Assembly: GCF_000447775.1 (NCBI RefSeq)
Contig: NZ_AUNJ01000495.1
Coordinates: 1-34,232, forward strand
Source of the DNA: Bacteriovorax sp. DB6_IX
Lineage (GTDB): Bacteria; Bdellovibrionota; Bacteriovoracia; Bacteriovoracales; Bacteriovoracaceae
Direction: 5' to 3'
Length of the DNA stretch: 34,232 bases
Part shown: positions 1 through 34,232 of the stretch, in pieces
Layout: every line of letters starts with the position of its first letter
Position numbering within the stretch: position 1 is the first letter of the stretch
Translations under genes and position numbers: made by a program
Notes under the pieces: model-generated
The model's input: only the letters and a program-made list of their open reading frames with translations
Told to the model about the DNA's origin: nothing
Databases searched by the model: none

Positions 1-97
1 CATGATCTTCCAGTATCGGGATCATCCCCTTTCTATATTCTGCATAACTCTGGTCATCACTTACGTGTAACCCCACCATCATTTCAAAAACCTTCAT
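1..97 (-). CDS. DUF1330-like protein, N-terminal part only (cut by window edge)
   Basis: An open minus-strand frame runs off the left edge of the window; 32 codons are visible. It starts MKVFEMMVGLHVSDD and continues with a YAEYRKGMIPILEDH segment. This resembles the N-terminus of the small ferredoxin-fold DUF1330 proteins, where a KVFEMMVGLHV strand precedes a helix with YxxYRxxMxPIL. The start is placed at the ATG at 97 because AAAGG lies 7 bases upstream of it; an in-frame ATG at 103 has that sequence directly abutting it and is less likely. The biochemical role of this family is not settled. No stop codon is seen, so length cannot be judged. Confidence 0.6.
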   Translation of the reverse strand, partial: MKVFEMMVGLHVSDDQSYAEYRKGMIPILEDH

Positions 98-151
98 GAC
101 CATACCTTTGTTAAGTTACTATCATTCTATAGTGTCATCTCCCCTTTCGTA

Positions 152-205
152 AGGTGCCATGCACCTTTTGTTTCGCAGGTGCGAAACGATAGGTGCATGG
201 CACCT
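152..205. repeat. REP-like nested palindrome
   Basis: Two perfectly complementary 15-base arms (152-166 and 191-205, core GGTGCCATGCACC and its complement) enclose a second perfect hairpin: GTTTCGC 170-176, loop AGGT, GCGAAAC 181-187. Each outer arm is itself nearly palindromic. The element lies in the gap between the rplT terminator and the DUF1330-like gene. Short GGTGC...GCACC palindromes of this kind are typical of intergenic REP elements that some bacteria carry in many copies. No second copy was noticed in this window, so multiplicity is unproven. Confidence 0.6.
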
Positions 206-234
206 AAAAAAAAAGCCCTCTTCAAGAAGAGGGC
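206..234 (-). terminator. Rho-independent terminator of the infC-rpmI-rplT operon
   Basis: Read on the minus strand, GCCCTCTT, a 4-base loop and AAGAGGGC form a perfect 8-bp stem (215-234), followed at once by nine T residues (214-206). It lies 39 bases downstream of the rplT stop codon, as expected for the end of the ribosomal-protein operon. Confidence 0.92.
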
Positions 235-273
235 CATTATGGAATTATCGTTTTTGAATTTTTTTGTTTGAAA

Positions 274-618
274 TTACTTTGTAGCTTCGTAAATAGCTTT
301 GAATCCTTCGAAATCTCTTGCTGCAATTTCAGAAAGCATTTTTCTGTTGATCTCGATGTTATTCTTCTTCAGTTGACCCATGAATTTTGAGTATGAAGTT
401 CCTAACGTCTTAGATGCTGCAGAAATTCTTGTGATCCAAAGTCTTCTCATATCTCTTTTAAGAAGTCTTCTACCAATGTATCTGTAGTGTAGAGCACGCT
501 TTACAGTTTCAGCTGCGTGGTAGTATTTTTGCCTTCTAGAAAAGTGAAAACCTTTTGCTAGTTTTAGGACTTTGTTTCTTCTTTGTCTTGCCTTAAAACC
601 TCTTCTAACTCTTGACAT
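274..618 (-). CDS. rplT: 50S ribosomal protein L20
   Basis: This is L20, an early-assembly 23S rRNA-binding protein of the large ribosomal subunit that in many bacteria also represses its own operon. The 114-residue protein starts MSRVRRGFKARQRRNKVLKL and has the very basic N-terminal extension (residues 1-60) followed by the globular C-terminal domain with a DMRRLWITRI segment, all typical of L20 (usually 115-120 residues). An ACGGAG ribosome-binding site lies 7 bases before the ATG. It is the last gene of infC-rpmI-rplT and is followed by a strong terminator. Confidence 0.98.
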   Translation of the reverse strand: MSRVRRGFKARQRRNKVLKLAKGFHFSRRQKYYHAAETVKRALHYRYIGRRLLKRDMRRLWITRISAASKTLGTSYSKFMGQLKKNNIEINRKMLSEIAARDFEGFKAIYEATK

Positions 619-707
619 AACTTTCTCCGTTTTTTTGACGCTTGGGGGATTTTACTCACTTTCAGACCCAAGAATCAGGTTAAATAAACAATTTTTTGAT
701 CATGTTT

Positions 708-728
708 AAAGAGTTGATCAAACTCTTT
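708..728 (-). other. Stem-loop between rpmI and rplT
   Basis: AAAGAGTT (708-715) and AACTCTTT (721-728) form a perfect 8-bp stem with a 5-base loop, 28 bases downstream of the rpmI stop. There is no T-run on the minus strand, so it is not a classical terminator. It could be a processing site or part of an L20/L35 regulatory structure in the 137-base gap between the two genes. That role is inferred from context only. Confidence 0.4.
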
Positions 729-755
729 TACTTAGCTTAGATGTAGCTCAAAGGC

Positions 756-962
756 TTACATTTTAGCTGCGTAAGGAAGCATTCTTCTTACTCTAGCAAC
801 GTCAGCTTCGTTTACGTAGTCAGTTTTACCTGCTCTCTTCTTAGCATCAGTTGGCTTTTTCTCAAGAATGTGTCTTAGGTTAGCTCTTTTTCTTTTGAAC
901 TTCCCGTTTCCTACAGCCTTAAATCTCTTTGCAGCTGCTCTTCTCGTCTTCATTTTTGGCAT
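756..962 (-). CDS. rpmI: 50S ribosomal protein L35
   Basis: L35 is a small, highly basic protein of the large ribosomal subunit. The 68-residue product starts MPKMKTRRAAAKRFK and contains the conserved central segment ending in HILEKKPTDAKKR, with the VRRMLPYA motif near the C-terminus. Length and sequence match the family (about 65 residues). A GGAG ribosome-binding site precedes the ATG. It sits between infC and rplT in the canonical order, although the gaps on both sides (177 and 137 bases) are long for this operon and hold stem-loops. Confidence 0.98.
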   Translation of the reverse strand: MPKMKTRRAAAKRFKAVGNGKFKRKRANLRHILEKKPTDAKKRAGKTDYVNEADVARVRRMLPYAAKM

Positions 963-1100
963 GAATAACTCCTAAAAAAAATGTGATTGTAGTTAATTCA
1001 AAAACAAAATAATTTCACAAGTGCATATAAGTACCAATTATTTGGAACTTTGAAAAGAAAAAATATGCTGCGCTTGGAAAAAAATATAGGATTTTTAGAT

Positions 1101-1125
1101 ATTTAGCCCCGATATGGGGCTAAAT
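1101..1125 (-). promoter_or_regulatory. Strong stem-loop between infC and rpmI
   Basis: ATTTAGCCCC (1101-1110) and GGGGCTAAAT (1116-1125) form a perfect 10-bp stem with a 5-base loop, 14 bases after the infC stop. On the minus strand a T-rich run follows only about 18 bases later, so termination would be inefficient at best. In other bacteria the mRNA upstream of rpmI holds the L20-binding regulatory structure; an attenuator or L20 site here is plausible but not shown. Confidence 0.5.
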
Positions 1126-1139
1126 AATATCGATGTAAA

Positions 1140-1685
1140 TTATTTTTTCTTATTTGGAGCAATGATAGAAATGATTCTATTACCCATTACTTTAGAAGGA
1201 CTCTCAACTTGAGCGCCTGCTTCTTCACAAACACCGGCAATAATAACGTCAAATTTCTCTTTACCAGCTTCTCTATAGGCCATTTCACGACCTCTAAATT
1301 GCATAACAAATTTAACCTTATCACCTTGCTCAATAAACTTGTGAGCTCTCTTAAGCTTAGTCTCAAGATCATGCTGCTCGATATTTGGTCTTAATTGAAC
1401 TTCTTTAAGTGCAACCTTGGCCTGCTTCTTCTTTTGCTCATTGGCCTTTTTCTGTTGCTCATACTTAAATTTTCCATAGTCAATTACTTTAACAACAGGT
1501 GGTTTCGCCGTCGGAGATACTTCTACTAGGTCCATTCCTAGATCTGCTGCGATCTCTCTAGCTCTATCAATGCTAACGATCCCGTATTGCTCTGTATCGC
1601 TTAATAGCCTACATTCTTGAATACGAATCTGGTCATTGATACGTGGCCCTCTATCTCTAGGCCCCTTTCCTCTTCTGTCTCTAAT
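1140..1685 (-). CDS. infC: Translation initiation factor IF-3 (AUU start)
   Basis: IF-3 binds the 30S subunit, blocks premature 50S joining and rejects non-canonical start codons. The protein contains the N-domain (INDQIRIQECRLL, then DLVEVSP and PPVVKVIDYGKFKYE), a Lys-rich linker, and the C-domain with KVKFVMQFRGREMAYREAG and a C-terminal PNKKK. An upstream GTG at 1715 is in frame, but a perfect GGAGG (1692-1696) lies downstream of it. That GGAGG is 6 bases before an ATT at 1685, and another ATT sits at 1688. I therefore place the start at ATT 1685, giving 181 residues, almost the length of E. coli IF-3, which also starts at AUU and uses it for self-repression. First gene of infC-rpmI-rplT. 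Confidence 0.95.
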   Translation of the reverse strand: MRDRRGKGPRDRGPRINDQIRIQECRLLSDTEQYGIVSIDRAREIAADLGMDLVEVSPTAKPPVVKVIDYGKFKYEQQKKANEQKKKQAKVALKEVQLRPNIEQHDLETKLKRAHKFIEQGDKVKFVMQFRGREMAYREAGKEKFDVIIAGVCEEAGAQVESPSKVMGNRIISIIAPNKKK

Positions 1686-1691
1686 AATCCA

Positions 1692-1724
1692 CCTCCGGAA
1701 TTGTTTGTAATACACTCTGTATTA
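1692..1724 (-). promoter_or_regulatory. infC leader: ribosome-binding site with adjacent hairpin
   Basis: A perfect GGAGG at 1692-1696 sets the infC start at an ATT codon. Eleven bases upstream, TAATACA and TGTATTA (1708-1714, 1718-1724) form a 7-bp stem with a 3-base loop. The in-frame GTG at 1715 falls at this loop, which is further reason not to use it as the start. A translational role for the hairpin is inferred. Confidence 0.5.
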
Positions 1725-1788
1725 TCAAAAACTTATAACTAATAAAAGTAATATTTAATTATTATTGTCTCAAAATTATTCCAATCTC

Positions 1789-2235
1789 TCACTCAAAAGG
1801 CAAATAATTCTCCATTCGAACTTCTAAAGTCGAGTGACTAGGAGTCAATTTAATCAATATCTTATGAGCCTTATGAGATTTTTCACTCAAAGCGGCCTTA
1901 AATTCTTTGACCTGGCTCAATAATTTCTGATTATTATATAGAGTCTCTAACTCTATTGGCAATGAGTAAAGCGTGTCTCTCACTGTATCAATAACATGAA
2001 AGGGAGTATCTAAATGAGTCACATTACCTGTAAATGATCGAGCAACATGATACTTATTTTCACTCTCATCGAATAAGAGAAAGAGATCACGACTCATTAG
2101 CTGACACTTTGGTGAATTTTCCATCACCTTGAGAACTTCCATTGAAATATCTTGCCACGGGGCAATATCATCAATCGGACCATAACTAAGAAGTCTCATA
2201 TTATGGCCTTCGCCACTCACTAATTCTAATTTCAT
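1789..2235 (-). CDS. Hypothetical protein, no recognised domain
   Basis: A 148-residue soluble protein without a signal peptide or membrane segment. I do not recognise the family. Visible features are an acidic N-terminal half with a MSRDLFLLFDE segment and a C-terminal third rich in Lys/His (KSHKAHKILIKL). Its ATG overlaps the stop codon of the upstream metal transporter gene (ATGA), so the two are probably translationally coupled and the product may work with or be made alongside the transporter. The gene runs in the same direction as infC, 103 bases upstream of it, with no obvious terminator between. Confidence 0.7.
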   Translation of the reverse strand: MKLELVSGEGHNMRLLSYGPIDDIAPWQDISMEVLKVMENSPKCQLMSRDLFLLFDESENKYHVARSFTGNVTHLDTPFHVIDTVRDTLYSLPIELETLYNNQKLLSQVKEFKAALSEKSHKAHKILIKLTPSHSTLEVRMENYLPFE

Positions 2236-3140
2236 GGATCAACATGTTCCTTTTCATAGGGTTCGACATGAATTGTCACATCAATGTGACGACAATACCC
2301 CTTAAGGCTCTCTTTTAGCATACTTTCTGCGATATGGGAGATTTTATGGGCCTCGATAAGGCTAAGTCTAGGATCAAGTAACATATGAAAGTCAACTTGC
2401 ATCCAATTAGTATTTCCTCGGGCCCTAAATTTGTGAATATTTCGAACACACTCCAAGGCCTCGATCTCTTTAAGAATTTCCTTCTCAATTTCTGGAGAAG
2501 CGTCAAGTAGGTCATCGAGATTCTGACGAAGAATATTGATTCCCATATAAATTAAATAAAGAATGATTCCCATCCCAATGAGAATATCAGGCCAGAACCA
2601 ACCAAACTTAGAGCAAATAATGGAAAAGAGAACACCGATACTTAGAATCATATCACCGAAAGTGTGGGAGCTATCGGCCAAAAGTAATGAGCTATTTAAT
2701 CTTTGCCCCTCTTTTCTTTCATAATAAGAAACAAAGAAACTCACAATCATCGAAAGGATAATTGTCACGACAGGAATGAGTCCAAACTGGCCAGTGACAA
2801 GCTTCTTTTCAAGGATAACTTCCTTATATTCAAAGGCCAATTGCAGTGCAGAACTAAAAAGCAGTGCTGCAATAAAGAGACTTCCAAGAGTCTCAAACTT
2901 GTGATGGCCGTAATTGTGTTTTTCGTCACGTGGTCTGGAAGCGAAGGTAATTGCTAAAAGTGAAATGATATTAGAAGAGCCATCAAAGAGCGATTCTAAA
3001 CCAGAAGATGAGAGTGAGAGATAGTGAAATTTCTGACCCGCAATAATCTTGATGATCGCCACAAAGAGGTTCAGTCCCAAAGTGTAAATCAGGACCTTCT
3101 TAATTTGCTTTTCGCGATTCTTTAATAAACTCTCTACCAC
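2232..3140 (-). CDS. Cation diffusion facilitator (CDF) family metal transporter
   Basis: CDF proteins export divalent metals (Zn, Fe, Mn, Co or Cd) across the inner membrane in exchange for protons. This 302-residue protein has about six hydrophobic segments. It carries the TM2 metal-site region ESLFDGSSN (E49, D53), the YGHHKFETLG signature (78-86), and the TM5 HxxxD pair (H159, D163). A cytoplasmic C-terminal domain follows, with histidines in IHKF and HIDVTIHVEP. Length is normal. The metal cannot be predicted from these residues alone. The start is GTG, 10 bases after the plsB-like stop and without a strong ribosome-binding site, so translation is probably coupled to that gene. Confidence 0.9.
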   Translation of the reverse strand: MVESLLKNREKQIKKVLIYTLGLNLFVAIIKIIAGQKFHYLSLSSSGLESLFDGSSNIISLLAITFASRPRDEKHNYGHHKFETLGSLFIAALLFSSALQLAFEYKEVILEKKLVTGQFGLIPVVTIILSMIVSFFVSYYERKEGQRLNSSLLLADSSHTFGDMILSIGVLFSIICSKFGWFWPDILIGMGIILYLIYMGINILRQNLDDLLDASPEIEKEILKEIEALECVRNIHKFRARGNTNWMQVDFHMLLDPRLSLIEAHKISHIAESMLKESLKGYCRHIDVTIHVEPYEKEHVDP

Positions 3141-3150
3141 TTATACAACT

Positions 3151-4935
3151 CTATACAATTCTTAAATTGAATTTTAACTGCTCCATCAACTCACTTTCAA
3201 GTTTTTGGATATAGTGATTAAGGGCCTCGGGATCAGTGATTCTAAAAGATCCTTTCTCATTAGTAATAAAGCCCTTTTGTGTAAAATACTTAATAGCATT
3301 CTTTGTCAGCTCCACATTGTAACTCTCTGGGAATCTGATCACTCGTGCAACTTGAATTTCACGGTTAAAGACTTCTTCAAATTTGGTCATAAAATCATCT
3401 CTTTTAAAGAGTTCAATCCCCTCTTTTTCAAAGGCCTTAAGAGTTAGGGCCGAGACAAAGTATGACTCATTAATATAGCTCAAGGTTCTAGAAAACATTC
3501 CTAAATTAGAAGCAATCTTATAAAGATCCTGGTGAGATAATTCAAGACACTCTTCAAGTGAGTGGATTTCTCTGTCTGCTGCATCTGAAAGAATTCTCAG
3601 CGTCTTTGTGAAGTACTCTTTTACCGTTGGAAGATAGAACTCATGCTTGAGCTGATCTCTTTGTTCAACAAAGAAAGTCTTGAAATCATCAACACTATTT
3701 AGCTTTCCACTAAAGAGGTTGATCCAAGCAAGGTTAATCGTCCACGGAATCATGAAGTGATGTAAAATTGTATTCTTAAAAAAGAGTAATTCTGCACGAC
3801 ACTCTTTCTTAATAGAATAGAAAACCGTTGAGTTATCATGTCTACCGATGACTTCAACTTTTCCATTTCCAATCAAAATATCGAGGGCACGTCCAAGAGT
3901 GTCTTCTATTTTATTCACATTGAGACTATCGACAAAAGGAATCTCAAATTTCAAACAAAATTGAATAATGGCATTGGCCTTGGCAATAATATCAGACCAC
4001 TTAAGAGCTCCCTGTGCTTCATCTAAGAGAACAAGGACCAAAAGAGAAGTTGGCGTCACAACCATCTCCTTACCTACTCTTCTAAAACATTTAAAGGCCA
4101 ACTCTTGCAAGTTCTTCTTATTTATTTCTGGATCATCATGCTTCTTAGCTTCGACCGGCTTACCGACATTGATGTGAACATTTCCAAATTGGTAAGACAC
4201 GAGTTTAATAAGATTGAGAAGTTGTCCAGTACTCTCCTTAACTTTCTTGCCACCCATCATTTCTTTGGCCAAGGCCCTTTGCTCAGGAACATACTCATGA
4301 GCAATACTGATAGGAACAAAGAGAAGAGGAGATTTCTTATCTTCAGGAAGATGGCTATGGGCCTCGATAAGCATTTGATAGAGACCAAACTTAGGAGGTC
4401 TTAGTTTTCCCGATCGAGTTCTCCCACCTTCAAAGAAGAATTCAATCGGCTCTTTATTCATCAGTAGCGCATAGAGATAAGCCTCCATTGTAAATTTATA
4501 GAGGATATCATTGGCAAAAGATCTTCTTATAAAGAAGCATCCTGATTTTCTAAAGAGTTTTCCAATTGGGAAGATATTAAGATTGTCCCCTCCTGCAACG
4601 AAGAGAGGACGCTTATATGTTTTATAAAATTTATAGTTGATAGCAACGTAGTCTGCGTGAGATTGATGGTTTGGAACAAGAACGAGTGAATTCTCTTTCA
4701 TAAGTTCTTTTAAGTTCTGACCGTTTTCATTGAAATTGATCCCATCGTATAGTCTTGGAAGTGCTCCATCGAGCATTTTTTCCATCATTCCAATATAACC
4801 CTTAGAGAAATCTGCTTTCATCTCATCGAGGTTTTTCAGGGCCTTTTCTTTGGCCCCCTTGGAATCACTACTCTTTTCAATTCTCTCTTTTAGTTTTGGG
4901 TAAGAAAGAACTGTCTTTTGCAGTTTACTAAGCAT
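3151..4935 (-). CDS. plsB: PlsB-like glycerol-3-phosphate acyltransferase
   Basis: PlsB-type enzymes acylate position 1 of sn-glycerol 3-phosphate, the first step of phospholipid synthesis, at the inner membrane. The four acyltransferase motifs are visible in order. Block I is NHQSHADY (H90, D95). Block II is around residues 117-140, ending FFIRRSF. Block III is FFFEGGRTRSGKL (167-178). Block IV is FVPISIAHEYVPE. The protein has 594 residues, shorter than E. coli PlsB (about 800), lacking much of the N-terminal region; it may belong to the broader PlsB/DHAPAT group. AGGA precedes the ATG. It is packed between the IMPDH-like gene (15 bases) and the CDF gene (10 bases). Confidence 0.88.
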   Translation of the reverse strand: MLSKLQKTVLSYPKLKERIEKSSDSKGAKEKALKNLDEMKADFSKGYIGMMEKMLDGALPRLYDGINFNENGQNLKELMKENSLVLVPNHQSHADYVAINYKFYKTYKRPLFVAGGDNLNIFPIGKLFRKSGCFFIRRSFANDILYKFTMEAYLYALLMNKEPIEFFFEGGRTRSGKLRPPKFGLYQMLIEAHSHLPEDKKSPLLFVPISIAHEYVPEQRALAKEMMGGKKVKESTGQLLNLIKLVSYQFGNVHINVGKPVEAKKHDDPEINKKNLQELAFKCFRRVGKEMVVTPTSLLVLVLLDEAQGALKWSDIIAKANAIIQFCLKFEIPFVDSLNVNKIEDTLGRALDILIGNGKVEVIGRHDNSTVFYSIKKECRAELLFFKNTILHHFMIPWTINLAWINLFSGKLNSVDDFKTFFVEQRDQLKHEFYLPTVKEYFTKTLRILSDAADREIHSLEECLELSHQDLYKIASNLGMFSRTLSYINESYFVSALTLKAFEKEGIELFKRDDFMTKFEEVFNREIQVARVIRFPESYNVELTKNAIKYFTQKGFITNEKGSFRITDPEALNHYIQKLESELMEQLKFNLRIV

Positions 4936-4950
4936 ACTTAAATCCTATTT

Positions 4951-6012
4951 CTATCTTTTTCCGTGTGGCTTACTTTCACTCATTCCGGAAGATGACATCT
5001 CCATAAAGAGACCTGCTTCAGTCATGGCCGGAATTGATTCAACACCGAGATATGTCATACCACTTCTAATCCCACCAGTGAGTTCGAATATAATATTTTC
5101 AACCGGTCCCTTACATGGAATAAGAGTGTCAACACCTTCTGCGGCCATTCCCTTCGGAAGATCGCCTCTCCAAGACACCTGAGCGGCCTTCGAGGCCATA
5201 CCACGGTATTGCTTCATTCCCTCTTTCAACTCACCTGGAGTTTCAAGTGTTCCAGAAACAAGAGAGCCCACCATACATGTTGAAGCACCTGCACAAAGGG
5301 CCTTTACCATATCACCAGAGTTCTTAAGACCACCATCGGCGATAACCGGAACTCCATGCTTTACAGCTTCATTTACACACATAGCAACAGCTGTTAGTTG
5401 AGGTACTCCATGACCTGTAATAATTCTCGTCGTACACATACTTCCCGGTCCAATACCAACTTTAACAGCATCAGCACCTTTATCAATCATACGCTTAACA
5501 CCATCTGGAGTTGCCACGTTTCCTGCGATAACATCAATTTGAGGGTAGTTCTTCTTCACGTAATCAAGAACTTCCATCATCATTATCGAATCACCATGAG
5601 CGATATCGATCGTTAGAATATCAATTCCTTCGGCCGCTAAAAGATCGGCCCTTTTCATTCCCTCTTCCTTAACACCAACAGAGGCCGCGACAGGAAGATT
5701 CAGGTTATGATCTCGGATATAGGCCTTAATTGCGCGTACATCTTCAACCTGCTCTTCAGGTGACATAAATCTATGGAGAATTCCAAGTCCACCAAGTCTT
5801 GCCATTTCACAGGCCATCTCACGACCAGTAACAGTATCCATATTTGCCGAAACAATTGGGATATCGATTGCGTGATTCTTTGTAACTTGAGTTCTAAGTG
5901 ATGGATGGCTACGTGATGAAATTTCACTATAGCGAGGAATGAGTAGAACATCGTCAAAAGTTAAACCCTTACCTCTTTCCAGAATACCTGAAGCATTAAA
6001 CATCAATTCCAT
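4951..6012 (-). CDS. IMP dehydrogenase/GMP reductase family enzyme without CBS domains
   Basis: This TIM-barrel enzyme interconverts IMP and XMP (IMPDH) or reduces GMP to IMP (GMP reductase). Seen are [11 protein letters not shown] (16-26), [16 protein letters not shown], the active-site loop [11 protein letters not shown] with catalytic C193, [11 protein letters not shown], and a GMAAEG flap. The protein has 353 residues and no tandem CBS insert, which is the usual length of GMP reductase (about 345) rather than of IMPDH (about 490). However, the C-terminal SESKPHGKR resembles the IMPDH tail, and CBS-less IMPDHs exist, so the direction of the reaction is left open. Strong AGGGGAGA before the ATG. 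First gene of the minus-strand run. Confidence 0.87.
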
Positions 6013-6214
6013 GATTATATCTCCCCTAAGAATGTGAATGTGCGTAAAAATTCTAACATGCTGATTTCGCGGTGGCCACGAATCTCAATTCATTTTTGTG
6101 ACAGAATTGGCAGAATTTTATCAATATTATTTACACTATGCATATAAACCCGAAAGGCCCTGTGCTATGAAGAAGAGTAATATATTCAACTCAATTAGCT
6201 GAAATTAGGTATCT

Positions 6215-9200
6215 ATGAAGAAAATAGCGAATTATTTCATCAATAACGGCTTTATTGTCAACCTCATTAGTACAGCGATGATCCTCATGGGATTGATCTC
6301 ACTGATGCATATGAAAAGAGACTTGGCCCCTGCGTGGAATTGGAAACATATTAATATTTCCACAAGTCTCTCTGGCGCTGGACCGACACAAATGGAAAAG
6401 TTTGTGACCTATCCTATTGAGCAGTCAATCAAGAACCTGCAGGGAATAAAGAGTATCGACTCAGAATCTGGCCAAGGCTATATGTGGATAAGTCTTTCAC
6501 TTAAGGAAGACTTTGACGACTCTCAAGAGCTTGTTCAAAAAATCAAAGATACAATCAATAATCTTCGTGCCAACCTACCAAAAGAAACCGAAGAAGTAAG
6601 CGTTGAAGAAATTAAGTCTGTAGATTCATTCTTCACTCAGTATGCACTCGTTGGCTTTGACGAAAAAAATGACGAGCACCAAAACTGGCTCTCAAAAATC
6701 AAGCTAAGAGTTGGTCACATAAAAGGTGTCTCAAGAGTCAATGATACGGCCAGAAAAAAACAACTCTATATTCAACTTAAGCCAGAAGAAATGGCACGCT
6801 ACAGACTGACAAAGTCTCAAGTTTATACAGAGGTTATCAATGCCTTTACCCTATTTCCTATTGGAACCATCACAAAGGGTTCAAAAGATATTCTCGTTGA
6901 AATTGAAAGTAAGGATCTTCAATTAGAAAATATTAAGAATATCATCATTAAGGCCAACTCATCTGGGCACAAGCTGAAACTCTCAGAGATCGCCAATGTA
7001 CAAAGACGCCTTCCAAAGAGATCGACGAGAGAATATATCAATGGAACCCCTTCTGTGGAGCTCAATATTAGAAAGTCTCTAGATAGTGATGCCATGAAAC
7101 TCAAAGAGGAAGTTGAAAGTTTCATGAAAAAGGAGCAAGAAGGTGCGCCAAAGGGTGTTCAAATTAGCGTCACACATGATGGGCCAAGCTTTATTGCCAG
7201 ACAAATCAACGCACTCAAGTCAAACTCTGTTTTTGGTGTCATTCTTGTTGTTCTGACACTCTTTATTTTCTTAGGGCTAAAGAACTCCCTTATGACAACT
7301 CTGGGAATTCCCCTGGCCTACTCATTTACTTTCTTCATTCTTGATACAATTGGAATAAGTCTCGACTTAATTTCAGTGGCGGGAATGCTGCTTGTTATTG
7401 GTATTCTTGTGGATGACGCCATTATTGTGGCGGAACAATACTCTCAAGAGCTAGAAGAGGGACACCCTCCAAAAGAGGCCGCACTCAAGGCCGTCATGAA
7501 GACTTGGATTCCTATTACAGGAACCGTGCTAACAACAATTGTGGCCTTTATGCCACTTCTTATTGCAAAGAACCCGATGACTGAATTCATGCTAGCGATT
7601 CCACTCGTTGTTATCCTGGCCTTGGGAGTAAGTCTCTTTGAATCATTCTTTATTCTCCCAAATCACCTCTCCCACTTTGTAAGAGAGCCGATGAATGAGA
7701 AGAGAATGACTTTTATTAACAACCTACGCTCAATCTATGCCAAAGTTCTTGAATGGGGACTTAAGCTACGCTATCTGGTCATTATCTTCTTTATTGGCTT
7801 TATGGGATATTCTGTTTACTTTGCTTCAAAGAATATTCCAACAGACTTCAACCTCAATATTCAGTCTGAGAAAGTGAGATTTCTAGCAGTTCTAAAGAAG
7901 TCACAGAGCATAGAAACAACAGAGAAGATCATTTCTCCTATTTATGAAGACCTTAATAAACTTGATAAGAATCGTTACAACTGGCTCTCAACGAGAATCG
8001 GTCGTGCTTGGATAAATGGGGAAAAACAAGAGGGTCCACAATATGTTACCTTCTCAATTTACTTCTCTCAATTAGATGACAATGTCGAGGCCAATAAGAA
8101 ATATGTTGAGCAAGAGCTTAAGAAAACTCTTGAGAAATATCGAAAGAGCGGACTCTATGAAAAGCTTGATGTTAGCCGAAACTTTGGTGGTCATGACGAT
8201 GCTAAGAATAATATTGTAGAAGTTATTATTAGCTCGAACGCTCCATTTGAAATGCAAGAAATTTCAAAGAAAATGAAAGAGACACTTTCTCCTATAAAGG
8301 GTGTGAAGTCAGTTGATCTTGAGAGCTCTAAGCTAATCGATACTTGGGTCTTTGTACCTAATCACTCTAAGATCTTCTCTCATGGATTAAGCCTCACTGA
8401 GGTCTCTAGACAGATTCGTGGCTATATTAATAAGAGTAAAATCTATGAATACAAGGCCGGTCCAGAAATCCTTAAGGTATATAGCTATATTGAGGACGGT
8501 GAAAAGCAGACGAAGACAAGCTTAGAGAATAAGCCGATTATTCTTTACAATGGAAACTCTGTAAAAACCAAGGAGCTTGGAACTTGGGAAGTTCGTTCGC
8601 GCTATAACACTATTAAGCACAATGATCTTAAACGCTCATTTATTGTAGAGCTCCCTTTTGATGATAAGCTCATCACAAAATCAGACCTTATTAAAACCAT
8701 AAAAGAGAAGATGATCACTCTTGAAGACGCATACCCTCTTTTAAGTTTTAAAACACGAGATGCTGATGAACAAAGTCGTGAGAATAAGAGCTCAATTAGC
8801 AAGTCTATGCTCTACTCTGTCTTAGGGATCTTCTTTGTTCTTGCGATTATTTTAAGAAGTATCGTACAGCCCCTACTCATTTGTTCGGCCATTCCATTTG
8901 GAGTGATCGGAGTTATTTGGGCCTTCTACTTCCAAGATCTCAAGCTAACCCTTATGGCCATGATTGGAATTATTGGAATGGCCGGGGTTGTCGTCAATGA
9001 CTCTTTAATTCTCGTTGATACAATTAACAAGATGAGAAGCTCTTGGAAGAGCTTTTCTAAGAAGATCATCATCACAGGTGCGACCTCTCGTTTAAGACCA
9101 ATTATTTTAACAAGTATTACAACTCTTGGTGGGGTCTTTCCCATGGCCTATGGAATTGGTGGAGACTCAGGTTTTACAAAACCTCTCGCGATGAGTATGG

Positions 9201-9430
9201 GATGGGGACTCCTCTTTGCGACTGTCCTAACTCTCTTAGTTCTTCCTTGTATGCTTATGATTCAGGCCGACTTCATGAAGCTTTTTGGAAGAATTGCGGC
9301 ACGATTTACACGAGTACAAGATGATCAGGCCACTAGTGAAGGCCAAGAGAGTCCAAAGATTGAAGACTTTGATATTCCACTCATTGCTGGAACAAATCAA
9401 GAAAATGAGACCAATCAAACAATCCAATAA
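6215..9430 (+). CDS. RND-family efflux transporter, inner-membrane pump subunit
   Basis: RND pumps use the proton gradient to move substrates across the envelope. The 1071-residue protein has the AcrB-type plan: a first membrane helix near residues 13-33, a large periplasmic loop, and the helix block with the proton-relay motif GILVDDAIIVAEQ (two Asp near residue 400). A second periplasmic loop follows, then a final helix block near 850-1020 with GMAGVVVNDSLILVD. DD in helix 4 fits the drug/amphiphile (HAE-1) branch rather than the metal branch. No adaptor (MFP) or TolC-type gene lies beside it, so partners must be elsewhere. The C-terminal 40 residues are hydrophilic and Gln/Glu-rich. It is divergent from the IMPDH-like gene. 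Confidence 0.92.
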   Translation: MKKIANYFINNGFIVNLISTAMILMGLISLMHMKRDLAPAWNWKHINISTSLSGAGPTQMEKFVTYPIEQSIKNLQGIKSIDSESGQGYMWISLSLKEDFDDSQELVQKIKDTINNLRANLPKETEEVSVEEIKSVDSFFTQYALVGFDEKNDEHQNWLSKIKLRVGHIKGVSRVNDTARKKQLYIQLKPEEMARYRLTKSQVYTEVINAFTLFPIGTITKGSKDILVEIESKDLQLENIKNIIIKANSSGHKLKLSEIANVQRRLPKRSTREYINGTPSVELNIRKSLDSDAMKLKEEVESFMKKEQEGAPKGVQISVTHDGPSFIARQINALKSNSVFGVILVVLTLFIFLGLKNSLMTTLGIPLAYSFTFFILDTIGISLDLISVAGMLLVIGILVDDAIIVAEQYSQELEEGHPPKEAALKAVMKTWIPITGTVLTTIVAFMPLLIAKNPMTEFMLAIPLVVILALGVSLFESFFILPNHLSHFVREPMNEKRMTFINNLRSIYAKVLEWGLKLRYLVIIFFIGFMGYSVYFASKNIPTDFNLNIQSEKVRFLAVLKKSQSIETTEKIISPIYEDLNKLDKNRYNWLSTRIGRAWINGEKQEGPQYVTFSIYFSQLDDNVEANKKYVEQELKKTLEKYRKSGLYEKLDVSRNFGGHDDAKNNIVEVIISSNAPFEMQEISKKMKETLSPIKGVKSVDLESSKLIDTWVFVPNHSKIFSHGLSLTEVSRQIRGYINKSKIYEYKAGPEILKVYSYIEDGEKQTKTSLENKPIILYNGNSVKTKELGTWEVRSRYNTIKHNDLKRSFIVELPFDDKLITKSDLIKTIKEKMITLEDAYPLLSFKTRDADEQSRENKSSISKSMLYSVLGIFFVLAIILRSIVQPLLICSAIPFGVIGVIWAFYFQDLKLTLMAMIGIIGMAGVVVNDSLILVDTINKMRSSWKSFSKKIIITGATSRLRPIILTSITTLGGVFPMAYGIGGDSGFTKPLAMSMGWGLLFATVLTLLVLPCMLMIQADFMKLFGRIAARFTRVQDDQATSEGQESPKIEDFDIPLIAGTNQENETNQTIQ

Positions 9431-9460
9431 GCTAAGGCGGGAAACTCTCCCGCCTTAGCT
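9430..9460 (+). terminator. Strong hairpin at the end of the RND pump gene
   Basis: AGCTAAGGCGGGA (9430-9442) and its exact complement (9448-9460) form a 13-bp GC-rich stem with a 5-base loop, starting on the last base of the stop codon. There is no T-run after it, so it may stabilise the 3' end of the transcript or work with Rho rather than be a classical intrinsic terminator. Confidence 0.6.
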
Positions 9461-9595
9461 AACCATCTAATATTACTTAGTGACAAAATTCTAAGTCATG
9501 TAAATACTTCAAAAGCAATGCGGCGCGCATAAATATAAGTTATAAGAAGTAGCTTTTAAAATTAGACGAAAACTCAAAACAATAAAGGATGAATC

Positions 9596-10246
9596 ATGAA
9601 GTTAAGAAACCTTCTTTTCCCACTACTAGTACTTACGGCCTTCAACTCAAGCGCTCAAATTCAGACAGTGAAAGTTTCAGACGGAACAACAGCTTACTGT
9701 AAAAAAGATTACGATGTTTACAGAAGAGCAAATATGAATGGTGTTTACAGAGCGAAGGCACAGAATATCAAAGTCACTGAAGATGGAAAGATTGAAGTTG
9801 AAATTGCTATGGCATTTCTTAGATGTGCAGCGACGAAATCTGGTTACCAATTTATTGCACATTCACCACTGAGCCCAGCAACAACAAAGGCCATTCAAAT
9901 GAATGGAGCACTTGCTAATATTAATATTGAAACTAAGGATGCAACACCTAGAGTTTTTAAAGATGGAGACTACTCACTTCTTCAAAAATCAGAGCTAGCA
10001 GACAAGTCTCTTCAAATTCAAAAAGTGACTCTTCCACTTGAAAAAGTATTAAATAGCGCTCAAGAGCAAAAGCTTAATGAGACAGGAAAGACAAATGGAA
10101 ACTTTGATATTTTCATTCATAAAAATATTTCTATCGTTAATGAGATGAGCCAAAAACAATTCAATACAACGGCAACTCTAGGTGCTTTTAGAATTCATTT
10201 CTCTCTTGAAGAGACAGCAAATGGAACAAAAGCTAAGCTAAAGTAA
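9596..10246 (+). CDS. Secreted protein, unknown function (paralogue of the next gene)
   Basis: A 216-residue protein with a clear signal peptide (Lys/Arg at 2-4, hydrophobic core, NSSAQ cleavage region near residue 20). The mature part is predicted to be mostly beta-strand. It holds two cysteines, in TAYCKKD (near residue 34) and FLRCAATKS (near 77), which could form a disulphide. I do not recognise a family. The C-terminal segment NFDIFIHKN closely resembles NFGIHIFINK encoded in the -1 frame of the following gene, and the spacing of the Cys residues is also similar, so the two are likely paralogues. An AAAGGA ribosome-binding site precedes the ATG. Confidence 0.8.
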   Translation: MKLRNLLFPLLVLTAFNSSAQIQTVKVSDGTTAYCKKDYDVYRRANMNGVYRAKAQNIKVTEDGKIEVEIAMAFLRCAATKSGYQFIAHSPLSPATTKAIQMNGALANINIETKDATPRVFKDGDYSLLQKSELADKSLQIQKVTLPLEKVLNSAQEQKLNETGKTNGNFDIFIHKNISIVNEMSQKQFNTTATLGAFRIHFSLEETANGTKAKLK

Positions 10247-10273
10247 TAGCAAATGATCTTGGAGAAATTAAAA

Positions 10274-10720
10274 ATGAAAAAGCTAATGACACTGATTTTT
10301 CTTGTCGCTCTTAACCTTACAGCTCAAGCCGCTGACTTCACATGTCTAAAGGTTAATGACAAGACAGGCTTCGCTTATGAGCTCAAAAAACAAGTAGAAG
10401 ATGACAAGAGTGTTGAGTTCACATTTCTCACGCGTTTTGGGAGCTGTGAAAGTGGTGAATTAGTAGCCGAAGCGATAAAGAGAAAGAGTGGAAAAGTTCG
10501 TGTCTATGACGATGCTCTTCACATCCCTTTTATCACAAAGGCCCTTTCAACTGTTTCGATTGAAGAGTTTGGAAGTGAAACTGAATATATTGTGAAATTA
10601 ACAAAGAAAGATCTTTTAAAAAGAAAGCAAAGAGGAATTTTGGAATTCATATCTTCATCAACAAACGAAAGCATAAATTCATTTTTGGCTTTGAGGCCAA
10701 GAAGAATAAAGATGGAGTGA
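10274..10720 (+). CDS. Secreted protein, paralogue of the upstream gene, frameshifted near its 3' end
   Basis: The start is placed at ATG 10274, which has GGAG 9 bases upstream and begins a good signal peptide (MKKLMTLIFLVALNLTAQA). An in-frame ATG at 10253 lacks this. The zero-frame product is 148 residues with Cys residues in DFTCLKV and FGSCESG, matching the Cys pattern of the upstream protein. After about residue 116 the zero frame becomes unlike a folded protein and stops at TGA 10718. The -1 frame instead gives a beta-rich tail similar to the upstream paralogue. The change point falls near 10614-10622, TTTT followed by AAAAA, which contains the heptamer T TTA AAA in the correct phase for -1 slippage. 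A missing base (mutation or sequencing error) or programmed frameshifting would both explain it. Confidence 0.7.
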   Translation: MKKLMTLIFLVALNLTAQAADFTCLKVNDKTGFAYELKKQVEDDKSVEFTFLTRFGSCESGELVAEAIKRKSGKVRVYDDALHIPFITKALSTVSIEEFGSETEYIVKLTKKDLLKRKQRGILEFISSSTNESINSFLALRPRRIKME

Positions 10721-10770
10721 TCGAGTTAATCCTCACAAACCCAAAAGCTTTTAAGTCATTTACAGTATAA
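10622..10770 (+). pseudogene. Displaced (-1 frame) C-terminal part of the preceding gene
   Basis: The -1 frame relative to 10274 is open from 10585 to the TAA at 10768-10770. From 10622 it encodes a segment beginning KKAKRNFGIHIFINKRK, followed by FIFGFEAKKNKDGVIELIL and ending KSFTV. It has no start codon of its own. NFGIHIFINK matches NFDIFIHK near the C-terminus of the neighbouring paralogue (9596-10246). The strand-like hydrophobic alternation is that of real coding sequence, and the stop sits just before the terminator. It is best read as the true 3' end of the 10274 gene. Confidence 0.68.
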
Positions 10771-10771
10771 G

Positions 10772-10798
10772 AAAAGGGACTACTAAGGTCCCTTTTTT
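10772..10798. terminator. Bidirectional intrinsic terminator
   Basis: AAGGGAC (10774-10780), a 7-base loop and GTCCCTT (10788-10794) form the stem. Six T residues (10793-10798) follow on the plus strand, and four A residues on the left give a short T-run on the minus strand. It lies between the converging secreted-protein gene and the Na/Pi-like gene, immediately after the TAA at 10770, supporting that position as the true gene end. Confidence 0.88.
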
Positions 10799-10812
10799 AT
10801 TTCTAGATTATT

Positions 10813-12435
10813 CTACTTGTGGATTGTCAGATAGATATCACGAGCATGGCCACGTACCTTGGCCAGGGCAATCATCATATCAGAGTAATAAATATGTTTT
10901 CGTGGGTCATCATCTTTGTGAACCTTAGCATAGGATTCTCTTTCGGCCAAGAGCGTCTTCTTTAATTCAAGAGCATTTTCAATGAACTCTCTTTGGTCTT
11001 CATGAGGCTCGATAACTTCAGTGTAGATTCTTAGTCCTGTATGGAAAATCTCATAGACTTGATGAAAGTTAACAAGCAGACGATCCTTCTCATCTACTGT
11101 TAACTCCCATTCTTCATAGAACTTAGTTAACATCGTTGAAAGCTTATCTAAACTATCAGCTAATTGTTCAAGAGAAGAGGCCAATTTCAAGTACTTCATC
11201 GAGTTCTTTGAGTCATCCTCTCCAGAACCAGATGAAATGACTTTCTCAATGAAAATATCAATCTCTTTTTGAATATTATCAATTATTCTCTCGTAATCCT
11301 TAATCTTAGCAAGGGCCCTTGCTCCTTTATACTTAGAATCAATATATTCTTCACACTTAAGAAACATACGATCCACAATATCCATCAACTTAGAGATCTC
11401 CATCTCAACAAGCACATAGGCCATACTTGAAGAAAGGAATCTCCCCTCTCCTAAGAACTTAAGCTTTGATTGCTCCTTAAGCTCTCCATCTGGATAGAGC
11501 TTGCGTGCAAAGTTCTTCAACATACCTTTGATAATAATGGCATGGAAGAATGAGATGACAGCAATAAAGAAAGAGGCATAAACAACCTTATCAATAGTTG
11601 AAAGCGGAATAAGAATATAATCTTCCAAAATAGGTGCTACTATAATAAAGCCCAACACAGTGAAGGCCGTAATAAGAAAGGGAGTGAAGCTCTCACGAAT
11701 CGCATAGGGACGGGCCTGGGATTTGCTTGTAATGAAAGTCATCATAAAGCTTGCAATCACAGCTCCCATTGCTAGGCCAAGACAAAAGCCAGCACTTACA
11801 ATTTCAAGTCTTCCTAAAACAGCAGTCATGGCCAAGACCATCGTCGTACTAGTTAAACTTAATGAGAGTAAGAGACCCACAATCGTTGCTAAAGAAAGGG
11901 CGCCTAATAGAGTGAGACTTTTGATATATTCTAATGTGGCCTCAATTTTTGACCACTCAGTAAGAAGCTTTAAGGCCTCTTCCATTACAGAGACACCGAG
12001 AAAGACAAGTCCTAAACCGACGAGGAACTTCCCTAGCGAGCGATACTTAAAACTTCTGAGAATAAGACCGAGAATCAGTCCCAGAGCAATAAGATTAAGG
12101 GCCCTATCATTATTTCCGGCCGACAGAACAAAGAGAATGGCCGAGGCGCCTAGTGCAGTCCCCATCATCATAGGAAGGATGCGGCGATTCTTTAAGAGAT
12201 TAGCATTGGCCAAACCAATGACAACCATAGAACTCATCGTCGGAGAAAATCCGATTAAAGAGAGCCTTGCCCCATTCCAGAAATTAACCAGGGGGTTTTT
12301 CTGATCTTCTTGATGAACAATACGACGAACAATCTTTCCGCCTAGGGTTTGTAGCCCTTGAGAAAGAGTTCTCTGCCCAAAGAAGAAGATGGCCAGTCCT
12401 GAGATAAAGTAAAGTATTTGCTGAATATGTCCCAT
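10813..12435 (-). CDS. Na/Pi cotransporter-like membrane protein with PhoU-like C-terminal region
   Basis: The 540-residue protein has two hydrophobic repeats (roughly 5-160 and 165-310) followed by a soluble helical tail (about 340-540) that looks PhoU-like. This is the architecture of the bacterial NptA/YjbB Na+/phosphate family. Repeat features are FFFGQRTLSQGLQTLGG near the start, GFSPTMSSMVVIGLANA in repeat 1 and SLTSTTMVLAM in repeat 2. The QSSSA-type motif expected in both repeats is degenerate here, with no Gln in either, so substrate and coupling ion are uncertain. Its ATG lies 16 bases after the small membrane-protein gene, and it is convergent with the secreted-protein pair across a terminator. 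Confidence 0.8.
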   Translation of the reverse strand: MGHIQQILYFISGLAIFFFGQRTLSQGLQTLGGKIVRRIVHQEDQKNPLVNFWNGARLSLIGFSPTMSSMVVIGLANANLLKNRRILPMMMGTALGASAILFVLSAGNNDRALNLIALGLILGLILRSFKYRSLGKFLVGLGLVFLGVSVMEEALKLLTEWSKIEATLEYIKSLTLLGALSLATIVGLLLSLSLTSTTMVLAMTAVLGRLEIVSAGFCLGLAMGAVIASFMMTFITSKSQARPYAIRESFTPFLITAFTVLGFIIVAPILEDYILIPLSTIDKVVYASFFIAVISFFHAIIIKGMLKNFARKLYPDGELKEQSKLKFLGEGRFLSSSMAYVLVEMEISKLMDIVDRMFLKCEEYIDSKYKGARALAKIKDYERIIDNIQKEIDIFIEKVISSGSGEDDSKNSMKYLKLASSLEQLADSLDKLSTMLTKFYEEWELTVDEKDRLLVNFHQVYEIFHTGLRIYTEVIEPHEDQREFIENALELKKTLLAERESYAKVHKDDDPRKHIYYSDMMIALAKVRGHARDIYLTIHK

Positions 12436-12451
12436 CTTAAAAAACTAATGC

Positions 12452-12739
12452 TTAGCTAGTCGTAGCTTTAGCAAAGAGAATTGGAATTACAATATATAAA
12501 ATTGTATCCCTAATAAGATAGAAAAGGAAAAAGTATATGAATGCTTTTGGTCCCTTATCCCAAAGTTTTTCAATCCCGAGATATTGTACCTTCTTAGACA
12601 TGGCGATCATAAAGCGAGTTTTACCATAATTCTTGAAAAAGAAGACAAGTGCCCCATCAACTTTCTTATCAAAGGCCAAAAAAGGAGCCTTAATCGTCTC
12701 CCAAACTCTACTTAAAATTGAATCAGTCTGTGTTTTCAT
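12452..12739 (-). CDS. Small membrane protein of unknown function
   Basis: A 95-residue protein if begun at the ATG at 12739; an in-frame TTG at 12757 would add six residues. Neither has a strong ribosome-binding site, so the start is uncertain. The N-terminal half is amphipathic and basic (KAPFLAFDKKVDGA, then FFFKNYGKTRF). The C-terminal third is one hydrophobic segment (AFIYFFLFYLIRDTILYIVI) that should cross the membrane. I do not recognise the family. It is transcribed just ahead of the Na/Pi-like gene, 16 bases apart, and is probably in the same unit. Confidence 0.6.
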   Translation of the reverse strand: MKTQTDSILSRVWETIKAPFLAFDKKVDGALVFFFKNYGKTRFMIAMSKKVQYLGIEKLWDKGPKAFIYFFLFYLIRDTILYIVIPILFAKATTS

Positions 12740-12874
12740 ATGGCCGCAAATTATCAAAAATGATATCTCTTGAAAAGAAATACCGGTCCAAAATCGTATA
12801 AATTACATGTATTTACTGATTTTAGGAGTTTAATAACTCAAACTGCTCACAAAAAGTAGATTTTACATAAATAT

Positions 12875-12925
12875 CTACATTTCTGTGACACTAAAGCCCT
12901 CTTAATTGTATAAACTCATTTATAC
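12875..12925 (+). promoter_or_regulatory. Putative hemA promoter with shared heme motif and inverted repeat
   Basis: CTACATTTCTGTGACAC (12875-12891) matches 15 of 17 bases of a sequence upstream of hemC. Its GTGACA end could serve as a -35 hexamer, with TATAAA (12909-12914) as a -10 after an 18-base spacer. A perfect inverted repeat, GTATAAA-CTCA-TTTATAC (12908-12925), overlaps the -10 and could be a repressor operator. The hemA ATG is 75 bases downstream of the motif. The function is inferred. Confidence 0.45.
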
Positions 12926-12965
12926 CGACACAAATAACGCGCATCAACAAAAGGTTGAATAATTT

Positions 12966-13886
12966 ATGCTTCACGCAATTAAATTATTACATATCCAAGG
13001 AAATACAGCAGAACTCTCATCTGAGTTACTAGATGAAAAGGGAATCTTTCTTCTAAAGACATGTCAGAGGGCCCTGATTGTAAAGACGACTCCTGTGAAG
13101 AAGGATCACCAATCACTTGGTGATTTCTACGAGGGAAAGGATGCCTACCAATTTCTCTTAGAAACAATTTGTGGACTTAAAAGTAAACTTCAAGGTGAAA
13201 GTGAGATTGTGGCCCAATTCAAAGAGGCCTATCACAACTATCTTGAAAATGAAGTCAGAAGTAGCGTTATCCTGAGAGTCTTAGAAAAACTCTTTAAAGA
13301 TGCTAAGGAAATCCGTAGAGACTATCTCGTTAAAATCGGACAACAGTCCTATGCTGGAATTGCCAGAAGAATTGTTCAGACAAAGTATGAGGCCGGTCAC
13401 GTACTCATTCTCGGTTCTGGTCAACTTGCTAAGGATGTTCTCAAGCTTCTACAAAAGAGATATCAGATCTCTATTAGTGCTAGAAACCCACAAAAGGTCG
13501 CCGAACTTATTGCAGAATACCCACACTTAGATATTCAAATTGTCCCTTGGCAAAATCACCAAAGCTACCAAGGTTACGATACAATAATTAATACGATTGG
13601 GGCCCAGACAACCCTCTTTGGTCATGACTTCTTTGCTCCAAGATGTCCAAAGAAGAATATCTTCATCGATCTGGGATCACCATCAGTGATTCAAACTTCA
13701 CATACAAAAGATCATGGGGTCTTTAGACTCACAGATATTTTCAACCATGGGCAGGAACTCGATCAAGAGAAGATGATTAAGATTCAAAATGCTCAATCGG
13801 CCATTACTGGTCTGGTAGATAGAAGAGCTGTTAGCCTTGGTCACAATCATCCATTTAGTTGGGAAGAGTTACAATTCGCTTACTAA
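12966..13886 (+). CDS. hemA: Glutamyl-tRNA reductase, short form lacking the C-terminal dimerisation domain
   Basis: GluTR reduces the glutamate on tRNA-Glu to glutamate-1-semialdehyde with NADPH, the committed step of C5-pathway heme synthesis. Seen are the catalytic cysteine in KTCQRALI (C33), the LQGESEIVAQFKEAY signature (75-89), and the NADPH-binding VLILGSGQLAKDV (146-158). The product has 306 residues against about 420 in typical GluTR. It ends shortly after the Rossmann domain, so the spinal helix is short and the dimerisation domain is absent. The gene ends cleanly with TAA overlapping the TAG of the converging glycosyltransferase gene, so there is no hidden extension in this frame. 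Its likely partner HemL is encoded about 4.6 kb downstream. Confidence 0.92.
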   Translation: MLHAIKLLHIQGNTAELSSELLDEKGIFLLKTCQRALIVKTTPVKKDHQSLGDFYEGKDAYQFLLETICGLKSKLQGESEIVAQFKEAYHNYLENEVRSSVILRVLEKLFKDAKEIRRDYLVKIGQQSYAGIARRIVQTKYEAGHVLILGSGQLAKDVLKLLQKRYQISISARNPQKVAELIAEYPHLDIQIVPWQNHQSYQGYDTIINTIGAQTTLFGHDFFAPRCPKKNIFIDLGSPSVIQTSHTKDHGVFRLTDIFNHGQELDQEKMIKIQNAQSAITGLVDRRAVSLGHNHPFSWEELQFAY

Positions 13887-14698
13887 CCTAAATACTTATC
13901 ATGAACATCTGATTTTGAGCTAAAACCAATCTGCGTTTTCTCATAGATAATAAGCTTAATCAGGGCCCTGAAAATTGCCGTTTGTGCAGAAATCACAAAA
14001 CCAAGTTTTCCTAAGCGCCAAGACTTTTTAAAGATATGGAAGAAAGTCCAGTAAAGAGTTGCAAGAACCTCTATGGCACCGACTCGCTTACCTCTTTCAA
14101 ATTTCTCATTGGCAACTAAGAGAGTAAAACGAGGAACTTTTTTAACCCAGTCTTCGATACCATATGTTGGATCATGAAGAACTCGAAAGTTCTGATTTAT
14201 ATAACCAATTTTATCACTTTGTTCATGGACTGGCTTTCCATCTATTAGATGCTCATGATGGTTACCACCAGTATAGCGAACACGGTCTTTGATGAAGAGT
14301 CTTTCTTGCCACCAACTCTTTCCGTGGCCAGAAGAAACCTCTTGCCCAAGGTAGTATTCAGTACGACAGATATTATAGAGTACCTTATCTGGGTTATTAT
14401 TAACTATTTTATATATCTCATCGGCCAACTCAACAGTCATGGCCTCGTCACTATCAATCATGAAGCACCACTCATGAGTGGCCTTATCAATAGAAAAATT
14501 TCTCTGGGCTATAAAACCAGGCCAAGGATTCTTGTGAATCACTACATTTTCATAACTCGCAGCAATCTCTAAAGTTCTATCAGTACTTCCCCCATCGATG
14601 ATAACAACCTCATCAAAGCGAGTTAGTGAATCAAGACATCTCTTAATAAACTTTTCTGAATTCTGAGTTAATAGGAGTACTGAAATTTTCTTAGACAT
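13883..14698 (-). CDS. Family 2 glycosyltransferase, WaaE/KdtX-like
   Basis: A cytoplasmic GT-A glycosyltransferase expected to add a sugar to lipopolysaccharide core or a similar glycan. The 271-residue protein starts ISVLLLTQNSEKFIKRCLDSL, has DGGSTDRT (35-42) for nucleotide binding and the metal-binding DSDE (82-85). It continues with WQERLF and a TGGNHHEHL region like WaaE-type enzymes. The C-terminal 60 residues are basic and amphipathic, consistent with membrane association. A GAGGATAGA sequence precedes the ATG. It is the last of three minus-strand genes lying between hemA and hemC. Its stop codon overlaps the hemA stop, leaving no space for a terminator. Confidence 0.88.
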   Translation of the reverse strand: MSKKISVLLLTQNSEKFIKRCLDSLTRFDEVVIIDGGSTDRTLEIAASYENVVIHKNPWPGFIAQRNFSIDKATHEWCFMIDSDEAMTVELADEIYKIVNNNPDKVLYNICRTEYYLGQEVSSGHGKSWWQERLFIKDRVRYTGGNHHEHLIDGKPVHEQSDKIGYINQNFRVLHDPTYGIEDWVKKVPRFTLLVANEKFERGKRVGAIEVLATLYWTFFHIFKKSWRLGKLGFVISAQTAIFRALIKLIIYEKTQIGFSSKSDVHDKYLG

Positions 14699-14709
14699 TC
14701 TATCCTCTA

Positions 14710-15780
14710 TTACTTACTTAAGAAGTCATACCAACGAGCAAAGTTCTTCTTCTTATCAAATTTTTCTTCTACTATTTGGCGACCATTCTTTCCAAATTGT
14801 GCACGCAGGTTCTTATCTTTAATAAGGATCTCCAACTTATTGGCAAAGTCTTCCTCACTAAAGGCCTCTGCTAAAAATCCCGATTTACTATCCGCGACAA
14901 CTTCTTTCATGCTACTTGTATTGAAGGCCACCACAGGTTTCCCACAGGCCATGGCCTCAATCATAGATCGGGCCGTCCCCTCATAACGGGAAGTAAAAGC
15001 GTAGATATCAATAGTTTTAACAAAGCTGGCAACATCATCGGTATGGCCGAGAAATTCGACCTCTTTTTCTAAACCTAGCTCACTTCTTAGCTTCTCTAAA
15101 CTCTCGCTCTCTTCACCTGTACCAGCGATCTTCATGACAAAATGGTGTCCCCGCTCTTTTAAAATTTTAAGAGAAGGAAGAAGCATATCCAGACCTTTTT
15201 GATGAGAAAGCCTCACGGCATTTCCCAAAGTGATAAGTTCTTCAGAAGTTTCACCAACATAGGAAAAATCATCAAGATCTATCCCATTAGCAATAACTGG
15301 TGCGTATTTGTTCTCACTTAATAAAAGTGGTGATTTATTTTTAAATTCATCTCTAACCGCTTCAGAGATTGGGACAAAGTAATCAATCCCTCTTTGAAAG
15401 GCCAGACGGTAAGAAAGTGATTGCTTTGGCGCAATAGGCATACCACAACGAAGGACAACTTTTTTTACCTTGGCCGCCTTCACTGCGAGAGCAGCACTTC
15501 GAACATCTCGAAAAGAGTTGAAGACAAGAACATCTAGTTTATCTCTTTCTATCATGGCCTTAACCTTAAAATAGAAGAAGATATTAAAATAACTATTCTT
15601 CGTGATCTGAACATCCCTAATATGAAACCCTAAATCACGTGATCTCTTTGCTAGTTCACCATCAATGGGCGAATAGATAAAGACCTTATCACCTTTATCA
15701 TGACAGTTCTTGGCCATTTCAATATGCCACTTCTCACCGCCACCCCAAATAGAATAACCATTGAAGAAACCAATTCTCAT
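14710..15780 (-). CDS. Family 4 (GT-B) glycosyltransferase
   Basis: A retaining GT-B glycosyltransferase, probably for lipopolysaccharide or another surface glycan. The 356-residue protein begins with a glycine-rich loop, FFNGYSIWGGGEKWHIEMA. Its C-terminal Rossmann half carries LSHQKGLDMLLPSLKIL, IAGTGEESESLEKL, VEFLGHTDDV, and the EX7E donor-site motif in RYEGTARSMIEAMACGKPVVAF. Length is standard. The ATG shares its A with the TAA stop of the upstream glycosyltransferase gene (TAATG), and the next gene begins 11 bases after its own stop, so the three form one operon. Acceptor and donor sugars cannot be told from the sequence. Confidence 0.92.
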   Translation of the reverse strand: MRIGFFNGYSIWGGGEKWHIEMAKNCHDKGDKVFIYSPIDGELAKRSRDLGFHIRDVQITKNSYFNIFFYFKVKAMIERDKLDVLVFNSFRDVRSAALAVKAAKVKKVVLRCGMPIAPKQSLSYRLAFQRGIDYFVPISEAVRDEFKNKSPLLLSENKYAPVIANGIDLDDFSYVGETSEELITLGNAVRLSHQKGLDMLLPSLKILKERGHHFVMKIAGTGEESESLEKLRSELGLEKEVEFLGHTDDVASFVKTIDIYAFTSRYEGTARSMIEAMACGKPVVAFNTSSMKEVVADSKSGFLAEAFSEEDFANKLEILIKDKNLRAQFGKNGRQIVEEKFDKKKNFARWYDFLSK

Positions 15781-16697
15781 TACTTTACCAACTTATAATT
15801 TTTGAATTCACCAATTCGATAACCTGTAAGACTTTCAATATAGTCACTAATGGCCATACGAATATGCTTCATTCTAAAGTCAGACTCGAGAGAATCAAGA
15901 CTCAAATCATTTCTATTCTCTTCAATCCACTTGGCCATAAGCTTTGGATGAGTGTCTTTAAATTGCTTTAAACCAAACACCTTCTTATATGACCAATCCT
16001 CAGAAGATTCGTAATCTTTTCCATGGTAGAGCTTATCAAAAGACTTAATTTTCTTGGCCATGACTTGTTCACTTCTGGCCCAACCATAGTGAAAAATTCT
16101 CGCATCAATAAGCTTTGCAAAAGGCTTACGCCCATCAGGAAATCGGAAACCTTGTGCATCGAGGTGAGAGCGAATTCCAGTTCCATTTTTAACAGTTCGA
16201 ACCTCTCTTCGATAGATAGTTCTCGTGTATTTATAAATATCAACATTTCCAAAGAAATGAATATAATTGTAAACGAGGGCCTCGAGATCATTGCGATCGA
16301 TCAACTCTTTAATACCATTTTCAATATTCACCAAATCATCTTCATGAAGAACTTCATCTCCTTGAATATACTGACAGGCCTTTCCACGACACTGATCAAG
16401 GGCAATATTTGTTTGCTGCGAAAGGATCAATCCACTCTTTTGAATATTTGGATCCCACCAAGACTTTATAAACTTATACTTACTACCAGTAAGATTATCT
16501 CTTAAATATTCCTCTGTACCATCATCTTCAGTACACTCAGGATTATTAAAACCCACATTAATAACGACTTCGTCACATAGTGGCTCAATAGAGAGAACGC
16601 TTTCTAAAATGGGATAGCCTAGCGTCAATCCATTCTTAATAAATGTAAAACCAGATGTTTGCAAGATAGCTCCTTTAACAAGCTTCAAAGATAACAT
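15780..16697 (-). CDS. Family 2-like glycosyltransferase
   Basis: A GT-A-like protein, probably acting in the same glycan pathway as the two downstream glycosyltransferases. The start at ATG 16697 is chosen because AGGTGA lies 7 bases upstream and the product then begins near the conserved SGFTFIKNGLTLGYPILES segment. The in-frame codons back to 16799 have no such site and would intrude into the hemC control region. The 305-residue protein continues with DEVVINVGFN, a GDEVLHEDD acidic stretch that probably replaces the usual DxD, and WARSEQVMAKK. Many proteins with this beginning are annotated only as glycosyltransferases. First gene of the three-gene minus-strand operon. Confidence 0.82.
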   Translation of the reverse strand: MLSLKLVKGAILQTSGFTFIKNGLTLGYPILESVLSIEPLCDEVVINVGFNNPECTEDDGTEEYLRDNLTGSKYKFIKSWWDPNIQKSGLILSQQTNIALDQCRGKACQYIQGDEVLHEDDLVNIENGIKELIDRNDLEALVYNYIHFFGNVDIYKYTRTIYRREVRTVKNGTGIRSHLDAQGFRFPDGRKPFAKLIDARIFHYGWARSEQVMAKKIKSFDKLYHGKDYESSEDWSYKKVFGLKQFKDTHPKLMAKWIEENRNDLSLDSLESDFRMKHIRMAISDYIESLTGYRIGEFKNYKLVK

Positions 16698-16813
16698 AAA
16701 ACTTTCACCTTGGCCGTAATTCTCTAAAAACATGGGACCCACGGCGTTAAAAAACAGAAAGATTATTGAGAGTGATGAGCCTGAACACATTTTCATCAAA
16801 GATGTAGACTATT

Positions 16814-16855
16814 CTACATTTCCATGACACAAATTCGATGACATTTCTGTATGTT
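16814..16855 (+). promoter_or_regulatory. Putative hemC promoter region with the shared heme motif
   Basis: CTACATTTCCATGACAC (16814-16830) differs from the hemA upstream motif at only two of 17 positions and ends 79 bases before the hemC start, against 75 for hemA. ATGACA (16824-16829) could be a -35. TATGTT (16850-16855) is a possible -10, with a long 20-base spacer, so the promoter assignment is weak even though the shared motif is clear. Confidence 0.4.
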
Positions 16856-16908
16856 AAATAGCAATTCAAGACATTATTAATGCACTAAGTAACAATCTAG
16901 GAGTTGTT

Positions 16909-18468
16909 TTGACAAATATCGTTCCAGTCAAAAAGAAATATATTATTGGAACTCGTGGTTCCCTACTTGCCCTCACTCAATGTGGACAAATTAAAGATCA
17001 ATTAGAAGAGTTAACAGGTGATGAGTTTGAACTCAAAGTTATCAAAACTCAAGGTGATCAAATTGTCGATAAGCCACTATGGCAACTAGAGGGAAAAGAC
17101 TTCTTTACAAAAGAACTTGATGCTGAACTACTCGAAAAGAAAATCGACTTAGTTGTCCACTCTTATAAAGATCTTGGAAGTGATAGACCGCAAGGAATAA
17201 AACTGGCCGCCATCACAAAGAGGGCCTACGCTCAAGATATTCTTCTTATCAAGAAAACAACAGTTGAAAAGTTATCTCAAAAAACTGAATTCATTGTTGG
17301 GACAAGCTCACCAAGAAGAATTGTGAATATCGAATCTCAACTCTCACAATTCCTTCCCCATGGAAATAATCTTGAAGTAAAGACCAAGATGCTACGTGGA
17401 AATGTCAACACAAGAATTGGAAAGCTCGTTGAGGATCAATATGATGCAATCGTTCTGGCCCTGCCAGGGATTGAAAGGCTCGCTATCACACAGAGCTCAA
17501 GAATTGAACTTGAAGCACTCCTTGAAGGAATGACATTTATGATTCTTCCTCAATCAATCTTTCCATCAGCGGCGTCACAAGGGGCCCTTGGAATCGAGTG
17601 TCTAGAAGACAGAGATGACAATGGAGAACTTCTAGAAAAACTTCAAAAGGTCCAAGACAAGGATACAGTTAGTGAAGTAAGTCGTGAAAGACATGCCTTT
17701 GCAAATTATGGTGGAGGTTGTCACCTAGCTGTAGGAATCAACGTGATGAAGGCAGGAGATTACTACCTCCATGTCCACAGAGGAGCAGTTGATGATAAAA
17801 CAGTTGCTGAAATTCACTTAGAAGGAAGCTTTCCAAGTCCAGATAAGAAGACAAAGGCCTTTATCGGAATGCCTGCTTCAAAGCTTGAAAAAGACGGTGA
17901 GCTAAACGAATTTACACCATGTAGACTTCTTAAGAAGACAGAGCTTAAATTAGAACAACTCCCCGAGGGAGATACTCTAATCTCTTCTTCGTATGGGATG
18001 AATAATCTAGAAAAAGCGAGTGGTGCTATTTTTACAGCGGGAACAAAGACGTGGCAGCAACTCGCTCAAAAAGGTCTTTGGGCAAATGCGAGTTGTGATT
18101 CACTCGGAGAAGCTTACTTAGAAAATATTAGAAACTCTAAGACTTTAGAAATTATGTTAGGGGCCAATCGTTCTTTGAATATTCTTACAAATGAAGAAGG
18201 TTACTCAAAGTATGGAAATATACTTGGCGCCTATAAGAAGGAAATCCTTGAGCTTTCTCAAGCTGAAGAAGATGAGTTACTAAACTGTGATACATTCTAT
18301 TGGACAAGTTTTTCTCAATATCAGGCCTACACTCAGAAGTACCCAAAGATAGCGGAGGGATTTCACTGCTGTGGTCTAGGAAAGACGCTTGAAGCATTTA
18401 AAGAGAGAGAAATTAGTGTGCGTCCATTCTCATCTATAACAGAATTCAAAAATTGGTTTAAAAAATAA
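16909..18468 (+). CDS. hemC: Fused porphobilinogen deaminase and uroporphyrinogen-III synthase
   Basis: The N-terminal part (about 1-330) is HemC, which joins four porphobilinogens into hydroxymethylbilane. Seen are GTRGSLLALTQ (14-24), HSYKDL (84-89, usually HSMKDLP, catalytic D88), GTSSPRR (131-137), LRGNVNTR (162-169) and the cofactor cysteine in GGGCHLAVG (C271). The C-terminal part (about 350-519) has the loose HemD pattern (FTAGTKTWQQLA, FYWTSFSQYQAYT, FHCCGLGKTLEAF), consistent with uroporphyrinogen-III synthase, which closes the ring. HemD diverges strongly even within bacteria, so this half is less certain. The start is TTG with AGGAG 5 bases upstream. First gene of the main heme operon; hemL follows after 9 bases. 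Confidence 0.92.
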   Translation: MTNIVPVKKKYIIGTRGSLLALTQCGQIKDQLEELTGDEFELKVIKTQGDQIVDKPLWQLEGKDFFTKELDAELLEKKIDLVVHSYKDLGSDRPQGIKLAAITKRAYAQDILLIKKTTVEKLSQKTEFIVGTSSPRRIVNIESQLSQFLPHGNNLEVKTKMLRGNVNTRIGKLVEDQYDAIVLALPGIERLAITQSSRIELEALLEGMTFMILPQSIFPSAASQGALGIECLEDRDDNGELLEKLQKVQDKDTVSEVSRERHAFANYGGGCHLAVGINVMKAGDYYLHVHRGAVDDKTVAEIHLEGSFPSPDKKTKAFIGMPASKLEKDGELNEFTPCRLLKKTELKLEQLPEGDTLISSSYGMNNLEKASGAIFTAGTKTWQQLAQKGLWANASCDSLGEAYLENIRNSKTLEIMLGANRSLNILTNEEGYSKYGNILGAYKKEILELSQAEEDELLNCDTFYWTSFSQYQAYTQKYPKIAEGFHCCGLGKTLEAFKEREISVRPFSSITEFKNWFKK

Positions 18469-18477
18469 GGATAGTAT

Positions 18478-19746
18478 ATGACAAATCAAACTCAATTATT
18501 CGAAAGAAGTAAAGAACTTGTCCCAGGTGGAGTTCACTCTCCTGTTAGAAGTTTTAAAGGACTAGACTCAACTCCTCGTTTCGTAAAATCAGCCAAGGGT
18601 GCTTATATAACTGATGTTGATGGAAAAGAGTATATCGATTTCTGTATGAGCTTTGGACCTCTTATCCTGGGTCATAGAAATGAAGTTGTTGAAAATAAAC
18701 TTAAAGAAGCTCTTGAAAGAGGATGGAGTTATGGGGCTTGCGAACCTTACTCACTTGATCTCGCAGAACTACTCCTAGAGAGACTTCCATTTGTAGATCA
18801 AATTCGTTTTGTGAACTCTGGAACAGAGGCCGTGATGACGGCCTTAAGACTTGCGAGAGGGGCCACAAAGAAGAATAAAATTATTAAATTCAATGGTTGT
18901 TACCACGGGCATGTTGACTCAATGTTAATTAAGGCCGGTTCAGGTTTAGCAGGAACAGCTGAAGCATCTTCAGGAGGAGTTCCAGAAGGTATTGCACAAG
19001 ATACACTTATCTTAGAGCTTGGTGACCTTGAAGGAGTCAAGGCCTGTTTTGAAGATCACAAGGATCAGATTGCAGCGATTATCGTAGAGCCTCTTCCTGC
19101 AAATAATGGACTTCTTATTCAAGAAATGGACTTCCTTAATGGACTAAGAGAAATCACAAAAGAAAATGATGCTCTTCTTATCTTTGATGAGGTTATCTCT
19201 GGTTTCAGAGTGGCCTTTGGTGGGATGGCCGAAAAGACAGGAATTACACCTGATATCGTTACCTATGGAAAGATTATTGGGGGTGGGCTTCCGGTTGGAG
19301 CAATCGCTGCAAAGAAAGAAATCATGAGCAATCTTGCTCCTGTTGGAAGTGTCTACCAAGCGGGAACACTTAGTGCAAACCCTCTAGCTATGGTTGGAGG
19401 TAGAGAAACACTACTTCAAATGACGGCTGACAAATATGTTGAGCTTGAAAAGAACACAAATAGAATCGCAGAGGTATTCAAGAAATGGCTAGCAGAGTAC
19501 GACGGTGGAAAGTTCTCTAACTATAACGTTATTCACACAGCCTCTCTTTTTTGGATCGTTCCAGGTGATAAGATTAGATGTGTAAATAATATCCCAGGAA
19601 ATATTGGAGAAGACTTTGTGCCACTATTTGAATTACTTCTGGACAAGGGAATTTATCTTTCACCAAATGCCTACGAGGTAGGTTTTGCTTCACTTGCTCA
19701 CAATGATGAAGTGATTAAAGACCTTGAGGAAAGACTTTGGAAATAA
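18478..19746 (+). CDS. hemL: Glutamate-1-semialdehyde 2,1-aminomutase
   Basis: HemL converts glutamate-1-semialdehyde, the HemA product, to 5-aminolevulinate using PLP. The 422-residue protein has VPGGVHSPVRSFKG near the start, FVNSGTEAVMTALRLAR, FNGCYHGHVD, IIVEPLPANNG, LIFDEVISGFR, and the PLP lysine in TYGKIIGGGLPVG (K265, the same number as in E. coli). Length is normal. An AGGA sequence precedes the ATG. The last ten bases overlap the start of the kinase gene. The last 231 bases also occur at the right edge of the window as part of an exact 308-base repeat. Confidence 0.97.
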   Translation: MTNQTQLFERSKELVPGGVHSPVRSFKGLDSTPRFVKSAKGAYITDVDGKEYIDFCMSFGPLILGHRNEVVENKLKEALERGWSYGACEPYSLDLAELLLERLPFVDQIRFVNSGTEAVMTALRLARGATKKNKIIKFNGCYHGHVDSMLIKAGSGLAGTAEASSGGVPEGIAQDTLILELGDLEGVKACFEDHKDQIAAIIVEPLPANNGLLIQEMDFLNGLREITKENDALLIFDEVISGFRVAFGGMAEKTGITPDIVTYGKIIGGGLPVGAIAAKKEIMSNLAPVGSVYQAGTLSANPLAMVGGRETLLQMTADKYVELEKNTNRIAEVFKKWLAEYDGGKFSNYNVIHTASLFWIVPGDKIRCVNNIPGNIGEDFVPLFELLLDKGIYLSPNAYEVGFASLAHNDEVIKDLEERLWK

Positions 19747-19823
19747 AGAAGTCTAACTCTATTCTCTTTATTCTTTCAGGATTAGTTGGAGTCCTTATCA
19801 CCCTACTTGGGGCGTGGTGGCTC
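19516..19823 (+). repeat. 308-base exact direct repeat, copy 1 (native context)
   Basis: This stretch is identical, without any mismatch or gap, to 33925-34232. Here it lies inside continuous genes: codons 347-422 of hemL with the stop, then the first 29 codons of the sensor kinase gene. The intact reading frames on both sides mark this as the original copy. Confidence 0.97.
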
Positions 19824-20654
19824 TATCTTCTCTTCGCTTTAAGCAATAAACTTTCGGCCCTTGAAGTTCAGTCTTCAGGGCCAAATATAGCACGACTGAT
19901 TAAATGGGAAGGTACTGCATTTATCATCCTTCTCTTTATTATTATCATTTCACATACAATTCTTTTCTTTAAAGACCAGAAAAAGAATAAGGCAATCCAT
20001 GCTTTCTTCGCAGGTCTAACTCATGAGCTTAAAACTCCGCTTGCCAGTATTCGCCTACAGGCAGAAGTGATTAAGGATGAGGCCGACAGAATTGAAAATT
20101 CGAGACTAGATAAGCTTACCAATCGACTCATCGATGATACGGGAAGACTTGAAACTCAAATGGATAAGATTCTACAACTCTCAAGAATTGAAAGAGGTGG
20201 AAACTTAAATCTTGTTGCAATCCCTATTGCCTCTCTCTTTGAAAGGGAGCTCAAGAGTTTTTCTCAAGACCTTGAATATCAACTTGAGAATATCGACTCT
20301 TCAACAGAACTCATGGCAGATGAGTTCGCTCTTGAGTTAATTGTGAAAAATCTCATTCACAACACAAAGAATCACACAAAATCAAAGAAGATTCATATTA
20401 AAGGGTCGAAGCAGGAAAAGAGCTTTAAAATCACCTATCGTGACTTTGGGGCCTTTGAAGGAAATATCGCCAAACTTGGTAACCTCTTTTACAAGCACAA
20501 CTCTTCAAAAGGTTCTGGAATAGGTCTCTATCTTTCTAAGAAACTTATTAAGAGAATGAATGGTCAATTTAGTATCAAACAAGAGGACAGCGCTGGAAGT
20601 GGATTAATTTTTGAAATCACACTCCCTTTAGCAAAAGGAGCTGATCATGACTAA
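19737..20654 (+). CDS. Membrane sensor histidine kinase in the heme operon
   Basis: A 305-residue two-component sensor. Two membrane helices (about 9-34 and 58-78) flank a periplasmic loop of only about 23 residues, so any signal is probably sensed in or near the membrane. The phospho-accepting His lies in THELKTPLASIRLQAE (H96). The ATPase domain has an N box in LIVKNLIHNTKNH and a GSGIGLYLSKKL box (259-270). The usual DxGxG box is degenerate (RDFGAF, near 235-240). Translation begins at TTG inside hemL (10-base overlap), and the response-regulator gene overlaps its end by 8 bases. This tight coupling ties it to heme synthesis. Confidence 0.93.
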   Translation: MEIKKSNSILFILSGLVGVLITLLGAWWLYLLFALSNKLSALEVQSSGPNIARLIKWEGTAFIILLFIIIISHTILFFKDQKKNKAIHAFFAGLTHELKTPLASIRLQAEVIKDEADRIENSRLDKLTNRLIDDTGRLETQMDKILQLSRIERGGNLNLVAIPIASLFERELKSFSQDLEYQLENIDSSTELMADEFALELIVKNLIHNTKNHTKSKKIHIKGSKQEKSFKITYRDFGAFEGNIAKLGNLFYKHNSSKGSGIGLYLSKKLIKRMNGQFSIKQEDSAGSGLIFEITLPLAKGADHD

Positions 20655-21333
20655 GATTCTTATTGTCGAAGATGATAACAACTTAGGTGACACTCTCTTT
20701 GAGTACCTCGAAGGGTTTGGTCATGAATGTCTTCTTGCAAAGTCGGCAAAAGAGGCCAAGGAACACTTTTCTAAACTAGCTCCAGATATTGTTCTCATGG
20801 ACATAGGTCTGCCAGATGGAAGTGGGCTTGAAGTTGCAAGACAGTTTAGAGATTTTAGAAAGGATTTCGCCCTACTCTTTCTTTCGGCCCTTAACGACCC
20901 CGAAACAAAAGTTGAGGGACTAGAGATTGGCGCCGAGGACTATATTACAAAACCATTTGCTCTTAAAGAGCTTATGATAAGACTCGATCGTATTAAATCA
21001 TTCAAAGAAGATGTCAGCTCAGTTGAAGAAGAACTGGTTTTTGGTAATCTAAAAGTTTGGTTTAAACGATTTGAAGTGCAAGATGGGCAGGGAAAAATAC
21101 TCAGTCTTTCCCAAAAAGAATGTGCCATATTAAAGCACCTCTGGGTAAATAAAGGCGTCGCACTAACTCGTGATGACATTATCGACAAGGTCTGGGGAGA
21201 AGATAAATTCCCTTCACACAGAACAGTGGATAACTATATCGTCAAATTGAGAAAGTGGGCGGAAACAGATCAGAGCGGATGTCTTGAAATTCAAAGCGTT
21301 CGCGGTATTGGATATAAATTAACAATAAAATAG
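20647..21333 (+). CDS. OmpR/PhoB-family response regulator in the heme operon
   Basis: The 228-residue protein has a receiver domain (1-115) with the acidic pair D9/D10, the phosphorylation site D52 in IVLMDIGLPDGSG, S80 and K102 in YITKPFALKEL. A winged-helix DNA-binding domain (about 130-228) follows, with ECAILKHLW, the recognition-helix region SHRTVDNYIVKLRKW, and VRGIGYKL. It is the evident partner of the preceding kinase, whose gene overlaps it by 8 bases, and hemE begins 27 bases after its stop. Natural candidates for its DNA target are the shared motif upstream of hemA and hemC, but this is inference. Confidence 0.96.
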   Translation: MTKILIVEDDNNLGDTLFEYLEGFGHECLLAKSAKEAKEHFSKLAPDIVLMDIGLPDGSGLEVARQFRDFRKDFALLFLSALNDPETKVEGLEIGAEDYITKPFALKELMIRLDRIKSFKEDVSSVEEELVFGNLKVWFKRFEVQDGQGKILSLSQKECAILKHLWVNKGVALTRDDIIDKVWGEDKFPSHRTVDNYIVKLRKWAETDQSGCLEIQSVRGIGYKLTIK

Positions 21334-21360
21334 ATAAGATTCATAATAAAAGGAATAAGA

Positions 21361-22398
21361 ATGGGTTTATTTAACGATAGAACACAAAGAGATGGAAAAA
21401 CATTTGTCCCAGTATGGTTTATGAGACAAGCTGGTCGCTACCACGATCATTATCAAAACCTAAAGAAGTCACATGACTTCATGACATTATGTAAAGATCC
21501 AAAACTAGCATGCGAAGTCACAATGGGTCCTATTGATGACTTTAAATTTGATGCAGCTATTCTTTTTTCTGACCTCCTCTTCCCTCTAGAGCACCTAGGT
21601 ATGGGTCTTGTTTATAACCCAGGGCCAAAGCTAGGAAAGAAACTCGAAACAGTTGAAGACGTAAAAAAACTACAACCTCTCGATACAGCGGAGAAGTTCT
21701 ACGGTTTTCAAGGAGAGGCCTGTACGCTTCTTAAAGAAACTCTACCTCAAAATAAAACGCTACTAGGTTTTGTTGGTGCTCCATTCACTCTTTACTCATA
21801 TGCAGTTGAAGGTTCACACGCAGGAGCACTTTATAGCTCAAAACTAGGTCTCTACGACGGTAGATGGCAGGCCTTTACGGAAATGCTCATCCCTCACCTT
21901 CTTGGTGAAATGAGAGTGCAGGCGCTTGGTGGAGCTGACGCAATGTGCCTCTTTGATACTGCCGCTGGAGAACTATGCTTAGACGACTATAAGAATATTG
22001 TTCTTCCAGTTCTTAAGAAAGTCACAGCAGAGTTTAAGAAAGAATTCCCTAATAAGAAAGTTATCTACTACTCGAAGATGACACATATGAATTACCTTCA
22101 ATCAATTGAGGATGATAATATTGATGTTCTTGGTGTAGACTGGAGACACGATCTAGGAAATGTTCTCAACACTCTTGGAAATGACTACTATATTCAAGGA
22201 AATATTGAACCTGCTTACCTTGGTCTTCCATGGGAAACTCTTGAACAGAAATGGATGAACCTCTACCAGGGACTACAAGACGCCAATGCTCCAATGGACA
22301 AATGGATCTGTGGTCTGGGACATGGTTGTCTCCAGTGGATTCCACAAGATAATGTTAAAAAGTCAGTCGAGCTTATCCAGAATAACTTTTCATACTAA
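21361..22398 (+). CDS. hemE: Uroporphyrinogen decarboxylase
   Basis: HemE removes four carboxyl groups from uroporphyrinogen III to give coproporphyrinogen III in the cytoplasm. The 345-residue protein carries the substrate-binding PVWFMRQAGRYHDHY signature (17-31) and FDAAILFSDLLFPLEHLG with the catalytic Asp of the FSD motif. GAPFTLYSYAVEG and the C-terminal GLGHGCLQWIPQDNV also match. Length is typical (about 345-360). AAAGGAATAAG precedes the ATG. It sits between the response regulator (27 bases) and hemN (17 bases) in the main heme operon. Confidence 0.97.
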   Translation: MGLFNDRTQRDGKTFVPVWFMRQAGRYHDHYQNLKKSHDFMTLCKDPKLACEVTMGPIDDFKFDAAILFSDLLFPLEHLGMGLVYNPGPKLGKKLETVEDVKKLQPLDTAEKFYGFQGEACTLLKETLPQNKTLLGFVGAPFTLYSYAVEGSHAGALYSSKLGLYDGRWQAFTEMLIPHLLGEMRVQALGGADAMCLFDTAAGELCLDDYKNIVLPVLKKVTAEFKKEFPNKKVIYYSKMTHMNYLQSIEDDNIDVLGVDWRHDLGNVLNTLGNDYYIQGNIEPAYLGLPWETLEQKWMNLYQGLQDANAPMDKWICGLGHGCLQWIPQDNVKKSVELIQNNFSY

Positions 22399-22415
22399 TT
22401 GAGAAACTCAAGAGG

Positions 22416-23663
22416 ATGAATAAGGAAAAGTTCTTTCAACTAGTGGAGAAATACCACGCCCCAGCGGGTAGATATAATTACTACCCGCGAATCTCTCAAT
22501 GGGAAGATAATCTTACCTATGAGCAGTGGTATGCCCAAGTACACGAAGATGAAGACTCCCTTGATCTCTATTTCCACATCCCCTTCTGCGATAAGTTCTG
22601 TCACTTCTGTGGTTGTAATATCAAAGTTAACCAACCAGAGCAGATTAAGCAGAAGTATCTTGAAAAAATGGTCAAAGAGTGGAAGAGCTACGATCTCTCG
22701 GCCAGTAAAATCAAGAATATCTTCTTTGGAGGTGGTACTCCAAATAGTCTCTCACTTGAGCACTACAAGTGGCTCTTTGAAGAGATTGGGATAGATAAGG
22801 ATCAATGCGATATTTCAATTGAGGCAGATCCAAGAAAACTTGATTTTAAACTAATCCAACTTCTTAGAGATTACGGCTTAAGTTCCATCTCATTTGGAGT
22901 ACAAGATTTTGATCAGGATGTACTCGATATCATCGGTCGTCCTACAGACCTTGATAAGCTCAGAAGTAATCTCATCCAATTAAAAGAATATAAAATAGAG
23001 CACACCAGTATTGATCTTCTCTATGGTCTCCCGCTACAAAATAAAGAGTCCTTGAGTTTTTTAAGAGAGATTTTAAAAGAAAAACTCATTAATAGTGCAT
23101 CACTCTATCCTTTTGCAAATGTCCCATGGTTTCAAGACTTCTACCCTCTTTGGACTGAACATAAACCAGACTTCAAAGAAAAGTATGGCCACTACTTTGA
23201 AATTATCACACTTCTTGAAGAGTTTGATATTCTCCCAATCAGTTTCGGACATTTTGCTCATAAAAGCTCGCGTCACTATAGAAGTTTTCTGGCCGGAAGT
23301 CTTAGAAGAAATATTATGGGTCACACTCTTGAGAAATCACCTATCCTTGTTGGACTTGGTGTCTCAGCGATAAGCTCTACTGCGAAGGCCCTTAAACAAA
23401 ACTCTAAGATTTTTGAAAACTATATGTTCCAAGATATTTCTTTCGATCGCTCTCACTTAAGAAGTTCAAGAGAATCAAAGATGGAAAAGATTTTCGAAGA
23501 GTTAAGCACGAGAAACACAACCATCAAAACAGGTGGAGATCTTGAAGAACTTATCCACGATGGCCTAATATGCTCAGATGCTCAAAAAGGACATATTCAA
23601 ATCACCCCACTTGGCAGACACTTCGTCCAACATATCGCACGTTTTCTCGAAAAAAGTCTTTGA
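22416..23663 (+). CDS. hemN: Oxygen-independent coproporphyrinogen III oxidase, HemN type
   Basis: A radical-SAM enzyme that decarboxylates coproporphyrinogen III to protoporphyrinogen IX without oxygen. The [4Fe-4S] cluster motif is HIPFCDKFCHFCGCN: C58, C62, C65 and the extra C67 that distinguishes true HemN from HemW-like proteins. FFGGGTPNSL, DISIEADPRKL and ISFGVQDFDQDVLDIIGR follow in the expected order. At 415 residues it is somewhat shorter than E. coli HemN (457), mostly from the N-terminus. The AGAGG before the ATG is very close, so initiation may depend on coupling to hemE. No oxygen-dependent hemF is in the window. Confidence 0.94.
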   Translation: MNKEKFFQLVEKYHAPAGRYNYYPRISQWEDNLTYEQWYAQVHEDEDSLDLYFHIPFCDKFCHFCGCNIKVNQPEQIKQKYLEKMVKEWKSYDLSASKIKNIFFGGGTPNSLSLEHYKWLFEEIGIDKDQCDISIEADPRKLDFKLIQLLRDYGLSSISFGVQDFDQDVLDIIGRPTDLDKLRSNLIQLKEYKIEHTSIDLLYGLPLQNKESLSFLREILKEKLINSASLYPFANVPWFQDFYPLWTEHKPDFKEKYGHYFEIITLLEEFDILPISFGHFAHKSSRHYRSFLAGSLRRNIMGHTLEKSPILVGLGVSAISSTAKALKQNSKIFENYMFQDISFDRSHLRSSRESKMEKIFEELSTRNTTIKTGGDLEELIHDGLICSDAQKGHIQITPLGRHFVQHIARFLEKSL

Positions 23664-23695
23664 TATTCAATATTTTCTTTGCCATCATTTTGTTT

Positions 23696-23992
23696 ATGAA
23701 CAAAGATAATTTACTCAAAAAAATCATTCTCACGGTGATGATTACCGGAGTTGTCCAGGCCGGTGACTACCGTTATTTCGCACAAGTTATTGGTCAACAA
23801 TGCCAAAGATCTAAACAACTTCTTCTCAAAAAGACCTATCTAGGCTTTCTAAGAAACTCGCAAAGTTGTGAGGGAAGCTTTGCCAAACAACTTCTTAACT
23901 CTTGCAAAGCACTAACATGTGACTCGCTCATTAGTGCTTTTGATGAATCTAAATCTAAAGAATCAGGTACCGTAATTGGAGGATCACTCTAA
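23696..23992 (+). CDS. Small secreted protein with four cysteines, unknown
   Basis: A 98-residue protein beginning MNKDNLLKKIILTVMITG with a signal peptide ending near VVQA-GD. The frame is open further upstream, but there the sequence overlaps hemN and encodes nothing signal-like. The mature part of about 75 residues is basic and helical in appearance, with cysteines in QQCQRS, SQSCEGS and NSCKALTCDS, which could form two disulphides or bind a ligand. No family is recognised. Its TAA overlaps the ATG of the outer-membrane protein gene (TAATG), and it follows hemN by 32 bases, so the product may assist that outer-membrane protein in the periplasm. Confidence 0.72.
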   Translation: MNKDNLLKKIILTVMITGVVQAGDYRYFAQVIGQQCQRSKQLLLKKTYLGFLRNSQSCEGSFAKQLLNSCKALTCDSLISAFDESKSKESGTVIGGSL

Positions 23993-25374
23993 TGAAAAAA
24001 TATATCATCCTAACCCTTATCCCATTTATGGCCCAGGCCAATATAGAAAAGAGACTATTGGAACTTGACGATAGACTCACTGATATTGAAATATCTAATT
24101 CAACGAAGAAAGTTAATGTTGGAATGGAAATGCATATGTTTGCAGGTCATATTTCCAACGACAATGCCAATAATACTGGTGTTAAATATAGCGAACAAAA
24201 CTTTAAGAATAATCTTCGTTTGAAGTTTTCAGGGCGTCTCAACCAGGACTTCCAGGCCTATGCTTCACTTCAGGCCAGCTACTTCTTTAACTCACAAGTA
24301 CAAACAAGACAAAGTGAAACAGATGATATGACAGAGCCGACAAAGGGCTCAAAACCCTATGTCAGAACAGCTTACTTTGATTGGAAACTGAATAAGTACA
24401 CAGTCTTCTCTGCTGGTAGACTACCTACCACATCAGGGCCACCTGATCATATCAAACACGGAAGGGCACGTTTAGGGACTTATCCACTTGCCTCTTTTAA
24501 CTTACCTCTAGATGGACTCTCTCTTACGTTTAAGACGCCGAGATTTATCCCTCATTCTGAGCTTTCATTTAGAACGATCTATATCCATGGTGGACTTTCT
24601 GACAGTCAACAGCCTCACAAGGGAACACCATTTAATTCAACAACACCAACAAAACTTGCAAGAGGACATGATGGTTTCACTCAAATGGTTGAATTAGAAA
24701 ATAGAACACCGAATAAGTCCTTCTATGACTCACTCCTATTTATTGGACAATTCTCTTACTTAAAGATGTCATCATTTAAAGACTTCACTAGAAATGACCA
24801 GCTCTTGGCCCAGACGCTAGGAACAGTTGATAATAATATCTATCGTTTCACGACTGATGATAATCGACTGGCCAACCTACAACTTGCAACAGCTTATTTA
24901 GAAGTACAAAAGCTTCTTGGGACAAACTTCGACATCTTTTTAAGTTATATGAGATCTTGGAATAAGCCTGTTGCCAATATCAAGGCCACTGTAATCAGCA
25001 GTGCTCACGCAGGCTCACCTGTGGGAACCGAGATTGATGCAGGAAAGTTTATCAGCAATGGTGACACTCAAGGAACAAGAACTCTCTTTGGACTGCGCTA
25101 CAACTTTAAGAGTTCATTCATTGGAGCTGACTACTGGAAAACATCTTCCTTCCCTGCTCCAAATGATCTCTATTCAGATGACTTTATTCCACTAGGACTT
25201 ATAGCAGGAGAAGTTTATCACCTCTACTATACACATATGTTCTACAATAACGATCTTTCAATCAGAGTTGGTTACCAGAAAATTAACGATGAAAAAGTCT
25301 TCGGGACATTTAGCTACTCTGACAGTAATCAAAAGATCAGAACAATCTACACGGCCTTATTCGTGACCTATTAA
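23992..25374 (+). CDS. DUF3373-like outer-membrane protein at the end of the heme operon
   Basis: A 460-residue protein with a signal peptide (MKKYIILTLIPFMAQA), then a short coiled-coil-like segment (EKRLLELDDRLTDIEI) and a long series of alternating beta-strands ending in ...YTALFVTY, as in outer-membrane barrels. GRLPTTSGPPDHIKHG followed by GTYPLASFNLPLDGLSLTF resembles the DUF3373 family of putative porin-like proteins. Substrate unknown. It is translationally coupled to the small Cys protein and lies in line with hemN, so a role in moving tetrapyrroles, iron or another heme-linked solute is possible but only inferred from position. Confidence 0.78.
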   Translation: MKKYIILTLIPFMAQANIEKRLLELDDRLTDIEISNSTKKVNVGMEMHMFAGHISNDNANNTGVKYSEQNFKNNLRLKFSGRLNQDFQAYASLQASYFFNSQVQTRQSETDDMTEPTKGSKPYVRTAYFDWKLNKYTVFSAGRLPTTSGPPDHIKHGRARLGTYPLASFNLPLDGLSLTFKTPRFIPHSELSFRTIYIHGGLSDSQQPHKGTPFNSTTPTKLARGHDGFTQMVELENRTPNKSFYDSLLFIGQFSYLKMSSFKDFTRNDQLLAQTLGTVDNNIYRFTTDDNRLANLQLATAYLEVQKLLGTNFDIFLSYMRSWNKPVANIKATVISSAHAGSPVGTEIDAGKFISNGDTQGTRTLFGLRYNFKSSFIGADYWKTSSFPAPNDLYSDDFIPLGLIAGEVYHLYYTHMFYNNDLSIRVGYQKINDEKVFGTFSYSDSNQKIRTIYTALFVTY

Positions 25375-25401
25375 ATCAACTATTAAACAAAAAGCTTTCA
25401 A

Positions 25402-25420
25402 TCCCCCTCTTAGAGGGGGA
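25402..25420 (+). terminator. Hairpin after the outer-membrane protein gene
   Basis: TCCCCCTC (25402-25409) and GAGGGGGA (25413-25420) form a perfect 8-bp GC-rich stem with a 3-base loop, 27 bases after the stop codon. The following ATTATTCT is T-rich but has no continuous T-run, so termination strength is uncertain. It is the only terminator-like structure noticed at the end of the long heme operon. A weaker hairpin, GTTAGAT/ATCTAAC, lies at 25435-25457. Confidence 0.55.
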
Positions 25421-25456
25421 ATTATTCTCAGAATGTTAGATAATATCAGAATCTAA

Positions 25457-25693
25457 CAATTTTCTTCTCACCTTTCTTGGGGAAGAGATAAATGTGGATA
25501 CGCTTGTTCAGATCATGCATCTTGGACATCTCAAGGTTATCCGGCATCAACTCCATTTGAAACTAAGAAAAGTGATATGAACAGACATATTCATACTTCA
25601 AGAGATACACTTGATAATATGGGGGGAACAGCAGACCATGCTTTGAAATTTGCGAAGCTTGCTCTGGCCTATGTTATCGAGCTTGACCGCTAA
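25457..25693 (+). pseudogene. Remnant of a secreted M28-family (leucyl-type) aminopeptidase, C-terminal part
   Basis: An open frame of 78 codons that starts right after a stop codon and has no start codon or ribosome-binding site. It encodes WGRDKCGYACSDHASWTSQG, then YPASTPFETKKSDMNRHIH, TSRDTLDNMGGTADHA and a final helix KFAKLALAYVIELDR. This matches the C-terminus of Vibrio-type leucine aminopeptidases of family M28, including the two disulphide cysteines, the CSDHASW segment and the last zinc-ligand histidine (IHTSRDT). The rest of the enzyme, including the other zinc ligands, is absent. It is a deletion remnant with its own intact terminator. The region 25375-25748 otherwise holds only hairpins. 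Confidence 0.85.
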
Positions 25694-25724
25694 AAAAAAG
25701 ACCACTTCGGTGGTCTTTTTTTTT
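25692..25724. terminator. Bidirectional intrinsic terminator with UUCG loop
   Basis: GACCAC (25700-25705), the stable tetraloop TTCG, and GTGGTC (25710-25715), flanked by eight A residues on the left and nine T residues on the right. It works as a classical terminator in both directions, between the aminopeptidase remnant (plus) and the small secreted-protein gene (minus). Confidence 0.95.
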
Positions 25725-25748
25725 GCTTATTTTCTTAATTATCTCAAA

Positions 25749-26105
25749 TTAGTTACAAAGATATGAAGGCGCTGTAATTTTGAAAAGTGAGAAACCTTCA
25801 CCGTGATATCTTTCTTCGTCAAATTCAACAGTGATGATTTTTGCTGGAGAATGACCGTAATCTTCAACAACTTTTACCGTCGCTGTATACTCTAATTCCA
25901 TTCCCTGATCAATTCTGATGACTTCGATATTTGTCACTGTGACGACTGTCTCTGCATCTTCAAAAGCAGCTGAACACTCTTTCTTAAGTGTCTTTGTTAA
26001 GTAAGACTTAACAGAGGCATCTGCGTTTTGAGTGTTGTAATTGAAGTTAACATTACCAGCAAATGCGAATGCTGAAATAAGTGAAACTAAGATTAGTTTT
26101 TTCAT
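25749..26105 (-). CDS. Small secreted protein, unknown function
   Basis: A 118-residue protein with a textbook signal peptide (MKKLILVSLISAFAFAG). The mature part is about 100 residues, mixed helix and beta-strand, with cysteines in KKECSAAF and at the C-terminal YLCN that could pair. No family is recognised. The ribosome-binding site AGGGGA lies 7 bases before the ATG, but it is buried in a hairpin within a complex leader (26113-26177), so expression is probably controlled at translation. The gene ends 24 bases from the bidirectional terminator. Confidence 0.8.
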   Translation of the reverse strand: MKKLILVSLISAFAFAGNVNFNYNTQNADASVKSYLTKTLKKECSAAFEDAETVVTVTNIEVIRIDQGMELEYTATVKVVEDYGHSPAKIITVEFDEERYHGEGFSLFKITAPSYLCN

Positions 26106-26112
26106 GATTTTC

Positions 26113-26177
26113 TCCCCTAAGATTGATTGAGGGGAATCTAGCGCAAAGAGAATCTCAAAGCAATCAATCTTTGCGCT
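26113..26177 (-). promoter_or_regulatory. Structured RNA leader with kissing loops and a sequestered ribosome-binding site
   Basis: In the minus-strand transcript, hairpin 1 is AGCGCAAAGA (26177-26168) paired perfectly with TCTTTGCGCT (26149-26140). Hairpin 2 is TCCCCT (26135-26130) paired with AGGGGA (26118-26113), which is the ribosome-binding site itself. The loop of hairpin 1 contains TTGATTG (26167-26161), and the loop of hairpin 2 contains its exact complement CAATCAA (26129-26123). A loop-loop pairing could lock or alternate with the two stems. No T-run follows hairpin 1, so it is not a terminator. Regulation is inferred from base-pairing only. Confidence 0.6.
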
Positions 26178-26227
26178 CCTAACAAAACTCTAATAAATCC
26201 CAATGGGTTTTCAATATATTAGAGAAA

Positions 26228-26995
26228 TTAGAAAGACATAGAAATTGGACAATGATCACTCCCCAAGATTTCGGGATGATGAGTACACTCACTTACCTTT
26301 CCTACAAACTTTGCTGTGCACCAAAAATAATCAATTCTCCAGCCAATATTTCTAGCGCGACAGTCACCACGATATGTCCACCAAGTGTAGTGACCATTTT
26401 CACCAGGGTTAAAGTGGCGAAAAAGATCAACAAAGCCTTGCTCTTGAAACTCATCCATCCACTCTCTTTCAATAGGAAGAAAGCCCGTTGATTTCTTATT
26501 TGTTTTAGGATTGGCCAAGTCAATTTCATGATGGGCCGTATTGTAATCACCGGTAATGATAACTTCCTTACCAGTTTTCTCTTTCAATTCTAGTGCCTGA
26601 CGGGCCACCTCTCGACTAAATTCCAACTTATAAGGAACACGACTATGATCTCTCTTTCCATTAGGAAAGTAGCAATTAAAGAGAATAAAATTATCAAACT
26701 CAGATATAAGAGTTCGCCCCTCACAATCAAACTCTTCGATTCCAAGCCCAACTGTATGTTTCACATTCACCCCTTTTCTGACCCAAGTCGCAACACCAGA
26801 ATAGCCTTTCTTCTGTGCAGGGGCATAAATGGCCTCGTGATTTTCCGGATGAACAAGTTGATCAGAGAGTTGCTCTGGAAGGGCCTTTGTCTCTTGTAGA
26901 CAAATAATATCTGGATTCTGCTCCAGGTACCAGTCGTAGAATCCCTTCTTTTCACAGGCCCTTAGACCTGCCACATTCCATGAGGCTATTTGCAT
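26228..26995 (-). CDS. xth: Exodeoxyribonuclease III
   Basis: This Mg-dependent AP endonuclease and 3'-5' exonuclease acts in base-excision repair. From ATG 26995, which has GGAG 6 bases upstream, the protein has 255 residues; an in-frame TTG at 27007 overlaps that ribosome-binding site and is rejected. Motifs in order are ASWNVAGLRA, CLQETK (catalytic Glu), GYSGVATWVRKG, LFNCYFPNGKRD, ITGDYNTAHHEIDL (catalytic Asp and Asn), GWRIDYFW and GSDHCPI (catalytic Asp-His). All active-site residues are present and the length matches the family. It follows the subtilase gene by 27 bases in the same direction. Confidence 0.96.
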   Translation of the reverse strand: MQIASWNVAGLRACEKKGFYDWYLEQNPDIICLQETKALPEQLSDQLVHPENHEAIYAPAQKKGYSGVATWVRKGVNVKHTVGLGIEEFDCEGRTLISEFDNFILFNCYFPNGKRDHSRVPYKLEFSREVARQALELKEKTGKEVIITGDYNTAHHEIDLANPKTNKKSTGFLPIEREWMDEFQEQGFVDLFRHFNPGENGHYTWWTYRGDCRARNIGWRIDYFWCTAKFVGKVSECTHHPEILGSDHCPISMSF

Positions 26996-27022
26996 TGATA
27001 TCTCCAATTAATCTTTTAAATC

Positions 27023-28546
27023 TTATCTGTAGAGAACATCATAGATATATTCTACAACATCCTCTCTGGCGTATTTTAAACTATGATTTAAGTAATCGAC
27101 TACCGTTGGATCGAGATTTTCTCCATATCTCACTAAAAAACTGCTCAGCCAATAAGGACTTAGCTTTGAGTCGTGAACCAGCATACTCGCTAAACTCAAT
27201 TGATATTTTTTATCGAAGTAATGCTGATAGCGAAAATAGCTATCAAAGAAACGCTCCTCTTTTAGAACCGCTATCGCACTATCTTGAAGCTCCTTGCGAA
27301 GCGTGTTATCTAATTGAAAACCTCTTGCCATATGGTGGGCAAATTCAGCATTCTTTTCAAAACCATAATGTGTGTAGAACTGTGCTAGCTTCTGCCAATC
27401 CTCTGCTCTATTTTCTAAGAGTGTTTTCTTTCTAAGGAGCATAAGGTGAGCTTTTCTTTCTTCACAACCGGCACTTTCATCATAGATTGAATCGGTATTA
27501 ATTTGTGAAGAAGAAAATATATAGTTCTCATCATTATTGAGTTCTAGTTCAACACACTCTTGCTTGTCTTGGGTGACTAGCTTGTTTTGGCATTTTGTCG
27601 CAACCTTAAATGCAACTCGAAAGGCCTTGTAGCCATTAAATAGCCCAGGCGCATTCTTATCTTCATTGACTTGTTCAAAACTAGGAAGAGCTGTCTTCTT
27701 TAAGAGTGAAGTATATTGATCAATTCTTATCTCAGGAAGAATTGAAATAATATTAATCGCATTTGCCGCAACTAAAGGAGTAGCGCCAGAAGTTCCTCCA
27801 AAATGATTATGTCTTCCTTTTCCATCTATACTTGCCTGCATATCATCGGCCGGAGAAAGAATCACAACATTATCAGATATTTGGGAAAAGGCTGACTGTA
27901 AACCACTTGGCGCATAACTTCCAACCAGTATCGCCCCCGAATTATCCTCAACCTCTGAAATTGAAGTTGGATAATCATTTCCTGCCGCTAAGAACCACAT
28001 GACATTATTATCTCGTGCCTTAAAAGACTGTTCTTGAATCTCTAGACTATTTGACCAACCATAGGAATTGGAAATAACACGAGGATAAATTCCACTCTCT
28101 TGGTACTTCTCAAATTCTTCAACATAGACTCGAGAAAAATAGACATTTCTCAAGGCCATATAATCGGCCTTATCAGTTGAACCATAGTGACTTGGGCCAT
28201 TAATAATATTGGCCACATTAGTCCCATGATGCCCCACCATCACACGACGAGTCGCATTCTTCTTATCGACTCGAATATCATCTGAAACATTTATAAATTC
28301 TCTTTCAAAACCTGAATCATAGAGGGCCACCTTAACATCACTGGCCCAAGGAATTTTTGTCATTTCACTCTTAACAAGATCAGATCCAGAATACTCCTGA
28401 CTCCAAAAAACAGAGAGCTTCTTCTTTCCAAGTACCAATGGCGCTTGTCCCGAGTCGGCGACAAGTTGGCACGAATTTGCCTGTGAATTGAGTAGTGGAA
28501 TACATAATAGTGCCGAAACCAATAAGAATTTAGAATATCTATTCAC
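27023..28546 (-). CDS. Secreted subtilisin-like (S8) serine protease
   Basis: An exported protease. The start is placed at GTG 28546, which has AGGAG 7 bases upstream and gives MNRYSKFLLVSALLCIPLLN as a signal peptide; the longer frame to 28606 would overlap the upstream gene by 68 bases. In this numbering (507 residues) the catalytic triad is D77 in ALYDSGFE, H107 in GHHGTNVANI and S253 in GGTSGATPLVA, with the oxyanion Asn in AAGND (N190). GTSGATP replaces the commoner GTSMAAP. After the protease domain, about 190 residues hold two cysteines and a run of helical repeats of unknown function. It overlaps the trypsin-like gene by 8 bases, so the two proteases are co-produced. Confidence 0.9.
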   Translation of the reverse strand: MNRYSKFLLVSALLCIPLLNSQANSCQLVADSGQAPLVLGKKKLSVFWSQEYSGSDLVKSEMTKIPWASDVKVALYDSGFEREFINVSDDIRVDKKNATRRVMVGHHGTNVANIINGPSHYGSTDKADYMALRNVYFSRVYVEEFEKYQESGIYPRVISNSYGWSNSLEIQEQSFKARDNNVMWFLAAGNDYPTSISEVEDNSGAILVGSYAPSGLQSAFSQISDNVVILSPADDMQASIDGKGRHNHFGGTSGATPLVAANAINIISILPEIRIDQYTSLLKKTALPSFEQVNEDKNAPGLFNGYKAFRVAFKVATKCQNKLVTQDKQECVELELNNDENYIFSSSQINTDSIYDESAGCEERKAHLMLLRKKTLLENRAEDWQKLAQFYTHYGFEKNAEFAHHMARGFQLDNTLRKELQDSAIAVLKEERFFDSYFRYQHYFDKKYQLSLASMLVHDSKLSPYWLSSFLVRYGENLDPTVVDYLNHSLKYAREDVVEYIYDVLYR

Positions 28547-29531
28547 AACCACTCTCCTGACGTTGAACTTGTGACTGTTCAATGACTTTATTTTGTAATT
28601 CTTCAATTAAAGAAATATTAAAGGCTTTTGATGCTCCACAATCACGAGGGTTTTGACAGGCCTCAGAGAATCGATAACAAGCATTTTCCTTGTCTAAGAC
28701 AAGAGACCCCTTGAGTCCATGAGTATGAATGCCAACGACCATTTTTGTGGCCTCATCAATAATTGGCCCACCAGAGCTTCCAAAGAATGTATCAACTTGA
28801 TTGAGAAGCCATCTCTTATCATTGGATAATTCAAAGAATTGGCCATCTGTGGATGCTCTCAAGGTTAGACCCAATGGAAAACCTATCGTCGAGATAGCAT
28901 TTCCATACTTTAAATCTTGAATATTTAAAAGTTTCAAAGGTTCTCGATCGCTCACTTCTCTATTGAGCTTAATGAGAGCGTAGTCACCGTCATCATCCAA
29001 CTTGTAATCGACAATGCTCTGACACTTATAGGCCTTCTCTCTTTCTATGCGAGCAATAACAGAAGATTCACCTTGAAATGCCGAATCATTCAAGTCAAAA
29101 ATATATTCACTATTTTCACAGACTTCCTCTTTAGTACTTCCCAATTGTGGATCAACAAGACAATGTCCTGCGGTTAGAAGAAGGTCTTTACCCACGAGAA
29201 ATGAAGTACAGCGAATTCCGGCCCTTTGAGAATTTAAGCTATCATCACACATGCGATAAGCACTCGCTAAAGTTTCTCCACGAAAAAGAAGATGATCTCT
29301 TTGATGGTCAACATCCATCACTCGATGCGAAGACACAACCGCCGCAACCGACTTTGCCAATTCTGTTAGGTCACGATTTTCGAGTTCCTCAACTTTTGAG
29401 ATATTATTATCCCCATAGATAATGGCCTGAGGAGCTAAGCAAGAGGCCGCAGAGCTCACCTTATTTACAGGTCGATCCATCTCGCAACTTGCCAATGTCA
29501 GTATAAAAAAAGCACTTAGAAAAATACGCAT
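28539..29531 (-). CDS. Trypsin/V8-like (S1) serine protease, predicted lipoprotein
   Basis: The 330-residue protein starts MRIFLSAFFILTLASCEMD, with a lipobox ending at C16, so it should be anchored by lipid in the envelope. The S1 triad is complete: H123 in LTAGHC, D183 in DGDYALIKL and S253 in FFGSSGGPIIDE, followed by VVGIHTHG. Extra cysteines at 31, 95, 108, 124 and 138 suggest disulphides. No strong ribosome-binding site is seen before the ATG. Its last codons overlap the subtilase start, giving a two-protease operon. One protease could process the other, but that is inference. Confidence 0.9.
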   Translation of the reverse strand: MRIFLSAFFILTLASCEMDRPVNKVSSAASCLAPQAIIYGDNNISKVEELENRDLTELAKSVAAVVSSHRVMDVDHQRDHLLFRGETLASAYRMCDDSLNSQRAGIRCTSFLVGKDLLLTAGHCLVDPQLGSTKEEVCENSEYIFDLNDSAFQGESSVIARIEREKAYKCQSIVDYKLDDDGDYALIKLNREVSDREPLKLLNIQDLKYGNAISTIGFPLGLTLRASTDGQFFELSNDKRWLLNQVDTFFGSSGGPIIDEATKMVVGIHTHGLKGSLVLDKENACYRFSEACQNPRDCGASKAFNISLIEELQNKVIEQSQVQRQESGCE

Positions 29532-29733
29532 GAGACTAATCTAACAAAGCTTCAGTCAAGTTTGTTTTCCTTTGTAATTACACCACAGAGTGTCAAAAAA
29601 CTGGACAGCGAATTGCCATATAAATTCGGACACTTAGGATCATTTCAGAGCATTTTTCTAGGTGTCTAAGTTTTGTCCAAAGCAAAACCATATTTTTTAG
29701 GCCATAACCTCAATATAAAAACTTGGAGGTTTT

Positions 29734-30264
29734 ATGAAATCATTATTAGTTTTATTACTTATGACATTTTCAACTCTCTCATTTGCTGGAAAGCACGAAC
29801 AACTACCTACTGTCTCTCAAGTAGAAGTCGAAAGATATGTAGGTAAATGGTACGCCCATGCGGCCCTCCCACAATTCTTTACAAGAACATGTGTGGCCCA
29901 AACAGCAGAATATGAAATAATCGCCCCTGAAAAAATCAGCGTATACAATGTTTGCATCAAGAAGAATGGTAAAACAAAAGACATCGAAGGACAGGCAGTT
30001 GTCACTAACTCCCTAACAAATGCCGAACTAGAAGTAACTTTTAACCAATTCTGGACAAGACTATTCAAAGTTAAAGGTGACTACAATATTCTTGCTCTTG
30101 ATAAAGACTATGATTACGTTATGGTTGGATCAAATAATAGAAAGTCACTGTGGATTATGTCACGTAGTGAGGAGAAGATCCCTACAGAGATCTACAACAG
30201 CTACATCGAGTTGGCGAATAAGCTTGGATTTAAAACTAGCAAACTCGTTATCTCAAAATTCTAA
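29734..30264 (+). CDS. Exported lipocalin family protein
   Basis: Lipocalins are small beta-barrel carriers of lipids and other hydrophobic molecules. The 176-residue protein has a signal peptide (MKSLLVLLLMTFSTLSFAG) and the lipocalin start motif VGKWY (36-40). A cysteine pair (TRTCVAQ, VYNVCIK) and the late motif YVMVGSNNRKSLWIMSR match the Y-x-V-x-G...LWILSR of bacterial Blc. Unlike E. coli Blc it lacks a lipobox, so it should be periplasmic or secreted. A strong TTGGAGG precedes the ATG. The end overlaps the converging EEP gene by 12 bases. The 202-base gap upstream holds only weak inverted repeats. Confidence 0.93.
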   Translation: MKSLLVLLLMTFSTLSFAGKHEQLPTVSQVEVERYVGKWYAHAALPQFFTRTCVAQTAEYEIIAPEKISVYNVCIKKNGKTKDIEGQAVVTNSLTNAELEVTFNQFWTRLFKVKGDYNILALDKDYDYVMVGSNNRKSLWIMSRSEEKIPTEIYNSYIELANKLGFKTSKLVISKF

Positions 30265-30930
30265 TTCACAAACTATAGGGAAATGATCAGAGCTCAATTC
30301 TTCTACCACTTGGTATGACTTGGATCTGATCTTTCCCTTTGCTATAAAGCGATCAAGTCTACGACTTCCCTCTTTCTCAAATTTATTTTCAAACGCCATC
30401 TGATTTCTATCGATATCAAAGGTAAAGCTCTTATCACTCTGACCAAAATCGATAAAGTTCTCACAAATATAACTATTTTCAAGATCATCATCACCGAAAT
30501 TAAAATCACCGCAGATAACAAAATCTCTCTTTGCTAAAGAGTGAATATGCTTAAGTTGTCTAATGCGTAACTCAGTATCTTCTAACATACTTTCTAAGTG
30601 AACACAGAATAGCTGAAGCTCACAATCACAGTGTTCAACAACCACATAGGGAGCAACTCGTTTAAGATTTGAAGGTAATGTCAAAATACCTTGATCTCTT
30701 ATCTCTATCCGGCTCAAGATAATACAGCGATATGACTGCTCTTGATTGAGATGAAAGAACTTATAGGACTTTTTTAGACAACTATCTTCTAACAATCTTA
30801 TAAAGGCCGGGGTGACTTCTTGGAGACAAACGAACTCACAATCAAGTTTTTCAATGGCCTCAATAATTCTGGGATAACGTATGACACCTGAATCATCATC
30901 AAAGTAGATATTCCACGATAATATTTTCAT
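30253..30930 (-). CDS. Endonuclease/exonuclease/phosphatase (EEP) family protein
   Basis: A 225-residue cytoplasmic hydrolase of the EEP superfamily (DNase I/exonuclease III fold), without a signal peptide. Motifs in order are ILSWNIYFDDD, CLQEVTPAF (metal-binding Glu), FCVHLES, ICGDFNFGDDD (catalytic Asp and Asn), RRLDRFIAKG and SSDHFPIVCELEF (catalytic Asp-His). The short length and lack of extra loops suggest a small phosphodiesterase or nuclease. Some relatives act on tyrosyl-DNA adducts, others on nucleotides or lipids, so the substrate is open. It is distinct from the exonuclease III gene in this window. It converges on the lipocalin gene with a 12-base coding overlap. Confidence 0.85.
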   Translation of the reverse strand: MKILSWNIYFDDDSGVIRYPRIIEAIEKLDCEFVCLQEVTPAFIRLLEDSCLKKSYKFFHLNQEQSYRCIILSRIEIRDQGILTLPSNLKRVAPYVVVEHCDCELQLFCVHLESMLEDTELRIRQLKHIHSLAKRDFVICGDFNFGDDDLENSYICENFIDFGQSDKSFTFDIDRNQMAFENKFEKEGSRRLDRFIAKGKIRSKSYQVVEELSSDHFPIVCELEF

Positions 30931-31046
30931 AAGATTAATTCTAACCTTAAAAAAGATCTACGTGATGAGGCAAAGCTTTCACATAGCGTCGCCAGAATAC
31001 GCTTTAAGGTAAAATAGAACTAATCTACAACAAAAGGATATAACCG

Positions 31047-31511
31047 ATGAAAAAGCTCATTTTACTTTCGTCACTACTCTTAACGAGCTCAAGCTTCGCC
31101 CTTAACTTTGAAGATCTCCACGGTTGCTATAAGACAATTGATGTCAATGGAACTGCTCGCCAACATGGACCTGTTGATTGGAGAAATCAAACCTTAATTG
31201 AAGAATTAGGAAATCGAACATATAAGGATATTGAAACACGTAAGGATATTTCAACTTCTTCGTTAACAATATTCGAAGGGTTTAATGATCCTTACTATCG
31301 TTACAACCCTTTTGTAATGATGCATGGAAAAGGTGAAATGATTGAGTCAGAAAATTCATTTGAATACACAGTTGATGAAGACTTCTTGATGAGCTCTTAC
31401 GGTATTTACAAGAAAGTCGATCACTATATCAATATTAAAATGACTGAAGATGAACTTGGAGTTATCCATGGAAGAGCTCAGTATATTTTTGTCGACTTGA
31501 TAGTGAAATAG
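31047..31511 (+). CDS. Secreted protein, unknown, probably cut short by a frameshift
   Basis: A 154-residue product as read, with a signal peptide (MKKLILLSSLLLTSSSFA) and a beta-rich mature part with one cysteine (HGCYKTIDVNG). No family recognised. AAAGGA lies 10 bases before the ATG. The zero frame stops at TAG 31509, but the -1 frame continues as good coding sequence for another 120 codons to TAG 31877. The join falls at or near the five-T run at 31486-31490. One missing base there would give a protein of roughly 278 residues. Whether the short form is functional cannot be told. Confidence 0.7.
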   Translation: MKKLILLSSLLLTSSSFALNFEDLHGCYKTIDVNGTARQHGPVDWRNQTLIEELGNRTYKDIETRKDISTSSLTIFEGFNDPYYRYNPFVMMHGKGEMIESENSFEYTVDEDFLMSSYGIYKKVDHYINIKMTEDELGVIHGRAQYIFVDLIVK

Positions 31512-31879
31512 AAACGAATAGAAGAATAAACTTTTCTCAAAGAGAAGAAAAATATTCTAAGCTTACAATTATCGATGACTGGCTCTATCCCGACACAAGA
31601 CCTGATCAGTTTGAAGAATACCCTCTTGGTATTCAATATCTCAACAACGCCCCCATTGAAATTTCAATACGAAATGGATATATCAATATCCAATTTGGAA
31701 AGTATTATACAAGAGTTGAGAATCAATTAGGAAAGATAGTTGAATCGAATCTTCTTGCTCCCAATGTCTATGATAATGGACGTTGTTCTACCATAATCGA
31801 TAGAAGAACAAATAAACTCATTCCAGAAATCCAAGTTTTTCATGGAAAAGATCTCAAAAAGAAAATCATCTCTTACTAG
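31490..31879 (+). pseudogene. Displaced (-1 frame) C-terminal half of the preceding secreted protein
   Basis: This frame is open from 31454 to TAG 31877-31879 and has no ATG, GTG or TTG suitable as a start. It encodes CRLDSEIETNRRINFSQRE, then IIDDWLYPDTRPDQFEEYP, GIQYLNNAPIEISIRNGYIN and, near the end, DNGRCSTIIDRRTNKLIPE. Composition and hydrophobic spacing are those of genuine protein. It fills the otherwise empty 379 bases up to the next gene, whose ribosome-binding site follows directly. It may alternatively be the remnant of a separate gene that lost its 5' end. Confidence 0.65.
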
Positions 31880-31890
31880 GAATTATAACC

Positions 31891-32331
31891 ATGAAAGAAA
31901 CTCTTAGAATATTTATACTCATCCTTCTTCTTAGCTCTTGTGCAACAATGACTAAGGAAGAAATATCTGAGTCACAACTAAAGAGAGTCACATGGGACTT
32001 TGCAAGAAATGCGAAAGTAAAGCTCTACATTACAGATAAGGAGCACGACTTTCTAAAACCCCTTTATAAACAAGATGTGCTCTTGCGAGAGTCAAGCTTT
32101 GATTCCACACAAGCTATTCAACCAGATGAAATAGTCTTAAAATACGACTTGACGGACTGCCCTCAAGCCAAAGGATTTAATAAAACTCTAGTCATTCATC
32201 AAGGCGGTGAGATTTATGATATCGGATCCATTCAGTTCACCAACTTAAAAATGGCAGGATGTGGCCTGGCCATAACTCTCAAAAGTCATTACTCAGGACT
32301 GAATAGTATTTTTAGTATTGAGAAAAAATAA
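31891..32331 (+). CDS. Predicted lipoprotein, unknown function
   Basis: A 146-residue protein with a lipoprotein signal (MKETLRIFILILLLSSCATM, lipid-accepting C17). The mature part is mostly beta-strand with two further cysteines, in LTDCPQAKG and MAGCGLAI, likely to form a disulphide. No family recognised. A TAGGAA sequence lies about 9 bases before the ATG. The gene follows the frameshifted secreted-protein region by 11 bases, probably in the same transcript. It ends two bases from the converging methyltransferase gene, with no terminator between. Confidence 0.75.
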   Translation: MKETLRIFILILLLSSCATMTKEEISESQLKRVTWDFARNAKVKLYITDKEHDFLKPLYKQDVLLRESSFDSTQAIQPDEIVLKYDLTDCPQAKGFNKTLVIHQGGEIYDIGSIQFTNLKMAGCGLAITLKSHYSGLNSIFSIEKK

Positions 32332-32333
32332 GA

Positions 32334-33143
32334 TTAAGAATTTACACCCACAATATAGGCATTCCAATTCAAAGTATTCTCTTCCTCTTCACTTTGATAG
32401 AATGAACCATTACCAAAGCCCTCCTCATCAAAGTCTTCCCAATAGACATAGGACTTAGCAAAACCTGCTTCTTCAAGAAGATCTCGGATTTCAGTAATAC
32501 TCCACATTCTAAAATGATAAGTGAAAGCATCAGTTATTGCTTCACCATCTTCATACTTAAAATGAATGCCGTAATTGGCCAATCGAGTAATAGGATTAAA
32601 ATCCTTTCTTTCAAATTCAAAGACAAAGGGAGCTATATATTCACAATTATCGATATCTCTTTCTTGGATTTCAGGAATCTCACTTTCACTCCCTCCAAAA
32701 ATATCCATAATCAGCATTCCCTTCTCATTCAAGGACTCTCTCACTTTTTGAAAGTATTCGAGAAGTGTTCGACGCTCATGGAGAAGACAATACGAGAAAT
32801 TAAAAGTGGCCACAATATCAACGGGATCAGTTATGGCAATAGCATTTCCCTTAATGACTTGAGTACGCGACTGCTCGTCGCAAGACATATTGGCATGATA
32901 ATTCTTTAAACCATAATCAACCGTCTCTTCATCTATATCAATAGCAATGGCCGATCTTTGTTTATCAGATTGCACCCAGCAACAGCTAAGAGCAAAGGTA
33001 CCTGAGAAATCCTCTCTAAAAGAGAGTGCCCTCTTTCCAAAGATTTCTGAATAAATATCAGAGACTCTTTGAACATCGCTAACCGGATCTTGTACCGAAG
33101 CGAGATAGAGGGCATGGCGATCAAGTGTTTTCTTTCTGGTCAA
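32334..33143 (-). CDS. Class I SAM-dependent methyltransferase
   Basis: A 269-residue cytoplasmic protein with the Rossmann-type SAM-binding core. Motif I is in REDFSGTFALSCCW, followed by AIDIDEETVDYGL (acidic end of strand 2), VIKGNA, and IVATFNFSYCLLHERRTLLEYF in the position of motif IV. KGMLIMDIFGGSE follows. The substrate is unknown. The start is TTG at 33143, only 2 bases after the fabI stop and without a clear ribosome-binding site, so it is probably translated by coupling to fabI. No nearer alternative start keeps the domain intact. Confidence 0.82.
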   Translation of the reverse strand: MTRKKTLDRHALYLASVQDPVSDVQRVSDIYSEIFGKRALSFREDFSGTFALSCCWVQSDKQRSAIAIDIDEETVDYGLKNYHANMSCDEQSRTQVIKGNAIAITDPVDIVATFNFSYCLLHERRTLLEYFQKVRESLNEKGMLIMDIFGGSESEIPEIQERDIDNCEYIAPFVFEFERKDFNPITRLANYGIHFKYEDGEAITDAFTYHFRMWSITEIRDLLEEAGFAKSYVYWEDFDEEGFGNGSFYQSEEEENTLNWNAYIVGVNS

Positions 33144-33145
33144 AA

Positions 33146-33910
33146 TTAAGCACCAAGAATAGAGATACCTGAGTCGACGTAAAGAACTTGTCCTGTAACA
33201 CCATTTGCAAGCTGACTAGCTAGGAAACAAGCAGCTCCACCAACATCTTGCTGAGTCACATTTCTTCTTAGTGGAGATTTCTCTTCCACATCTTTTAGGA
33301 ATCCCTTAAGACCAGGAACACCTGAAGCCGCAAGAGTTCTAATTGGCCCAGCAGAAATACAGTTAACTCTAATTCCTTCAGGACCAAGATCATCTGCAAG
33401 ATATCTCATGCTTGACTCTAGTGATGCCTTAGCAACACCCATGACATTGTATCCCTTAAGAACCTTAACTGATCCATGATAAGAAAGAGCAATAACTGAA
33501 CAATCTTTTGCCATAACGTCTTTAAGACTCTGACAAACACTGATGAGTGAGTAAGCAGAAATATCTTGGGCCATCTTAAATCCATCACGACTAGTTTCAA
33601 AGAAACGTCCTTTAAGATCTGTCTTATCAGCAAATGCAAGAGAGTGAACAATAACATCAACCTCTCCCCATTTTTCTTTAACGATTTCTTTCATAGCACT
33701 AACATGATCTTCATTTGTCACATCTAGTTCGAAAGTAAACTCTCCACCAATCTCATCGCTTAGTGGTTCAACTCTTTTTTGAAGAGCTTCATTTAAATAA
33801 GAAAATGCAAGTTTAGCCCCTTGCTCTTTCATTACCTGAGCAATTCCCCAAGCAATAGACTTATCATTTGCTAGTCCTAAAATAAGAACTCTTTTACCTT
33901 CTAATAACAT
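33146..33910 (-). CDS. fabI: Enoyl-ACP reductase (NADH)
   Basis: FabI reduces trans-2-enoyl-ACP, the last step of each fatty-acid elongation cycle. The 254-residue short-chain dehydrogenase has the FabI-type cofactor motif ILGLANDKSIAWGIA (10-24), VIVHSLAFAD, and the catalytic pair in YNVMGVAKASLE (Tyr and Lys separated by six residues). The C-terminal VTGQVLYVDSGISILG also matches. Length is normal (about 258). AGGAGT lies 5 bases before the ATG. Only 14 bases upstream of the ATG, the sequence switches to an exact copy of the hemL/kinase region, so the native fabI promoter is not present here. Confidence 0.96.
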   Translation of the reverse strand: MLLEGKRVLILGLANDKSIAWGIAQVMKEQGAKLAFSYLNEALQKRVEPLSDEIGGEFTFELDVTNEDHVSAMKEIVKEKWGEVDVIVHSLAFADKTDLKGRFFETSRDGFKMAQDISAYSLISVCQSLKDVMAKDCSVIALSYHGSVKVLKGYNVMGVAKASLESSMRYLADDLGPEGIRVNCISAGPIRTLAASGVPGLKGFLKDVEEKSPLRRNVTQQDVGGAACFLASQLANGVTGQVLYVDSGISILGA

Positions 33911-33924
33911 ATATACTCCTTAAT

Positions 33925-34155
33925 TCTAACTATAACGTTATTCACACAGCCTCTCTTTTTTGGATCGTTCCAGGTGATAAGATTAGATGTGTAAATAATA
34001 TCCCAGGAAATATTGGAGAAGACTTTGTGCCACTATTTGAATTACTTCTGGACAAGGGAATTTATCTTTCACCAAATGCCTACGAGGTAGGTTTTGCTTC
34101 ACTTGCTCACAATGATGAAGTGATTAAAGACCTTGAGGAAAGACTTTGGAAATAA
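33925..34155 (+). pseudogene. hemL 3' fragment (duplicate)
   Basis: This part of the repeat encodes the last 76 residues of HemL, from SNYNVIHTASLFW to the stop, identical to the intact gene. It has no start codon, PLP lysine or other catalytic part, so it cannot make a working enzyme. It lies head-to-head with fabI. Confidence 0.93.
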
Positions 34156-34232
34156 AGAAGTCTAACTCTATTCTCTTTATTCTTTCAGGATTAGTTGGAG
34201 TCCTTATCACCCTACTTGGGGCGTGGTGGCTC
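34146..34232 (+). pseudogene. Sensor kinase 5' fragment (duplicate, cut by window edge)
   Basis: The first 29 codons of the heme-operon histidine kinase gene, including its TTG start inside hemL and most of the first membrane helix, are repeated here up to the window edge. Whether the frame continues beyond the window is unknown. Confidence 0.8.

Follow-up and report, generated by a model that had tools for sequence, protein, structure and literature searches.

A HemKR-like two-component system within the hem operon of Bacteriovorax and its candidate operator upstream of hemA and hemC

The window, by which we mean the whole analysed stretch of 34,232 nucleotides from Bacteriovorax sp. DB6_IX, carries a plus-strand hem operon that begins with hemC(D) (16909-18468), encoding hydroxymethylbilane synthase with a HemD-like C-terminal part. 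Pfam recognises only the N-terminal HemC domain in the 519 aa product; most of this protein aligns with the fused HemC-HemD of Leptospira (30% identity). Downstream follow hemL (glutamate-1-semialdehyde aminomutase; 18478-19746), the gene of a HemK-like sensor histidine kinase (19737-20654; TTG start; 305 aa with HisKA and HATPase_c domains), the gene of a HemR-like OmpR/PhoB response regulator (20647-21333; 228 aa; assigned by Pfam), hemE (uroporphyrinogen decarboxylase; 21361-22398), and a hemN-like gene (radical SAM coproporphyrinogen oxidase; 22416-23663). Pfam and NCBIfam assign every gene of this series; the products of hemL, hemE, and hemN fall below some curated equivalog cut-offs, yet their best matches are these families. 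The kinase TTG start falls within the 3' end of hemL (10 nt overlap) and the regulator ATG start within the 3' end of the kinase gene (8 nt overlap), and the identical pair of overlaps is found in five relatives (L031, L033, L045, L046, and L048). Open reading frames, coordinates, and Pfam/NCBIfam matches thus confirm the placement between hemL and hemE by overlapping genes that the preliminary description had reported. No heme efflux or heme oxygenase gene was recognised in the operon with Pfam and NCBIfam. Shortly past the operon lies a DUF3373 protein gene (23992-25374; porin-like by eye), which the closest relative (G001) also has.

The hemA gene (12966-13886, plus strand) lies 3 kb upstream of hemC, with three minus-strand genes in between (13883-16799), at least two of them glycosyltransferase-like by eye. 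It encodes a short glutamyl-tRNA reductase of 306 aa, assigned by Pfam/NCBIfam and far under the TIGR01035 cut-off, which is the sole clear glutamyl-tRNA reductase in the assembly. The split between hemA and hemC is a feature of the window's genus and is accompanied by a separate hem-box at hemC.

When 58 relatives were searched with the kinase, the order hemL-kinase-regulator-hemE was recovered at all 30 best loci, across several Bdellovibrionota families; this count holds as far as the contigs extend, two of which (L022 and L025) stop within the regulator gene. Identical gene order in 30/30 best-matching genomes rules out chance. A pair sited away from hem genes in a close relative, which had been named beforehand as counter-evidence, was looked for in this survey of Bdellovibrionota gene order and not seen: all 30 best kinase matches are hem-linked. 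In larger regions from 28 genomes of the window's family and other families of the phylum, hemC precedes hemL-kinase-regulator-hemE, hemA lies ahead as well in all but one, and hemN often follows; in one of these regions (L054) the kinase gene is 1.6 kb away from hemL. Named Bacteriovoracaceae loci show the same order and box. More broadly, a kinase match at E<=1e-23 was present in 154 of 241 sampled phylum genomes, with neighbourhoods checked for part of them, and a scan of genome contigs returned Bacteriovoracales relatives and one weak match. In several family members that have no strong kinase match, hemE was likewise undetected. One genome (G021) retains hemA-hemC-hemL-hemE and is devoid of both the kinase/regulator pair and the box. 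Many relatives carry a second, paralogous kinase-regulator pair convergent to hemE (L100, L103, L111, L114, L118, and L120); the kinase related to it in the window's genome is on another contig (C336; L184).

Phosphorylated HemR of L. biflexa binds TGACA[N6]TGACA, activating hemA and repressing hmuO (PMC11426443), and this literature form, TGACAN6TGACA, was chosen a priori as the hem-box query. In the window, a plus-strand box (CTACATTTCTGTGACA; 12875..12890) lies 91 nt upstream of hemA with a -10-like TAAACT 20 nt downstream, and another (CTACATTTCCATGACA; 16814..16829, plus strand) lies 95 nt upstream of hemC with a -10-like TATGTT at the same 20 nt distance. The hemA box reads CTACA-N6-TGACA, its first half-site being two mismatches from the Leptospira consensus. 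Allowing two mismatches, a plain scan of the window gave 40 matches against 37 expected, a number at chance level, and loose scans of the window's whole genome returned mainly scattered matches; the significance of the window boxes comes from their position and conservation, not from their number.

Among the relatives examined that have the system, nearly all carry a hem-box ahead of hemA, and boxes precede heme genes in dozens of related genomes. The exact literature box occurs upstream of hemA or of a detached hemC in nine relatives, and exact boxes accompany the divergent hem-linked systems L179, L180, and L181. Every hemA located in the regions taken from relatives has a box ahead of it on its own strand; in L032, whose hemA fell outside the first region and was located later, this gene likewise has its own box. 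Of the named loci whose sequence takes in the start of hemA, 17 carry a box ahead of this gene, and the strict pattern finds none in L108. In the window, L031, L032, and L033, the detached hemC carries a box of its own, and the remaining hemC upstream regions have none (0/25). G002 and G005 have a further box ahead of hemL. A refined box, YKACAN5RTGACA, which was derived from the same promoter data, matches 30 of 32 promoters exactly, the average for shuffled sequences being 0.01. A TAnnnT -10 hexamer follows 20 nt past the box in 25 of the 32, and in at most three at any other spacing tested; the promoters are related sequences and thus do not amount to 32 independent events. The 20-nt spacing fits an activator site in place of the -35 element. 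Across 25 genomes, the composite of box and -10 pattern gave 31 matches versus 2 in the control, mainly at hemA, hemC, and hemL. We regard hemA as a probable direct target of the regulator, in which the phosphoacceptor aspartate is conserved (D52).

Further candidate targets emerged from the same pattern. In the window's genome, G001, and G004 (L068, L089, and L080), a box lies 47-48 nt upstream of a gene for a START-domain protein, possibly a new regulon member; no such box stands ahead of the orthologues located in G005, G007, and G015. In G014, the gene of a TonB-dependent receptor, which a tonB gene adjoins, is preceded by a box at a distance of 48 nt. A search of 12 genomes, the window's own among them, gave no PF01126 match, and by this measure the hmuO-type heme oxygenase arm of the Leptospira regulon is missing here.

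The kinase has two TM segments, a short periplasmic loop, and no further sensor domain, with H96 as the histidine in HisKA. Its AF2 model (mean pLDDT 72) forms a helical hairpin of helices 2-43 and 51-119. Among 33 hem-linked kinases including those of Leptospira, W27 and W28 (33/33) and E58 (31/33) are the only positions beyond the catalytic core to reach at least 85% conservation, and the two kinases without an aligned E58 have a glutamate one column away. The model places W27-W28 and E58 towards the loop end of the two membrane helices, and we hypothesise from this conservation that they take part in sensing. The paralogous kinase of the second pair near hemE has no WW motif in TM1. L. biflexa with a replaced HemK loop grew without hemin (PMC2266917); a primer in that study, translated by hand, reads VWWWILG, so that the construct keeps a Trp motif, and by alignment the Glu position was probably swapped out. 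Because growth without hemin reads the kinase-on state and not shutdown, this result does not decide against sensing near the loop. Speculatively, HemK kinases from Leptospira to Bdellovibrionota might form a class of intramembrane porphyrin-pathway sensors, in which the invariant Trp pair that ends TM1 and the Glu that starts TM2 make up an outer-face site and whose regulon takes in a porphyrin- or lipid-handling START-domain protein, a proposal to which we attach rather limited credence. Deep kinase variation across the phylum leaves only a few residues as candidates for sensing and also supplies an operator and promoter rule.

The homology, the conserved operon, the hemA and hemC boxes with their promoter geometry, and the joint absence of pair and box in G021 are features of the sequences themselves; together with the Leptospira homologue they lend good support to control of heme production by the pair, and likewise to the dedicated heme-synthesis regulator with membrane or internal sensing put forward in the preliminary description. 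We consider it very probable that the pair is a HemKR orthologue whose phosphorylated regulator activates hemA and hemC via the hem-box and whose kinase is switched to a phosphatase by a porphyrin-pathway metabolite. A shortage of heme precursors would leave the kinase on and the regulator phosphorylated; a phospho-regulator dimer would then bind the direct-repeat hem-box, which takes the place of the -35 element at hemA and hemC, and, judging from promoter geometry and from Leptospira, activate transcription. With the kinase and regulator genes inside the hemC operon, this would amount to positive autoregulation. As ALA, porphyrin, or heme builds up, it would be sensed within the membrane hairpin or on its outer face, perhaps through the TM1 WW and TM2 E, and the kinase would turn phosphatase and lower heme synthesis. 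The last step is modelled on Leptospira, where ALA triggers HemK phosphatase activity and shutdown, as reported for L. biflexa only (PMC11426443).

Other readings were weighed against this one. The extra boxes at the START-domain gene (three genomes) and the TonB-dependent receptor (one) would suit a pair that senses envelope, redox, or oxygen state and controls the heme genes among many other targets. We find this unlikely, since composite box-promoter matches fall mainly at hem genes, a TonB receptor is compatible with heme or iron uptake, every examined locus has the pair within the hem operon, and the Leptospira homologue responds to ALA (PMC11426443). That the regulator represses hemA and hemC appears more improbable still: a binding site alone gives no direction, and Leptospira phospho-HemR does repress hmuO, but Leptospira mutants show reduced hemA, hemE, and hemL expression and, in L. 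biflexa, require hemin or ALA (PMC2266917), and in the promoters studied here the second half-site stands in for the -35 at a fixed 20 nt from the -10, as in Pho boxes. Genes that overlap in an operon can differ in function, and the pair could in principle be a passenger trapped in the operon and controlling unrelated genes; already disfavoured by its conservation across families, by the operator upstream of hemA and at hemC where hemA is detached, and by the joint absence of pair and box in G021, this has a very slim chance of being correct. With activation of hemA and hemC by a HemKR orthologue as the preferred reading, our results suggest that this predatory group tunes its own heme synthesis through a dedicated feedback switch.

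HssRS of Staphylococcus and ChrAS/HrrAS of Corynebacterium, which are two-component systems tied to heme, lie beside heme efflux (hrt) or heme oxygenase genes, whereas the window pair lies in a biosynthetic operon. The order of window proteins around the pair in relatives comprises hem genes only (28 genomes), and an HssRS/ChrAS assignment was rejected on account of the wrong neighbourhood. Assignments to PhoRB, CreCB, and BaeSR were also rejected, with NCBIfam scores far under the cut-offs, and a PDB sequence search with the pair returned generic kinases and regulators only. Pho promoters have an 11-nt direct repeat in place of the -35 element at a fixed distance to the -10. The present system resembles PhoB and its Pho box in having an OmpR/PhoB regulator, an 11-nt direct repeat replacing the -35, and a fixed -10 distance, but it differs in repeat sequence and regulon, and the window proteins score far below the PhoB/PhoR cut-offs.

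The closest counterpart is HemKR of Leptospira. The preliminary description held that heme two-component systems usually stay out of the tetrapyrrole operon, which is wrong: hklep/rrlep (HemKR) of L. interrogans is located between hemL and hemE, and a heme-gene linkage in Bdellovibrio bacteriovorus was mentioned in 2008 as data not shown (PMC2266917). In a plasmid collection, the top matches to the window kinase and regulator are L. interrogans proteins, with 35% identity to HemK over nearly the full length and 38.5% to HemR. In the kinase search, two Leptospira kinases alone reach E ~2e-35 and align well over the TM region, the next match being at ~1e-15. A tree of the catalytic part groups Leptospira HemK among the hem-linked kinases with a moderate support of 88 and other kinases of the phylum apart, the divergent hem-linked L179 and L180 lying outside the clade.

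The L. interrogans operon reads hemA-hemCD-hemB-hemL-HK-RR-hemE-hemN, and its hemA has an exact box (TGACACTTCTTTGACA) with TATAGT 19 nt on. Leptospira HemKR (LB014-LB015 in L. interrogans) and the window pair have in common the slot between hemL and hemE, the domain make-up, the short loop, and the WW at the TM1 end; L. interrogans and the window also share the hem-box plus -10 upstream of hemA, a comparably short HemA (annotated as hypothetical in L. interrogans), and the HemC-HemD fusion, and D52 of the window regulator corresponds to D53 of L. biflexa HemR as phosphoacceptor. They differ in hemB, which is part of the L. interrogans operon and absent from that of the window, and in the first half-site, which is TGACA in Leptospira and has drifted to CTACA in the window. 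Heme oxygenase is HemR-repressed in L. biflexa, whereas the 12 genomes of the window's family lack PF01126, and three genomes here have a box ahead of a START-domain gene. Repression of hmuO is a feature of the L. biflexa regulon and does not define the kinase/regulator pair. By sequence comparison, then, this kinase and regulator are the Bacteriovoracaceae orthologues of HemKR in Leptospira and belong to a kind of system already known; what is new is the comparative evidence pointing to direct control of both hemA and hemC.
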